From a virus, in IMG/VR virus record IMGVR_UViG_3300047550_004649, positions 1 to 49,559 of that record: a stretch of DNA of 49,559 nt. One strand, given 5' to 3'. Within the stretch, counting starts at the first letter, position 1. Every line of letters begins with the position of its first letter. Below the pieces are notes generated by a model, which was not told the DNA's origin, searched no databases, and saw nothing but the letters and a program-made list of their open reading frames with translations. The position numbers were made by a program, and so were the translations under genes. Below are positions 1-49,559 of this stretch, piece by piece.

Positions 1-437
1 ACATTTTTTAAGTCTGGTTTTTCATTATATAGTTTTCTTATCTCTCTTATCTGCTCATCATTTATTTTTCTACTAAAAACTCTACCTTTTCTAGAGTTGC
101 TCATTTTTTCTATGGTTTCTTCAGAGAAGCAATTTTTAATTCCTTTATTCCAAGGAACAGTACCTTTTTTTACTCCTCCAATTCCTTTTCGTTCATAATT
201 ATCAAATCCTTCTCCACCAGTAGATTTATTCCAACCATTCTTAAAAGTATCAAATTTTTCTATGTAAAAAATTTCTACCTCTTTTGCTTTTTCTGGAATA
301 TCTATCTGCTCATTTATTTCAAAAATATGTGGTGGTTTATTTCTTTTATGCTCTCTTTTTCTAGCATCTAAATTTTGAGTTTGTCCTACATATTTAATAT
401 TTCCATTCAAGTCCTTAAGGAAGTAAATATAATACAT
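1..437 (-). CDS. GIY-YIG homing endonuclease, C-terminus cut by window edge
   Basis: Reading leftward from the ATG at 437 the frame stays open to base 1 (145 codons), so the 3' end is outside the window. The N-terminus reads YYIYFLKD then KYVGQTQNLDARKREH, the two halves of a GIY-YIG nuclease core (YIY, YVG, catalytic-type Arg). Residues ~95-125 (VPWNKGI, FSEETIEKMSNSRKG) look like a NUMOD3 DNA-binding repeat. The tail INDEQIREIRKLYNEKP resembles a helix-turn-helix specificity module. It lies directly downstream of the broken terminase gene that ends in an intein N-half, where a homing endonuclease would drive spread of the split intein. A TATAAATA box lies 10 nt before the ATG. The family call is firm; the role in intein homing is inferred from position. 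Confidence 0.9.
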   Translation of the reverse strand, partial: MYYIYFLKDLNGNIKYVGQTQNLDARKREHKRNKPPHIFEINEQIDIPEKAKEVEIFYIEKFDTFKNGWNKSTGGEGFDNYERKGIGGVKKGTVPWNKGIKNCFSEETIEKMSNSRKGRVFSRKINDEQIREIRKLYNEKPDLKN

Positions 438-446
438 TTTTCTAAT

Positions 447-454
447 TATTTATA
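447..454 (-). promoter_or_regulatory. T4-type late promoter box TATAAATA before GIY-YIG gene
   Basis: The minus strand reads TATAAATA, the T4 late promoter consensus, between the terminase-fragment stop (466) and the endonuclease ATG (437). The 10-nt spacing to the ATG would leave a very short leader, so it may be weak or fortuitous. Confidence 0.45.
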
Positions 455-465
455 ATCCAAAAAAC

Positions 466-1347
466 TCACAATCGTTGATATAAATCTTCCATAGAAATTT
501 TTTGGGGAATACCATTCTCATCCAATATTTCTATCATGGTATCTCCACTTAAGCACTCAAACTCAACTTTGAACTGTTGTTCGGATGTGTTTGCGATTGT
601 CTGCTCCTTCCAGGCAGCGTCTCTACCAGGCACTTCAGACCAATGGACATCTGTTGGCACATATTCATTCTTGCCCCTCTCAGCATCATGCCACATGCGG
701 TAGAAGTGATTCATACCGCGTGGTGTAGAAACTATGATGACCTTTGTGCTCTGTCCAGAAGAAATAGTAGGATAAACAGAGGCAAAGAAGTCATCAGCAA
801 TGTGATTCGGGATGAAAGCGAACTCGTCAAGAAAGATGACATTATAGGATCCGCCTCGGACAGCAGATGACGAAGTAGAGTTAGATGAAATTTTGGAGCC
901 ATTTTCTAGTTCCAGAGATCCTTTGTTCCACGATATAATTCCCTGTTGCATCCACTTGGGTAGATTCTCATAAGCAAGTTGTAATCTCCCAAGCAAATCC
1001 CTTGCAGTAGATGCTTTGTTCGCTAGGATGGCAATATTAACATTATCATTAAAGACGGCATAGTGGAGCAGGTAGGATACGCAGGTAGTGCTTTTTCCCG
1101 TCTGACGGGGCATCTTACAGATATTAAATCTGTTCTCGTGGAAGTTCTTTACAAGTTTCTCTTGAAATGGATACATCTCAAAAGGAACCAGACCATGATC
1201 CAAAGAAACAATCTTAATATAATTCTTTGCGAAATATACAGGATCCTCTTTACACTTTAAGAACTCAATAATTTGTTCTTCCGTAAATTGAATTTGTGTA
1301 TTTGCTTTCTTAAGGTTTGGATTTCCCAAATATACATTATCTGCCAT
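466..1347 (-). CDS. 17: Large terminase (gp17) N-terminal ATPase half fused to an intein N-fragment
   Basis: Residues 1-264 are the ATPase half of the T4 gp17-type packaging motor. Visible are Walker A RQTGKST (81-87), Walker B IFLDEF (171-176) and the coupling motif STPRGM (207-212). The T4 protein continues FEC-EFLG into its nuclease domain. Here the frame instead changes after EFE (264) into Cys265 and 28 more residues, C-LSGDTMIEI to EDLYQRL, then stops. That tail is an intein N-terminal splicing block (see separate entry). The RNase H-like nuclease domain is absent from the window and should be encoded left of base 1. An AGAGG ribosome site precedes the ATG. It follows gp16 and three other virion genes, the T4 order. 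Recognition of the terminase is certain; splicing is inferred. Confidence 0.95.
   Translation of the reverse strand: MADNVYLGNPNLKKANTQIQFTEEQIIEFLKCKEDPVYFAKNYIKIVSLDHGLVPFEMYPFQEKLVKNFHENRFNICKMPRQTGKSTTCVSYLLHYAVFNDNVNIAILANKASTARDLLGRLQLAYENLPKWMQQGIISWNKGSLELENGSKISSNSTSSSAVRGGSYNVIFLDEFAFIPNHIADDFFASVYPTISSGQSTKVIIVSTPRGMNHFYRMWHDAERGKNEYVPTDVHWSEVPGRDAAWKEQTIANTSEQQFKVEFECLSGDTMIEILDENGIPQKISMEDLYQRL
469..555 (-). other. Split-intein N-fragment (IntN), 29 residues, AceL-TerL-like
   Basis: Residues 265-293 of the terminase fragment. Cys265 is the expected nucleophile of intein block A. The pattern C-x-x-GDTM-hydrophobic-E is typical of block A. The ending EDLYQRL closely resembles the end of the 25-residue N-fragment of the AceL-TerL intein known from an Antarctic lake phage metagenome (recalled, not searched). 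The insertion falls between Glu264 and what is a conserved Cys in T4-like terminases (FEC motif), so the C-extein would begin with the Cys needed for splicing. Most split inteins break near residue 100; this one breaks right after block A. Confidence 0.85.
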
Positions 1348-1354
1348 AAAAAAA

Positions 1355-2629
1355 TTACCTCTGTTCCAACCAGTTCACAATTGCAAGTGCTGACTTGTTA
1401 GCATTAGGTGAGGCACATACGAGAGTGTAAATATCACTAATTGTTCCAATACCACTTCTACCAACTTGTAGTTGTGCTTTATCATCAATGACTACCTGAC
1501 TTCCACCACCACCAACAACAAATCCACTTAAAAGAACTCTTCCACCAGTAAAAGAAGTTGCAGTGGTATCATATTGAGTAATTGCATCTGGATTTGCGTG
1601 GTCTGTAAATGCTGCACCAACTAGAGTTGGGTTCTCAACTAATCTCCAGAAGATGTTAGTGTTATCATTAGTAGATACTTGAAGTGACCTTGGAATTACA
1701 ACACCACTCAACATATTTGATTTAAGACGAATACTAAGAACTGGATAATAAGTATTCGCAACAGACATCGTAGTTCCACTAAGGGCATTACCCTGACTGA
1801 CGAGAGTTCCAAGTTTTTCTGGTTCTCCTTCTTGAATAAGAGAATTAGAACCTTGATATAAGTGATGAGTTCCTGCAACACCAGTTACATTTTCAATTTC
1901 GCAACGAATTGGTAGGAATGGAGTAGAACACCAAACATATGGATTGGTATTTGAGTTATCAAATGTATGACTATGAATTGTTTCATTCTTCATTAACCAA
2001 TTGAACTGAACGATACCTGCACCATACCATTCGTAGTTAATCGAAATCATCTGCTGTTTTGTTGGATCTGCAATTACTCCAGTCCAACCATTTCCATCAA
2101 ACTTTTCACCATTCCAGTTCTCTCTGGTTACTCTAGTTTCTGTGGTAATTCCAGATGTGCTACTGCGAATGACATAAGAATATGTTCCACCATTGTCCTC
2201 AAAGTATGCACCGTTATATTCATCAAACAATCCAAATCTTCTGAGAATGCCTACCTTCGGTGTTTCTAAACGAATAGAAAATGCAAGAGTTGCACTTCTA
2301 CCAGGAATGTATCTCATTACAGTCCTAGTTTGACGAATGACTTTACTCCCTGCAGTAGATCCAACTTGCATCACTACATTACTGGATGATGCGTTGTGAT
2401 ATGCAGTTCCAACTCCAACTATTCTTTCATCCCATACATCACTCTCTTTTCCGTACTGGAAGGTGTTAAAGAATACTGTTTGGAACGGGGCAACTTTGAG
2501 TCTGTTGTTATTAGAAAACTGGGGTCTCCAGTCCGTCTGGTTTCCCCAGTGATCTGCGATATTAAAAACCTCAAAGAGACTTCTCTCTTGATTTAAGAAA
2601 TCTTGCTCATTCTTATTCCATTGTGCCAT
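1355..2629 (-). CDS. Putative virion structural protein (424 aa)
   Basis: I do not recognise a named family. The protein is rich in Ser, Thr, Gly and Asn with alternating hydrophobic stretches, a beta-rich composition typical of virion surface or fibre proteins. It lacks signal peptide and membrane segments. Near the C-terminus is a flexible run of Gly (VVGGGGS) followed by a compact end containing IYTLVCASPNANKSALAIVN. It sits between the small head-associated genes and the terminase, 8 nt upstream of the terminase start, a position occupied by structural hypotheticals in T4-like cyanophages. A decoration or tail-associated protein is plausible; no enzymatic motif is visible. Confidence 0.6.
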   Translation of the reverse strand: MAQWNKNEQDFLNQERSLFEVFNIADHWGNQTDWRPQFSNNNRLKVAPFQTVFFNTFQYGKESDVWDERIVGVGTAYHNASSSNVVMQVGSTAGSKVIRQTRTVMRYIPGRSATLAFSIRLETPKVGILRRFGLFDEYNGAYFEDNGGTYSYVIRSSTSGITTETRVTRENWNGEKFDGNGWTGVIADPTKQQMISINYEWYGAGIVQFNWLMKNETIHSHTFDNSNTNPYVWCSTPFLPIRCEIENVTGVAGTHHLYQGSNSLIQEGEPEKLGTLVSQGNALSGTTMSVANTYYPVLSIRLKSNMLSGVVIPRSLQVSTNDNTNIFWRLVENPTLVGAAFTDHANPDAITQYDTTATSFTGGRVLLSGFVVGGGGSQVVIDDKAQLQVGRSGIGTISDIYTLVCASPNANKSALAIVNWLEQR

Positions 2630-2632
2630 GAA

Positions 2633-2947
2633 TCAATCACTCCATGTTAAACTTTCTGGTCTGTATCTTTGTGCGTTTTTGATTTTTAATGAATTAGAAG
2701 ATGTTGGATAAATGTTATGAACGATTGCTCCAGGATATTCTCCCTGAAGTTGTTCTGCAAGTGCATTTTTATCTAGCATTTTACCTTCTACTTCTAAACG
2801 ATATAATTTACCTTGCCAAACTACATCGGCAAGAAAGGATTCGGTCGTTTGCTCTGGTTCTTGGGTAGGAGAATTCATATAAAGATTCCCATTGAAATCT
2901 CCAGCAATATTAATAGATTCTGATATAAATTGTTGAAAGGATTTCAT
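2633..2947 (-). CDS. Small protein with T4-type capsid-targeting N-terminus (104 aa)
   Basis: The N-terminus MKSFQQFISES matches the pattern of the T4 capsid targeting sequence (internal protein III begins MKTYQEFIAEA), which sends proteins into the prohead and is cut off by the gp21 protease. The rest (residues ~38-104, VVWQGKLYRLEVEGKML...) is a small alpha/beta domain I do not recognise, ending ESLTWSD. The stop lies 3 nt before the next start. Two other proteins near 47.3-48.9 kb share the same N-terminal motif. Head packaging of this protein is inferred from the motif alone. Confidence 0.65.
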   Translation of the reverse strand: MKSFQQFISESINIAGDFNGNLYMNSPTQEPEQTTESFLADVVWQGKLYRLEVEGKMLDKNALAEQLQGEYPGAIVHNIYPTSSNSLKIKNAQRYRPESLTWSD

Positions 2948-2948
2948 C

Positions 2949-4628
2949 TTAGTTACAGTTCCAACGACGAAGTGCTTTGTTAATTCTTGAATCTGGATCT
3001 CTTGCGGTTTCTGCAGAAGTAAGTTTTGATTTCATTCCGGACATACGACGACAAAAAGATGCACGACGCTTTGCTCTTTTACCTTTTGGACTCTTTTCAG
3101 TTACTGCAGTCTGAAGTTTAGAACCTGGATTTTCACGACGATATGCTTTTACTGCAGCAGGACTTAATCCATCAGTTTTATCTTTGCGATTTACTGATTG
3201 CCAATCTTCCGATAATCCAAAATCTGCTCTCCAATTAGAGAACTCTTCCGCCTTAACACAGTTTGGATATCTCTTTCCAAACATCGTCTTCATTCCTTTT
3301 TTCTTATAACCAGGCCAGCACTTCTCATTAATCTGATCATATTTCTCATCAACATCTTGAAGTTTTCCTGCTTGTTTAAGAGCAATAATCCTTTGAACTG
3401 GAGTCATTTTATCCTTTCTACTCATGATTTTTTTCACTGCAATATCAAACGGTTTTTTGTCTGACATTGTTCCAGTATCAGAAACTTGCTCTTTCATCTC
3501 ACCACTATCAACATAATCTGCAGCTGCATCAATATAATCTGCTGCTTTAGTAATTTTTGACTGAACCCATGCTTCAATATTACCTTCACCTTTCATTTTA
3601 TTTCTTAATCTTTTTGCAGCTGCAATGATTGTTGAAAGTTCCGAACGTGCCATTGAATACTCATGATCATATGATTCTGGGAAATTACCAGGATGAACAG
3701 TTGCAATATTATATTTCAATTGATTTGTGGTTAAAGCAGAGGGTCTAGAAAACATATCCCAATATTTTCCACCATACTTACACTCATTTCTAGTTTCATC
3801 TTTTTGACACTTTGGACAATATCTAACCATTTCCATTGCTTCAGACTTGGTTCCCCAATTTGCAGCGCCAACTTTACGACACTTGACTAGTGCTCCAGAT
3901 GCATATGCACTTGGCCAAACGCTATATCTTGATCTTACCTTATGGTAACAAGCATCTTTAGTTCCACTACCTTTACCTGATTTATCTTTAACTTCTTGTA
4001 AATCCATTTCTTCCTTCATTTTTTTCTTTGGATCTGTTGAGACATAAGTTGGTTTTGCCGCACCTGATTTTTGTTGCTGTCCAGGATCTGCTGCTTTTTT
4101 TCTTCTTGCTGCTGATAATCTTTCTGCTTTAGACATGCTTGCTCTTTTTGCTGATGAGACACATTTTGGTGTTCCTTCACCAGGTTCATCGCTTGCACAA
4201 GTTCCACCAGTTACAACATTAACCCAACCAGATTTACCATCTTTTGATTTAGATTTTCCAAACCAATCACGAAGACCTTCTTCATTCATTTTTACATCTT
4301 TGAACTTCTTATGTTCTTTTTTTGCGGATGCTTCCATTTTTTTAAGACGAGTATAATAATCTGGAATTTCATCTAAATGTTGAAGAGCAATCTCCATTGC
4401 CAATTCATGGTCTTTGGTGTGCTCATGCTCAATTGGTTCTCCCATATCAAGTTGCTTTTGAATGAAAGAAACATCAAGACGATGCTTTTTTGCAATCTGT
4501 GCAACCGTTTTAAATGATTTTAATTGTTCTTTCAATTTTTTCTTTCTACCTTGACAGTGAGCTCTTTGCGAAAATCCTTTTGGATTGTCACAATCAATTG
4601 ATCTTTTATATTTGTCAGACCAACTCAT
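2949..4628 (-). CDS. Multi-module basic, Cys-containing phage protein (DUF5661/DUF5872-like modules, 559 aa)
   Basis: A mosaic of short modules seen separately in other phages. Residues 1-35 hold a Cys/Lys motif (SIDCDNPKGFSQRAHCQGRK). Residues ~40-110 resemble DUF5661 (EHEHTKDHELAMEIA...DYYTRLKKMEA). Residues ~117-200 are a DUF5872-like segment (LRDWFGKSK, GTPKCVSS, KAERLSAARRKK), and a second related segment follows at ~213-265 (GTKDACYHKV, YASGALVKCRK). A CPKC/CKYGG stretch may bind metal. The end has CWPGYKKKGMKTMFGKRYPNC and a basic RASFCRRMSGMKSK tail ending in NC. The strong positive charge suggests nucleic-acid contact, perhaps as a head-packaged protein. The domain names are from memory; function is unknown. 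Confidence 0.65.
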   Translation of the reverse strand: MSWSDKYKRSIDCDNPKGFSQRAHCQGRKKKLKEQLKSFKTVAQIAKKHRLDVSFIQKQLDMGEPIEHEHTKDHELAMEIALQHLDEIPDYYTRLKKMEASAKKEHKKFKDVKMNEEGLRDWFGKSKSKDGKSGWVNVVTGGTCASDEPGEGTPKCVSSAKRASMSKAERLSAARRKKAADPGQQQKSGAAKPTYVSTDPKKKMKEEMDLQEVKDKSGKGSGTKDACYHKVRSRYSVWPSAYASGALVKCRKVGAANWGTKSEAMEMVRYCPKCQKDETRNECKYGGKYWDMFSRPSALTTNQLKYNIATVHPGNFPESYDHEYSMARSELSTIIAAAKRLRNKMKGEGNIEAWVQSKITKAADYIDAAADYVDSGEMKEQVSDTGTMSDKKPFDIAVKKIMSRKDKMTPVQRIIALKQAGKLQDVDEKYDQINEKCWPGYKKKGMKTMFGKRYPNCVKAEEFSNWRADFGLSEDWQSVNRKDKTDGLSPAAVKAYRRENPGSKLQTAVTEKSPKGKRAKRRASFCRRMSGMKSKLTSAETARDPDSRINKALRRWNCN

Positions 4629-4640
4629 TAGAAATAAGAA

Positions 4641-5063
4641 TTACTCTTTATTATTTAGAAAACCTTGTTTGAGTAGTTTTGATAGTTCTGATGTCGATCC
4701 AACAAAGACTGCATTATTAGTTACATTATTAGTTGTTTTTGTAGATTCTTCTTCAACATCTTTGAGTTTTTTCTGTAAATCAATTAATTTATCAGTTACA
4801 TCTCCAACTGATTTTATTAATTGTCCGGCAACTTCATATGCTCTTGGAGATCCACCTTCACCGGCAAGTTCCATAATTCCATTAATCGCTTCCTGTCCTT
4901 TTTCAATTAATGAATATAAGTTTGCACGAGTATACTCATAATCTTTTTGAATATCATCCGATTTTATGGGTGTTATATTCAATTCTTCTTTTATTTTTTC
5001 TACTTCAACAATATCACTTTGTATATTGAGGGCAGAATCTAATCCTTCATACTTATTTGTCAT
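4641..5063 (-). CDS. 16: Small terminase subunit (gp16)
   Basis: A 140-residue, mostly helical protein. The central block DYEYTRANLYSLIEKGQEAINGIMELA followed by PRAYEVAGQLIKSVGDVTDKLIDLQKKLK is the conserved helical core of T4 gp16, the DNA-recognising partner of the packaging ATPase gp17. The acidic N-terminus and the short C-terminal segment ending FLNNKE are also typical. It directly follows gp15, as in T4. Between it and gp17 are three extra genes, a spacing larger than in T4. Motif quoted in two pieces; the family assignment is confident. Confidence 0.92.
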   Translation of the reverse strand: MTNKYEGLDSALNIQSDIVEVEKIKEELNITPIKSDDIQKDYEYTRANLYSLIEKGQEAINGIMELAGEGGSPRAYEVAGQLIKSVGDVTDKLIDLQKKLKDVEEESTKTTNNVTNNAVFVGSTSELSKLLKQGFLNNKE

Positions 5064-5069
5064 GATATA

Positions 5070-5867
5070 TCAAAGATCTGCTTGCTGTGTTGGACTATAA
5101 GTTTTGGAATCACTAAAAGATTGCCAAACTTCATTAAATCCAAAGTTATCCTCAGGATCTGCATCAATTGGGTCTGGAGTAAGAGTATATCTCATTTCCC
5201 TCTTTGCTGTTGAAGTATCTGTAGAATTATAATAATCAACTTGCACTTTACGAATAAGTCCATCCGTAGAATCTGCAATAGGTCCGAATAGATAAGTTTT
5301 TGCAGTAAAATTAAGAGTATAAATTAAAACTCTTCTGGTGGAAAAATCTCCTTCATAATCATCAGTGAAAGATACACTATCTAGTACAATAGGTATGTCT
5401 CTTTTTTCCCCAATTGCATCTACTAAATCTACAGTTAAATTGAATGATGGTTGAAAATACGGAAGTATCTGCTCTACCACTTGTAAAGCATCGTCTTGCA
5501 ACTTGGACATTATATTTAACTGAAATCCCAAATTATATGGAACTGGCATAAAAACTTTTTTTAAGTTATTGCCATCTATCGCTTTAAAAGTTTGTGTAAT
5601 ACCAGATTTTCTTGTAGAATCATATTGAATCGATGTCATTTCGAATGACATTCTAGGTAATGTCATTGCAATTGGTTTATTTAATTCTGGTTGTTGATTT
5701 ATACGCGCTAAAAACTTTTGTATTGGACCATAGGCAAGAGGAACTTTCATTTCACTGATACTATCACCGGAAGAGTCTTTATGCCTTATATAAATTTCAT
5801 TAAAAACTGTTCCAAAAGAAATAACAGTTTTTCTAATAATTTCGTGGTAATAGTATGTTCCTAGCAT
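5070..5867 (-). CDS. 15: Tail sheath stabilizer and completion protein (gp15)
   Basis: A 265-residue protein close to the T4 gp15 length (272). The N-terminus MLGTYYYHEIIRKTV is followed by the shared segments PLAYGPIQKFLARI, TLPRMSFEM and especially QVVEQILPYFQPSFNLTV, the best conserved gp15 stretch. The later ADSTDGLIRKVQVDYYN matches the gp15 GLIRTTYTDFH region. gp15 forms the hexameric ring that caps the contracted tail sheath and joins it to the neck. Its start overlaps the gp14 stop by one base, showing tight co-translation of the neck genes. Confidence 0.93.
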   Translation of the reverse strand: MLGTYYYHEIIRKTVISFGTVFNEIYIRHKDSSGDSISEMKVPLAYGPIQKFLARINQQPELNKPIAMTLPRMSFEMTSIQYDSTRKSGITQTFKAIDGNNLKKVFMPVPYNLGFQLNIMSKLQDDALQVVEQILPYFQPSFNLTVDLVDAIGEKRDIPIVLDSVSFTDDYEGDFSTRRVLIYTLNFTAKTYLFGPIADSTDGLIRKVQVDYYNSTDTSTAKREMRYTLTPDPIDADPEDNFGFNEVWQSFSDSKTYSPTQQADL

Positions 5868-7255
5868 TAAAATGTACCAAATGGATTCGATTCTGAAAAA
5901 TCTACGATGCCGTCAGCTGCATTTTCAATTTCTATATTTTCACTATATTTATCATATTGATCCCAAGTATCATAAGATTTGACTGAATATACTGCACTAG
6001 AAGTAGAACCAACTATTAATTCACCTGGATAGAATTTCTTTGTCGTTGCATTATCAACAAAAGATACTTTAAGAACTTTTGTATCAAAGTCCCAAGATTT
6101 AACTCTTCCTCTAGTGCTTGAAATAGATCCAACTACTTCTTCATTAAACAGATAAGTACCAATTCCTGAAAGAATTGGTGGTTGGGCAATTGTAACTGTA
6201 GGTGCCTCAGTATATCCCACACCAGGATTTATAATTCTAATGGAAGTGATTGTTTGTCCAGAACCAACAATCGCCAATCCAGACGCAGTTTGTCCAGCAC
6301 CAATGGATCCTGCAATACTAACTATTGGAGAATTTACATATCCACCACCACCATTAGCAACAATAAATCTTGTAACACCATTTGCATTAGTTTCAATAGA
6401 GCAAGTAGCGATTGCACCAGTTCCTCCACCACCAACTATTGAAATTGATGGGATTGTAGTATATCCTGCACCAGCATTTGTGAGTACAATAGATTGAATT
6501 GAGTAAACTCCTCCTTTAGAAGTTGTGATGGCAACAGCACTAGCATTCTGGCCACCGATAGGTGCTGATGAAATTGCAACAGTGGGTGTTGAAATATAAT
6601 CATACCCATCATTATTTAAAAATATTTGTCTGATGTATCCAGTATTAATAATGGCAGTAGCAGATGCTGTAGATCCAGTGCCAATTAGTTGTAGCGTTGT
6701 AATATACCCCTCATCTTTAATTTGCTCATCAATTTCATCAATAGTTGTATCAATAACTTCATCTTCATATTCGAACAATTCACATTTCAATTCATAAACG
6801 TATAATTTTCCTAATTGATAAAATGGATTTTCATGTTCGACAAATTTTACCTCAAATAATCTTTGTCCTAGAGGGAAATATACCAAATCACCCTCTCTAG
6901 GTCTAGAATCAATTTCTATTTCTGGATCATTTTCGTCTAAAAATGGTAAAATAAAATCTTCAAATCTTTCTCTTGATACTATCAAACTTACTTCATCCTT
7001 TAAACTCATTCCAAACTTACTTAAAATATCACCTTGTCCCGTATATCCATCATAATTGTTAATATAAGCTTCAATAGCAAAATTATCGTCAAATTTTGAT
7101 GAGGAAACTTCTCTTATAATTGTTTCTTTTCGAACAAACTTTCTTGGAATATAAATGACTTCGATTCCATAAATGCGAAGTTGCTCATTTATTAACTCCT
7201 GAACAAGTCTCTGTTCATTAGGTGATCCTTGTAAAAAAAAGGGATTAAGTGCCAT
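5867..7255 (-). CDS. 14: Neck protein gp14 with an inserted Gly-rich repeat domain (462 aa)
   Basis: The first ~185 residues match T4 gp14: NPFFLQGSPNEQRLVQELINEQ, IYGIEVIYIPRK, FGMSLKDEVSLIVSR, and the KVKFVEHENPFYQLGKLY-like segment. The end (YDKYSENIEIENAADGIVDFSE...NPFGTF) is also gp14-like. T4 gp14 has 256 residues. The extra ~200 residues (about 190-395) contain at least four copies of a module of the form GxGYTxxPxVxI-Gly-rich, e.g. GAGYTTIPSISI and GVGYTEAPTVTI. The same module occurs in gp8 and the two giant proteins here. gp14 joins head and tail in the neck. The insertion probably forms an exposed beta domain on the neck. Confidence 0.92.
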   Translation of the reverse strand: MALNPFFLQGSPNEQRLVQELINEQLRIYGIEVIYIPRKFVRKETIIREVSSSKFDDNFAIEAYINNYDGYTGQGDILSKFGMSLKDEVSLIVSRERFEDFILPFLDENDPEIEIDSRPREGDLVYFPLGQRLFEVKFVEHENPFYQLGKLYVYELKCELFEYEDEVIDTTIDEIDEQIKDEGYITTLQLIGTGSTASATAIINTGYIRQIFLNNDGYDYISTPTVAISSAPIGGQNASAVAITTSKGGVYSIQSIVLTNAGAGYTTIPSISIVGGGGTGAIATCSIETNANGVTRFIVANGGGGYVNSPIVSIAGSIGAGQTASGLAIVGSGQTITSIRIINPGVGYTEAPTVTIAQPPILSGIGTYLFNEEVVGSISSTRGRVKSWDFDTKVLKVSFVDNATTKKFYPGELIVGSTSSAVYSVKSYDTWDQYDKYSENIEIENAADGIVDFSESNPFGTF

Positions 7256-8097
7256 TATCCAATAAAATCGTAAGGTGGAAGTTCATAATCCATGGACATT
7301 CTTTGTATTATACTTTCTATTTCTCTTTCACCATCTTCATAAATTTCCCTACCATTTAATTCTATACCACCTGGAAGTTTAACTCCTCTAAATTTAATTA
7401 AATTTTGTCCCCACTGTCTCTTCATCAACGCGGTCAAATATTTTTTTAAAAAACTATCATTATATACTTTTGTAAAATCATTTGGATTTAAAATTCTGTA
7501 GCAATCTATAACAATAAATGTATCTTTATTTTGAGCATTCCAATCAATGTCAAGATACATCCTATTTTGCCTTTTATTAAATCTAATTTGTTTATCTGTT
7601 GTCAATAGAAAATCAATATCTTCCAAATAAGTTTTAACCATAGCGTATTGTAGTAGTTCAACTGAATTAAAATAATATAAATCATTTAAAAACAATTGAT
7701 ATTTAATACTAAACATTCCTCCAGAAATAGAACTAGTATCAAATTTAAATACTTTTTCAATTCCTATAACCGAATCTGGAACTTGAATAAAATTTGAAGA
7801 TTCATAAAAATTAAAATTAGTTGTCCCAATGCCACTAATATTTGATGTTCCAGTTGTAGTTACAATACCAACACCATTTGTACCCCTTCCTCTTCCTCTA
7901 TCGATATCGTCCTGGGTTATTTTGTATTTTAAGTACATTCTTTCCACACCATCAAAATGCCTTTCATTAAAATACTGTAAAGCATCATCTACTAGATCAT
8001 CTATTTGATCATCTGCTAGGTTAATTTCTAAAACCGGAGCACCTAATCTTCTTAAACAATAATCTATTAGTTCTTGTCTGCTGGATGGTTTAGACAT
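7255..8097 (-). CDS. 13: Neck protein gp13
   Basis: A 280-residue protein near T4 gp13 length (309). The N-terminus SRQELIDYCLRRLGAPVLEIN then DQIDDLVDDALQYFNERHFDG is the conserved gp13 start. The C-terminal half (YLDIDWNAQNKDTFIVIDCYR, LTALMKRQWGQNLIKFRGVKL, IQRMSMDYELPPYDFIG) also fits. gp13 with gp14 completes the filled head for tail attachment. A short Gly/Thr-rich insertion at ~75-100 (GTNGVGIVTTTGTSNISG) resembles fibre-like sequence in neighbouring virion genes. Start and stop overlap the flanking genes by one base (TAATG). Confidence 0.92.
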   Translation of the reverse strand: MSKPSSRQELIDYCLRRLGAPVLEINLADDQIDDLVDDALQYFNERHFDGVERMYLKYKITQDDIDRGRGRGTNGVGIVTTTGTSNISGIGTTNFNFYESSNFIQVPDSVIGIEKVFKFDTSSISGGMFSIKYQLFLNDLYYFNSVELLQYAMVKTYLEDIDFLLTTDKQIRFNKRQNRMYLDIDWNAQNKDTFIVIDCYRILNPNDFTKVYNDSFLKKYLTALMKRQWGQNLIKFRGVKLPGGIELNGREIYEDGEREIESIIQRMSMDYELPPYDFIG

Positions 8098-8558
8098 TAG
8101 TATTCTCCCCCGTCGATTACATTTGACCAGGATGGAATTCCTGATGAATTTGTTGAAAGTATATAGTTAGTTTCACTGATTGCAGATGATGTCGTTCCTG
8201 TAGAAACTAATTGATCATTGTTATCAAAATATGCAACTCCAAAAGGTTGTCCTGCAGGATAATAAATTGATTGTGCAACAGTAAGAATTCCTGTAATATT
8301 GGCATTTCTTGATGTAAATTCATCAAAAAATATATCATCATTTACATATAAATCTCCACCAATATAAACATTATTATTGAATGTTGTTATGCCTACAAAC
8401 GTAGAAACGCCCGAAACATTCAATTGTGTGACAGAAGCTATGCCTCCAATAACATTTTCTGCATTTCTCGCATTTTCAGCAAATGCAGATCCTCCTGCAA
8501 GAGATGAGAGTATTTTAACGGTATTTTGTTGCCCAACTCTAACTTTTATATCGGACAT
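8097..8558 (-). CDS. Fibre-like virion protein (153 aa)
   Basis: Composition and periodicity suggest a trimeric beta fibre: the middle holds stacked short strands of the type SGVSTFVGITTFNNNVYIGG and NITGILTV, where Gly-Ile-Thr steps recur about every 10-12 residues. The C-terminus ends ...SGIPSWSNVIDGGEY, a form common at the ends of cyanophage fibre-like proteins. It lies where T4 encodes fibritin and short tail fibre (wac, 12) just before gene 13, so a whisker or short-fibre role is possible. No sequence match to those T4 proteins is visible. Confidence 0.6.
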   Translation of the reverse strand: MSDIKVRVGQQNTVKILSSLAGGSAFAENARNAENVIGGIASVTQLNVSGVSTFVGITTFNNNVYIGGDLYVNDDIFFDEFTSRNANITGILTVAQSIYYPAGQPFGVAYFDNNDQLVSTGTTSSAISETNYILSTNSSGIPSWSNVIDGGEY

Positions 8559-8899
8559 TACCTGGTAACTCCTTCTCTTACAAGAATCATTCCCTCAATT
8601 GCCCTAGTTTTAACTCCATCTTTAATTATTATCAAATCATACACATATCTACCAGGTTTTAAATCTACTGTTTGTGCTGCAGTTAATGAAATAATTATTT
8701 TTCCTAAAGTTGCTGGTTGTGGAATTGAAGTTGTAAACGTAGTCGCTGTAGAACTTCCGGCATATTTTCGCATTTGAGCAGAAACAGTATATCCTGCAAG
8801 ATTTAAGGATGAACTTGAATCTGTGGTTTCTAAATTAAAAGTCTGAGAAAAATCAGATCCAGCATTAATTACAAGATTACTGACATATACTGCTGCCAT
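8558..8899 (-). CDS. Small beta-sandwich virion protein (113 aa)
   Basis: A single domain of alternating hydrophobic strands: VSNLVINAGSDFSQTFNL, AGYTVSAQMRKYAGS, GKIIISLTAAQTVDLKPGRYVYDLIII and a closing strand. The pattern 'Dxxx-Phe...GYTVxAQMR...GRYVYDL' resembles immunoglobulin-like N-terminal domains of phage baseplate proteins such as BppU, and cyanophages have a similar structural hypothetical here. The gene opens the neck operon: a CATAAATA late box lies 23 nt upstream of its ATG and its stop overlaps the next start. It is probably a virion component made late. Confidence 0.6.
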   Translation of the reverse strand: MAAVYVSNLVINAGSDFSQTFNLETTDSSSSLNLAGYTVSAQMRKYAGSSTATTFTTSIPQPATLGKIIISLTAAQTVDLKPGRYVYDLIIIKDGVKTRAIEGMILVREGVTR

Positions 8900-8921
8900 T
8901 TATTTTCTGAGATCTACTTCT

Positions 8922-8929
8922 TATTTATG
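8922..8929 (-). promoter_or_regulatory. T4-type late promoter box CATAAATA for the neck operon
   Basis: CATAAATA on the minus strand, 23 nt before the ATG at 8899. The same box-to-ATG distance (21-23 nt) is seen before gp8, gp25 and the gene starting at 48519. Confidence 0.6.
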
Positions 8930-8930
8930 T

Positions 8931-9101
8931 TTACATTTTTGCTAAAGAATGAACAACTTCTTGCTGTTTTAAATACAACTTAAAATAGAGTTTTGCAAAA
9001 ATTCTTAATTCATCTTTACTTAAATTATCAATAACTCTAGAATGTTTTTCATATTCAAACAATTTGTCCATTGATTCTAGTTTTATTTCATTTGGATCCA
9101 T
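8931..9101 (-). CDS. Small conserved-type cyanophage protein (56 aa)
   Basis: Begins MDPNEIKLESMDKLFEYEKH and ends QQEVVHSLAKM, predicted almost wholly helical with regular charged/hydrophobic spacing. The start overlaps the end of the 67-residue gene upstream (shared bases 9088-9101), a translational-coupling arrangement. I recall similar short proteins next to baseplate genes in cyanophages but know no function. It could be a small assembly factor or chaperone for the preceding giant protein; that is speculation from position. Confidence 0.7.
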   Translation of the reverse strand: MDPNEIKLESMDKLFEYEKHSRVIDNLSKDELRIFAKLYFKLYLKQQEVVHSLAKM

Positions 9102-9291
9102 TGATAATCTCCCTTAATAAAAATTTAATTTCTTCAATATCTTTTTTCATTTCATCCAATTCTCTTCTTTGAGTTTTTCTATTACTCAAACTGTTTACAT
9201 ATTGATTATAAGATGTATTATCACAATTAACAATAGCACCAGACTCCTCATCCCTATATAAATTTGGGTGCCCCTTAACTGGTATCATCAT
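9088..9291 (-). CDS. Small conserved cyanophage protein with C-terminal coiled coil (67 aa)
   Basis: The N-terminal part (PVKGHPNLYRDEESGAIVNC) resembles a short beta hairpin found in many T4-like cyanophage hypotheticals, and the rest (RKTQRRELDEMKKDIEEIKFLL) is a clear amphipathic coiled coil. Two adjacent ATGs (9291, 9288) are possible starts. It overlaps the stop of the 2430-residue virion gene (9288-9290) and its own end overlaps the next small gene, so three genes are chained. A virion accessory or assembly role is likely but not shown. Confidence 0.75.
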   Translation of the reverse strand: MMIPVKGHPNLYRDEESGAIVNCDNTSYNQYVNSLSNRKTQRRELDEMKKDIEEIKFLLREIINGSK

Positions 9292-12200
9292 CTGATTGCA
9301 ATACTCCTTAAATCTTTAAATCTTGGTGGATATGCTTGATTTGTAGATGACATTACAATTTTTATAATGTATCCAGTGAATTCTCCAAGATTATTTGCAG
9401 AAAACTCATATTCTAAGAATTCATTTTCTCTACTTGGACGAACAAATACATCAGGTAATCCACTATTATTTGCAGGATCTACAACATCCAAATGACCATC
9501 ATTATTATTATCTACAGTTAGATTATCATATCCAGGAAATAGTTCAAATGCTTGAATAACTTCACTAGAGTCTGGTCTAATTAAACTGTATAATACTCTA
9601 AAATCTGCAGAAGAATGTCTATAAGCAGACAGTATAACCTTAAGTGAAGTTGCTGATTGAGATAATCTAACCGTATTAGAAATATATACTGAAGTATGTG
9701 GGTCTTCAATGAAAGAATTTACTCTATTATCAGCAGAATAATTGGATATTGGAGAATTAATTCTATTACTATGGAAATCAGTAAAACAATTATCTAAAAA
9801 TATTTGTGGAGAAACATATTTATTTGTTGTCTGTAAAGTAACTGCTGTAGTAAAAGATTTATTTCTCGGTAATGCAGTCAAATATGTATTTTCATTGACT
9901 TTAGAACAAACAATTCTTGTAGAAGATAATTGATTAAGTGAATTTAATTGTATATCTTCATAACCTAAATCATTAAATGATACTTCATTTCCTGAAATGC
10001 TTGTTCCACTTACACTTCTAATCTTTGCAGATACTGTAGTTGCATCTGTTGGTGATATGATATTGTAGTATGGAATAATAGAATCATATTGAATATTTTC
10101 TGTGGCAAATACGCTATTTCCTCCAGAATTTAATTCAGTTATGAACGAAAGTTGTGGATATCCCGTAGGCGTATTATCAGCACTTCTATCTACACCATTA
10201 GAAGTTCTATCAATTTCAATGTAATAACTATCAATATCTAATCCAAAGTCACTAATATCATGAGTCGTATTAATTCTTCTCAAAGAAACTCCATTAAATT
10301 CGTATTTGTAAATTGGGGTATTTGTATCATGAGGAACTGCAAGTGTTGATAATTGTCCTCTTGATAGTGTTTCTAGAGTTCCAGATCCAACACTTTCATA
10401 TTTGATGATTTCATTTTCTATAATTACATATCCAAAGTTAGTACCATTAACAGGTTTTCCTTCAAAAGTAGAGAAGTTTGCAGTGCTTGCAACCGAAATT
10501 GAAGTCGAAGATGCAGTTATAGATTGAGATAATGTAGTTGGTGGAACGCTTGGTAATACTCCAGAAATTGCAACTTTGTTATTGGGAGCATACATTCCGT
10601 GATTGAAATGATTTACTTTAACAAAATTTCCATCATAAAGAGATCCAGCAGGAGTAGAACTTCTAATAAAAGTAGAACCCATAGTAACTGCATTGTTGGA
10701 ATTATCATAATATACTAAATTGGAAGTTCCATCTGCAGTAAATGATGCGCCCTGTACATTACTAAGATACAAAGTATCAATTCCATTATTATTTCCGGTT
10801 ATTGTTATTCTTGCATCTCTTCCACTGTTACTAGAAACGGAAGAAGTTACAATGCCAACAACGTCTCCAACTGCGTAACCATTTCCAGGATTCACTACAC
10901 TAATTGCGGATATTGCAGAAGTACCTGCGGAAACACTAGTAATATTTAAAGTGAGTCCAGATCCACTTCCAATAATATTGAATGTAGATACATTGGAGTC
11001 TGTTACATAGTTAAATCCACCAGTAGTGATTCCAACAGAAGAAACAGAGCAACCAGTTCCAACAATGTATCCATAATTATAGGTTTTTACACTTTCACTT
11101 ACTTTTCTTCCAGTTGTTAAGATGCCAATAGTGTTTGCATTTGTAGTTGTTGTAATACCTACACTCAATCTTCTAGGAAATGCTGTTAGGGGACTACTCT
11201 GTAGATTTTTAACGTATCCATTACTTTCATTTAATGTTGAATTATAAAAATATACTGTTGATGGGGTGTTAGTTACAAAGTTTGCACGATATAAAGTAAA
11301 CTTCATATCTTGATATTGATTTGCAGTCCATATAGATCCATTTTGAGATTTAAACAGACTTCCTAAAGCAAATTGCTGTGAATATAATACTGAATTAGCA
11401 TCTGGTAAGTTTGCAGACTGAATAGTTTTTTTACCCATTTCTGCAATGAAAACTTCATACTCAGTACTTTCCGGTGCAAGAAGAACAATTGCATATTCTA
11501 ATCCTGGAGCAAGGTAAATTGGATAATCAAATGTTACTCTTGTTACTGCAGAAGCATCGTCAGATATGTTAATTTGATCTGGTCTAAGAGTTACAGGATT
11601 TCCAATTACTTGAGACGCTGGGGTTCCAAGTACTACATTTCTTATTTCTACAGTTAATGGATTATTAGTAGTATCTTTTTTATAGAAGAAAAGATCTATA
11701 CTCGTTAAAAATGCTCCAGGTTCATTTTCATCAATAGTAAAAGTTTGAGCAAGTGGATCCTCTCTTACTATCTCACGAATAAAGTTAGTTGTGAGTGTAG
11801 ATATAGTTGTAGTAGTTGTTCGTGTTGTTGTTACTGTGGTTGTATTTGTAATAGTTCTCTCATACAACTCTAAAGTACCCTCAGATGCATAATTAGTTTC
11901 TGCAGATGAGATTGTAGTACTACCTATAACAGCAGTTTCATTTGTAGAACTTGAAGTTACTTTATAAGTTTTATTTCCAGTGTTAATTCTAACATCTGGA
12001 GTTGGTAAAGTATTAGGATCTCTAATGAAAAATGATCCTACTAAATCTCCATAATTATCTGATATCAATCTTAGGTCTTTTACATATGCAATAGCACCAC
12101 TAGTTTGTCCAATAAGTTTTGCTCCTCTTACTAGGTATCCAGAATAAAGTCCCTGAGATTCTTCAGAAAGAGAGAATGTATCAACATTTAAAACCTTTGT

Positions 12201-15200
12201 TGATGCGCTATATGCATTTGGTAAAGATTCTGTTTTAATATATGGATTTACGTTAAACGTAGTTGTTGGAGAATTATACGATCCTAACTTATGATTTGGT
12301 TGTGCAACTCTAAAGGAAATAATTTTTTTATTTTGACTATCATATCCAAATACAGTTTCACCAACTGTAAATGCAGAAGATGCTCCAGCAAGTGTTAAAG
12401 AATTACTAACCGCAATTTCAATCAGTTTTGGAATAAAATCTACAGATCCATTTCCATCTAAGAATTGATAATATCTAGTGTAAGGTTTTAAGTTAGAAAT
12501 AGAAAACTGAGTGTTTCTAGATCTCATAAATTCTTCAATTCTAGATTCTATAAGATTGTTTACACTTGAGGTGGTAGTTGTTCTATTTACATTATCAATA
12601 ACATTTTGATTTATTCCAGAAATTTCTGTTACACTTTGACCTATTCTATTATTATCTCTTTCGGTACGAGTTTGGTTTTCAACTTCAATACGGTTTCTTT
12701 CAATTAAAACAAAATCTGTAACAGAAATAGTCTTATCTGGCAGTTGTACTGTGCGAACCCAATTATCTCTCTCTGGGGATAGTTTTATCGTTCCTTTATA
12801 AGTTACTACATGAAATGGATTTACATTTTCTACCTGAGTTGCTAAAGGTTGAGATATCCATTTTTCGGATTCGTATTTTAGAGAAACTGTAGATCCAGTT
12901 TTCTTTACATTGGAGTCTACCAGACTATAATTAGTTGATAAATCTACACTTTCATCAGATATATTTTCCGCAGGTGCAAGATAGTTCTTTAGACTATTTC
13001 TAGAAATGATAGGTCTCATTTCTTGAGATTCTGAATCAATTTCTATTGAAGAGAATAGACTATTTATCCTTGAAGTATCTTTAAAATCATCTACGAAAAA
13101 TCCAGTTTTAAATCTATTAAATCCCTCAGAGTCTTGTATTTGAAGTGTTTGTGTACTTAATTCTAAGAGAGATAATGAAGTTATTCTTTCAAGATTTTTA
13201 ACTCTATTTTCAATCAATCCAATATCTCTCATAGTATATCTTCTATTGTCCACAAGAGACAATACTGCATTTTTAACATTATACAAATATGGTGGAAGAT
13301 ATATAGTTCCTAGTTCCATTAAATCATCAGTCTTTAATGGAGATTTTGGATTTTGAGAAGAAAGACCTTCCAGATAAATAAATTCTCCAGTTTTACTTAA
13401 ATAAACTTTATCAACCCTACCTAAGTAATAATCATATCCAATGATAGTGCTTTCATTTGGAGTTAAATTAATTTTTATAGATGAATTGAAGTTTCTATTA
13501 GAAAAATCAAATGGTGATGATGTATTTGCAGTGAATACAGAAACTTTCGGTCTAAAATCTAAAGTATCTGATACTCTAATATTGTCTTTTCCTACTGAGG
13601 GAATATCAGATGAAAATTGCCCTTTATTATAACTTGCTACAGTGAATACATCTCCATTATCTGTTGAAGGGACACTATAATAATCAAATACTACCAAAAG
13701 TTTTTTTGAAGGTTCGGTCTCTCCATTATTCCTGATAAGTCTGGAATAATCATAGTATTGTTCTTTTTGACCTTTATCTAAAACAAATCTATTTGTGATA
13801 TCATTATAGTTTCCAGAAGTTACAAAATCTATTTCTCCAGTAATATTTGACTCTTCAAAAGACACAAGTTCGTTGGTATTAAATCTACTTGAGTTTAAAT
13901 ATATAATTTCAACACTATTTGTAGTTTTTGTTACAACTCTAGCAATACAACCACTTTCTGATCCTAAAATATTCTCTCCAACAATAGCATTTCCACCAAT
14001 ATTTAAAACTGAACTAAATGATAATGTGTCCAAAGTTGGATTTGATGTGTCTAAAGACTCATAGACTGCCAAGACCTTTGAAACATCGGGATAATTTAAA
14101 GAAATCTCTTCATCTTGAACTCTTAGTCCATAATACTGATTATATTGCAGTCCATCATTGATAGAACTACTAATTCCACTTCCAGACTCTGGATATTTTG
14201 AATAAATTATATTTAAGATATTACTGCGATTATATTGCTTTTGCTTACTCTGTACACCATTTTTAATAAAAGTTGCATTGATTGATGATGTTGTTTTCCC
14301 AGAGGTAAGATTTGATAAAGTTACTTGATTATTTGATAACGAAAATTGATCTGCTGTTAAAGATTGTGTAGTTCCATCCGTATAATGTACAGAATAACGT
14401 TCCTCATCAAAAGATGTAAATAATGCTGTTGATAATCCAGATGGTAGTGAAAAATCGGATACTGAAAGAACTATTGGACTACTTGAAGATTTAGCACTTG
14501 TAGATTGTGCGCTAAAAGTTAAAATAGAATCATTTAAATCTACTTGCGATATATTAGAATTAGGCAACTCAGCATATAAATATCCTTTATCAGAATTTCT
14601 AATCTTGGATATTCCAAGACTAAATGATAGATTGGTTGCAACTCCTACATTACCATTGCAAACACCAGTAACTGTGGTGATTCCTGAAACAGTTATTGAA
14701 TCGCCGGTGGCACTTATACTAGAAACTCTATTAAAAGTTTCATCAGCACTGTTAGGTGACTGATATCTTATTATAGATCCAATTTTAACTGTATTGAAAA
14801 ACTTTCCTGGAGAAGTTACTACTCCACCTGCAGTAATATTAATAGTATCAGAAGCATTAAATCCAATAGGAAGTTGTCTGTCTAGTACAGAGTCTCCAAG
14901 GAATGATGTAGAGAATCCAGACACTGCTGTTGATTGATAAATCTGTTTAATATCACCAATATCATATACAGTAATCTCTGCAATAGATCTAGGATATACT
15001 TCAACTCCATTGATAATTATTTGCTCACCTTTGATAAAAGTTCCTGATGTTTGTCTCAGTTTGATTGTCGTTGTTCCATCTCCAGATGCAGATGCATATC
15101 CACTTGCACCACTACTTTTTCCCTTGACATACGATGAAATCGGTAATTGTTGTGCTGATATACCTTGATTCAAAACTAAAGTTGTATAAGTTTGTATATC

Positions 15201-16580
15201 ATAAAGATATAAATCCCAGTTAGTGGTTGCTCCCGAATAAGCAGCATCAGTTAATCTAAAGTTATAAACTCTAGCGTCTCCAATTTTGGTATTCGAAGAT
15301 GGATCTCCAGAAACACTTCTTCTTACAGAATGAAGTTCTACGGTTTGATTTTGCTTTGGAGATCCAGTTATGTTATTAATTCGTAATAAGTTCCCCATCT
15401 CAAAAGGAACATTCACATTTTCTACATTTTGAGTTTCTCTTGGTTTATTTACGTCTAAAATAGTAGTCGTAACTTTTTCAATATCATAACCTTTTACATA
15501 TGCTTTCCCTGGAGATAATTTAATACACATTAAATCATCAGATGGTGTATTTCCAGACTCTGTTTTTTGATCGTCAAAGAATAATCCATCATTTCCAAGT
15601 CTATCATTCAGAGAATTATGTAAAGAAATTTTAAATGGATTTACTGAATAATTTCCAGATTCGTCAAAAGTTCTTTGTGCTAAGTAGTCTCTAATTAAAG
15701 AATATTGAGTTTTAGTATTAATCTTTTTAATTTCACCATTTTCAATTCGCAATAACTCAATAAAGTCCGTGTCAGTATCTACACTGTCAATAGTTTTTTT
15801 AGTTAATGACAAACCTATTTTAAATCTGTCCGCCCCAGGCGCGGCATAATTTGTAAATCCCTTTGCATTATCGTAAAGAGAAGAGTCTTCTTTAGCGGAT
15901 ATAATTTCTTCGGATACTTTAAGACCTACTCTATATGATGGTGTATTTGTGTAATAGTCTAAAATAATTGTTTGTTTAGATACTTTTGCAAATGTACCTC
16001 TTACAAAATAAATTCCATCATCAATAGAGGCAGCAGATCCTGTGGAAGTAGCATCTATAGATATCAGAGATGCAAAAGGAGTACCAGATACAATTGTAGT
16101 GTTTCCATAAACAATACTTTCACTAGATACTAATAATTCACCATCTTGAAATGGGTTAATATTAAAATCATTATCAGAATCAATATATTTTACATATAAA
16201 GTAACATAATCTAAATTATTAATTGAGTCTGGTATTTCAACTTTTTGAACAAATGCAGTGATTCCTGAAATTTGACCTTCAATTAATTTTCCTACATATT
16301 GTTCAATATATGCTGATATATTAACTCCAAAAGAAGTGGGATTTAATTTGACAGCAAAAAAGTTAGAATCGTAAGTAGTGCTTCCTGGAATTACTACAGA
16401 TCCTTCTTTAAAAATATGACTACCAAATGATTCAATTTGATTTTGTAAAATTGATTGAATATTATTTAATTCTCTTGACTGTACTGGTCTTCCTGGATTA
16501 AAAAGAACTTTGTAAAAATTCTTTTCAGCATCAAAGTCATCAAAATATGGACTTACGTTTAGATTTGTCTTTTGTGCCAT
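9288..16580 (-). CDS. Giant DUF4815-type virion protein at the gp9/gp10 position (2430 aa)
   Basis: The start (NLNVSPYFDDFDAEKNFYKVLF, PGRPVQSRELNNIQSILQNQIE, FGSHIFKEGSVVIPG) is the DUF4815 signature of phage baseplate/fibre proteins. Residues ~1605-1730 hold a second recognisable domain (DPLAQTFTIDENEPGAFLTSI, YPIYLAPGLEYAIVLLAPES) seen in other cyanophage virion proteins. Around 1830-1930 there are Gly-rich GxGYxxGD modules (NPGNGYAVGDVVGIV). The C-terminal region has a D-x-N-N-D-G acidic loop (VDNNNDGHLDVVDP) that could bind calcium. It sits directly after gp8, where T4 encodes gp9-gp12, so it may replace baseplate wedge pin and fibre-connector proteins. A large, probably trimeric exterior baseplate component is inferred. 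Confidence 0.85.
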   Translation of the reverse strand: MAQKTNLNVSPYFDDFDAEKNFYKVLFNPGRPVQSRELNNIQSILQNQIESFGSHIFKEGSVVIPGSTTYDSNFFAVKLNPTSFGVNISAYIEQYVGKLIEGQISGITAFVQKVEIPDSINNLDYVTLYVKYIDSDNDFNINPFQDGELLVSSESIVYGNTTIVSGTPFASLISIDATSTGSAASIDDGIYFVRGTFAKVSKQTIILDYYTNTPSYRVGLKVSEEIISAKEDSSLYDNAKGFTNYAAPGADRFKIGLSLTKKTIDSVDTDTDFIELLRIENGEIKKINTKTQYSLIRDYLAQRTFDESGNYSVNPFKISLHNSLNDRLGNDGLFFDDQKTESGNTPSDDLMCIKLSPGKAYVKGYDIEKVTTTILDVNKPRETQNVENVNVPFEMGNLLRINNITGSPKQNQTVELHSVRRSVSGDPSSNTKIGDARVYNFRLTDAAYSGATTNWDLYLYDIQTYTTLVLNQGISAQQLPISSYVKGKSSGASGYASASGDGTTTIKLRQTSGTFIKGEQIIINGVEVYPRSIAEITVYDIGDIKQIYQSTAVSGFSTSFLGDSVLDRQLPIGFNASDTINITAGGVVTSPGKFFNTVKIGSIIRYQSPNSADETFNRVSSISATGDSITVSGITTVTGVCNGNVGVATNLSFSLGISKIRNSDKGYLYAELPNSNISQVDLNDSILTFSAQSTSAKSSSSPIVLSVSDFSLPSGLSTALFTSFDEERYSVHYTDGTTQSLTADQFSLSNNQVTLSNLTSGKTTSSINATFIKNGVQSKQKQYNRSNILNIIYSKYPESGSGISSSINDGLQYNQYYGLRVQDEEISLNYPDVSKVLAVYESLDTSNPTLDTLSFSSVLNIGGNAIVGENILGSESGCIARVVTKTTNSVEIIYLNSSRFNTNELVSFEESNITGEIDFVTSGNYNDITNRFVLDKGQKEQYYDYSRLIRNNGETEPSKKLLVVFDYYSVPSTDNGDVFTVASYNKGQFSSDIPSVGKDNIRVSDTLDFRPKVSVFTANTSSPFDFSNRNFNSSIKINLTPNESTIIGYDYYLGRVDKVYLSKTGEFIYLEGLSSQNPKSPLKTDDLMELGTIYLPPYLYNVKNAVLSLVDNRRYTMRDIGLIENRVKNLERITSLSLLELSTQTLQIQDSEGFNRFKTGFFVDDFKDTSRINSLFSSIEIDSESQEMRPIISRNSLKNYLAPAENISDESVDLSTNYSLVDSNVKKTGSTVSLKYESEKWISQPLATQVENVNPFHVVTYKGTIKLSPERDNWVRTVQLPDKTISVTDFVLIERNRIEVENQTRTERDNNRIGQSVTEISGINQNVIDNVNRTTTTSSVNNLIESRIEEFMRSRNTQFSISNLKPYTRYYQFLDGNGSVDFIPKLIEIAVSNSLTLAGASSAFTVGETVFGYDSQNKKIISFRVAQPNHKLGSYNSPTTTFNVNPYIKTESLPNAYSASTKVLNVDTFSLSEESQGLYSGYLVRGAKLIGQTSGAIAYVKDLRLISDNYGDLVGSFFIRDPNTLPTPDVRINTGNKTYKVTSSSTNETAVIGSTTISSAETNYASEGTLELYERTITNTTTVTTTRTTTTTISTLTTNFIREIVREDPLAQTFTIDENEPGAFLTSIDLFFYKKDTTNNPLTVEIRNVVLGTPASQVIGNPVTLRPDQINISDDASAVTRVTFDYPIYLAPGLEYAIVLLAPESTEYEVFIAEMGKKTIQSANLPDANSVLYSQQFALGSLFKSQNGSIWTANQYQDMKFTLYRANFVTNTPSTVYFYNSTLNESNGYVKNLQSSPLTAFPRRLSVGITTTTNANTIGILTTGRKVSESVKTYNYGYIVGTGCSVSSVGITTGGFNYVTDSNVSTFNIIGSGSGLTLNITSVSAGTSAISAISVVNPGNGYAVGDVVGIVTSSVSSNSGRDARITITGNNNGIDTLYLSNVQGASFTADGTSNLVYYDNSNNAVTMGSTFIRSSTPAGSLYDGNFVKVNHFNHGMYAPNNKVAISGVLPSVPPTTLSQSITASSTSISVASTANFSTFEGKPVNGTNFGYVIIENEIIKYESVGSGTLETLSRGQLSTLAVPHDTNTPIYKYEFNGVSLRRINTTHDISDFGLDIDSYYIEIDRTSNGVDRSADNTPTGYPQLSFITELNSGGNSVFATENIQYDSIIPYYNIISPTDATTVSAKIRSVSGTSISGNEVSFNDLGYEDIQLNSLNQLSSTRIVCSKVNENTYLTALPRNKSFTTAVTLQTTNKYVSPQIFLDNCFTDFHSNRINSPISNYSADNRVNSFIEDPHTSVYISNTVRLSQSATSLKVILSAYRHSSADFRVLYSLIRPDSSEVIQAFELFPGYDNLTVDNNNDGHLDVVDPANNSGLPDVFVRPSRENEFLEYEFSANNLGEFTGYIIKIVMSSTNQAYPPRFKDLRSIAIR

Positions 16581-16583
16581 TTT

Positions 16584-18182
16584 TTAGAATTCCAGGATAA
16601 TTTTAATGTCTTCTTTTTGTCTAATATTGCGGGAAACAAGAGGTCTATTATCAATATAAATTATATCTCCCGTCTTTTTATTTATCTCAGGATTTGCAAG
16701 TCCATTTGTAAATGTAATTCCCAGATTTATGATCGCCCCATTAACTGTGGTAGTAATTCCTGTCAGAGATGAAATTTGAGTCCCATTAAAACCGCTATCT
16801 CCACCAACGACAGTTCCTCCAGTTCTGCTGAAATTTATATTAGCATTTCCTTCTGTCGAAACGCCAACATAGTCAGTTTGATCGTGAGTTGATCCATAAT
16901 ACAAAGATCTATCTCTAAAATATTTTAAGACTTTCGTATCAGAGTCATATGATGCAACATATCCAACTGCAATTCCACCAGATACAGTTTGAGTTATTTT
17001 CTCACCAATTTTTGGTAGAACATTATTCACTGTAGAAAAGTTAATAGCATAAAGACCTGAGAATTGTGAGTCTGTAAAAGTTTCAATTCCTACAAATTTT
17101 GTTGGATTTTTTAGTATGCCGATCTGACAGAATTTAGTATTAATTGGAAAATCTCTAGAAGAATCATCAAACCTACTATAAATCATTACTCTATCAGCAC
17201 CCAACTCCTTATATAAATCATATCCATGTCCTTTAGAAGGTGGAATTATTGGAATAAGTCTTGCTGGATTTGAAATATTTCCACTAGGTTGTAATGATCC
17301 TAAATCAACAATTCCATAAGTGTATCCTTTACCACCTGAAGTGACTATGGTATTAGTTATTTCTCCATTGGAATTGACTTCCACAAAAACTCTACCACCA
17401 GTTCCATCTCCCAAGATATCAACTTCTTTTCCTTGATTTACACCACCTTCATAGTTTTCTCCAGGATTATCAATATAAACTGTTTTTATTTGATTATCAT
17501 TTACTTCAGAATCTCCATTTTGCCTTACTGAAACAATTTGTGAATCTGTAGAGGTATTCCAATTATTTGGCAAAGTAATATACTCTGTGGAGTCAAACTT
17601 TACAATATCTCCAGGGGAAACAGTAAATAGATATTTCCAACGATAACCATCACCACCAGTTCCTGCAATTGATGGTTCTAGATCAGTGTGTGTTGGTTCA
17701 TATAAAGACTGATTTCCTGTTGTGTTAACTCCACTAGAACCATTTTGAATACAAATATAAACTTTATAATCACTATTTAATACATAAAATTCTGAATCAT
17801 ATAACCTTGCCCTCTTTGCTACTGGACTTAGATTATTAATACTATAGTCATGCCTGTACATGTCATATTTTTTACCTCTTACCCAATCAACTCTCTTTAC
17901 AACTCTTCTTATATTGGATGATGTAACTTTCTTTCCAAAAAGAAGAGTATCTTCATATTGTGTTAAGTAATCTAAGTTATCAATTGGATTTGGTACTACA
18001 CCATTTGTTACAGGAGACCCTCCAGGAGTTGTTCCACCGTCCCAAGTTTCGTTACGTCCAAATCCAGTATATCTATTTGGATTAGTTAAACCGACCCAAA
18101 CATAGTATGAATCATTATCTATTGATTCTATAAAATTCGTAGCATTTAAAATTCTAAATTGATCTGTTACAAGTGCAGACAT
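16584..18182 (-). CDS. 8: Baseplate wedge protein gp8 (532 aa)
   Basis: The start (DQFRILNATNFIESI, YYVWVGLTNPNRYTGFGR) and the middle (GGDGYRWKYLFTVSPGDIVKF) align with T4 gp8. The extreme C-terminus GDIIYIDNRPLVSRNIRQ then EDIKIILEF mirrors the T4 end GEMIYMENRPP...EEINILFTF. T4 gp8 has 334 residues. The extra length includes Gly-rich modules at ~225-300 (NPGENYEGG, GGKGYTYG) like those in gp14. gp8 is part of the six baseplate wedges. A TATAAATA late box lies 21 nt before the ATG. Confidence 0.93.
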   Translation of the reverse strand: MSALVTDQFRILNATNFIESIDNDSYYVWVGLTNPNRYTGFGRNETWDGGTTPGGSPVTNGVVPNPIDNLDYLTQYEDTLLFGKKVTSSNIRRVVKRVDWVRGKKYDMYRHDYSINNLSPVAKRARLYDSEFYVLNSDYKVYICIQNGSSGVNTTGNQSLYEPTHTDLEPSIAGTGGDGYRWKYLFTVSPGDIVKFDSTEYITLPNNWNTSTDSQIVSVRQNGDSEVNDNQIKTVYIDNPGENYEGGVNQGKEVDILGDGTGGRVFVEVNSNGEITNTIVTSGGKGYTYGIVDLGSLQPSGNISNPARLIPIIPPSKGHGYDLYKELGADRVMIYSRFDDSSRDFPINTKFCQIGILKNPTKFVGIETFTDSQFSGLYAINFSTVNNVLPKIGEKITQTVSGGIAVGYVASYDSDTKVLKYFRDRSLYYGSTHDQTDYVGVSTEGNANINFSRTGGTVVGGDSGFNGTQISSLTGITTTVNGAIINLGITFTNGLANPEINKKTGDIIYIDNRPLVSRNIRQKEDIKIILEF

Positions 18183-18202
18183 TTATATTGCTGTTTTTTT
18201 TA

Positions 18203-18210
18203 TATTTATA
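18203..18210 (-). promoter_or_regulatory. T4-type late promoter box TATAAATA for gp8
   Basis: Perfect TATAAATA on the minus strand, 21 nt from the gp8 ATG, in the 33-bp gap after the 4082-residue gene. It would allow late transcription of gp8 and downstream genes independent of the 12-kb gene upstream. Confidence 0.7.
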
Positions 18211-18215
18211 TGGGA

Positions 18216-21200
18216 TTAGGTTATCACCTTATCTTTTTTTACTAAAGATCCGTTGTTTCTAAATCCAAATCCTCTTCTCTGTATAACTGGATAAGTTGAG
18301 AGACCTGCACTATATCCTTCACTGGTTATACCTACACTTGAGGTATATCCAGTAACGGCGATTGAGATTGGTGATAATGACCTAGTGAATCCAGACAATC
18401 TACCCCAAGATAATTTTCCTACAGGATAATTAGAAGTTCCTGTAGTTGCAAGTCCAACAATTGATGTATATGAAGCAACGTTGCAAGTAATGATACCTGT
18501 TGATGAGTTGAATGCATGAACTTTATAAACATTATTTACATATGATGTACTAATTGCAACAATGCTAGAATCTGAAGAATCAATAGAAGTTACACCACTT
18601 CCAACAAGAGTATTTGAAATATAAATTGGATAACCAACTTGAAGATCAGGTGGTGATGGATTTAATGTAAATTTGAGTGCTAAAGGCACTCCAATTCCGG
18701 TGGTTGTAGCAATTCCAACAACAGAGGCACTGGATCCTTTGACATCATTTACACCAGTTAAAATTTCATACTGTGTAGAAAAATCTGTAGTTGCTATTCC
18801 AACATTTGTGTTAGTAAACACAATAACATTAAAATCTATTGGAGTAGTACTTGGAGATTCATTTTCATAATCAAATAGTGAAGCGTCATCTACAAAGATT
18901 TGATTGGCAGAGTTGCTAAAGTCTCCAATGATGTTTGAAGTAGGATAAACTTGAGATTCAAGAGAATCTCTAGACTTGGAGACAATTTCTCCATTAATTA
19001 GCAAATCAACTTTTTGTTTAGTCCAATAAAGTGGTTTTTTATTAATAGAATCTATTCCTTGAGATACATATAGATTAGTTTCAACTCTGTCAGATCCAGC
19101 AATATCATAAACCACTCTATTATCCTGAGTAATTGTATTATCAATATTACTATTATTACTGAATATCTGTACTGTATCTCCTACTTTAATTGTTTCATTA
19201 ATATTTGTAATACTTTCAACATCCTCACCTGCAGTTCCTTTATAAAAGAATATTGCAATATCATCTTCTGGTTTTGGTGCTACCGTAAATGTAAACGATG
19301 TACCACCATTGAACTGATATGAAGTTCCTGGTTCTTGTAAAATTCCATTTACAAAAATGAGAAGAATATTATTTAAATCTATTAGTTGAGAATCGGATGT
19401 GTTGTTATCAACCTCAAAACTTAGTAAATCATAATTATACAATAACGGGAATCTAGTCCTTGTTCCATCTTGATAATTTTTAATAGAATCAATATAATCT
19501 AATTCTCCAAACTGCCAAGCAGCAAATGAATCTGTAAATGTATCAAGTACCGTCAATTCAAATTCACTAATTGGAGATGCTAAATTTGCATCCGTTACTA
19601 ATCCCACTGGTTTAAATACATCACCTCTTCTAAATCCATATCCATTTCTTGCGATTTTAAAGTCAGTTACTACAAAATAAGTAGATCCTATTCCAGTAGT
19701 AGAACTTGACCCAACTTCAACATTTAAAAGTAATCCATTACCAGTGTCTGTAGTTGCACCCAAACCTAGACGAGAAACACCAATTACTGGTAAGTTTTCA
19801 TAAGAAGGTGATGAAACATTAATTGTTGGGGAAGTGTATCCACTACCCTCTCCAACAACTGTAAAAGATAAAGTACCTCCAGCACCTACACTTGCCGTAA
19901 TAGTTGCTTCAGATCCGCTGTGACCAGACTCTGTAACTGCTACAGATACATTTCCCCTATAACCAGATCCAATAATATCTTGTGTTCCCAAACCAACAGA
20001 AACAATCGTTCCTCCTGCACCAATAACAGCAGTGACTGAAGCACCTACTAAGGGAGCGTAACCTAATCCAGAAGTTGATCCTAATGAAACAATGATACCT
20101 CCGCGAGGTAATTGATTCATGTTAATATCATAGTCTGATGTGTATAATCCAATGTCAGATCTAATTCCAGTAAATGTAATGCTAGTTATTCCCGATATAG
20201 TATTTTCACTAATAATATAGTTATTTCCAGAATTATTAGATGTAGTTGGCGATTGGAAAATACTATTGATAAAGACAACACCACTTCCACCACTAGTACC
20301 TAATCCAACCGTGTTAATTCCTTGGGAGGTTAAGATGAAAGTTTGTCCTATTCCAGTAAATTTATCCGAAATATCATCATAAATTTGATTTGAAGTGTAG
20401 TCTTGTCTTAAAAATACTCTACCACTAAATGTTGCTCTTTCTCTTGCAAGGGCATTTTCATCAGGTCCGATTAAATCAAGTTGATTTCCTCTTGGTGGTT
20501 GAGTAAAGTAAATTTTATTCCCTGAAATATTATAAGATCCCCTATAAACTCTAGCGACAGAGGTGTCTGTATGCACACCTGAAGTAGAACCTACAAATCC
20601 TCTAGTAACTTCCACTAATGGAATACTTCCAGTAAAAGTAATTGGTCCAACATTAGTTGTTCCTAAACCAACATTTTCTACTCTGACATATTCGGAATTT
20701 ATTTTCAATAAATCTGTTGGATTGATAGAACTTATTCCACTTAAAGCAAAGATTGTCGATGCTATTCCAATCTGTCCACCATTATTTGATAATGTATGAC
20801 TTATGTATGAGTAAGAAATTGGATACTGTGCGAGATTATTAATTGTAATTAAGGATTTTTCATTCTTTTTAAACATTTCCAATTCATGAGCATTACCTAA
20901 ACCTACAGATGTAAATGTTACTCCAATTCCCTGTTTGGCATATTCTTTTTTAGTTGCAATTTTAATAGTGTCTTTACTTTCTCTAATTGCATATACAACT
21001 TCGGGCAATAATGTCGTAACCACTCCAACATAATTTTCAGTAGCACCAATTCCTATCGCAGAAGTTCCAATACCAATAAAAGTTGATTTTGGTCTATAGA
21101 TTAATCGCTCTCCGGTGTTAAAGAAATGATTGGGAATAGTGCATATTCCAGTAACAAAATCTAAGGAAGTTAAAGGATCAAAAGTTTTCATGAAAATTGC

Positions 21201-24200
21201 ATTTTCTTCATATTTTGCTTCGAAATCCAATTTGTTAACTGATGGAGAATTGACTCCAAAGTATTTTGCCGTTTTTACAGATTGTCTGACTGGTGAATAA
21301 ACCAAATCTGGGGGAATATTAATGAGATCCAGATCTGTATATAAACATTCATTAAATGAAATTATTTCTATGTTGCCAGAAATAGAAGGATCTGGGTAGA
21401 AATTAAGTATGATATTGGTTGCATCCACAATTGCACCAAAAGTTCCTATTCCAGTTGTGCTTCCAATTGATAAAAATGGATATTGTAATGTGTATGCGTC
21501 AGATCCATCGTACATAGTCATTATTTGGTGCAATGCACTGGTTAATCCTAATCCAACTCGCACTAAAGATTTAATTGAAGTAAATAAAGTTTTGTCTAAA
21601 ATAATTACACTTGTAGATCCAGAAGAAACATTGTTGTAATTTGATTCAAAAACAACTGTTCTTTCATTTGTGTTTATTTGCCCTGGTAATTTAAATCTAT
21701 AGAAATCTTCTCCAAGTGCAGTAGTTCCAAATCCTACATTTTTAGTCCTTACAATTATACTTTCAGACTCGGTATTTGTATAATTTAGTGATAATATTCC
21801 ACCAGATAGTGATGCTCCAAATGATCCTATGGGATTATAACTTTCATTCTCTTCATTGTTAAAGTAATATTCGGAGATATAGGTATTAGATCCATCATGA
21901 GACACATATATTTCCACATAATTCATTATAGAACTATCATTATTCAAAACATGGATGTTAGAATAAATTGATGAGTATTTTGCAGAATCTAACTGAATAA
22001 TAGATGTAGTAATTCCACTAGAAATAACTTTATTCTGTGATAATAAATCAATACATTTTAAACTTTGTGTCGATCCTACTCCTGATTTAGTTATAAAAGA
22101 ATCTTGTAGTATTTTAATATCAAAATCGGAATTAAATGGATCATTTGGTTCAAATTTTAGATAAAAAGATCCTGTTTCATCTACATATCCTAAAATATTT
22201 GCCAATAAAGAATCCGAATCAAAGATTGTTGATCCATATCCAGTCGTTCCTGTAGTTATCTCACCTTTATATAAAGTAAAAATATCTTCATTATTATTAA
22301 TTGTTACTATTTCGCTGAATTGAGTTTCATTATTGAATACATTTCTTACTTGAACTAAAAACTTGTTGTATTGATTTGATGTAACTATTGGAGTAATGTT
22401 GAAAACATTTTCTCTTTCATCATCAGAACTAGAAAACTCAGAACTAATATTATCAATTTTTAATACTCTATTAGTTTTGCATAATATATAATCAGACAGA
22501 CGGACAGTATCAAACTTTACAAATTTAGATTTATCTCCTACAGTATCTACATCAACTACAAGATCAAAATTATTAATAGTATCTACTCTATTGTCTTCGG
22601 CAAAAATATTAACAAGAGATAAAGTTGATTCAGTAGTTCCTATTCCAGATTGAACATTTTGTTCTAACTGAGTATCTGCAAAGTTTTTAGTACCACTAGT
22701 GTGTAATAAATTGTTTACAGGTGTTACTATTTCTTCCCAAGTTTTACTACTTTTTACAGTATATGAAAGATTTTGATAATAATCATTGTCTGGTATTACT
22801 TGAGAGTCTTCACTTAATTTTCCGGTTTGACTATTCCAACCAAAATTTTGAAGATTAAAGTAATCAATATTATAAATTCCATTACTTGTCTCAATAACAT
22901 CAACAGTTGCTTCATTAAATGATTCTAGACCTCTTATTCTTTCATTGGGGGAAAGTGTATAACTTCCAGTTACTCTTATAATATTTTCATCACATGCAGT
23001 AACAATCAAATCTCTGGTTACAAAACCAAGTCCATTGTCGGAAGATAAAGTTTCTCCTATAAAGAATGGTAAAAACTTTTGAGTAACTTCAAACTCTGGA
23101 TAATTATTGTAATTTGTAATGGAAGCATAAGACTCTTGAATAGTTTTTGCTACACCTGGATTAGTTGTTAATCCAGAAACACTAAATTCAACTTCAGCAG
23201 GATTTGTGTTTTGGTAAGAAGATACTGTAAAAAAACGATATCCATAATCTGAGGAATTGAATCCATCTCCAGAAGAACTTGCTTTTTCAATTTCCTCTAC
23301 AAATACTTTATCACCAACTGCAAAAGGTGCAGAAGTAAATCCTGCAAGAGGTGTAGTCAAAATGCATGTAACTATGCCAGAAAGAGAAGATTCAACACGA
23401 TCTATTGAAACTGAATTAGAATTATTGATTGCTCTAATAGTAACTGGTTTAATTGGTAAACCTTTAGGTTCTACTTCAATTTTTACTTCACCGATTGAAG
23501 ATCCAGTTAGATTTGCCTTTAAGAATCCTGAATCAATTAACTCCCCAGTGTCAGAATCTACTAATATTAAGTCTGGCGCTGAAGTATAATTTTGCCCACC
23601 ATTTAAGATAGTTATAGAATCAATGGTATTTGATGAAGAAATATAAACGGATTGTGGAATGGCCGCTGTTGGTCTTAAAGTTTTATCCGATGCATATTCA
23701 AATCCCTCATTTATAATTCTACTTTGTGTAATTTTACCAATAGTATTAGATGCTGGAATAATAAATGCACCTTCACCATTTACAGAGTTAGAACCAGTAA
23801 AACGAGGAAGTTCTTTATATCCATACCCACCAGAGATAAGATTTACTCTACTAATACCTCCAGTTACAGTGGTGGAATTAGTATCATATTCTAACACATC
23901 ACAATCACTCTTCTGATAAGAAAGTTTTTCTGGTGTATTTTTCAAAGAAATTGTAAAACTAGTATTTGCTACACCAATTACATTATAATCTCCAGTATAT
24001 TCACTGTCTACAAAAGTTATTTCAGAATAATTGACAACATCAGAATCTGCAGTGCTGATATATCCAGATTTCTCTAAATTATAGTAGAGTTTTTCGGGTA
24101 CAGAATCAGTATAGTTGAGAGTTAATGATGCATTAGTAGACACACCTACAGTCCCAACTCCAGAAATAGAAAGAGATGTAGTGGTTGCAACAGAAACAAA

Positions 24201-27200
24201 TTCTTTACTAAAATCTTTATTATAGTAAATTTTTAAATTATAACCAGATAGTGAAGAATCTGATAAATCAAAGGCAAGATTATTATTTTTAATTACTTCA
24301 ATTGGTGGATTAATAAGTGAAATAACTTGGTTGGATCCTCCAGTAAATGCAACTGAAACAGCATTTATTGGATACTCAGTCACATCTTTATATGTTTGAC
24401 CTAGTTTAAATTTATTATTATCAACTCTATGAACATAATATTCTCCATCATTTAATGGAATAAATGAACTTGTATTGCTTTCATATAAAATTTTATCTCC
24501 AGTTTGTAATCCATGATTTGTAATTTGGAAATAACTTTCAAGAGTTCCCGGACCGTAATATCCACCCAATCCAAGTCCTGGAGTAGTGGAAAATCTATAA
24601 ATCAATAACCCATCACTAAGTGGTATAATAGATCCATCACCCTCGACATCATAACAAGAAGTAAACGGTGCAGTTCCAATTGTGCTACCAATTCCTACAC
24701 CACCAGTTACGGAACTAATATAGGATCTAATTGCAGTTGCTGTTGTTCTTGTTGCTCCTGAAGGAAAAGTAATACCTGTTGTTAAGGCGGCACCAGCAAA
24801 AGCAGCGCCAAACATTTCCCTAATAATAATCAGTCCATCAACAGAACTAACGATACCATCACCATCTACATCAAAATTATTATAGTTATCCCAGATATAA
24901 TCATAAATTTGCTGAGCATTTCTTGTTGCTGAAGGTGATATTACCCCATCAATCCATTCAATTGCAATTTCAGGATCTACATTTGGTTGTCTAGTTGCCG
25001 AATCATAATAAATTGAGGTTGGAAACACACTTGCTGATCCAAATCCAATCGGATTAATTAGTAATTTTTTATATTGTGAATTATATAATACTTTTACAGA
25101 AGATGACGTTCCAATACCTACAGACAAATCTGGTTTAACTGTTAATGTTATTTTATCACCAACCAATAAACTATGAGATGTTGAAACAGAAACTATTGTG
25201 TTTATTTTATTAACATCTGCAGTAACTTGAGTGAAGTTTGATTCAATCGAATATTGATAATTATTATTTGCTGCAGACCAACTAGTATTTCTAAAAAATA
25301 ATCCATTAGTATTTGTGGTTAATCCAACATTAGTTACGATACCAATATAATCCTTAGATTTATTAATTGTATATAATGTTTCGGAGTTTCCATTTAAGAT
25401 GTTAAAGGAAGCACTTGTAGAGGTATTTGAAACTGCAATAGGGTCTCCCCCAGTTGGTTTTCTGAAGACTACTTGTTGACCTGTAATAAATGGGTGATTT
25501 GGTATAAAAATACTTTGAGTTGGAATGAAAGTATTATATGTTGTAATCCCAATGTTATAGTTTACATTTATACCTGTCCCCACAGTTGTTCCAATTCCAA
25601 CTGATTTTGTTGGATTATAATATACTTTATCATTTACTTTTGATTCAAAATAATCTGCAGACTTATTTACTGTAAATGAATCGGGAAGGAAGTAAACTGG
25701 AGTTGTTTGAGTGTGTATTCCACCACTTGCATTTCTACTTACTCTAACAACTCCAAAATTATTGTAAATATTGAGAACTGAGAAAATCTCATTATCAATT
25801 TTAAAACTACTTCCGATTGAAATGTTTTCTGGAATAGATGTTAAGTAAACATCTGTAACTATTCCTGTTGAAGCATATGCGGGAATTTGTTTATCTAATA
25901 TTGTAGAATAAGTTGTTAGCCCAATTTGATATGACCCATTAAGATTGGAAAGTTCTACAGGAAATCCAGATATATTGATATTATCTCTATTTAAAAATTC
26001 ATGATATGGTAAAATATAAATTCTAACAGAACTTCCATTTACCCAAGTAACTAGAGAGTCATTATAAGATTGAATAGATGTATTAATTTCATTTATTTGT
26101 TTTCCTGTTACTTCAGATACTTTTGCAAATATTCCACTACCTTCAGTATTACTTTCATCAAATGTTATCTGGTCATTTACTTTATAGTCAGATCCAGAAT
26201 TTATAATTTCTAAAGTAGAAACACTACCTGAAGAAACTGATTCAATCAGTGTTTTTTGTTCTATAATTTCATTTGACTCCACAATAAAATCATTGTCTGC
26301 ATATTCATCATTTACTTTGTAAGGAAGTGTATTTCTAATTAGTGAAGAATTATTAAAATCAAATGATTGGTTTAGAGTTATATTTTCTTCAATATATGGA
26401 GATCTATATTCATTGCCAATAAAGTATGGAAACTTTCCAACCACATCTTCATCAACATTAGTTTCAACAGTTGCAAAATATGCATAAGTTCCCTCTGGAA
26501 AATCTTTAGTTTTTCCAAATCTCCCATTATACTGGTCTAAGTCCCCACTATTTGTAAACTCATAATCCTCAACAAAATAACCAATAGGAAAACTTGTCTC
26601 AGATGGACGATTTTCAATATTTGCCTGAGTATATCCAGGTTCTAGTTTTTTAACAAGTCTAGTATCATTTGGATCAGAGTATCCATAAGATCCATAGATT
26701 GGATTTCCATCATATGCCCACCCAATAATGTCAGAGTGAGATGTAGTTCCACCAATATCTTTAATATTATTTTTTATATTACCAGAATAACCAACAATAG
26801 CATATTCTAAATTATCATTAGTCCCAACTAATATTTCTGTTGCTGGATCTCTATATGTTTCTTTTTGGATTCCGTACTTGTAAGAATTATTCAAAGTTAA
26901 AGATCTTACATTTGATTCAAATACTGCATTCTTACCTGCAGAAACAGCACGAATTACTGTATTAGTATTAGTATATCCTGCTCCAGGACTAACAACGATA
27001 ACATCTACTATTTTATTGTTAGAAACTACAGGTCTAAGATTCGCTCCAATACCACTACCAGAAACAACTAAATCTGGTGTAGAGTAATAATCTTGTCCAC
27101 CATATAATATCGATACATCAACAATTCTACCGTTTTCAATTAGTGGAGTGAACTGTGATTCTTTACCGTTTTTTACAATAACTTGAGGTCTTTGATGTTG

Positions 27201-30200
27201 ATTTAAAACTAAAGATCCATAATTAGATCCCTTTTCATAAACATAGACCTGCTCAATATTTCCTCTAATTATTGGAGTTGCGACAATAGATCCTCTGACT
27301 TGAGTACTTCCCAACCCAACTGAAGTGTAATCAATTGACAACGCAATATCAGGATAATTAAAAATCTGATAACCAGATCCAGTTGTTGAAAACTTTATAT
27401 AATTTTGTCGTTGATAGTTGGAGGTATTTGTTCCATCAATTCCAGCATAACATAATCTAAACTTATCAGAATCTAATTTTAATATTTGATATCTTGCTGA
27501 GGTTGATAAACCAGTTATTCCAGATGTTTCATAATTATAAGTTACAATTTCACCGTTTGAAAATCCATGATTTTCAAATTTTATTGTATGATCATAGGTA
27601 GATATTCCAGTTGGATTTACTCTCAACTTTCTATTTGTATATCCACTTCCACCATTAATTACTTTTATTTCGGATAGTTTATTTTTTGTCTCAGTTTTAA
27701 ACTTATGAATTCCTGCATTCGCAATTGTAGTAAATCCAACAGTATTAATTCCTGCAGAATAATCTGTCAAACTTTGATAAATTTCAATAGTTTTATCATT
27801 AATTACTTTAGAGTAATAAGTTGCACCAGTTATAAGTGTTTTAGATTGATCTAAATTTGATCCCCCAAAAGTTCCAATTCCAATAGGACTAAAATTATTA
27901 CTATTATAAACAATTGGTTGGCCATTTACTAAATTATGATTTCTTGTAAATGCAATTCTTTCGTTAGTAAAATCTAAACCACCACCATTAGAAAGGGGTC
28001 TGGCATCAAATTCAATTTCTCTAACATATTTTTCAATAACTGGTTGAAAACTTGCACCAGATCCATTTCCTCCAGTAAGTGCTACAGAAACTACAACATC
28101 TACATCAAAATCTTGAGGATCTACAAATATTTTTTCAACGGATCCTTTAACTACAGGTTGTATAAGAGCATTGCCAGTTGATAAACTCAATAAAGGTGGA
28201 TTTATAACATCATAACCACTTCCACCGTTCAATACATTGATATTTTCTAAGGGTCCATAATAAATTTTATCTTGAGTTTTATAACTGTATATTTCAACTC
28301 CATTTTTTAATAATCCAATAGCACCCGGAACAGTTTCATATTTTTTGTTGTCACCAATTGTTTGATTTAACTTAAATTTTCTAAGAATTTTTTGTGGAGA
28401 AATTGTTCTTGATCTTTGAGAATATAATACAAACTTATGTGTTCCAGTTACAATGCCATTTGACAATTTTCCAAAAGAAACATAATCATCAGATCCTACA
28501 GTAGAGTTACTAAGATATAATCTGATTTTTGTGTTGTTGATGTTTGGATCTGGATCAGTTAATACCTCAACGTAGTAAGATCCCTCTACTAAACCTTCTA
28601 TAGCACTGTCACTTTGAGTATAATAATATACTCTGTCTCCAGTTATGAAAGAAACTGGATTTTCACTTCCAAAATTAATTACACTATAATCTTCATTCTC
28701 ACTTTTTACTAATAAACTTGCTACAGTATACTCAAAAATATTGGTTTGTATTGAATATGATGGAATAGAATTAGATGCAACATATAAATTTTCAGAGTTT
28801 TCATCATATACATTCTGCACATCGGCAGTTATTTTGTTATTTCCAAACTGAATTGGTACAATCGTAGATGATGCTTTTTTAATCTTTCTCCTAATATCAT
28901 ACTTTACATTTATGTCTAAAGGAGAAGTACTTACATCAACTGTTATTTCACGTTCAGAAATTGAGCTAATATTTGCATTTTCAAGACCAGAAATTACGTT
29001 TTCAGTATTTCTTTCTAAAACTTCAATAACATCACCAACTGCTAAACTTGTATTATCTACAGAAGATTTTACGGTAATATTATTACCACTAAAGGAGTCT
29101 ATTTGATATCTAGAACTAGTATTGTAAACCCAAGTATTTGCAAAAATTTGTTCTACTTCCGATCCTTTTGGTATAATCTTTCCAAGATTCTGTGGATATA
29201 GTTCTTCTCCCTCTAAAAAGTTATATGAATCTGAATTAATAACTACGTTTGATAAAACACCAGTTATTATAAATTCTACTTTTTTACTTTTATCACCACT
29301 CTCATATCCATAGTAAGTATCACTGGATATAATTGTAGAAGTTTTGCTAATATTAATTGATTGATTAGAATCTATGTAACATCCCAAAAATTGATTGACT
29401 GTTTTTTCGTTATAAAATATTTCAGTACCATTATAAAAAATACTTCCAGACGATAAAAACCCAACCGTAGAATCAACTGTAATTACTGTTTGATTGTTAC
29501 TTAGTGTAACATCTTCAACTACTTTAGTATTTGGAGTTATAGAAAAAGTTCCAGTAACATTTGGATATGTATCATCATAACCAACAAAAAAATTCAACTC
29601 ATAATATGTTTTTCCCTTTCTAGTAATTGTTTCTACTTCAGAAACTGATGCGCTAGTGTTTTCGTCAGTAGACTTAAAAATTGTCTGACCAGATAATTTA
29701 GTAGGATCACCTGAAATTACATCGACTACAGCAACTTCTCTTCTTATAAATCTGGCGTCCGAAGGTTTGATTAAAAATTGCTCCAGATCTAAAACAGTTG
29801 GAGTTTCACCAAATAAAACATTAAATAAAATTTTAAAGGACTCTTCAGTTCCTTTTGATTCATAAAGAGTTCTTGCTTCTTTTATAAAATTTCCAACATT
29901 TAAATTTGCAGTAAAGTCTACTCCTTCTAATCCAGGGGTTAAACTATATTTGATTTTTTTATAGAATTCTTGTAAGAATAATGAACTTAAATTTTCAATT
30001 TTTGCACCATTATTATGTGCTACTGCAGAACTTTCACTAAAAACTAACTCTTCATACTGAAGATCTTTATGATAATTTGTGATACCACTAAATCCTCTAA
30101 TACATCCAGTAAAAGAAGTTTCAGTTGAACCTGTGTAAGTTATTATTTCATCATCAATTTTTAATAAACCATACTGCTGTGGAAATCCTTTTGTACTTGT

Positions 30201-30464
30201 TACTACTATAGTACTACTTGTTGATGTAATAGTATTTGTAAGAGATACATTACTTACTATTACTTCAGGAATAAGACTATCTAAATTTATATACTGATCT
30301 AGATTTTCAGCAAGGTCTGTTGGGCCACCTTGATATTCTTGGGAAATATAATACTGTTTTAAAAACTCAGATGCATTTGGATTTTCATCTAAGATAAATT
30401 CTGGTAATTGACTATCAATTATTTGTTGTACTTTTACTCTCGACTCGAAACCATTTTGTACCAT
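18216..30464 (-). CDS. Giant baseplate wedge protein at the gp7 position (4082 aa)
   Basis: This 12.2-kb gene lies between gp6 and gp8, exactly the place of T4 gene 7 (1032 residues), and is four times longer. The first ~250 residues (DSQLPEFILDENPNASEFLKQYYISQ, EEFYKKIKYSLTPG..., ARTLYESKGTEESFKILFNVLFGE) are the cyanophage gp7-like head (quoted in parts). Recognisable inserts: a YHYH-type domain at ~1240-1350 (IIGWAYDGNPIYGSYGY, DLDQYNGRFGKT, FPEGTYAYF); a dockerin-like pair of acidic loops at ~1855-1955 (NFDVDGDGIVSSVDGLII, CYDVEGDGSIIPLSDGLLI); many Gly-rich GxGYxxxPxIxI modules; and a C-terminal block (LLIFVNGILQEPGTSYQ, DIAIFFYKGTAGED). It probably forms the exterior rim of the baseplate. 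Homology to T4 gp7 rests mainly on position. Confidence 0.82.
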   Translation of the reverse strand: MVQNGFESRVKVQQIIDSQLPEFILDENPNASEFLKQYYISQEYQGGPTDLAENLDQYINLDSLIPEVIVSNVSLTNTITSTSSTIVVTSTKGFPQQYGLLKIDDEIITYTGSTETSFTGCIRGFSGITNYHKDLQYEELVFSESSAVAHNNGAKIENLSSLFLQEFYKKIKYSLTPGLEGVDFTANLNVGNFIKEARTLYESKGTEESFKILFNVLFGETPTVLDLEQFLIKPSDARFIRREVAVVDVISGDPTKLSGQTIFKSTDENTSASVSEVETITRKGKTYYELNFFVGYDDTYPNVTGTFSITPNTKVVEDVTLSNNQTVITVDSTVGFLSSGSIFYNGTEIFYNEKTVNQFLGCYIDSNQSINISKTSTIISSDTYYGYESGDKSKKVEFIITGVLSNVVINSDSYNFLEGEELYPQNLGKIIPKGSEVEQIFANTWVYNTSSRYQIDSFSGNNITVKSSVDNTSLAVGDVIEVLERNTENVISGLENANISSISEREITVDVSTSPLDINVKYDIRRKIKKASSTIVPIQFGNNKITADVQNVYDENSENLYVASNSIPSYSIQTNIFEYTVASLLVKSENEDYSVINFGSENPVSFITGDRVYYYTQSDSAIEGLVEGSYYVEVLTDPDPNINNTKIRLYLSNSTVGSDDYVSFGKLSNGIVTGTHKFVLYSQRSRTISPQKILRKFKLNQTIGDNKKYETVPGAIGLLKNGVEIYSYKTQDKIYYGPLENINVLNGGSGYDVINPPLLSLSTGNALIQPVVKGSVEKIFVDPQDFDVDVVVSVALTGGNGSGASFQPVIEKYVREIEFDARPLSNGGGLDFTNERIAFTRNHNLVNGQPIVYNSNNFSPIGIGTFGGSNLDQSKTLITGATYYSKVINDKTIEIYQSLTDYSAGINTVGFTTIANAGIHKFKTETKNKLSEIKVINGGSGYTNRKLRVNPTGISTYDHTIKFENHGFSNGEIVTYNYETSGITGLSTSARYQILKLDSDKFRLCYAGIDGTNTSNYQRQNYIKFSTTGSGYQIFNYPDIALSIDYTSVGLGSTQVRGSIVATPIIRGNIEQVYVYEKGSNYGSLVLNQHQRPQVIVKNGKESQFTPLIENGRIVDVSILYGGQDYYSTPDLVVSGSGIGANLRPVVSNNKIVDVIVVSPGAGYTNTNTVIRAVSAGKNAVFESNVRSLTLNNSYKYGIQKETYRDPATEILVGTNDNLEYAIVGYSGNIKNNIKDIGGTTSHSDIIGWAYDGNPIYGSYGYSDPNDTRLVKKLEPGYTQANIENRPSETSFPIGYFVEDYEFTNSGDLDQYNGRFGKTKDFPEGTYAYFATVETNVDEDVVGKFPYFIGNEYRSPYIEENITLNQSFDFNNSSLIRNTLPYKVNDEYADNDFIVESNEIIEQKTLIESVSSGSVSTLEIINSGSDYKVNDQITFDESNTEGSGIFAKVSEVTGKQINEINTSIQSYNDSLVTWVNGSSVRIYILPYHEFLNRDNINISGFPVELSNLNGSYQIGLTTYSTILDKQIPAYASTGIVTDVYLTSIPENISIGSSFKIDNEIFSVLNIYNNFGVVRVSRNASGGIHTQTTPVYFLPDSFTVNKSADYFESKVNDKVYYNPTKSVGIGTTVGTGINVNYNIGITTYNTFIPTQSIFIPNHPFITGQQVVFRKPTGGDPIAVSNTSTSASFNILNGNSETLYTINKSKDYIGIVTNVGLTTNTNGLFFRNTSWSAANNNYQYSIESNFTQVTADVNKINTIVSVSTSHSLLVGDKITLTVKPDLSVGIGTSSSVKVLYNSQYKKLLINPIGFGSASVFPTSIYYDSATRQPNVDPEIAIEWIDGVISPSATRNAQQIYDYIWDNYNNFDVDGDGIVSSVDGLIIIREMFGAAFAGAALTTGITFPSGATRTTATAIRSYISSVTGGVGIGSTIGTAPFTSCYDVEGDGSIIPLSDGLLIYRFSTTPGLGLGGYYGPGTLESYFQITNHGLQTGDKILYESNTSSFIPLNDGEYYVHRVDNNKFKLGQTYKDVTEYPINAVSVAFTGGSNQVISLINPPIEVIKNNNLAFDLSDSSLSGYNLKIYYNKDFSKEFVSVATTTSLSISGVGTVGVSTNASLTLNYTDSVPEKLYYNLEKSGYISTADSDVVNYSEITFVDSEYTGDYNVIGVANTSFTISLKNTPEKLSYQKSDCDVLEYDTNSTTVTGGISRVNLISGGYGYKELPRFTGSNSVNGEGAFIIPASNTIGKITQSRIINEGFEYASDKTLRPTAAIPQSVYISSSNTIDSITILNGGQNYTSAPDLILVDSDTGELIDSGFLKANLTGSSIGEVKIEVEPKGLPIKPVTIRAINNSNSVSIDRVESSLSGIVTCILTTPLAGFTSAPFAVGDKVFVEEIEKASSSGDGFNSSDYGYRFFTVSSYQNTNPAEVEFSVSGLTTNPGVAKTIQESYASITNYNNYPEFEVTQKFLPFFIGETLSSDNGLGFVTRDLIVTACDENIIRVTGSYTLSPNERIRGLESFNEATVDVIETSNGIYNIDYFNLQNFGWNSQTGKLSEDSQVIPDNDYYQNLSYTVKSSKTWEEIVTPVNNLLHTSGTKNFADTQLEQNVQSGIGTTESTLSLVNIFAEDNRVDTINNFDLVVDVDTVGDKSKFVKFDTVRLSDYILCKTNRVLKIDNISSEFSSSDDERENVFNITPIVTSNQYNKFLVQVRNVFNNETQFSEIVTINNNEDIFTLYKGEITTGTTGYGSTIFDSDSLLANILGYVDETGSFYLKFEPNDPFNSDFDIKILQDSFITKSGVGSTQSLKCIDLLSQNKVISSGITTSIIQLDSAKYSSIYSNIHVLNNDSSIMNYVEIYVSHDGSNTYISEYYFNNEENESYNPIGSFGASLSGGILSLNYTNTESESIIVRTKNVGFGTTALGEDFYRFKLPGQINTNERTVVFESNYNNVSSGSTSVIILDKTLFTSIKSLVRVGLGLTSALHQIMTMYDGSDAYTLQYPFLSIGSTTGIGTFGAIVDATNIILNFYPDPSISGNIEIISFNECLYTDLDLINIPPDLVYSPVRQSVKTAKYFGVNSPSVNKLDFEAKYEENAIFMKTFDPLTSLDFVTGICTIPNHFFNTGERLIYRPKSTFIGIGTSAIGIGATENYVGVVTTLLPEVVYAIRESKDTIKIATKKEYAKQGIGVTFTSVGLGNAHELEMFKKNEKSLITINNLAQYPISYSYISHTLSNNGGQIGIASTIFALSGISSINPTDLLKINSEYVRVENVGLGTTNVGPITFTGSIPLVEVTRGFVGSTSGVHTDTSVARVYRGSYNISGNKIYFTQPPRGNQLDLIGPDENALARERATFSGRVFLRQDYTSNQIYDDISDKFTGIGQTFILTSQGINTVGLGTSGGSGVVFINSIFQSPTTSNNSGNNYIISENTISGITSITFTGIRSDIGLYTSDYDINMNQLPRGGIIVSLGSTSGLGYAPLVGASVTAVIGAGGTIVSVGLGTQDIIGSGYRGNVSVAVTESGHSGSEATITASVGAGGTLSFTVVGEGSGYTSPTINVSSPSYENLPVIGVSRLGLGATTDTGNGLLLNVEVGSSSTTGIGSTYFVVTDFKIARNGYGFRRGDVFKPVGLVTDANLASPISEFELTVLDTFTDSFAAWQFGELDYIDSIKNYQDGTRTRFPLLYNYDLLSFEVDNNTSDSQLIDLNNILLIFVNGILQEPGTSYQFNGGTSFTFTVAPKPEDDIAIFFYKGTAGEDVESITNINETIKVGDTVQIFSNNSNIDNTITQDNRVVYDIAGSDRVETNLYVSQGIDSINKKPLYWTKQKVDLLINGEIVSKSRDSLESQVYPTSNIIGDFSNSANQIFVDDASLFDYENESPSTTPIDFNVIVFTNTNVGIATTDFSTQYEILTGVNDVKGSSASVVGIATTTGIGVPLALKFTLNPSPPDLQVGYPIYISNTLVGSGVTSIDSSDSSIVAISTSYVNNVYKVHAFNSSTGIITCNVASYTSIVGLATTGTSNYPVGKLSWGRLSGFTRSLSPISIAVTGYTSSVGITSEGYSAGLSTYPVIQRRGFGFRNNGSLVKKDKVIT

Positions 30465-30465
30465 A

Positions 30466-32421
30466 TTATGACCTCGTTAAACTCCCATTTGAATAACTTG
30501 AGCGATAAGAATTTTTTGTGAAGACAACACCAGAAATATCCTCACCAGATGCAATAGTATCTTTTATCATATTTATTTGACTTTTTGAGATGTCAAAAGA
30601 AACATAAAGATCCTTCAGTCCTACAACATCGTTTGATTCTGGATATGCTTGTATTTCAATAATATCATTTTCACGAATAGTTGATGTAATTGTGACTGTA
30701 TTAATAGTTATTTCACCAGTTTCATAATTAACCACACCAGCAGACTGTACAATAACAAATGGTTGTAGAGAAACATTGGACTGTGTTGTTGAAGATATTT
30801 CAGTTGCTGGTTTTACAATTGCAATAACTCCAGTTTTTCCATCAGAGTTTGGAACATCACTGAAATAAACAACATCTGGTTCATTTTGTATTCTGAATCC
30901 TGATGATTTAATATTGTATCCATATGAATTTACATGAAATTGATTTCCAAAGCAGATTTCATACTGTGCTTGCTGATTTATTAGTGCCTTTAAATCTCTT
31001 CGTACTCTTACTCTAGTAATATTTGATGTGATAGAATTATCGGTATTGTCTATAACTTGCAATACTTTACTATATTTAAATCTTCCACCAAATTTATTTA
31101 AATCAACAGAATCTGAGTATTTTGTAAGTGAATTATTTACCCTCGTTTTTAAATCAGATGCACTTGATACTAAACTATCATTATAGTAAATATAAGATTC
31201 AATTTCAACATAAAGAATCTTAAGATCTATTATTTTTGCATTTATTCCAGATACACTATATTGTTTTAATTTTGAAAGTATATTTTCTTTATCAAAGTCA
31301 GAGACAAATGTACCATTTTTTGGTTTAATACTAATCAAAACAGTTCCAAACTGAGGAGGTGTTAATTCTTCCCCACCAATGACAGAGACTGATTCTGCAT
31401 TTCCATAAATTTTAGATTTTATAATTGTCTCATAGTCATTTGCCGTTACTGCTCTATATTGAGATGCGTACAGTCTTGGGGCAAAGTAACGAATTGAATC
31501 TATAGTTTCAATATCAGATCCATTCTGAGATCTTTGATTTGTAGTGACTGTGATTGTATTTTGTGGAATTACATTACCACCGTCAGCATCTCTTAAAGAA
31601 CCTGCAAAAGAAAATGTCTCCACACCATTTCCATCTTTTCCACTCGTTATAATATAATTGCTAGTGATAATTGCACCATTTTCAAGTTTTTGTCCGAAAA
31701 ATCCGTCACCAAAAAGAAGTTGATATTTTTCGTCTTGAACTTCTTGAATTAAAAAGATCTGAGAATTTGAGTCAATTTGAAAAATATTGTCAACTAATGA
31801 ATACTTTATTCCAAGTCCACTATCACTCGATCCCTTTACATAAACTCTGATTGTAGAACTATCGATAAAAGAGTTATCGAGTATAAATCTTTGATCTAAA
31901 GAAGCATTTACAGTAAACTTTTTGGTAAGAAACGTTCCTTCTTTGATTTTAATATTACTAAATGTAGCTACTCCATTTACAACAGGAACTGTGATGTTTT
32001 CTGGGGCAGAGAACACATATGAAGTTCCTCTTGCAGATCCAGTGCATACAAGACCTGCCTGCAAGGTTACTGTAGGTGTATAGACGGGTGTATTATCCTG
32101 TAAGTAACTATTTGGTGATACAGTTATAGTAAATGATACAGTCGCTTCTGCAGCGTTTCTGGAATAAGGTACATATCCAATGTTTCTTGCAAGAGAAACT
32201 ACATTTTCTCTTACAGTTGCAGAATCCAAGAAGGATTCATTTACAACCATATTAGAGTTAAATGCTGTGATATATGTATTATACGCTAGAGTATCAATTA
32301 AAACAGAAAAGTTCGATCCTTCAAAATCAAAGTCCGTAAATGTAGAGTTAGCACGGAGATAATCTTTGATCGAAGTCTTTATTTGATCGAAATCTAGATT
32401 CGTAAATTTAGTAAAAGGCAT
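30466..32421 (-). CDS. 6: Baseplate wedge protein gp6 (651 aa)
   Basis: Length matches T4 gp6 (660). The start (MPFTKFTNLDFDQIKTSIKD, FEGSNFSVLIDTLAYNTYI) and the following NMVVNESFLDSATVRENVVS, ARNIGYVPYSRNAAEA are the conserved gp6/J-like signature. The middle YQLLFGDGFFGQKLENGA and AVTANDYETIIKSKIYGNAESV are equally characteristic. gp6 dimers make the inner ring that holds the wedges together. It is followed after one base by the gp7-position giant and preceded after one base by gp25. Confidence 0.95.
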   Translation of the reverse strand: MPFTKFTNLDFDQIKTSIKDYLRANSTFTDFDFEGSNFSVLIDTLAYNTYITAFNSNMVVNESFLDSATVRENVVSLARNIGYVPYSRNAAEATVSFTITVSPNSYLQDNTPVYTPTVTLQAGLVCTGSARGTSYVFSAPENITVPVVNGVATFSNIKIKEGTFLTKKFTVNASLDQRFILDNSFIDSSTIRVYVKGSSDSGLGIKYSLVDNIFQIDSNSQIFLIQEVQDEKYQLLFGDGFFGQKLENGAIITSNYIITSGKDGNGVETFSFAGSLRDADGGNVIPQNTITVTTNQRSQNGSDIETIDSIRYFAPRLYASQYRAVTANDYETIIKSKIYGNAESVSVIGGEELTPPQFGTVLISIKPKNGTFVSDFDKENILSKLKQYSVSGINAKIIDLKILYVEIESYIYYNDSLVSSASDLKTRVNNSLTKYSDSVDLNKFGGRFKYSKVLQVIDNTDNSITSNITRVRVRRDLKALINQQAQYEICFGNQFHVNSYGYNIKSSGFRIQNEPDVVYFSDVPNSDGKTGVIAIVKPATEISSTTQSNVSLQPFVIVQSAGVVNYETGEITINTVTITSTIRENDIIEIQAYPESNDVVGLKDLYVSFDISKSQINMIKDTIASGEDISGVVFTKNSYRSSYSNGSLTRS

Positions 32422-32422
32422 T

Positions 32423-32824
32423 TTATCTTGTTGCCTCTAGTATGAATGAAAACTGCTGTGCTGGTATTTCTTGTCCAATAATATCAAATGTAATCGTTAC
32501 TTCAAATTCATTAAGATCTGGTATAGGATCAACCTGAACAATTACATTTGTCACTCTTTGTTCATAATTGTTAATTACTTCAATAATTTGATCCTCAATT
32601 GTAGAAGCAGTCGCATAATCAACAAAATCAAATAAACTGCTTCTTACATTTGATCCAAGTGAAGGATTAAAAAATCTTTCATTTGGAATTGTTTCAACTA
32701 AATTGCGAACTGAGCGAATGATTGCACGTTCATTTGTTAAAACAGATAGATCCTTAGTCACCGGATGTGGGTCAAAAGATAAACTAATATCTTTAAAAGA
32801 TCTGGATATCCTAGTGACTGCCAT
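32423..32824 (-). CDS. 25: Baseplate wedge protein gp25
   Basis: A 133-residue protein, the size of T4 gp25 (132). The core NERAIIRSVRNLVETIPNERF then NPSLGSNVRSSLFDFVD is the GPW/gp25 lysozyme-like family pattern, and EQRVTNVIVQVDPIP is the usual C-terminal strand. In this family the domain is structural, binding gp6 in each wedge; it is not an active lysozyme. It heads the gp25-gp6-gp7-gp8 run and has a CATAAATA late box 21 nt upstream. Confidence 0.93.
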   Translation of the reverse strand: MAVTRISRSFKDISLSFDPHPVTKDLSVLTNERAIIRSVRNLVETIPNERFFNPSLGSNVRSSLFDFVDYATASTIEDQIIEVINNYEQRVTNVIVQVDPIPDLNEFEVTITFDIIGQEIPAQQFSFILEATR

Positions 32825-32844
32825 TTTTAAGTAAATTCTTTACT

Positions 32845-32852
32845 TATTTATG
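32845..32852 (-). promoter_or_regulatory. T4-type late promoter box CATAAATA for the wedge operon
   Basis: CATAAATA on the minus strand, 21 nt before the gp25 ATG, overlapping the stop of the 80-residue gene upstream (32854) within 2 nt. Probably starts the long baseplate transcript. Confidence 0.65.
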
Positions 32853-32853
32853 A

Positions 32854-33096
32854 CTATTTCCAAGACGTTCCGTATGTTGGTTCTGTTCCATAGTCCCAAT
32901 CATCATAGTCATCATCATTACGAATCTTTTCATGCAATTCTTGTTGTTTTTTTAAGTTATGATGAGGTGCAAGATCATGCATAACTTCTTGAATTACTCT
33001 TTTTTGAGGTTGAGATTGATAATCAGTCGCAAGATGAGTTGTTCCCCACATTGACTTCATGTATTCCCAGTCTCTATCCACTGGTAAATTTGACAT
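32854..33096 (-). CDS. Small conserved-type cyanophage protein (80 aa)
   Basis: Starts MSNLPVDRDWEYMKSMWGT and ends DDYDDWDYGTEPTYGTSWK: a Trp/Tyr-rich, strongly acidic C-terminus on a helical, His-containing middle (HDLAPHHNLKKQQELHEKI). I recall similar proteins beside gp25 or speD in cyanophages but know no function. The AGGAG ribosome site sits beside an 8-bp hairpin (33105-33125). No membrane or signal segment. Confidence 0.7.
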   Translation of the reverse strand: MSNLPVDRDWEYMKSMWGTTHLATDYQSQPQKRVIQEVMHDLAPHHNLKKQQELHEKIRNDDDYDDWDYGTEPTYGTSWK

Positions 33097-33104
33097 TTTA
33101 GCTC

Positions 33105-33125
33105 CTGTTTTAATGAATAAAACAG
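33105..33125 (-). promoter_or_regulatory. Leader hairpin next to the ribosome site
   Basis: CTGTTTTA and TAAAACAG form a perfect 8-bp stem with a 5-nt loop. Its 3' arm abuts the GGAGC ribosome-binding sequence of the gene starting at 33096, so it could modulate translation or protect the mRNA end. Confidence 0.4.
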
Positions 33126-33135
33126 AACTTTTATA

Positions 33136-33155
33136 AAGGAGGTTGCTATCTCCTT
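33136..33155 (-). terminator. Likely terminator after speD
   Basis: AAGGAG/CTCCTT stem with an 8-nt loop starting 9 nt after the speD stop; on the minus strand the stem is followed by TTATAAAAG. The T-run is short, so termination may be partial. Confidence 0.45.
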
Positions 33156-33163
33156 ATTTGTAT

Positions 33164-33490
33164 TTAACGATTTATTTCTCTGATGTTATAATTATCAGAA
33201 TTTAAGTATTTCAAGAGTTCTAAAGCAATTAATTTTGGATTTCCCTCTCCACAAGTGTAAACATCAACTGCTAAACATCCATTTTCTGGCCAAGTATGGC
33301 AAGAAACATGACTTTCTGCCAGGGCAATGACCACTGTACACCCTTGAGGAATAAAACAATGGGAAAATGTGTTCAAAATCGTCATTTTTGCACGATTTAT
33401 ACCTCTAATCATGGCATTTTGAAGCGATTCTACATCATTAATCGCTTCAAAATCAACATCATACACCTCTAGGAGCAGGTGTTTACCCAT
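33164..33490 (-). CDS. speD: S-adenosylmethionine decarboxylase proenzyme (SpeD)
   Basis: Makes decarboxylated AdoMet, the aminopropyl donor for spermidine synthesis. The key stretch ALAESHVSCHTWPENG, then AVDVYTCG, is the SpeD active site: the chain self-cleaves before Ser60 (of ESH) to form the pyruvoyl group, with His65-type and Cys80 residues expected to assist. 108 residues fits the short prokaryotic SpeD class. An in-frame TTG at 33505 would add five residues; the ATG at 33490 gives the normal MGKHLLLEVY start. speD is a known auxiliary metabolic gene of T4-like cyanophages, thought to adjust host polyamines during infection. It is transcribed ahead of the baseplate genes. Confidence 0.93.
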   Translation of the reverse strand: MGKHLLLEVYDVDFEAINDVESLQNAMIRGINRAKMTILNTFSHCFIPQGCTVVIALAESHVSCHTWPENGCLAVDVYTCGEGNPKLIALELLKYLNSDNYNIREINR

Positions 33491-33529
33491 TGAGTACTGT
33501 TCCAATTCAGTTTGTACAAAACAACTTAT

Positions 33530-34120
33530 TTATTTAATGTAAAAACCCTTACGATGATAGTCAACATCTTTAATGAATGTCATATTTTCTACTTTTTCAT
33601 CATTCCAGACTGGTATTGCTACTGTGTTATTGTATCTAAAGTCGGGATTTTGACGAAAATGAACCTCAATTAGTCTTCCACCAATAAATTCACAATTAAT
33701 GTACTCATAATTACCCTTTAAATCATCCAAAATTTTTGGAAATTGAACATCTAAATCGATTTTTTCCCATTTTTCCCATTTATAGTAGGGATCATCGTCA
33801 TCACGAGTTCCAAGAACAACCAATTCTGATTTTTTATTTTTAAAGTCCACACTTAAATGTTCACCTTCAAAAATTTCACACCAAAATTCTGCAGGATGAA
33901 TATGATCAGTATAATTATATAACCATTCTTTGCGAGCAAAACGACCCATCCCAAGTAAATTGAAGGATGGTCGAACAATATAAAAGTCGGGTTTGGGAAC
34001 TGTAGTCCCAGCAGGACCACAAGTATAACCTAAAACCCGACTTAAAAATAATTTATTATAAACCCAGAGGTCTGATGGATGTATATTTGTCCATTCATCA
34101 TTTCCATCTAGGTGATACAT
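33530..34120 (-). CDS. Conserved-type cyanophage protein, possibly ATP-grasp-like (196 aa)
   Basis: The segment PDFYIVRPSFNLLGMGRFARK followed by HPAEFWCEIFEGEHLSVDF has the spacing of an ATP-grasp-like nucleotide pocket (xxRPxxNxxGMG, then a Glu-Gly-x-His strand), but I cannot identify a full catalytic set. The C-terminal part (GGRLIEVHFRQNPDFRYNN, DVDYHRKGFYIK) is unfamiliar. It overlaps the preceding 48-residue gene by one base (TAATG) and precedes speD. I recall uncharacterised homologues in cyanophages in the same neighbourhood. Treat any enzymatic function as a hypothesis. Confidence 0.7.
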   Translation of the reverse strand: MYHLDGNDEWTNIHPSDLWVYNKLFLSRVLGYTCGPAGTTVPKPDFYIVRPSFNLLGMGRFARKEWLYNYTDHIHPAEFWCEIFEGEHLSVDFKNKKSELVVLGTRDDDDPYYKWEKWEKIDLDVQFPKILDDLKGNYEYINCEFIGGRLIEVHFRQNPDFRYNNTVAIPVWNDEKVENMTFIKDVDYHRKGFYIK

Positions 34121-34266
34121 TATCCTTTTCCTTGACCTCTATACTTCTTACGTGCTCCATTACGAGAAGAAGAAGCGTACTTGGTTCCCATACCATCACC
34201 CTGCCGAGTTTTCTTCGGAGGCCCTGGATTATAAGAACTATTTTTCAGTGATCCACTTTTTGCCAT
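34120..34266 (-). CDS. Small basic conserved cyanophage protein (48 aa)
   Basis: Reads MAKSGSLKNSSYNPGPP, then KKTRQGDGMGTKYASSSRNG and ARKKYRGQGKG. It is Gly/Ser/Lys/Arg-rich, with net positive charge and no hydrophobic core, so it is probably disordered and may bind nucleic acid or a partner protein. Near-identical small proteins recur in T4-like cyanophages next to the glycosyltransferase-like gene (recalled). It overlaps the upstream 61-residue gene by 22 bases and the downstream gene by one base, giving a coupled three-gene set. Confidence 0.78.
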   Translation of the reverse strand: MAKSGSLKNSSYNPGPPKKTRQGDGMGTKYASSSRNGARKKYRGQGKG

Positions 34267-34430
34267 AATTTTTTCTCCGTTAAAATTTCAGTTTCAAGAT
34301 CTTCAGGTCTTGGAGAACCTGTCTGGTAATATTCTATTGACAGATCCTCCATAGTATTGAAATATTCTTCCTCTGTAAGACTTGTATAAATTCTACGACC
34401 CTTACAAAGAATATTGTAAGATTCTGCCAT
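34245..34430 (-). CDS. Small conserved cyanophage protein (61 aa)
   Basis: I place the start at the ATG at 34430, giving MAESYNILCKGRRIYTSLTE; the longer open frame up to 34511 lies inside the preceding gene. The segment EEYFNTMEDLSIEYYQTGSP is the best conserved part in similar cyanophage proteins as I recall them. Short beta start, then an acidic amphipathic helix. No known function. It sits 4 nt after the glycosyltransferase-like gene and overlaps the next gene. Confidence 0.75.
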   Translation of the reverse strand: MAESYNILCKGRRIYTSLTEEEYFNTMEDLSIEYYQTGSPRPEDLETEILTEKKLWQKVDH

Positions 34431-34434
34431 TATA

Positions 34435-35190
34435 TCAAATGACTCTTGTTTTTTCGTGTCCAACGCGAATACGAGGGTCGCACCAAATTTCAAATCCTGC
34501 TTCTTTTGCATCTAGGCAGAATGATACATCTTCTCCACACATGTCCTGAACTTGACCAGATTCGAAGACTTGCATCTTAGGAGCAAACCAAGGATACTTC
34601 ATCTCAGAATGTTCAAATACTCCATTCTTAATCAGAAGCCAACCGAATCCTGCATAGTCAACTGTAAATGGTTTCCGACGCTTTGAGATACTTTCAACGG
34701 TTTCATGATTCATCACACCACCATTACCTCTGAAATCATCCTCATCCAACCAGTGCGCGACTGAGGTTGTGTGACCGTCTTCTGTTGCATACCATCCAGA
34801 AGCAATGTCTTTATCCATCAGAATTAATTGCCAGAACTTTTCAGTATTGAATACAATATCAGAGTCAATCCAAAGTTGCCAATCATAATTTAGTTTGCCA
34901 TCCCAGGGAATCTGATCCGGACCTCTGAGAACATTTGCACCTAAACATTTGCATCTTGCAAAGTTTACCATCGATGAATAGTCTTGCGAGATTTGGATGC
35001 TTGCTCCCGATTGTACAAGATCAAAACAGAGTTGTACAAAGTTCTTTAGATAAGTGTATGAAACTCCTCTTCCAGGTAGACAAAAGACAATGGATTTTCC
35101 CTTTACCATTTCTCTTGCTAGATTATAGTCCCATTCTTGTTCTTGTGAGGCAACTGGTGCCTTTGCTTTTACTGTAAAACCACGCGCCAT
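34435..35190 (-). CDS. Glycosyltransferase-like protein (GT-A fold, 251 aa)
   Basis: KSIVFCLPGRGVSYTYLKNF resembles the first strand and loop of a nucleotide-sugar binding GT-A domain, and NYDWQLWIDSDIVFNTEKF holds the Asp-Ser-Asp (DxD) motif that would bind the metal and sugar nucleotide. RRKPFTVDYAGFGWLLIKNGV and CGEDVSFCLDAKEAGFEIWCD fit the acceptor side, with an ED pair often catalytic in this fold. Widespread in T4-like cyanophages and often annotated only as hypothetical. The target could be host surface glycan, phage DNA or a protein; the sequence does not say. Confidence 0.78.
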   Translation of the reverse strand: MARGFTVKAKAPVASQEQEWDYNLAREMVKGKSIVFCLPGRGVSYTYLKNFVQLCFDLVQSGASIQISQDYSSMVNFARCKCLGANVLRGPDQIPWDGKLNYDWQLWIDSDIVFNTEKFWQLILMDKDIASGWYATEDGHTTSVAHWLDEDDFRGNGGVMNHETVESISKRRKPFTVDYAGFGWLLIKNGVFEHSEMKYPWFAPKMQVFESGQVQDMCGEDVSFCLDAKEAGFEIWCDPRIRVGHEKTRVI

Positions 35191-35238
35191 AATTGAAAAG
35201 TAATTACATTCATATCATACAGTATTATCTATAAGAAG

Positions 35239-35409
35239 TCAATCCGCCTCTGATAGAATGACCTCACCACCTTCAACTGAAAATTTAATTCGAGTGTCTT
35301 CGTACCACTCTAATTCATTCATAATTTGTTCTGGTATAGTGATGTAATAATGTCCGCTAATTGGATCGATCTCTATAGACTCAAAAATATCTCCGGAATT
35401 TTTTTTCAT
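35239..35409 (-). CDS. AbrB/SpoVT-like small protein (56 aa)
   Basis: Reads MKKNSGDIFESIEIDPISG, then HYYITIPEQIMNELEWYEDT and RIKFSVEGGEVILSEAD. The pattern 'IPEQIxxELxWYEDTxIxFxxExGEVIL' matches the swapped-hairpin AbrB fold, used by dimeric DNA-binding antitoxins and transition-state regulators. I recall close relatives in many cyanophages. It stands alone between the HNH endonuclease and the glycosyltransferase-like gene. A transcription regulator is plausible, but the basic N-terminal DNA-binding loop is weak here. Confidence 0.72.
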   Translation of the reverse strand: MKKNSGDIFESIEIDPISGHYYITIPEQIMNELEWYEDTRIKFSVEGGEVILSEAD

Positions 35410-35440
35410 TATAGGGGAATATAAAAGTTATTTTTGTTTT

Positions 35441-36091
35441 TTATATATGAGTATTATGAGAGATTTTGTGCCACCTGGTATTTTCTGACAGTTTCTTCCT
35501 GTATTCACCGTCTCTCTCCCATGAATTCATATTTTCAAATCTTGTTGTCCACTTTAAATTATCTTTGCAATTGTTTTGTTTATTTCGATCTATATGATCT
35601 ATCTCAGTATAGTTATTTGGATTTGGTATAAAAGTTTCTGCAACTAATTGATGAACACTTCTCTTGATTTGTTTTAAAAATTTTCCTTTTTCATCATACA
35701 ATGAAATATTAACACATTGATATTGGTACTTTTTACTCTTTGACGATCCTCGATATGCCGGTTTTAAGTAAATTAATCCATATTCGTTGATTTCACCGTA
35801 AAAACCCGTTCTATCATATTTTCCTGGTTTTCTATAAACTTTACCATCTTCAGTAACATAGTAACCAGTATATTGTGTTTCTTTCATATTGTCTGGGATT
35901 TTTATTGGTGGATAATTATATTTCACTTTTTTTGATTTTTTTATAGGGACATTCCAATCTTCTCTTGGTTTTTTTATGTAATTCCATTTCCCATTTTTCT
36001 TGATAAACTGATATCCTTTCTTATTTGTTCTAATTGTTCCTTCTGGATATTCTTTCATTTTTTTATTTTTTATATAAAGGTATTCTATCAT
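35441..36091 (-). CDS. HNH homing endonuclease (216 aa)
   Basis: The C-terminal half carries the HNH signature: VHQLVAETFIPNPNNYTEIDHI (His-Asp pair), then DRNKQNNCKDNLKWTT (Asn) and ending in a short helix. The N-terminal part (EYPEGTIRTNKKGYQFIKKNGK, and YTGYYVTEDGKVYRK, a NUMOD4-like hairpin) probably sets DNA specificity. Such genes are free-standing mobile elements in T-even and cyanophage genomes. It lies at the border between the late, A+T-rich virion block and the G+C-richer small-gene region. The downstream neighbour ORFs look intact, so no gene is obviously split by it. ATGs at 36091 and 36058 are both possible starts. Confidence 0.88.
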   Translation of the reverse strand: MIEYLYIKNKKMKEYPEGTIRTNKKGYQFIKKNGKWNYIKKPREDWNVPIKKSKKVKYNYPPIKIPDNMKETQYTGYYVTEDGKVYRKPGKYDRTGFYGEINEYGLIYLKPAYRGSSKSKKYQYQCVNISLYDEKGKFLKQIKRSVHQLVAETFIPNPNNYTEIDHIDRNKQNNCKDNLKWTTRFENMNSWERDGEYRKKLSENTRWHKISHNTHI

Positions 36092-36304
36092 ATTTTATTG
36101 CCGGAATTTTTTATTTTTTAAGGTTATTATATCTTAAGGTCGATCTGGTCCGCATGTAGACTATGATTATGGAACCTTATCATATCGCATCCCCCCGACC
36201 CGCCCATCAGGATCGCTTAACTGTCAAACACGCACGCATAAGGTATTCTAATCGTTCGTGATTAGGGCGGCAGAGTATAACTAACTGCCGCCCACTAACT
36301 AACA
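36092..36304. other. Intergenic junction between late virion block and small-gene region
   Basis: No gene seen. The A+T-rich side (36092-36160) contains a minus-strand TATAAT that may serve the HNH gene. From ~36180 the sequence becomes G+C-rich and ends with the 9-bp hairpin at 36265-36293. Confidence 0.5.
36265..36293 (-). terminator. Perfect 9-bp GC hairpin after the 103-aa gene
   Basis: GGGCGGCAG pairs with CTGCCGCCC across an 11-nt loop, 12 nt past the stop at 36305. No T-run follows, so it may protect the 3' end rather than terminate. Confidence 0.5.
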
Positions 36305-36616
36305 CTAACGGTCGCGCAATCCTAGGTGCTTCGCTACAACGTAAGGCATTAAAGTAACCTCTACGCCATAATCGAACTCACCCGATTCTGAGGGATAAAA
36401 GGTAACGTACCATCCGCCGGTTCCTGTTATCGTAGGAACCTCACAGTTAGACTCACAACGGCAAGCATAATTGTAGGCGATTGTTCTAATGTAGGACGCC
36501 ATTGTTTCACTGTTAAGATGACCATTGCGGTTGATTTGCATCAGAATATTAACAGTATCCTCCAGACCAGAGTATTCCCAATTGATGCGAATTTGGTTGG
36601 TGAGAGTAGCGGTCAT
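36305..36616 (-). CDS. Uncharacterised small protein (103 aa)
   Basis: Start placed at the ATG at 36616 (MTATLTNQIRINW); an upstream in-frame TTG adds only two residues. The protein has an amphipathic N-terminal half (YSGLEDTVNILMQINRNGHL, TMASYIRTIAYNY), a CxCxxxC cluster (ACRCESNCEV) at ~53-60 and a beta end (GTGGWYVTFYPSESG). The Cys cluster could bind zinc. The leader carries the CCACACCACAC element shared by neighbours. Family not recognised. Confidence 0.7.
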   Translation of the reverse strand: MTATLTNQIRINWEYSGLEDTVNILMQINRNGHLNSETMASYIRTIAYNYACRCESNCEVPTITGTGGWYVTFYPSESGEFDYGVEVTLMPYVVAKHLGLRDR

Positions 36617-36649
36617 GATCAAAAGTGTGGTGTGGTTTGAGTAAAGTAA

Positions 36650-36669
36650 GGGGCAGAGAATACTGCCCC
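36650..36669 (-). terminator. GC hairpin between the 112-aa and 103-aa genes
   Basis: GGGGCAG and CTGCCCC form a 7-bp stem with a 6-nt loop, 11 nt past the stop at 36680 and just before the CCACACCACAC leader of the next gene; part of the repeated hairpin-leader module. Confidence 0.5.
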
Positions 36670-36679
36670 TAAGTGTAAC

Positions 36680-37018
36680 TTACTTCGCCCAAGTTACGCG
36701 AATGAACTTATCACCCTCTGTAACTTTAGCGATTCCAGTTGCAACCTCTTTATCCTTTTCTGCCTTAAGGTTAATTTCAAGAACCTTAATCGCAGGAGAA
36801 TAGGTTACTTTATCGCGGGAGGTGAGTGATACCAACCCCCAGCAAGTGCGCTCAGAAGTTACATCAGCGGCGATCATAATGCCTGTAATCTCATCACGAA
36901 GGCGCTTGCACTCTGCCTCCGCTTCTTTAACTTTAGCGTCAGCAGTTGCGAGATGCCCCATAAGGGTTTCCAGCGTATCCGAAACGATGGCGGCGGGCAG
37001 ATCGTAGGAGTTTGCCAT
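36680..37018 (-). CDS. Uncharacterised protein with central coiled coil (112 aa)
   Basis: I use the ATG at 37018 (MANSYDLPAAIVSDTLETL); upstream codons fall in the CCACACC leader and give a Pro/His-rich improbable start. A coiled coil spans ~25-50 (ADAKVKEAEAECKRLRDEI), followed by a beta region (CWGLVSLTSRDKVTYSPAIK) and a C-terminal strand ending VTWAK. The form recalls small phage proteins with a helix-plus-SH3-like layout, but I do not recognise the family. Confidence 0.72.
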   Translation of the reverse strand: MANSYDLPAAIVSDTLETLMGHLATADAKVKEAEAECKRLRDEITGIMIAADVTSERTCWGLVSLTSRDKVTYSPAIKVLEINLKAEKDKEVATGIAKVTEGDKFIRVTWAK

Positions 37019-37139
37019 TGGTCTGGGGTGCGGGGGAGGGGTGTGGTTTGTTTCCCCCGTTGCAAGCAACCTAGGACGGATTCGGGCACCAATCCCCCCA
37101 GAGTGGACAGTCTGCGAATTGGCACAAGGGCACCGATCC

Positions 37140-37231
37140 CATAACGCTTGCGGAATCTATGTCATAACAGTAGCGACATGTGCATCATAACGCTTGCGGA
37201 ATCTGCAGTATAACAGTAGCGTTATGACCCC
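37140..37231. repeat. Tandem 46-bp repeat, each unit able to fold
   Basis: Two copies start with CATAACGCTTGCGGAATCT (37140 and 37186), each followed by ATAACAGTAGCG. In the second copy CATAACGCT and AGCGTTATG are a perfect 9-bp inverted repeat; in the first, the right arm has two mismatches (AGCGACATG). The copies lie in a 336-bp region (37019-37354) without genes. Confidence 0.75.
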
Positions 37232-37236
37232 AGTTT

Positions 37237-37327
37237 GTATAAAGAACTAAGACAGGACTAAGTGTAGAGAACTAAACCACACCACTGACTAACAAACTAC
37301 ACTTAATCCTGAGTTAGTTCTTTATAC
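37237..37327. repeat. Large imperfect inverted repeat (31-bp arms)
   Basis: The left arm 37237-37267 begins GTATAAAGAACTAA; the reverse complement of the right arm 37297-37327 matches it at 28 of 31 positions by my count. The 29-nt loop carries CCACACCACTG, the leader motif of nearby genes but on the plus strand. A third partial copy of the TTCTTTATACAAACT end occurs at 37351-37365. Could be a strong structure in RNA or a protein-binding or origin element. Confidence 0.75.
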
Positions 37328-37354
37328 TTTATCTTACACTCTATTCTTTATTCT

Positions 37355-37519
37355 TTATACAAACTTAGCAGGACTTCCACAAGACTGATAGAATCGGATC
37401 ATTCTTTCTGCCTCTTCTTTAGTAGTGAAAGATTGTGTTCTCCATTCACATTCATTGTATGGTGATTGAAATGTAATTGTGAAACCAATTGAATTGATTT
37501 GTTGTTGATTGTTGTGCAT
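37355..37519 (-). CDS. Small conserved-type protein (54 aa)
   Basis: Reads MHNNQQQINSIGFTITFQS, then PYNECEWRTQSFTTKEEAER and MIRFYQSCGSPAKFV. A beta hairpin followed by the helix 'TTKEEAERMIRFYQSCGSPAK', a layout I recall in other cyanophage small proteins. The 142-bp spacer upstream, up to the previous gene's stop, is filled with the palindromic CTCGTCGAG elements, so this gene is a candidate target of whatever binds them. Function unknown. Confidence 0.72.
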   Translation of the reverse strand: MHNNQQQINSIGFTITFQSPYNECEWRTQSFTTKEEAERMIRFYQSCGSPAKFV

Positions 37520-37552
37520 GAATCTAGATGTGAATGTGTGCAGAATGTGTGT

Positions 37553-37662
37553 ATCTCGTCGAGATTATGTATGATGAATGATGCACATCTCGTCGAGAAT
37601 GTATGTGTGCGTCTCGACGAGATAATGTGTGCGCTCTCGACTAGATTATTCTTGTCGAGATT
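37553..37662. repeat. Palindrome cluster 1 (core CTCGTCGAG / CTCGACGAG)
   Basis: Exact cores at 37555-37563, 37589-37597 and 37613-37621, with variants at 37636-37644 (CTCGACTAG) and 37652-37661 (TTGTCGAGA). The best copy is ATCTCGTCGAGAT. Spaced 24-34 bp apart in the noncoding gap upstream of the 54-residue gene. Confidence 0.85.
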
Positions 37663-37817
37663 CAATAATGATGCTTTGACATTACATTGTTAGGGTCATT
37701 GTACCACTCAGATTCTTCGTAAGATTCTGTCATTCGAATCATCAAATCATCAGTAAGTTCAACGATTCCAGTTGTAACTAACTGGATCAATTCTTCAGCG
37801 GTGAGGAATGTTTGCAT
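37662..37817 (-). CDS. Small acidic protein (51 aa)
   Basis: Reads MQTFLTAEELIQLVTTGIVE, then LTDDLMIRMTESYEESEWYN. Mostly helical and acidic, without Cys or membrane segments. It has the AACCACACCAC leader and a GC hairpin upstream (37840-37858), so it is its own transcription unit. Its stop borders the first palindrome cluster. Not recognised beyond similarity in style to other cyanophage small proteins. Confidence 0.68.
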   Translation of the reverse strand: MQTFLTAEELIQLVTTGIVELTDDLMIRMTESYEESEWYNDPNNVMSKHHY

Positions 37818-37839
37818 GGTTCTGTGGTGTGGTTGGGAG

Positions 37840-37858
37840 GGGGGGAATGTTACCCCCC
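37840..37858 (-). terminator. GC hairpin between two small genes
   Basis: GGGGGG/CCCCCC stem with a 7-nt loop, 7 nt after the stop at 37866 and 22 nt before the next ATG. Confidence 0.45.
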
Positions 37859-37865
37859 GTGAATG

Positions 37866-38018
37866 TTACTTTTGGATGCAGTATCCGTATTCATCAATCG
37901 GGAAATCTTCATGATTCCAGTGTTCCTGAAGATCCTCCCAATTCTCTTGAATGTATTCATGAAGATCAAGTGCCCGATCTTCTTCAAGTTGGCGGATGTT
38001 GGTGATGGGGTAGTTCAT
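37866..38018 (-). CDS. Small acidic protein (50 aa)
   Basis: Reads MNYPITNIRQLEEDRALDLH, then EYIQENWEDLQEHWNHEDFP and ends IDEYGYCIQK. Trp/His/Glu-rich amphipathic helix. The segment QENWEDLQEHWNHEDFPIDE is repeated-looking (NWEDLQ / HWNHED). The leader holds a TATACT box (38045-38050) and CACACCACACCACTGA before the ATG. Function unknown. Confidence 0.7.
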   Translation of the reverse strand: MNYPITNIRQLEEDRALDLHEYIQENWEDLQEHWNHEDFPIDEYGYCIQK

Positions 38019-38044
38019 TCAGTGGTGTGGTGTGAACTGAGATC

Positions 38045-38050
38045 AGTATA
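38045..38050 (-). promoter_or_regulatory. -10-like TATACT box of the 50-aa gene
   Basis: Minus strand TTATACTGATCTCAGTTCAC precedes the CACACCACACC leader. The same string (TATACTGATCTCAGTTCAC) stands before the gene starting at 40001, and TATACTGATC before 43138. No clear TTGACA -35 is visible. Confidence 0.55.
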
Positions 38051-38055
38051 AGGGG

Positions 38056-38208
38056 TCAGCGGCGCACCATCTCAGCGGCAGTGTACAGTGCCTCTGCTGT
38101 CACACTACGGATTGGGCGAATCGGTTCCCATAGAATCCAGAGCAGCAGGGTTGCGATCATCAGGCGGAGCATGTTAGGATTGCTGGTTGCTTTGCTCAGT
38201 GCTTTCAT
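38056..38208 (-). CDS. Small single-pass membrane protein (50 aa)
   Basis: The ATG at 38208 overlaps the preceding stop as ATGA, indicating coupled translation. After MKALSKATSNPN comes the hydrophobic stretch MLRLMIATLLLWILW, then a soluble tail (EPIRPIRSVTAEALYTAAEM) ending in RR. This is a typical small phage membrane protein. Because it is coupled to a gene for a secreted-looking peptide, the two may act together at the host envelope. A shorter start at 38172 (MLRLM) is possible. Confidence 0.6.
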   Translation of the reverse strand: MKALSKATSNPNMLRLMIATLLLWILWEPIRPIRSVTAEALYTAAEMVRR

Positions 38209-38342
38209 TCGATGCCACAAGCGGAAGGACGGGTGAGACAGATGCGGTCTGCTGCCGCTTCTGTGCTAGGATCAACGGTTGCCATAGCGACCTTAGCAAA
38301 GGTGCAGGCGAGCAGGCAGAAAAGGAAGGGGATTGCTTTCAT
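38205..38342 (-). CDS. Small secreted or periplasmic peptide with signal sequence (45 aa)
   Basis: MKAIPFLFCLLACTFAKVAMA is a textbook signal peptide: basic start, hydrophobic core, and an AMA signal-peptidase site around residue 21. The mature remainder would be only ~24 residues (TVDPSTEAAADRICLTRP...), with two Cys that could form a disulfide. FLFCLLACT contains Cys but no clean lipobox. A GC hairpin and the stop of the next upstream gene precede it. Coupled to the membrane protein downstream. Function unknown. Confidence 0.6.
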   Translation of the reverse strand: MKAIPFLFCLLACTFAKVAMATVDPSTEAAADRICLTRPSACGIE

Positions 38343-38352
38343 GGTAGGATGG

Positions 38353-38370
38353 GGGGGCATTGCTGCCCCC
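38353..38370 (-). terminator. GC hairpin after the winged-helix gene
   Basis: GGGGGC/GCCCCC stem with a 6-nt loop, 7 nt past the stop at 38378 and 10 nt before the next ATG (38342). Confidence 0.45.
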
Positions 38371-38377
38371 GTATAGG

Positions 38378-38638
38378 TTAACCGAACAGGGCGGCGGCGA
38401 GCCGATCACGCTTACGGATCGCAGCGGGGAGAATGTACCAGGCGCTGCGCTTGCCGTTGCTGGTACGGATGGCGTCTAGGATGCCCTCCCGCTCCATTTC
38501 AACCATAATGGCGTGAACGGTGCCCTTGTGCTTTCTGGGGTCCATTCCCATGCCTCTCACGATGTCAGAGCATGTCTGGGGACCCTGCTGAATCAGGGTG
38601 GCGCGGACGGCGGCGCGGATTGCGGTCTTAAGGTTCAT
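38378..38638 (-). CDS. Winged-helix DNA-binding protein (86 aa)
   Basis: MNLKTAIRAAVRATLIQQGPQ gives helix 1; TCSDIVRGMGMDPRKHKGTV is a helix-turn-helix (DIVRGMG as helix 2, KGTVHAIMVEMEREG as recognition helix), and ILDAIRTSNGKRSAWYIL is the beta wing. The C-terminus PAAIRKRDRLAAALFG is basic. It is the only clear sequence-specific DNA-binding regulator in this small-gene region and so a candidate for reading the palindromes or leader elements here. G+C-rich codon use, with a CACACCACCG leader. Confidence 0.75.
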   Translation of the reverse strand: MNLKTAIRAAVRATLIQQGPQTCSDIVRGMGMDPRKHKGTVHAIMVEMEREGILDAIRTSNGKRSAWYILPAAIRKRDRLAAALFG

Positions 38639-38938
38639 CGGTGGTGTGGTGAACTGATACCAGTATGGGGGCAGATGGTGCCAGAGTCAAGGGGTTGAGC
38701 GATCAGGAATGCTTATCGGTCAGGGGATTGACCTAAGGTGGGGGTGGCGTGCTAGGATTGAGGTAGAACCTTTTTTTGTGCTTGTGCCAATTGTGAAACT
38801 GTCCACTGCTGCGGTTTTATGGGTCGGTGGTGCCTGTAGACTATGGGGACAATCGAAAGAGGTGGGGGGTATCACCGTAGACGAAAAAGGTCGGTACCTA
38901 ACCTGCCATAAAATAATGGCAAAAAAAGTATAAAGAAA
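38639..38938. other. 300-bp gap without a convincing gene
   Basis: Holds the CCACACC leader and CATACT box of the winged-helix gene (38640-38670) and a 6-bp TGCCAT/ATGGCA hairpin at 38904-38921. A 74-codon plus-strand frame (38709-38933) has no homology I recognise and opposes all neighbours. Confidence 0.5.
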
Positions 38939-38957
38939 GGGGGCGGATTGTGCCCCC
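38939..38957 (-). terminator. Bidirectional-looking terminator after the KTSC-like gene
   Basis: GGGGGC/GCCCCC stem, 7-nt loop. Flanked by TTTCTTTATACTTTTTTT on the minus strand and by TCTTTTATACTTT on the plus strand. The best intrinsic terminator among the GC hairpins here. Confidence 0.7.
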
Positions 38958-38974
38958 TCTTTTATACTTTAGGA

Positions 38975-39247
38975 TCAGATGTCGATCTGTTCAATGTCAC
39001 CATGCTTCAGAGCACGGTTGAACAGTTGCCCCCAAGATGTCGCCGCTTTGTCTTCATCGTTGGAGAGAAGTGCAAACCAACGCTCACACTCACCTTCATC
39101 TTCCCAAGCGTAGCGATAAACTTTATCGCTGCTGGTGAAAGTTACCAACAGATCGTAACAATCACCTTCAGCGCGAACAATAGAAAGGTGAGAGATGGCG
39201 CTGGATTGAACGCTGGCGCTGATCGTGAAGTCGGTTGCGGTTGCCAT
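38975..39247 (-). CDS. KTSC-like domain protein (90 aa)
   Basis: After a short start (MATATDFTISASVQSSAISH), the strand pair YDLLVTFTSSDKVYRYAWED and the later SWGQLFNRALKHGDIEQI follow the pattern of KTSC domains ('L-x-V-x-F...Y-x-Y...S-x-G-x-x-F-N'). These are small domains found alone or fused to RNA/DNA enzymes; biochemical function is unsettled. An insertion (EGECERWFALLSNDEDKAA) separates the two halves. Leader GACACCATG. Confidence 0.65.
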   Translation of the reverse strand: MATATDFTISASVQSSAISHLSIVRAEGDCYDLLVTFTSSDKVYRYAWEDEGECERWFALLSNDEDKAATSWGQLFNRALKHGDIEQIDI

Positions 39248-39288
39248 GGTGTCGTTTGCGGTTGACTCTGTAAGTCTACAGGATGGAT

Positions 39289-39307
39289 GGGGGGATCTGA
39301 TCCCCCC
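39289..39307 (-). terminator. GC hairpin between two genes
   Basis: GGGGGGAT/ATCCCCCC, 8-bp stem with a 3-nt loop, 13 nt past the stop at 39321. Confidence 0.5.
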
Positions 39308-39320
39308 AGTGTGCAGGTTA

Positions 39321-40001
39321 TCAGACTGTCACAATGGCATCAATCTTCTTCTTGGAAGCACCATGTGCAGGAAACGCTATAACAAACTCACGGTCGGATT
39401 GTTGACACAAACCGCAAGTGGCACAGGTTACCTTACCAGGGTGCAATGCTGCGGGGCAAGTAACAACCTTCCGCCCACCAGTTGTTATAAAGAATCGGCG
39501 GGTTTCGTTGCTGTTGACAACTGCAACGGCGGGAATGCTATACTCAGTCATCACACGGTCCGCATCATCAACCGACTCACAAGATGCATTAACGGTGAAA
39601 CCTAACCCGTTCGCATTCTGCAGAGCGATCACGTTATGATCGTTCAGAATGTGATGAGAATAGGTGAAACCTTTCTTACCTTTGTTGGCATTGATTAACT
39701 GTTTGAGTTTCAGATAATCAATCAAACCGTCATTGTGTGGCAGATCGCCCGCAGTGTTGTGCCGCCACAGAACACCGTTAGGAACAATACGGCGAATTTG
39801 TGATACAAACTCATCCCAATTCACGCCAGTTTCAGAACGATTCAGGCGGTCCCATTGCATACGCTCACGCCCCAATGTAGCGTAGCAACCAGCATTGTAG
39901 AAAGGGCAGGTAGTGGGGCAGGTAGCGCGATCGGTGCGCGTTGTGGTGATCGGTCCCGTCTTGGCGTTGCCAGAGGTACGGGTGATGGTGACGCGGTTCA
40001 T
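39321..40001 (-). CDS. Cys-rich phage protein, DUF7227-like (226 aa)
   Basis: Start placed at the ATG at 40001 (MNRVTITRTSGNAKTGPI), preceded by the CACACCACACCG leader; earlier codons lie in the promoter/hairpin. Two Cys clusters stand out: CPTTCPFYNAGCYA at 28-41 and CPAALHPGKVTCATCGLC near 185-203, eight Cys in all, suggesting Zn or Fe-S binding. Between them is WRHNTAGDLPHNDGLIDYLK and a TYSHHILNDHNVIALQNANG block that looks like a TIM-barrel strand series. Proteins beginning this way occur in phages and some bacteria; I believe the family is called DUF7227, function unknown. Confidence 0.75.
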   Translation of the reverse strand: MNRVTITRTSGNAKTGPITTTRTDRATCPTTCPFYNAGCYATLGRERMQWDRLNRSETGVNWDEFVSQIRRIVPNGVLWRHNTAGDLPHNDGLIDYLKLKQLINANKGKKGFTYSHHILNDHNVIALQNANGLGFTVNASCESVDDADRVMTEYSIPAVAVVNSNETRRFFITTGGRKVVTCPAALHPGKVTCATCGLCQQSDREFVIAFPAHGASKKKIDAIVTV

Positions 40002-40026
40002 CGGTGTGGTGTGGTGAACTGAGATC

Positions 40027-40032
40027 AGTATA
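40027..40032 (-). promoter_or_regulatory. -10-like TATACT box of the Cys-rich gene
   Basis: TATACTGATCTCAGTTCAC then CACCACACCACACCGATG: same promoter/leader string as at 38045-38050, directly after the GC hairpin 40043-40062. Confidence 0.55.
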
Positions 40033-40042
40033 GAGGCAAGGT

Positions 40043-40062
40043 GGGGACCCTTGCGAGTCCCC
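40043..40062 (-). terminator. GC hairpin after the 172-aa gene
   Basis: GGGGAC/GTCCCC stem, 8-nt loop, about 20 nt past the stop at 40083. Confidence 0.45.
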
Positions 40063-40082
40063 TTGTGCATCTTAACAAACTG

Positions 40083-40601
40083 TCACAGATCTGCCCACTT
40101 GATCCCTTTAATGTCAAGAAACTCTACCAACTTAGCAGCAAATTCGCCACAATGAGGGCAACGAATCTCATGGCGAACGATAGCACGATCGCTATACTTA
40201 GGGCAGGAAGAACTATACTTTTTGGTCTTCAGGCGATAGATTGCCGCCAGAGTCCGCAGCATTTCTTCAATCTTAAGATTCTTTCCGCGATACTTGAAAT
40301 AAACAGAATTGAAGCGGCGGAAGTCATTTTCACGACGGCACTTGTCGAGTTGTGATACAATCCAACGCGACTCATTGATGTCGCCCAGAATCTCATTTAA
40401 GCAAACCTCAAATGCAGCGTTGACTGTTTCAATTAGAGCAACGTTGCGCTCCAATTCTTTCATCCGATCATTCATGCGTTGCTTTTGAATAACAGCAACC
40501 TGCTCATCAAACTTTAGAGTTTTGGACTCTACATGCTGTTGCAGAGTAACAAACAAAGCGTTGATCTGGTCGGCGGTGAGAGAAGAAAGATCAAAGGTCA
40601 T
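40083..40601 (-). CDS. Helical protein of unknown function (172 aa)
   Basis: The ATG at 40601 (MTFDLSSLTADQINALFVTL) is chosen; 51 upstream codons fall in noncoding leader. The protein is helical and charged: VESKTLKFDEQVAVIQKQRM and NDRMKELERNVALIETVNAAF likely form a coiled coil. Near the C-terminus is a possible metal site, SSCPKYSDRAIVRHEIRCPHCG (three Cys), followed by KLVEFLDIKGIKWADL. Family not recognised. A role in nucleic-acid handling would fit the Cys site but is not shown. Confidence 0.7.
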   Translation of the reverse strand: MTFDLSSLTADQINALFVTLQQHVESKTLKFDEQVAVIQKQRMNDRMKELERNVALIETVNAAFEVCLNEILGDINESRWIVSQLDKCRRENDFRRFNSVYFKYRGKNLKIEEMLRTLAAIYRLKTKKYSSSCPKYSDRAIVRHEIRCPHCGEFAAKLVEFLDIKGIKWADL

Positions 40602-40948
40602 TTGTCTGGGGTGGTGAGTCGGCGTCAGTGGTGCGCCGTTGGGTGAATGATCGCCCACCAGAACCGAGCACCACAACCACCCTTGTGCCACTGGTTTGAT
40701 TGTCACACTGCACGGGTTTTTTGCACTTATAGGTGGAACCCGTACCAACCACAACCCAGAGCAGTGTGCTAGGATGGGGGTAAAATCTTATAATGGTATA
40801 ACGCTAGTGTTATAATGTATAAAGAAAAAAGGAGACAGGCACCACCCCGTCTCCTTAACCACCTCACCATAGACCCTATAATTATCGGTTCTCTTTCGCG
40901 CAGGGTGACTTTAACAAGAAAGCGACGGCAAACCCCTTCCGTCTTGTT
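40602..40948. other. 347-bp noncoding region with hairpins
   Basis: No gene. Contains the CACAAGGG-type promoter/leader of the 172-aa gene; a 6-bp CGGGTT/AACCCG stem (40695-40730 area); the palindrome TATAACGCTAGTGTTATA (40797-40814), which echoes the ATAACGCT repeats at 37.1 kb; the terminator at 40829-40856; and a GACGG/CCGTC stem next to the stop at 40949. Confidence 0.55.
40829..40856 (-). terminator. Intrinsic terminator (minus strand)
   Basis: AAGGAGAC/GTCTCCTT 8-bp stem with a 12-nt loop, followed on the minus strand by TTTTTTCTTT. Ends transcription of the gene at 40949-41137. Confidence 0.75.
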
Positions 40949-41137
40949 TTAGAATTGTACCATCCAGTCTGGATCGTTGTCAACCATTGCCCAGAAGTGA
41001 TTGCGACCGTTCAATGATGTGAGAAACACCTTGTTGCCTTTGTGTTGCTCAATGATGCAGATCTCGTTACGATTCATGAGATTGGCAAAGCGATTCTTTG
41101 CCTTGTTCGAGATTGGTGTAACAGATGCGGTTTGCAT
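40949..41137 (-). CDS. Small conserved cyanophage protein (62 aa)
   Basis: Start at the ATG at 41137 (MQTASVTPISNKAKNRFANL); the longer frame runs through the palindrome repeats. The segments NRNEICIIEQHKGNKVFLTS and LNGRNHFWAMVDNDPDW match a small beta-rich protein I recall from many T4-like cyanophages. It likely folds as a small barrel. Palindrome cluster 2 begins 5 nt before the ATG. Function unknown. Confidence 0.78.
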   Translation of the reverse strand: MQTASVTPISNKAKNRFANLMNRNEICIIEQHKGNKVFLTSLNGRNHFWAMVDNDPDWMVQF

Positions 41138-41141
41138 GATG

Positions 41142-41252
41142 ATCTCGTCGAGATGTGCATAATCTAGTTGATGTACCTGATCTCGTCGAGAGAGGTGTGC
41201 CACTAGATGAACTGGCACACCTCGACGAGTTTCAGAATTGGATCTCGTCTAG
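41142..41252. repeat. Palindrome cluster 2 (core CTCGTCGAG / CTCGACGAG)
   Basis: Exact cores at 41144-41152, 41182-41190 and 41221-41229; a variant CTCGTCTAG at 41244-41252. CTAGAT-type half sites lie between (41163, 41203). Occupies the spacer between the 48-aa and 62-aa genes and the end of the former. Confidence 0.85.
41194..41221 (-). terminator. Long hairpin GGTGTGCCA/TGGCACACC after the small-gene operon
   Basis: Perfect 9-bp arms with a 10-nt loop. The flanking CTCGTCGA and TCGACGAG extend the stem by 8 bp with a 4-nt bulge, so two palindrome copies are its outer arms. Could end the operon transcript or act as a regulatory fold for the next gene. Confidence 0.5.
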
Positions 41253-41378
41253 TGTTGGGACATTATCTTCACTAGATTCACTGCTGTCCATCCCATTACA
41301 GAGTACATCAAGAATGTGAAGGATGTCGTTCCCATTTTTGCCAGTGCGAAGTTGAGAGATCAGAAGTTGTTTGGTCAT
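41232..41378 (-). CDS. Small conserved cyanophage protein (48 aa)
   Basis: Start at the ATG at 41378 (MTKQLLISQLRTGKNGNDIL), one base after the upstream gene's stop region. The C-terminus PTLDEIQF and the QLRTGKNGNDILHILD start resemble a recurrent cyanophage microprotein. Last gene of the seven-gene coupled operon running from 42394. Function unknown. Confidence 0.75.
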   Translation of the reverse strand: MTKQLLISQLRTGKNGNDILHILDVLCNGMDSSESSEDNVPTLDEIQF

Positions 41379-41379
41379 T

Positions 41380-41541
41380 TCAGTTGATTGTAATGTATGG
41401 GGTGTCATCAGGTCCAAACTCAAAAGACGGAGTTGCATCTTCTAGAATGGTCTCGGTTTCATAATCAAAGACTGTTACCATCTTGTCTAGATCACTCTCA
41501 GGTAGTTTTTGAAGATGTTTAAGCAAATCACGGTAGTTCAT
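41380..41541 (-). CDS. Small acidic protein (53 aa), coupled operon
   Basis: Reads MNYRDLLKHLQKLPESDLDK, then MVTVFDYETETILEDATPSF. The N-terminal 'YRDLLKHLQKLPESDLDKMVTV' helix-turn-strand is a form seen in small bacterial and phage proteins of unknown role. ATGA overlap with the upstream gene shows coupled translation. Confidence 0.72.
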   Translation of the reverse strand: MNYRDLLKHLQKLPESDLDKMVTVFDYETETILEDATPSFEFGPDDTPYITIN

Positions 41542-41717
41542 GCAGTCTCCTCTAGAAGTTCGGGATAGTATTGATTCACCTCTTCGGTCAATTCTTCATC
41601 AGAATACTTTGCATAACCCTCATCGAGATAATCATAACAGAGTTGGGTCATTGTTTTGAGATCCATGTCATCCAACATCTGCTGAATGAGTTGATCTTGA
41701 AGTTCAGTGCGGTTCAT
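41538..41717 (-). CDS. Small acidic helical protein (59 aa), coupled operon
   Basis: Reads MNRTELQDQLIQQMLDDMDL, then KTMTQLCYDYLDEGYAKYSD. The N-terminal MNRTEL is shared in style with the 52-aa gene two positions upstream (MTNRTELE), suggesting paralogues. Strongly acidic with C-terminal EELTEEVNQYYPELLEE. Recalled from several cyanophages, function unknown. ATGA overlaps on both sides. Confidence 0.75.
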   Translation of the reverse strand: MNRTELQDQLIQQMLDDMDLKTMTQLCYDYLDEGYAKYSDEELTEEVNQYYPELLEETA

Positions 41718-41869
41718 TTCAGAAGTTGGGTGAAGTTGTCAGTAACGATTTGGCAGGCAAGGTCTTGAACTTCGGAGAGGTAATCTGCCTGACCGAACTG
41801 AGATTCTAGCAGGCAGATCAGATCCTCTTGGATTTGTTCACGAACTGAAATAATGTCAGTTTGGTTCAT
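41714..41869 (-). CDS. Small acidic helical protein (51 aa), coupled operon
   Basis: Reads MNQTDIISVREQIQEDLICL, then LESQFGQADYLSEVQDLACQ. Helical, with two Cys. Its MNQTD start echoes the MNRTE/MTNRTE starts of its neighbours. Overlaps the next gene by ATGA and the previous one by a single base (TGATG). Confidence 0.7.
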   Translation of the reverse strand: MNQTDIISVREQIQEDLICLLESQFGQADYLSEVQDLACQIVTDNFTQLLK

Positions 41870-42027
41870 CAATCGTCTCCGAAGTTGTTGGTGAGGAAAT
41901 CTTCAAGTTCATCGAGTTTGGATTCACTTAGATTCCAAACATACTCACTGATCACTGTAGAGAGAAGGTCAGGATTTTCACGACACTTCTCATTCAAAAA
42001 GAACTCAAGTTCAGTTCGATTTGTCAT
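41869..42027 (-). CDS. Small acidic helical protein (52 aa), coupled operon
   Basis: Reads MTNRTELEFFLNEKCRENPD, then LLSTVISEYVWNLSESKLDE. The later part LESKLDELEDFLTNNFG-like helix pair resembles the ends of its neighbours. Probably a paralogue of the 59-aa gene. Overlaps on both sides (ATGA with 42024, TGATG with 41869). Confidence 0.7.
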   Translation of the reverse strand: MTNRTELEFFLNEKCRENPDLLSTVISEYVWNLSESKLDELEDFLTNNFGDD

Positions 42028-42233
42028 TTCAGAACGTGGCGATAGTCAATGGATTTGATGCACCAACCAGATGCAGCAGTGATCTCTTCTACAAGATCTT
42101 CCTCATCATCTGCTTCCCAGATTTGACCGATTGTTTCTTCGGTTACTTCTTTCTGATAGTCAGGGTCTACATCACCCCAAGTATCATCATCGGAGGAGAA
42201 ATCAAACTCGATGTAAGTAACTTGGAATTGCAT
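42024..42233 (-). CDS. Small acidic conserved cyanophage protein (69 aa), coupled operon
   Basis: Reads MQFQVTYIEFDFSSDDDTWG, then a helix and WEADDEEDLVEEITAASGW, ending CIKSIDYRHVLK. A beta-alpha-beta layout with a long acidic stretch; the ending 'DEEDLxEEIxxxxGWCIKSIDYRHxLK' is one I recall as conserved in cyanophages. The fold could mimic DNA by charge, but this is conjecture. Confidence 0.78.
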   Translation of the reverse strand: MQFQVTYIEFDFSSDDDTWGDVDPDYQKEVTEETIGQIWEADDEEDLVEEITAASGWCIKSIDYRHVLK

Positions 42234-42394
42234 CAGTCTCCAAAGATAGCGTGAATCTTGTTGCGAATGGTGTAGACATCTTCTGGATCATAGTCATCAT
42301 CATCCAGAGCATGACCCACAAAGTTATAGATCAGATCCCACTGATCTTCACTGAACAAAGCGCGGTAGATGTTTCGTGAGAGGGTGTCGGACAT
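42233..42394 (-). CDS. Small acidic protein (53 aa), first gene of coupled operon
   Basis: Reads MSDTLSRNIYRALFSEDQWD, then LIYNFVGHALDDDDYDPEDV, ending in a basic/hydrophobic helix (RNKIHAIFGD). The aspartate run DDDDYDPED could bind metal. It follows the GC hairpin at 42432-42451 and a weak TACATT box, and its stop overlaps the next start (TGATG). Confidence 0.72.
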   Translation of the reverse strand: MSDTLSRNIYRALFSEDQWDLIYNFVGHALDDDDYDPEDVYTIRNKIHAIFGD

Positions 42395-42431
42395 GAGGTG
42401 TCTCAGGAACAAAGGTAATGTAGAACGGATT

Positions 42432-42451
42432 GGGGGGCATTACAACCCCCC
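42432..42451 (-). terminator. GC hairpin ahead of the coupled operon
   Basis: GGGGGG/CCCCCC stem, 8-nt loop, 13 nt past the stop at 42464, preceded on the minus strand by the shared CTGGCACAAGGGGGG string. Confidence 0.45.
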
Positions 42452-42463
42452 TTGTGCCAGTTG

Positions 42464-42598
42464 TTAGAGTGTCACATTGCTGTTGACAAACTCATTCCAG
42501 GACTGCTCATTCTCTTCTTCATCCCGCATTTCAGGAATGTCGAAGATCTCACCAGGAGCATCAGCAATTTCAGACCAGAGATCAGTGTCAAAGTCCAT
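42464..42598 (-). CDS. Small acidic protein (44 aa)
   Basis: Reads MDFDTDLWSEIADAPGEIFD, then IPEMRDEEENEQSWNEFVNS, ending NVTL. Highly acidic, with almost no basic residues. It has its own module: TATACT box (42625-42630), CAACCAACCACACC leader, and a downstream hairpin. Function unknown. Confidence 0.68.
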   Translation of the reverse strand: MDFDTDLWSEIADAPGEIFDIPEMRDEEENEQSWNEFVNSNVTL

Positions 42599-42624
42599 GA
42601 GAGGTGTGGTTGGTTGACTCTTGT

Positions 42625-42630
42625 AGTATA
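42625..42630 (-). promoter_or_regulatory. -10-like TATACT box of the 44-aa gene
   Basis: CCTTATACTACAAGAGTCAACC then CAACCACACCTCTCATG on the minus strand, directly after a GC hairpin; same layout as at 38045 and 43165. Confidence 0.5.
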
Positions 42631-42632
42631 AG

Positions 42633-42658
42633 GGGCACCAGAGGCGGTTCCAGTGCCC
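42633..42658 (-). terminator. GC hairpin after the 155-aa gene
   Basis: GGGCAC/GTGCCC stem around a 14-nt loop, overlapped on its 5' side by the CTGGCACAAGGG string common to these spacers. Confidence 0.45.
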
Positions 42659-42670
42659 TTGTGCCAGTTT

Positions 42671-43138
42671 CTATGCTGTCACATAGTTAGGAATCTCAAC
42701 ACGCTCTACAGGACCACGGAAGTTCATCTTGTATGCTTTCCAGTTACCATTCAGGTCATACAGGTAAGCATACTCCTCACCACCAAGATTTCCACTCACA
42801 AACTCATCAAAACTGGTATGTGCAATGTCCAGTTCTTCTCCCCGCTCAGTATAATACAGCGGTTGAGGATCACGATCATTCTCATATTTCAGATAACCTG
42901 CTGCATCAGAAATGTATTCTCCGTCCTCATCACGAAGAGGAGAAGAATGATCCCAAGTACCACGGGTTCGCAGTGATGAGATACCACCACCATCAATGAG
43001 ATCCATAACGTCATCACGATCCTGATAATGCTCTACCAGAATCTTACCATTGTGCTCTACATAACCATCCCAGTGGCAGTAGACAGAAACCACTGAATGA
43101 TCAGGAAGTTCGTAACCAATGCGTGAACGGGTTCCCAT
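42671..43138 (-). CDS. Conserved phage protein of the MGTRSRIG family (155 aa)
   Basis: MGTRSRIGYELPDHSVVSVYCHWDGYVEHNGKIL (shown as two motifs: MGTRSRIG and YCHWDGYVEHNG) is the hallmark of a family found in very many phages and some cyanobacteria, with the Trp-Asp-Gly-Tyr turn and the following LVEHYQDRDDVMDLIDGG. The C-terminal half (DIAHTSFDEFVSGNLGGEEY, AYLYDLNGNWKAYKM) forms a second small lobe. No biochemical function is known to me. Own promoter-like TATACT box at 43165. Confidence 0.8.
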   Translation of the reverse strand: MGTRSRIGYELPDHSVVSVYCHWDGYVEHNGKILVEHYQDRDDVMDLIDGGGISSLRTRGTWDHSSPLRDEDGEYISDAAGYLKYENDRDPQPLYYTERGEELDIAHTSFDEFVSGNLGGEEYAYLYDLNGNWKAYKMNFRGPVERVEIPNYVTA

Positions 43139-43164
43139 GGTGTCAGAGGTGGGTTGACTTGATC

Positions 43165-43170
43165 AGTATA
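43165..43170 (-). promoter_or_regulatory. -10-like TATACT box of the 155-aa gene
   Basis: CCCTATACTGATCAAGTCAACCC before the ATG at 43138; directly follows the hairpin at 43171-43197. Confidence 0.55.
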
Positions 43171-43197
43171 GGGCACCGGAGAGTCTCCTGCGTGCCC
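43171..43197 (-). terminator. Two-part GC hairpin between genes
   Basis: Outer GGGCAC/GTGCCC and inner GGAGA/TCTCC pairs form one stem, 20 nt past the stop at 43218 and abutting the TATACT box of the next gene. Confidence 0.5.
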
Positions 43198-43217
43198 CGT
43201 GGACAGTTCTCAGAGTG

Positions 43218-43400
43218 TCACAGGAGGTCTTCGTACTCTCCTGATTCCAAAGCGTCTTCCAGAGCAATTACAAGACCGTCGAAATCTTCTGACGATGGTA
43301 GCACACCAATAAGGATGTCAACCAAATCACCGTACTCCTCACGCAGTTCGTTGAGGTATTCGGTGCGGGATTCGTAACCGTTCTCAGTGTAGATGGACAT
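43218..43400 (-). CDS. Small conserved protein (60 aa)
   Basis: Starts MSIYTENGYESRTEYLNELR and continues EEYGDLVDILIGVLPSSEDF to an acidic end (ALEDALESGEYEDLL). A helix-rich protein whose relatives I recall in both cyanophages and cyanobacteria ('YTENGYxxRxEYLxxLxEDYG'), suggesting host exchange. Its first 21 codons and leader are duplicated at 43753-43826. Confidence 0.75.
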   Translation of the reverse strand: MSIYTENGYESRTEYLNELREEYGDLVDILIGVLPSSEDFDGLVIALEDALESGEYEDLL

Positions 43401-43485
43401 GGTTGGGGTTCAGGTGTCGAACAAGGTCAATGTACTACGAGGTCTCATAGGTTCGCAATACCCCCTTGTGCCAGTTGTCAGAGTG

Positions 43486-43656
43486 TCACACCATGGCAGG
43501 TGACAAAGACACTTCAATTCTTTTCAGATTCAATCCAGCAAGTTGTGATTGCACACGCTTGCTGATTGGTTCAGTGGGTTCTTTAAGGCGTGAAGTTTCA
43601 TACCAAATAGTGCAGCAACCATCATAAGTCTCAACCTGAATACGAACGGTTTTCAT
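43486..43656 (-). CDS. Small basic protein (56 aa)
   Basis: Reads MKTVRIQVETYDGCCTIWYE, then TSRLKEPTEPISKRVQSQLA and ends VEVSLSPAMV-like. Beta-strand start with a Cys-Cys pair and a basic helix; one of few positively charged small proteins here. Leader GACACCATG. Not recognised. Confidence 0.68.
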   Translation of the reverse strand: MKTVRIQVETYDGCCTIWYETSRLKEPTEPISKRVQSQLAGLNLKRIEVSLSPAMV

Positions 43657-43735
43657 GGTGTCGAGGTGTCGAACAGAACAAATATAAGTCAGAAGAGTTC
43701 CAGTTGCTGTGTGTCTTGTGCCAGTGGTTGATCTG

Positions 43736-43804
43736 TCACAAGGAGATGGATTCGTTCAGATATTCGATGCGGGATTCGTAACCGTTCTCAGTGTAGATGG
43801 ACAT
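43736..43804 (-). pseudogene. Truncated copy of the 60-aa gene (22 codons)
   Basis: Reads MSIYTENGYESRIEYLNESI then SL and stop. The first 18 residues differ at one position from the gene at 43218-43400, then the frame leaves homology. The promoter-side leader is duplicated too. Remnant of a partial duplication, unless the 22-residue peptide is itself used. Confidence 0.75.
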
Positions 43805-43826
43805 GGTTGGGGTTCAGGTGTTGAAC
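43753..43826. repeat. 74-bp direct repeat, second copy (first copy 43349-43422)
   Basis: By my alignment 70 of 74 bases match 43349-43422, covering the 5' leader GGTTGGGGTTCAGGTG and the first codons of the 60-aa gene. Offset 404 bp. Confidence 0.85.
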
Positions 43827-43895
43827 GAAACCAACATAACCCCGATTTGGGTTGCTTTGAGGCAACATTGTGACACTTATCGAACTGTCATACCA

Positions 43896-44039
43896 TCAGA
43901 AAGGATCATACTCTTTAATGCTTACATGAATAGTCTCATCCCCTTCTAGGTCTAGGAGATCTTTCCATTCAATATCATGTACATCTAGATCATCATAGCA
44001 ATCAATGTCTAGAGTAACAATGACCCTGCGCTTCTGCAT
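43896..44039 (-). CDS. Small acidic protein (47 aa)
   Basis: Reads MQKRRVIVTLDIDCYDDLDV, then HDIEWKDLLDLEGDETIHVS and ends IKEYDPF. A beta-alpha-beta layout, with 'RRVIVTLDxxCYDDLD...WKDLLDLEGDE' a pattern I recall from cyanophages. Its spacer to the upstream gene is short (37 nt). Function unknown. Confidence 0.72.
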   Translation of the reverse strand: MQKRRVIVTLDIDCYDDLDVHDIEWKDLLDLEGDETIHVSIKEYDPF

Positions 44040-44076
44040 TAACATAAGAACTCGATGTGATGTGTACTAGATTCTA

Positions 44077-44232
44077 TCATGCGTAGTGGCGATATGCAAG
44101 ATCTTGATAGTCTTGCCCATCACGTGTATAATCCTCGTCGAGATCTGATGTGCCTAGTTCGGCATATGTGTCCTCGTCGAGATCCGCGTAATCGTTGCTG
44201 TATGTATAGTCGAGATCGTAGTCGTCGTACAT
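44077..44232 (-). CDS. Small acidic Tyr/Asp-rich protein (51 aa) with palindromes in its coding sequence
   Basis: Reads MYDDYDLDYTYSNDYADLDE, then DTYAELGTSDLDEDYTRDGQ and ends DYQDLAYRHYA. About one third Asp+Glu and eight Tyr. Two palindrome copies (44134-44142, 44173-44181) lie inside the gene and encode the repeated Asp-Leu-Asp-Glu. I recall similar Tyr/Asp-rich microproteins in cyanophages ending LAYRHYA, which supports a real gene. A 17-bp-spaced promoter stands at 44256-44284. Possibly a charge-mimic inhibitor; unproven. Confidence 0.68.
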   Translation of the reverse strand: MYDDYDLDYTYSNDYADLDEDTYAELGTSDLDEDYTRDGQDYQDLAYRHYA

Positions 44233-44304
44233 AACTCGTCGAGATAACTGTGTTTATTGTAGCATAAAACTCGACTAGATGCAAGTACTGCAGGTCTCGT
44301 CGAA
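44134..44304. repeat. Palindrome cluster 3 (core CTCGTCGAG)
   Basis: Exact cores at 44134-44142, 44173-44181 and 44235-44243; half or variant copies at 44209-44216 (GTCGAGAT), 44270-44278 (CTCGACTAG) and 44296-44304 (CTCGTCGAA). Spans the first part of the 51-aa gene, its leader and its promoter. Confidence 0.85.
44256..44284 (-). promoter_or_regulatory. Sigma70-type promoter of the 51-aa gene with a palindrome in the spacer
   Basis: TTGCAT (-35), 17-nt spacer, TACAAT (-10) on the minus strand; the spacer contains CTAGTCGAG, a variant of the palindrome. A perfect copy (44235-44243) lies between the expected start site (~44249) and the ATG at 44232. Confidence 0.6.
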
Positions 44305-44406
44305 ATTCACATAAGAATATATAGCAACTATAATATTATATTAACGTTATATTACAATCTTATAAGTCTTATGTGTGGGTCTGTGAACTTTTCGGCGGGG
44401 GTGGGG

Positions 44407-44435
44407 TTGACAAACTGCGCGTCTTATGCTATGCT
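44407..44435 (+). promoter_or_regulatory. Strong plus-strand sigma70 promoter without a plus-strand gene
   Basis: TTGACA, 17-nt spacer, TATGCT. The only consensus-like promoter on the plus strand that I noticed in this region. Its transcript would run through the direct repeats and antisense into 44655-45175. Confidence 0.55.
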
Positions 44436-44491
44436 CGCCTAACTCACAAGACCTAGAGGGGTTTATAAGCATTTAGAGAACATAAAGATCT

Positions 44492-44568
44492 GACCTTTAT
44501 GAGGTATTATAAGACATTAGAGAGTATTATAAGAACAAGACCCAGAGACCTTTATGAGGTATTATAAG
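44492..44568. repeat. 22-bp direct repeat GACCTTTATGAGGTATTATAAG
   Basis: Copies at 44492-44513 and 44547-44568, sharing GACCTTTATGAGGTATTATA plus AG, 55 bp apart; each contains the small palindrome ACCTTTATGAGGT. TTAGAGA strings lie beside them. Confidence 0.75.
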
Positions 44569-44654
44569 CATATAACACTAACATTATACAACAAAACAAA
44601 TTAGTATTATATGTTTTTTAACCTATTTTTTAATTGTTTTTATTTGAAAACAAT

Positions 44655-44795
44655 TTAATTACGACGCTTCAATTCATCAATTAAAAGATCTAAGTAAGCA
44701 TCAGCATCTGGTGTTTTAAAAAGAGCAGTATCTGAAATTTCACCAGATAGATCAGAATGGAGTTCTTCCTTTGTGTAGAATCCGTAGTCAGTCAT
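44655..44795 (-). CDS. Small acidic protein (46 aa)
   Basis: Reads MTDYGFYTKEELHSDLSGEI, then SDTALFKTPDADAYLDLLID and ends ELKRRN. Helical. The ATG overlaps the stop of the 127-aa gene (ATGA), so it is the last gene of the 45633-44655 operon. Not recognised. Confidence 0.68.
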   Translation of the reverse strand: MTDYGFYTKEELHSDLSGEISDTALFKTPDADAYLDLLIDELKRRN

Positions 44796-45175
44796 GCAAT
44801 ACCTGCCTTCTGTGCTTGATATTGATAATACTTATCCCATGCAATCTTTAGGGCATGTTCTTGATCTACTGCCCAGCAATAGACATAATAACCTGTCTCT
44901 CCAGTATGATACTTATATTCACTCTCAGATGGAATGGTTGCATCTTCTGGAGTCACCTGATAACTATAGGGTTCATCAGGTTTTGCATCATTAATATTCA
45001 CATACCATCCTTTCATACCAGGAGGATAGTCAGGTACATCATCTAATGCATACTCTTCAATTTGAGAACCTTCATAAACAAACTGTGCTTTTTCGGCAAG
45101 TTCTTTGGTAGAATAGACTCCAACAACATGATAATCGGAGTAATCACCTTCAGTCAGAATGTAGATTGTATTCAT
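44792..45175 (-). CDS. DUF7336-like protein (127 aa)
   Basis: MNTIYILTEGDYSDYHVVGVYST then KELAEKAQFVYEG is the DUF7336 pattern, a small alpha/beta domain common in phages ('YILxEGDYSDYxVxGVFS...AE'). The C-terminal half (TGETGYYVYCWAVDQEHALK) repeats a Tyr-rich strand and helix and ends YYQYQAQKAGIA. Function unknown. Second-to-last gene of a four-gene operon. Confidence 0.75.
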   Translation of the reverse strand: MNTIYILTEGDYSDYHVVGVYSTKELAEKAQFVYEGSQIEEYALDDVPDYPPGMKGWYVNINDAKPDEPYSYQVTPEDATIPSESEYKYHTGETGYYVYCWAVDQEHALKIAWDKYYQYQAQKAGIA

Positions 45176-45182
45176 GATAAGA

Positions 45183-45353
45183 TCAATAACCGTTCAGAAA
45201 ATCAGCAAGTGCTTCTTGATACTGTTCTTCAGTGTGAAAAGTACGAGCGCCAATGGTACAAGGAAAAGTACGCTTGGTCTTAGATGGAGTGCGAGTCTCC
45301 GATTCAGTGTAACCTTTCTGAAGCAGGTGCTGTGTGTAAGGATTGGAGGTCAT
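45183..45353 (-). CDS. Small basic protein (56 aa)
   Basis: Reads MTSNPYTQHLLQKGYTESET, then RTPSKTKRTFPCTIGARTFH and TEEQYQEALADFLNGY. The middle basic segment is followed by 'ARTFHTEEQYQEALADFL', a helix with Arg/His. Seven bases separate it from the next gene. Unknown family. Confidence 0.68.
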   Translation of the reverse strand: MTSNPYTQHLLQKGYTESETRTPSKTKRTFPCTIGARTFHTEEQYQEALADFLNGY

Positions 45354-45357
45354 AGTA

Positions 45358-45633
45358 TCAATAATGAAAACCTTCGGTCATTGCCCAATCATAAAGAATG
45401 GACTCAAGTTTTTGAAGAGAACCTGTGTACTCTTCATTTGCAATGTTTAGATACCAAGTGCCAAACTTGTCATCCCACAAAGAAATAGTCAGAAATCCAT
45501 CACCATAAGCATCATCCAATGATTCGGGGAGAGATTTGGATTTCTGTAGATTGTCAGGATACACATAGAAGACATCATCATTCTGAGAATCTTCAATGCG
45601 AACTGAGGAAAGTTGGAAGGAGTGAAAAGACAT
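45358..45633 (-). CDS. Uncharacterised protein (91 aa), first gene of a four-gene operon
   Basis: Reads MSFHSFQLSSVRIEDSQNDD, with strands VFYVYPDNLQ, FLTISLWDDKFGTWYLNIAN and a C-terminal helix (LQKLESILYDWAMTEGFHY). The layout is a small alpha/beta domain. Leader AAACCACACAATG with a GGGGC/GCCCC pair upstream, the same module as in the small-gene region. Family not recognised. Confidence 0.7.
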   Translation of the reverse strand: MSFHSFQLSSVRIEDSQNDDVFYVYPDNLQKSKSLPESLDDAYGDGFLTISLWDDKFGTWYLNIANEEYTGSLQKLESILYDWAMTEGFHY

Positions 45634-45703
45634 TGTGTGGTTTGCCCCTTGACTTCCATATCATACTACCTACCAAGGAAGCATGGGGCATGGGAGTGGA
45701 CGG

Positions 45704-46648
45704 TTAATCAAGTGTCATACGGATCTGCTGAGCAATGCGTTTGATGACTGGTACACTGACTGAGTTTCCAACCTGCTTATACAATGTCCCATCAGAAATT
45801 GATGGTAGAACATAAGAATCGGGAAATCCTTGAAGACGAAGACATTCTCTTGGTGTAAGTTTACGAATTCCATGAGAATCTTTAATAATTGGAACATTAT
45901 GTCCTCCTGTTCCCATGTTTGCAGTGAGAGTTGGACAAACATTCTTTTTGTTTTCTCTCACATATTGCCTTCGCCATTGATAGATTTTTGAGGGATCAGT
46001 TACATCATTTTTAAGTTTATCATACAATGGTTTTCCATCGTAATAGTACTTAGAATCAACTTGTTCTGAGTCTAGAAGATCCGAAACTGTTTTTGTCAAT
46101 GGAATTGAGTTTGGAAAAGAAAAACGCATACATTGAGAAAAAGATTTAAATCCAACGATGTAAATTCTCTCACGATTTTGTGGTACATTACCATATTCCA
46201 TCGTATTCAAAACTTTAAATTTGATATGGTAATCCAGTTCAGAAAGAATATTTTGAATCACTTGAAATGTTTTTCCAGAATCATGAGAAACTAGATTTTT
46301 TACATTTTCAAGTAAAAATCCAGATGGTTGTTTTTGTTTTAAAATTTCCGCAATGTAAAAGAATAGATTGCCTCGATTCTTTTCATCATCAAATCCTTGT
46401 CGATGACCAGCGATTGAAAATGCCTGACAAGGAAATCCTCCAAGAAGAAAATCAAAGTCAGGCAATGAATTTGGATCAATTTCACGAAGATCTTGAATGT
46501 GAAGTTTAGAGGTTTTGAAATTTAAATCATAGGTGATTTTACACTGTGGTTCAAAGTCATTCGAAAACACAGACTCAAATCCAGCAGACTCAAATCCAAG
46601 ACGAATACCTCCAATTCCAGCAAACAGATCTATCGTGCGATTTACCAT
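45704..46648 (-). CDS. DNA (cytosine-5)-methyltransferase, probable GCNGC-type modification enzyme
   Basis: All key C5-MTase motifs are visible: I DLFAGIGGIRLGF (7-19, AdoMet), IV GGFPCQAFS with catalytic Cys74, VI LLENVKNL (Glu114), VIII QNRERIYIVGF (157-167), IX KLTPRECLRLQGFPD (263-277) and X KQVGNSVSVP. The target-recognition region (~170-260) contains YQWRRQYVRENKKNVCPTLT then ANMGTGGHNVP, which resembles that of GCNGC methyltransferases such as M.Bsp6I as I recall it. The ATG lies inside the last codons of the endonuclease gene (ATGGTAA overlap), so the two are translated together. With its partner it makes a type II restriction-modification system. Confidence 0.95.
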   Translation of the reverse strand: MVNRTIDLFAGIGGIRLGFESAGFESVFSNDFEPQCKITYDLNFKTSKLHIQDLREIDPNSLPDFDFLLGGFPCQAFSIAGHRQGFDDEKNRGNLFFYIAEILKQKQPSGFLLENVKNLVSHDSGKTFQVIQNILSELDYHIKFKVLNTMEYGNVPQNRERIYIVGFKSFSQCMRFSFPNSIPLTKTVSDLLDSEQVDSKYYYDGKPLYDKLKNDVTDPSKIYQWRRQYVRENKKNVCPTLTANMGTGGHNVPIIKDSHGIRKLTPRECLRLQGFPDSYVLPSISDGTLYKQVGNSVSVPVIKRIAQQIRMTLD

Positions 46649-47268
46649 AGTTTAATTTCTTTTTCTGTGGCAGACAGTCCAGAAGGACGAATAACTTCTT
46701 CCATTATATCACTATCTTCGTCAATTTCAAATGGGTTAATTCCATTTGGAACAATTACTTGACTTTTCAAATGAATACGAGGACGATAACCAAGTTCTTG
46801 AGATTCGCGCAATGTGCGATTATTCTTTACATTGCACTCATAAATCAAATGATTTGGAATTTCATAAATGTTGAAAGTACCATCAATGTTCCCATCATTA
46901 TAAAAATCAAGAAAATAGAAAATGTCCCATTTTGATTTTGGACCAAAAGAAGTCAGATCATCCTTAACAGAACTTCCCTTGACTTGGATTGCTTTTTGAG
47001 ATGCAAGATCAAAACAATCAAAGGACGAACTTTTTAATTTCTTTGATTTGTAGAACCTGACAGAATTTGTAACAATACAAAGACAAGTTTCTGAAATACA
47101 TTCAGGAAGATTTGGTGACCTTCCATGAAGAATGTTAGAAACATTTCTCAAATCAATCCAAGAATTAAATGCTTTTTTGACATTTGGGATGTCAGTATAA
47201 TCATACTGAATTACTTCAAAAACACTTGATTCACCGTAAACATCTGCAGTGATCGTTTGAATTTTCAT
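46642..47268 (-). CDS. Type II restriction endonuclease, Bsp6I-like (208 aa)
   Basis: The segment FDCFDLASQKAIQVKGSSVK is a PD-(D/E)XK-type site (Asp84/87 and Q-V-K 95-97). The following DDLTSFGPKSKWDIFYFLDF, then NDGNIDGTFNIYEIPNHLIY, is characteristic of the Bsp6I family as I remember it (recognition GC^NGC). A companion C5-MTase of matching type follows directly, overlapping by 7 bases. Gene order is R then M with no controller gene. TATAAT stands 24 nt before the ATG. The family call is from memory; a more general endonuclease assignment is safe. Confidence 0.78.
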   Translation of the reverse strand: MKIQTITADVYGESSVFEVIQYDYTDIPNVKKAFNSWIDLRNVSNILHGRSPNLPECISETCLCIVTNSVRFYKSKKLKSSSFDCFDLASQKAIQVKGSSVKDDLTSFGPKSKWDIFYFLDFYNDGNIDGTFNIYEIPNHLIYECNVKNNRTLRESQELGYRPRIHLKSQVIVPNGINPFEIDEDSDIMEEVIRPSGLSATEKEIKLW

Positions 47269-47291
47269 AATGAAGAGAACTCTACTTCTAT

Positions 47292-47297
47292 ATTATA
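47292..47297 (-). promoter_or_regulatory. -10 box TATAAT ahead of the R-M genes
   Basis: Minus strand CCCTTATAATATAG, 24 nt before the endonuclease ATG, in the 70-bp gap after the upstream CTS gene. No good -35 hexamer at 17 bp. Confidence 0.5.
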
Positions 47298-47338
47298 AGG
47301 GTATTGTAGGCGATTATGGAAGGGGTTGTGACAGTTCT

Positions 47339-47554
47339 TCAGGTGTCCTTCTTGGGTTGGGTTTTGGTTCTTCTTTCTTTACCCTTTGATCTCATGGTAC
47401 GGGATGGTGTACGATCAATGGACTTATTTGCAACATCCTTATCCATCATAACATAAGATCCCTGTGCTTGCCCTTCTTTTGGGGTAAATCCACCATGTGC
47501 GTTGGGAACTCTCATTCTTCTTGCTTCTTCTAAAAACTCTGGGAATGTCTTCAT
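47339..47554 (-). CDS. Small basic protein with capsid-targeting N-terminus (71 aa)
   Basis: MKTFPEFLEEARRMRVPNAH begins with the T4 capsid-targeting pattern (MKTYQEFIAEA in T4). If cut by the gp21 protease after LEE/A, the mature part is a Lys/Arg-rich, disordered chain ending RTKTQPKKDT. This is what small internal head proteins look like: injected with the DNA, some inhibit host enzymes. The start overlaps the previous stop (TGATG). Confidence 0.7.
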   Translation of the reverse strand: MKTFPEFLEEARRMRVPNAHGGFTPKEGQAQGSYVMMDKDVANKSIDRTPSRTMRSKGKERRTKTQPKKDT

Positions 47555-48519
47555 CAGTTGTCATCCACTTTACGAACGAAATGACGATAACCACCGATTT
47601 CTTGATCTAACTTATCTGCTCTTGTCTTTGCTCTCTTTTTGTTCTTATAAGGTTTACCAAGTGGTCTTGGTTCCGAATCACTTGCACCATGAGGATCAGG
47701 ACCATAGATTTGATAGGGTCTTTCCATAATCATATATGCTTCAATCATAAACTCTTCAAAGGTCTTTGCTCCTCTTTCAAAGTTTATAATTTTATTTGAG
47801 GAAGTTCTTAAAACTTTCTTTCCACTTAATTCTTTAATTCTTTTTTGATTTTGTGATTTTGATTTATATTTACCAGAAACAGTTGAACTTCCATCTCTAT
47901 ATGGTTCTCTTTTTTTTACTCCTCTTCTTTCACGATGCACTGATCTTCTGGTTTCAGTGTGCTTATCAATGTCGCTACTTGGTTCAAACCCGGTTTGTCT
48001 TTTATGTCTGACAAATTCCTTTTCAATTGGAGATAATTTTTGATAATCATCAACCTTTGCCTCACTCACATATCCACCACCCATCGCTCTGCGAATTGCA
48101 TTCACTGCCTGAGAGCGGAGTTCTCTTCTTCTTTCACCTTTTCTTAAAAGACTTTGCTTTTGTGCATCAATGTTAGTTCTTTCTCCTTTTTCCTTTTTAT
48201 CTTGAAGTTTTTGATATTTACCTTTCTTCTCATCACCAGCAAATTTATCCCATCTAAGATCTTCTGGTGATGATCCTGCTTGTGGTTTTTTTCTTCCTCT
48301 ACTCATTCGATGAGCACCTTTTCTTTGGCGATCAAGTGAATCAGCATGAGGTCTTGTACCAGGTCTTGCCCAGGTAATATTTTCTCTTTCGGTGCTTTGA
48401 TGAGTGTCACCAGCACTAAAACGCCCTCTTCTTTCACTGGACTTTCTCATCGCAGTGGTTTTAGTGCTTTCACCTTTCTTTTCTAGGTATTCATCACGCT
48501 TATTACCTTCGTTTAACAT
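47554..48519 (-). CDS. Basic multi-segment protein with an internal capsid-targeting motif (321 aa)
   Basis: Highly charged and Arg/Lys-rich throughout (SSERRGRFSAGDTHQ, HRMSRGRKKPQAGSS, RKGERRRELRSQAVNAIRRA). At ~245-260 it carries KTFEEFMIEAYMI, a capsid-targeting-like motif that is normally N-terminal; what follows (PYQIYGPDPHGASDSEPRPL, then RADKLDQEIGGYRHFVRK) is a compact ~65-residue domain that recurs alone in cyanophages. It looks like a fusion of a basic DNA-binding leader with a CTS-bearing protein. A TATAAATA late box lies 22 nt upstream, so it is made late and is probably a head component. Confidence 0.68.
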   Translation of the reverse strand: MLNEGNKRDEYLEKKGESTKTTAMRKSSERRGRFSAGDTHQSTERENITWARPGTRPHADSLDRQRKGAHRMSRGRKKPQAGSSPEDLRWDKFAGDEKKGKYQKLQDKKEKGERTNIDAQKQSLLRKGERRRELRSQAVNAIRRAMGGGYVSEAKVDDYQKLSPIEKEFVRHKRQTGFEPSSDIDKHTETRRSVHRERRGVKKREPYRDGSSTVSGKYKSKSQNQKRIKELSGKKVLRTSSNKIINFERGAKTFEEFMIEAYMIMERPYQIYGPDPHGASDSEPRPLGKPYKNKKRAKTRADKLDQEIGGYRHFVRKVDDN

Positions 48520-48540
48520 CTTTCAGAAATACTTTTTAGA

Positions 48541-48548
48541 TATTTATA
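48541..48548 (-). promoter_or_regulatory. T4-type late promoter box TATAAATA for the 321-aa gene
   Basis: TATAAATA on the minus strand, 22 nt before the ATG at 48519, overlapping the stop of the upstream gene. Confidence 0.7.
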
Positions 48549-48852
48549 ATGCTGATGACCTATACTCTGGAGGTGGAAGATCCTTTTGCAACATATATGA
48601 TAGTTTTCTTTCTTTATTAATTTGCTGAGGATTAGGTATATTATATTTCCTTCGATTTCTTTCTCTTACATAATTTGCATAGTTACCAGTACCAAGATCT
48701 TCTGATAACTTTGGTGACTTCTTCTTCAGTGGATCAAGATACTTTTCTTTCCATCCTTCAGGTGGTGCAGATGGTTCTGGTTGTGGTTTGGGTCTATAAG
48801 GTTGATACGGTGACCTACCACTTTCAGACATGAATTGTGAGAAGGTTTTCAT
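48544..48852 (-). CDS. Protein with capsid-targeting N-terminus (102 aa)
   Basis: MKTFSQFMSESGRSPYQPYR shows the targeting pattern again, then a Pro-rich linker (PKPQPEPSAPPEGWKEKYLD) and a basic helical part (NYVRERNRRKYNIPNPQQIN). No known domain. Predicted to enter the prohead and lose ~10 residues to gp21; what it does there is unknown. A CTAAATAA string upstream may be a weak late box. Confidence 0.68.
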   Translation of the reverse strand: MKTFSQFMSESGRSPYQPYRPKPQPEPSAPPEGWKEKYLDPLKKKSPKLSEDLGTGNYANYVRERNRRKYNIPNPQQINKERKLSYMLQKDLPPPEYRSSAL

Positions 48853-48861
48853 TTTTTATTT

Positions 48862-49559
48862 TTATTTAGACCATGCCTTCGATTGATTGAAGTTGGCGTA
48901 GGAGAATACCTCACGATTTACCAGTTTGTACATTCCAAACTCATTGGTCAGAACATAACCTTCCGCATCAATTTGTTCATGACCAATGTATGCAGCAGGG
49001 CCATCATTGCGACACAGGAATAGACAATCCTGGGTGATACTACGAACAAGTTTCCACAGGCGGATCAGGTTAGCATCACAATCAAATGCATCATCTTCAA
49101 TCTCACGCTGTTCCCGAATACATGCGTTGATCGCTTTCTTCAGTTCAGTCAGTTGCTTACCAGACACAAAGGTGCAGGTGGTAGACATTTGGCGGGCAAA
49201 GTTACAGACTTCTTCCACATCAGCAAAAGACTCTTGATTATAGAGAATATATGCTTCTGGTTGAACAAACTTTACAGTATCTGTATCATTCCAGATTGCA
49301 CGATCAGGCATTGCTACTGCATCACGCAGATCATTCTCTGCATAATAACAAGTATGAGGTGCAATGATAATATTCTGCGCTACGATATCATCAAACTGAT
49401 AAGTAATGAGATTAGAAGTATATTCTTCTTCACCACCAAATCCAATGAAGTCTGCTTGATAGATTGTTTCGGTGCGTGGAAGATAATCAAAACAAGCGTG
49501 AAGAATCTCTGCTACATCACCTTGATAGAAGAGATCAATCTCTTCATGAGAATGTGCAA
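48862..49559 (-). CDS. Conserved-type phage protein, N-terminus beyond window (at least 231 aa)
   Basis: The frame is open from the window end; the first ATG inside it (49311) is internal to the gene. The upstream codons read HSHEEIDLFYQGDVAEILHA, ...PRTETIYQADFIGFGGEEEY, ...APHTCYYAENDLRDAVAMPD. The later part (YNQESFADVEEVCNFARQMS, TFVSGKQLTELKKAINACIREQRE) is helical. I recall a cyanophage protein of this kind but no function. The start codon and any regulatory region are off the window. Confidence 0.75.
   Translation of the reverse strand, partial: AHSHEEIDLFYQGDVAEILHACFDYLPRTETIYQADFIGFGGEEEYTSNLITYQFDDIVAQNIIIAPHTCYYAENDLRDAVAMPDRAIWNDTDTVKFVQPEAYILYNQESFADVEEVCNFARQMSTTCTFVSGKQLTELKKAINACIREQREIEDDAFDCDANLIRLWKLVRSITQDCLFLCRNDGPAAYIGHEQIDAEGYVLTNEFGMYKLVNREVFSYANFNQSKAWSK

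What the first reader, a model, noticed from the sequence alone, without database searches (positions are those of the whole stretch)
1..454. GIY-YIG homing endonuclease sits between the two terminase halves, with its own late box
Known fractured genes with split inteins often have a homing endonuclease between the halves; many are Vsr-like. Here it is a GIY-YIG/NUMOD3 enzyme, which is a different solution. The TATAAATA box in the gap suggests late expression, together with packaging genes.
Basis: partly seen in the sequence, partly recalled or inferred. Interest (0 to 1): 0.75.

Follow-up and report, generated by a model that had tools for sequence, protein, structure and literature searches.

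The report
Self-spreading cassette splitting phage packaging gene
In this marine phage the DNA-packaging motor gene is cut in two by a self-splicing split intein with a DNA-cutting 'homing' gene between the halves, and a copy of the enzyme's own target site next to its promoter suggests that it both spreads and restrains itself.

Summary
On the minus strand the record ends with a terminase (TerL/gp17) N-half carrying a 29-aa IntN (469-555), a gap with TATAAATA (447-454), and a GIY-YIG endonuclease gene (437..3) cut off by the record edge. The second terminase half is NOT in the window. Relatives supply it: in 86 contigs with this endonuclease it lies between TerL-IntN and IntC-TerL wherever the contig reaches (77 complete, 9 cut by an edge, 0 exceptions). 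The intein is an AceL/GOS-TerL-type atypical split intein, and 'fractured genes' are a known arrangement. Cleavage and repression are inferred.

The parts
556..1347 (-). TerL (gp17) N-extein, 264 codons, ending FKVEFE
   Evidence: PF03237 Terminase_6N 3e-20; phrog_5989 1.7e-66
466..555 (-). IntN of an atypical split intein (29 aa from Cys1, then TGA)
   Evidence: CatN of PDB 6DSL, E 1.5e-11; same junction as intein-free FKVEFE|CEFLGS alleles
456..470 (-). TGTGAGTTTTTTGGA: copy of the C-extein start (empty homing half-site), proposed operator; supplies the IntN stop codon out of frame
447..454 (-). TATAAATA, T4-type late promoter box
   Evidence: present in 45 of 46 module gaps
3..437 (-). GIY-YIG homing endonuclease, first 145 codons of about 189, cut off by the record edge
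   Evidence: predicted fold of the L002 relative resembles the I-TevI catalytic domain

Best explanation
A mobile 'fractured-gene' cassette in the terminase of a T4-like, probably cyanophage-related, phage. Shown by sequence comparison: a split intein (IntN 29 aa, IntC about 103 aa) interrupts TerL at FKVEFE|CEFLGS, and a separate GIY-YIG endonuclease gene with its own late-type box lies between the intein halves. Inferred: the two TerL half-proteins are joined by trans-splicing; the endonuclease cuts intein-free terL alleles close to the insertion site in mixed infections, and repair copies the IntN-endonuclease-IntC unit of about 0.99 kb. The C-terminal half of the enzyme would bind the C-extein half-site TGTGARTTYYTDGG. 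The 15-nt copy of this half-site, one base upstream of the endonuclease's late box, would act as an operator by which the enzyme represses its own gene without cutting it, as known for I-TevI. After homing the endonuclease gene is lost, leaving a split intein or, by fusion, a contiguous one.
For: Position: 86 contigs, 77 with both neighbours, 0 contradicting. Intein identity: 6DSL CatN and CatC. Catalytic residues Y5, Y16, G18, R26, H30, E55, N70 invariant in 16 aligned enzymes (the assignment to I-TevI residues is recalled). Mobility: on a quick TerL tree of 120 rows (76 intein-free, 44 with intein) 20 changes of state, at least 17 forced by well-supported branches; L153 against L146/L147/L148/L152: TerL flanks 76-79% but IntN, endonuclease and IntC 99-100% nt, identity running from 14 nt before the left junction to 5 nt after the right one against L148. 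Operator: first 15 nt of the own C-extein match the gap at 10-14 of 15 in 44 of 44 modules, while 3 of 3663 windows elsewhere in the same modules reach 11; motif 90% identical over 543 divergent pairs whose four-fold sites are 52% identical; kept with an HNH nuclease domain in L246; 94 of 95 examined hits of motif plus box in viral contigs lie in this cassette. Life cycle: L121 internal stop; endonuclease-less split loci L183, L190, L217, L248, L249, L253, L254 and re-fused L250, L251. Precedent: I-TevI operator, 15 of 20 nt identical to its homing site, overlaps its late promoter (PMC2988022, passages read).
Against: No binding, cutting or splicing data. The window holds neither IntC nor the C-terminal half of the enzyme. 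The motif does not track the own C-extein better than others' (11.80 against 11.74 matches, permutation p 0.28), and in L358 the own C-extein has diverged while the motif has not. L083 lacks the exact box although its enzyme is 98% identical to that of L072. L354 and L357 carry only weaker copies. The half-site copy could be a scar of the insertion. L217 keeps a motif-like stretch after losing the enzyme.
Confidence: 0.75

Rival explanations
1. Same homing cassette, but the half-site copy in the gap is only a scar of how the endonuclease gene entered the intein, without regulatory function.
For: The copy begins at the first base of the +1 Cys codon; in L299 and L356 it is read in frame as the end of IntN, ECEFLGL/ECEFIGL, as a leftover would be.
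Against: It stays 90% identical where four-fold sites are down to 52% and survives the swap of the nuclease domain.
Confidence: 0.25
2. The late box serves mainly to transcribe IntC-TerL-C, so that the fractured packaging gene stays expressed late; the endonuclease rides along.
For: The box lies 9 nt from the endonuclease ATG in 37 of 46 modules, leaving hardly a leader, and 40 of 46 have no Shine-Dalgarno-like site before the endonuclease, against 38 of 45 with one before IntC.
Against: The box is gone in 9 of 9 endonuclease-less loci examined that still carry IntC-TerL-C.
Confidence: 0.15
3. The endonuclease is a dead or domesticated passenger and the split TerL is inherited vertically.
For: L121 has an internal stop and several loci have lost the gene.
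Against: Median dN/dS 0.15 over 788 non-independent pairs; scattered distribution on the TerL tree; a nearly identical module in divergent TerL genes.
Confidence: 0.05

Closest known systems
Fractured genes with split inteins and an intervening endonuclease (Dassa et al. 2009, NAR gkp095; paper not held, content recalled)
   Same: Enzyme gene broken by a split intein, free-standing endonuclease gene in between, gene-control elements reported near some endonucleases (recalled)
   Different: Terminase instead of DNA synthesis and repair enzymes (recalled); GIY-YIG or HNH instead of the Vsr-like family; homing-site copy at the late box
Atypical TerL split inteins AceL-TerL, GOS-TerL, consensus Cat (PDB 6DSL)
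   Same: Short IntN and long IntC in TerL; window IntN and L072 IntC match 6DSL chains; L248 IntN has 25 aa as reported for AceL-TerL (letter identity is recalled)
   Different: Those are used as tools without their loci; here the endonuclease, promoter and site copy are described, and the AceL-type loci look like endonuclease-loss relics
I-TevI of the T4 td intron
   Same: GIY-YIG enzyme, late promoter, homing-site-like operator at the promoter (PMC2988022)
   Different: Group I intron instead of split intein; its repression is measured, ours is inferred
Vibrio phage VP-1 TerL (MH363700)
   Same: Same TerL site; a related GIY-YIG enzyme (BLASTP E 3e-10; hhalign 93.7%) between IntN and IntC
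   Different: Endonuclease fused in frame to IntN, with IntC in an overlapping frame and no separate promoter seen

Membership tests
Fractured gene with split intein and endonuclease | Conserved gene broken in two by a split intein | tested here: met
   N-half in the window; C-half only in relatives
Fractured gene with split intein and endonuclease | Free-standing endonuclease ORF between the halves | tested here: met
   77 of 86 contigs complete, 9 cut by an edge, 0 contradicting
AceL/GOS-TerL atypical split intein | Sequence kinship and short IntN with long IntC | tested here: met
   6DSL CatN 1.5e-11 (window IntN), CatC 3.3e-51 (L072 IntC); 29 and 103 aa
AceL/GOS-TerL atypical split intein | Trans-splicing activity | not testable with these tools
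   needs the bench
GIY-YIG homing endonuclease | GIY-YIG domain with catalytic residues | tested here: met
   Pfam 5e-9; invariant residues; predicted fold nearest I-TevI and UvrC catalytic domains, Foldseek probability 1.00 but E about 0.03
GIY-YIG homing endonuclease | NUMOD3 DNA-binding motif | tested here: inconclusive
   21.4 bits in the window fragment, 19.0 in the full-length L002, cut-off 20.4
GIY-YIG homing endonuclease | Site-specific cleavage of intein-free alleles | not testable with these tools
   only indirect: distribution and exchange limits
I-TevI-type self-repressed endonuclease | Homing-site-like sequence at the late promoter | tested here: met
I-TevI-type self-repressed endonuclease | Enzyme binds that sequence and represses | not testable with these tools
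   needs binding and reporter assays

The most novel reading that the evidence does not exclude
A split-intein homing element that carries its own regulatory circuit: the endonuclease recognises the TerL half-site TGTGARTTYYTDGG through a shared C-terminal domain and represses itself through a copy of that half-site at its late promoter; the circuit outlives replacement of GIY-YIG by HNH, and loss of the endonuclease yields split relics (AceL-TerL among them) or a reversion from split to contiguous intein.
Probability: 0.5. Interest if true: 0.75.

Novelty: new variant of a known kind. Interest (0 to 1): 0.62.

Why it matters
If true, it gives a natural series of states for how split inteins arise and decay, including a reversal from split to contiguous, explains where a laboratory split intein came from, and extends endonuclease self-repression from introns to split inteins with a site that can be tested directly by binding and cleavage assays.

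Tried and rejected
Rejected: recoding or readthrough joining IntN to the endonuclease, because the gap length varies between modules. Gene conversion keeping the motif equal to the own C-extein: no excess match to the own copy (p 0.28). A copy spanning the whole junction: the N-extein side is convincing in few loci, so only the C-extein half is claimed. A link of the L357 copy with its own odd C-extein: not discriminating.

Led nowhere: no relative of the endonuclease in 50,697 phage records; genome contigs gave no relative (two degenerate patterns, one of two scans used); no PDB sequence match for the endonuclease; the structure model is weak in the linker (mean pLDDT 72.8, pTM 0.41).

Literature: in searches I saw no paper placing an endonuclease between TerL intein halves. 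Only the listings were read, plus passages of PMC10448857, PMC11766414, PMC2988022 and PMC7090010. The papers most likely to report it are not held, so absence from print is not shown.

The counts of 44 and 46 modules are of distinct sequences: 98 loci with both junctions were reduced to 47 distinct cores, 3 of them without the endonuclease, and the window and L002 were added for 46.

Full report
What is there. The window is a 49,559-base virus record. Reading the minus strand towards its left edge: TerL N-half (1347..466), a short gap, and an endonuclease frame (437..3) that runs off the record. TerL-N matches Terminase_6N (3e-20) and phrog_5989 (1.7e-66); the endonuclease frame matches GIY-YIG (5e-9) and phrog_314 (1.7e-16). 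Neighbouring genes match terminase small subunit, sheath stabiliser and head-closure families, and the best TerL matches among annotated phages include Synechococcus and Prochlorococcus phages, so the phage is T4-like and probably a cyanophage relative. The terminase C-half is not in the window.

The intein. Of the 80 TerL loci fetched, most read FKVEFE|CEFLGS without interruption; L002, L009 and L072 read E[FY]E|CLSGD and stop after 29 residues, as the window does. L072 has the whole module: TerL-N with IntN, 189-aa endonuclease, IntC of 103 aa ending SHN, then CEFLGS and the rest of TerL. IntC of L072 and IntN of the window match the two chains of the engineered consensus intein Cat, PDB 6DSL (E 3.3e-51 and 1.5e-11). 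A review describes AceL-TerL (25-aa IntN, Antarctic saline lake) and GOS-TerL as natural atypical split inteins and Cat as their consensus (PMC11766414, passages).

The endonuclease always sits there. With two endonuclease queries I obtained 86 contigs, the window's own record counted in; 77 have TerL-N before and IntC after it, 5 are cut downstream, 4 upstream, none contradicts. The predicted model of the L002 enzyme has a GIY-YIG domain, a disordered linker and a helical C-terminal domain; the nearest solved folds are the UvrC and I-TevI catalytic domains, with probability 1.00 but E only about 0.03.

It moves. On a quick TerL DNA tree of 120 rows, intein-bearing and intein-free alleles alternate: 20 changes, at least 17 forced (intein-free rows were sampled near the window, and a few rows have long branches). 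L153 and L146/L147/L148/L152 differ by 21-24% in the TerL flanks but are 99-100% identical in IntN, endonuclease and IntC; against L148 the identity starts 14 nt before the left junction and ends 5 nt after the right one. For the window itself, the endonuclease is 96% identical in DNA to that of L002, while the last 450 nt of the N-extein are 85% identical. Not all flanks behave so: L072 shares endonuclease, IntC and TerL-C with L084 (96-100%), but IntN only at 71% and TerL-N at 79%, which places another breakpoint near the gap.

The half-site copy. The gap begins TGTGAGTTTTTTGGA, then one base, then TATAAATA; the first bases also form the IntN stop codon. It resembles the C-extein start (Cys-Glu-Phe-Leu-Gly). 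The own C-extein matches at 10-14 of 15 in 44 of 44 modules; in 3663 comparison windows of the same modules 3 reach 11. Between modules whose endonucleases are under 80% identical (543 pairs, not independent) four-fold sites agree at 52% and the motif at 90%. Variable motif positions are 4, 6, 9, 10, 12 and 15; five of these are synonymous positions of the C-extein codons and one (4) is not. The motif does not follow the own C-extein more than others' (p 0.28), which speaks against gene conversion. In the window it is unique at up to two mismatches. A scan of 2.9 million viral contigs for motif plus box gave 98 stretches; of 95 examined, 94 lie in this TerL cassette and one (L289) does not (L299 was missed by the script's pattern and placed by eye; three of the 94, L271, L281 and L328, are cut by the contig edge upstream and are placed by the endonuclease alone, and four by the terminase side alone).

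Domain swap. L246 carries the same split TerL intein with motif and box, but its enzyme begins with an HNH_3 domain (E 4.7e-12) while residues 84-195 of the L173 enzyme are matched at 77%. L349/L350 and L354 are further HNH-type relatives (read by eye); L349 keeps a motif-like copy and the box, L354 only a weaker copy. That the C-terminal half binds DNA and the gap copy is inference.

I-TevI is the model: its operator, 15 of 20 nt identical to the homing site, overlaps its late promoter, is bound with equal affinity and is cut about 100-fold less well (PMC2988022, passages).

Decay and reversal. L121 has an internal stop. L190, L217, L183, L248/L249 and L253/L254 lack the endonuclease but remain split; L217, L183 and L248/L249 retain endonuclease 3'-end DNA. 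In L250 and L251 IntN runs in frame into IntC through a linker identical over 24 nt to the 3' end of the L246 endonuclease gene; L251 is open over 679 codons between stops. None of the nine endonuclease-less loci examined has the box upstream of IntC. The IntN of L248/L249/L261 has 25 residues, as reported for AceL-TerL, and by my recall is that sequence; if so, AceL-TerL is such a relic.

Expression. The box is present in 45 of 46 modules and lies 9 nt from the endonuclease ATG in 37, so a T4-like late start would leave almost no leader (inference). Shine-Dalgarno-like sequences are found before the endonuclease in 6 of 46 and before IntC in 38 of 45.

Judgement. The arrangement is a known kind (fractured genes, recalled; AceL-type TerL inteins). 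The gap copy at the promoter, its survival through a nuclease-domain swap, and the re-fused inteins are the parts I did not find described in the searches named in Tried and rejected; key papers were not held.

Noticed in passing
L243 (MH363700) 1837-5179: Vibrio phage VP-1 TerL has two inteins: one at the Walker A region and one at the homologous ...C site, the latter with a GIY-YIG enzyme fused to IntN and IntC in an overlapping frame.
   Followed up: partly
L244 (KU160494) 1102-3216: Vibrio phage vB_VmeM-32 TerL has a contiguous intein after the Walker B Asp-Glu, and its annotated ORF begins with what looks like the end of another intein.
   Followed up: no
L250 726-1037 and L251 1680-1991, with upstream linker: IntN and IntC re-fused in frame through endonuclease 3'-end DNA: apparent reversal from split to contiguous intein.
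   Followed up: partly
L299 near 3050; L356 near 2738: IntN ends in frame with the extein copy itself (ECEFLGL or ECEFIGL before the stop).
   Followed up: no
window 1-10 and end of L169: Two assemblies of apparently the same phage both end inside the endonuclease gene.
   Followed up: no
window 35441-36091: A second endonuclease gene, HNH type (phrog_59, 1.2e-22).
   Followed up: no
window 45704-46648: DNA methyltransferase gene (phrog_116, 7.2e-88).
   Followed up: no
L072 6793-6879: IntN is only 71% identical in DNA to that of L084 although IntC is essentially identical: a natural chimera of intein halves.
   Followed up: partly

Follow-up and report, generated by a model that had tools for sequence, protein, structure and literature searches.

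An intact Bsp6I-family restriction-modification gene pair in a T4-like cyanophage

Restriction-modification (R-M) systems are usually described as cellular immunity or as selfish cargo. What, then, is a restriction endonuclease gene doing beside a DNA methyltransferase gene in the genome of a lytic phage: does the pair form a working R-M unit, and if so, whose DNA would it cut? We addressed this question in a 49,559-bp virus contig (IMG/VR record IMGVR_UViG_3300047550_004649, the whole of which is referred to here as the window), where a first-pass annotation, made from the letters of the sequence, had proposed a complete Bsp6I-like pair specific for GCNGC in a T4-like cyanophage. Searches of an open-access library turned up no cyanophage for which such a pair had been described.

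The identity proposed for the carrier was borne out. The contig encodes a T4-type large terminase, the tail sheath stabiliser gp15 and the baseplate proteins gp6 and gp25, and it shares synteny with Synechococcus phage S-SRM01 (Kyanoviridae, Serangoonvirus, from a Singapore reservoir), which has been described as a lytic freshwater phage (PMC8557907). By gene content and synteny, the contig is a fragment of a T4-like Kyanoviridae genome, nearest to the freshwater cyanophage S-SRM01, and its host is taken by relationship to be a cyanobacterium. The large terminase ORF near the contig end (window positions 466–1347) stops after 293 aa, which covers the T4-type N-terminal part, compared to ~570 aa for terL of S-SRM01, possibly owing to an intron, a split gene or truncation. 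An HNH endonuclease ORF (35441–36091) lies in a variable region adjoining the baseplate genes. Intergenic regions on the minus strand also carry a dispersed element resembling ACTG(T/G)CACAA (positions 47334, 43876, 43724, 43474, 42667 and 42460), with eight matches in the window against 1.4 expected; it precedes small genes here, in S-SRM01 and in L002, an IMG/VR contig from another metagenome, and behind some copies lie a hairpin-like stretch and a TATAMT box. The element probably serves the phage as a promoter or a regulatory module.

Both ORFs of the pair run from an ATG to a stop codon, with the endonuclease first in order (Table 1), and in the window and L002 alike the endonuclease gene adjoins the DNA methyltransferase gene, which is the layout of a type II R-M system. 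The overlap of the endonuclease stop with the methyltransferase start suggests that the two genes may be translationally coupled. The endonuclease gene contains, in its 3' end and ~55 nt ahead of the methyltransferase start codon, a promoter-like TTGAAA-16-TATAAT site, whose level of match was reached in 2.9% of synonymous shuffles of this gene; this hints at a possible separate promoter for the methyltransferase.

Table 1 Features of the R-M locus, in window coordinates
Feature	Position	Strand	Basis
91-aa gene accompanying the pair in both R-M contigs	45358..45633	-	93% identical in L002
C5-cytosine DNA methyltransferase gene, endonuclease partner, 314 aa	45704..46648	-	PF00145, TIGR00675, M.HhaI
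Target-recognition core KIYQWRRQYVRENKKNVCPTLTANMGTGGHNVPI (34 residues)	45887..45988	-	Core comparison
GFPCQAFS motif with catalytic cysteine	46415..46438	-	G-F-P-C invariant in alignment
7-nt overlap ATGGTAA, endonuclease stop/methyltransferase start	46642..46648	-	Sequence; same in L002
Bsp6I-family type II restriction endonuclease gene, 208 aa	46642..47268	-	PF09504, PADLOC REase_II, L002 copy
Promoter-like TTGAAA-16-TATAAT, TG before second box	46703..46730	-	11/12 matches; identical in L002
Q95-V96-K97, (E/Q)-X-K element of predicted active site	46978..46986	-	Alignment
D84	47017-47019	-	Predicted active site; invariant
E60 (helix)	47089-47091	-	Predicted active site; invariant
73-bp leader with TTATAATA, directly upstream of endonuclease	47282..47354	-	Alignment and BLASTN

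The leader listed in Table 1 precedes the endonuclease in both the window and L002, and precedes gp169 in S-SRM01, where the place of the R-M pair is taken by gp169, gp170 and gp171, the last an HNH endonuclease. As the leader is common to these phages and gp169–gp171 stand in its wake in S-SRM01, this part of the genome is variable, and either the present viruses gained the pair or the S-SRM01 line lost it. Neither PF00145 nor PF09504 found a match in the whole 240,842-bp S-SRM01 genome. L002 has the same pair in the same place (~92% protein identity for each protein); in both contigs genes of 91, 56 and 127 aa come next, and in L002 phage genes flank the pair on either side. The 91-aa gene had no match in the 66–101 kb stretch of S-SRM01, nor in 50,697 phage records, and neither its product nor the neighbouring 127-aa product matched a controller protein. 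A search for signatures of mobility at the cassette revealed no integrase and no convincing flanking repeats. Coming from one virus contig, the pair could conceivably be an assembly artefact or host contamination rather than phage DNA, but the recovery of the same genes between phage flanks in L002, and the match of leader and flanks to S-SRM01, make this explanation highly improbable, and we rejected both a chimeric contig and contamination on these grounds.

Between the window and L002, dN/dS was 0.10–0.14 for the endonuclease and 0.07–0.13 for the methyltransferase, much like two neighbouring phage genes. Such low values imply that selection preserves the function of the endonuclease, and on this basis we rejected the idea of a passenger in decay. 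The claim of a complete R-M pair is therefore upheld by two intact ORFs, by the profiles, trees, synteny and selection, and by the independent copy in L002. Judged from sequence, the pair is an intact homologue of a genuine R-M family; purifying selection has maintained it in both viruses, and it occupies a variable slot of the genome.

The endonuclease matches PF09504 (RE_Bsp6I) at 68.5 bits (cut-off 25, E = 7.7e-19), with residues 10–172 spanning positions 10–169 of the 179 in the profile, and PADLOC REase_II with an E-value of 3e-23. The description of the 208-aa protein as Bsp6I-like thus stands, and the caveat attached to it, that the protein might match no restriction enzyme, falls away. 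Across 31 homologues E60, D84 and K97 are invariant, whilst position 95, two residues ahead of K97, holds Glu in Bacillota and Gln in the phage (Q95) and all DPANN members; from this conservation, E60, D84, Q95 and K97 are predicted to form the active site. The first-pass annotation had considered all expected motifs to be present and had named missing catalytic residues as grounds for doubt: the catalytic D84 and K97 are indeed there in the alignment, but the acidic residue of the PD-(D/E)XK motif is replaced by Gln. This substitution could weaken catalysis, yet it is common to all the DPANN homologues. The TnsA nuclease has an E-D-QxK set, so the Gln alone need not imply an inactive enzyme; a literature search for E-D-QxK in TnsA found no report. 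An AlphaFold2 model of the endonuclease was confident (mean pLDDT of 87); a Foldseek search with this model gave no significant PDB match (the top hit was EcoRV at E = 0.21, in a weak list consisting mostly of PD-(D/E)XK nucleases) and a PDB sequence search gave no match. As Foldseek returned no confident PDB match, the fold is assigned from the family.

The partner protein is a C5-cytosine methyltransferase, matching PF00145 (313 bits, E = 3e-93) and the NCBIfam model TIGR00675 dcm (343 bits), with M.HhaI as the best solved structure (E = 5e-62); its GFPC, ENV and QNRERI motifs are invariant in the alignment, as expected of PF00145 members. It is 55–56% identical to the methyltransferases adjoining plasmid Bsp6I endonucleases, and a methyltransferase of the same YQWRR type lies near almost every Bsp6I-family endonuclease locus retrieved from bacteria, archaea, plasmids and viruses. 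The recognition core is up to 88% identical to those of methyltransferases paired with Bsp6I endonucleases, but also 79–85% identical to those of the Pasteurella phage Pmp10 and Oenococcus phage phiS11 methyltransferases beside NgoFVII-like nucleases, and 82% identical to that of a Helicobacter prophage enzyme adjoining a PDDEXK_5 protein. Bsp6I recognises GCNGC and NgoFVII recognises GCSGC. The specificity first proposed, GCNGC, is therefore plausible from the core common to Bsp6I partners, but this core also occurs in methyltransferases paired with NgoFVII-like nucleases; the target is probably GCNGC or a close relative.

GCNGC occurs 53 times in the window against 47.2 expected, or about one candidate site per kilobase, and avoidance of the site as a footprint of restriction was thus not seen in the window as a whole. 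If GCNGC is the right site, this means that the phage must methylate its own DNA. In 35 kb aligned with S-SRM01, there were 26 GCNGC sites in the window and 38 in S-SRM01, whilst the counts of other GC-rich NN-N-NN palindromes were nearly equal; relative to S-SRM01 the window had lost 14 sites and gained seven, a difference which was not significant (sign test, p ~0.19). In the blocks of L002 aligned to S-SRM01 the counts were four and 13, respectively. The deficit relative to S-SRM01 is suggestive, and could reflect deamination of methylated cytosines, avoidance or chance.

Where the pair came from is addressed by its relatives. The endonuclease tree places the phage protein beside DPANN archaea (support 100/99) and apart from plasmid and gut Bacillota systems, and the methyltransferase tree gives the same arrangement (85 SH-aLRT); as both trees put the phage pair by DPANN, they agree with transfer as a unit. 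On the endonuclease tree the phage stands at the tip of a very long branch (4.5 changes per site), and the Bsp6I family was present in 8 of 371 genomes (~2%) in a sample of the phylum to which one of these DPANN archaea belongs. Bsp6I R-M systems of Woesearchaeota, Pacearchaeota and Nanoarchaeota (L013–L019) are the nearest kin of both phage proteins, with 30–40% identity in the endonuclease, ~60% in the methyltransferase outside the TRD and the QxK active site in common, however in these archaea the two genes often lie on different strands or with kilobases between them, whilst those of the phage overlap. Plasmid-borne Bsp6I systems (Bacillus, Lactococcus, Enterococcus) resemble the phage in endonuclease family, in the endonuclease-then-methyltransferase order and in the recognition core, but their endonucleases share 26–33% identity with that of the phage, which differs by the Q for E in its active site and by a C-terminal extension of ~25 residues, and their genes lie ~100 bp apart rather than overlapping.

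Among viruses, the Blautia phage NatCom_2932 and four viral contigs (L073–L076) similarly carry a Bsp6I endonuclease with a C5 methyltransferase. These carriers are neither T4-like nor cyanophages, the Blautia phage being temperate with an integrase, and their endonucleases group with gut Bacillota, as do the methyltransferases of the viral contigs. In the Blautia phage (L080:2154–3776) the Bsp6I-family endonuclease is unannotated ("hypothetical protein") and adjoins an annotated DNA methyltransferase, and Oenococcus phage phiS11 (L078:2492–5495) encodes a Vsr-type endonuclease, a C5 methyltransferase and an NgoFVII-like restriction endonuclease. The two next-nearest viral relatives carry C5 methyltransferases related to that of the phage (L006:618–1526 and L007:3998–4933); these enzymes have lost part of the recognition core (QWRW or QWRF, no GTGGHN) and are accompanied by no Bsp6I-family endonuclease in the stretch examined, which makes them candidates for a change of specificity following endonuclease loss. 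The T4-like phage RB16 likewise encodes a C5 methyltransferase (~41% identity), with no restriction endonuclease annotated beside it. None of the 58 matches in a genome scan of limited sensitivity was a cyanobacterial Bsp6I relative.

We consider it likely, with a probability of roughly 0.6, that the pair is a working type II R-M unit of a lytic T4-like cyanophage which cuts unmarked host or rival DNA; its activity, site, timing and main target we infer. As phage DNA replicates, the methyltransferase would mark its cytosines at the site common to both enzymes, most likely GCNGC, and as progeny DNA would be marked in any cell expressing the enzyme, both packaged and newly injected genomes would already be protected. 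A premarked incoming genome would ease the need to make the methyltransferase first, and the internal promoter-like site may provide extra methyltransferase. The endonuclease would be synthesised during infection, or may arrive with the virion, and would then cut the unmarked host chromosome and the DNA of rival phages or plasmids. Breakdown of host DNA would release nucleotides and silence the genes of the host, a role also put forward for the chlorovirus enzymes. One point against this reading is that further nucleases able to degrade host DNA are common in T4-like phages. Chloroviruses (e.g. PBCV-1 with CviAII) are, like the cyanophage, lytic dsDNA viruses with adjacent R and M genes; their endonucleases are packaged and are thought to bring about the degradation of host DNA within minutes (PMC7019647). 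However, they infect eukaryotic algae and belong to another virus lineage, and the mutual exclusion seen between chloroviruses is not explained by their endonucleases (PMC7019647), which counts against the present reading. The use of R-M against rivals has been proposed for jumbo phages (PMC7824862), and an archaeal virus carries a modification-dependent endonuclease gene (PMC10101028). A more far-reaching version is tentative and rather doubtful: that a lytic T4-like cyanophage lineage uses R-M offensively, premarking its own genome and shredding unmarked host and rival DNA in the manner of chloroviruses, with a DPANN-related E-D-QxK variant of the enzyme.

The roles first suggested for the pair (exclusion of rivals, degradation of host DNA for nucleotides, parasitism by a selfish R-M unit) look alike at the level of sequence. 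Two other explanations accept the pair as phage DNA. The R-M unit may be selfish cargo of a variable slot, persisting as siblings without it are cut in mixed infections and bringing the phage no other benefit; the pair does sit behind a common leader where S-SRM01 has an HNH endonuclease, Bsp6I pairs do occur on plasmids, and post-segregational killing is among the things that type II R-M can bring about (PMC11324026). The retention of the pair at orthologous places under purifying selection in two viruses, at a cassette with neither an integrase nor convincing flanking repeats, argues against this and we regard it as unlikely, although it overlaps with the main reading, as the cutting of unmarked rivals would benefit the phage too. 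Alternatively, the methyltransferase may only shield the phage DNA from a host enzyme that recognises the same site, with the endonuclease a passenger or inactive through Q95. Lone protection of this kind would fit the frequency of C5 methyltransferases in phages, the presence of such enzymes without a Bsp6I-family endonuclease in RB16, L006 and L007, and the deviation of Q95 from the D/E-X-K pattern, but a dead passenger would not be expected to show the dN/dS found for the endonuclease with its catalytic D, K and E kept, and the genome scan, within its sensitivity, offered no cyanobacterial relative from which protection would be needed. We therefore hold protection alone to be distinctly unlikely, and return to a working R-M unit as the preferred reading.

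The first-pass annotation had regarded a paired endonuclease and methyltransferase as unusual in a lytic phage, which agrees with the lone methyltransferase of the T4-like RB16 but must be set against the Bsp6I pairs of the temperate Blautia phage and the viral contigs. As such pairs are already found there and on plasmids, the novelty lies in the carrier and the lineage. An obligately lytic bacterial virus that has both genes of the system, with selection acting on them, would make the old question of offensive viral restriction enzymes testable, aided by S-SRM01 as a cultured close relative without the pair. R-M systems are reportedly scarce in picocyanobacteria (PMC8262939), and an offensive role for the pair, if true, would bear on the recycling of host DNA and on exclusion between phages in these hosts.
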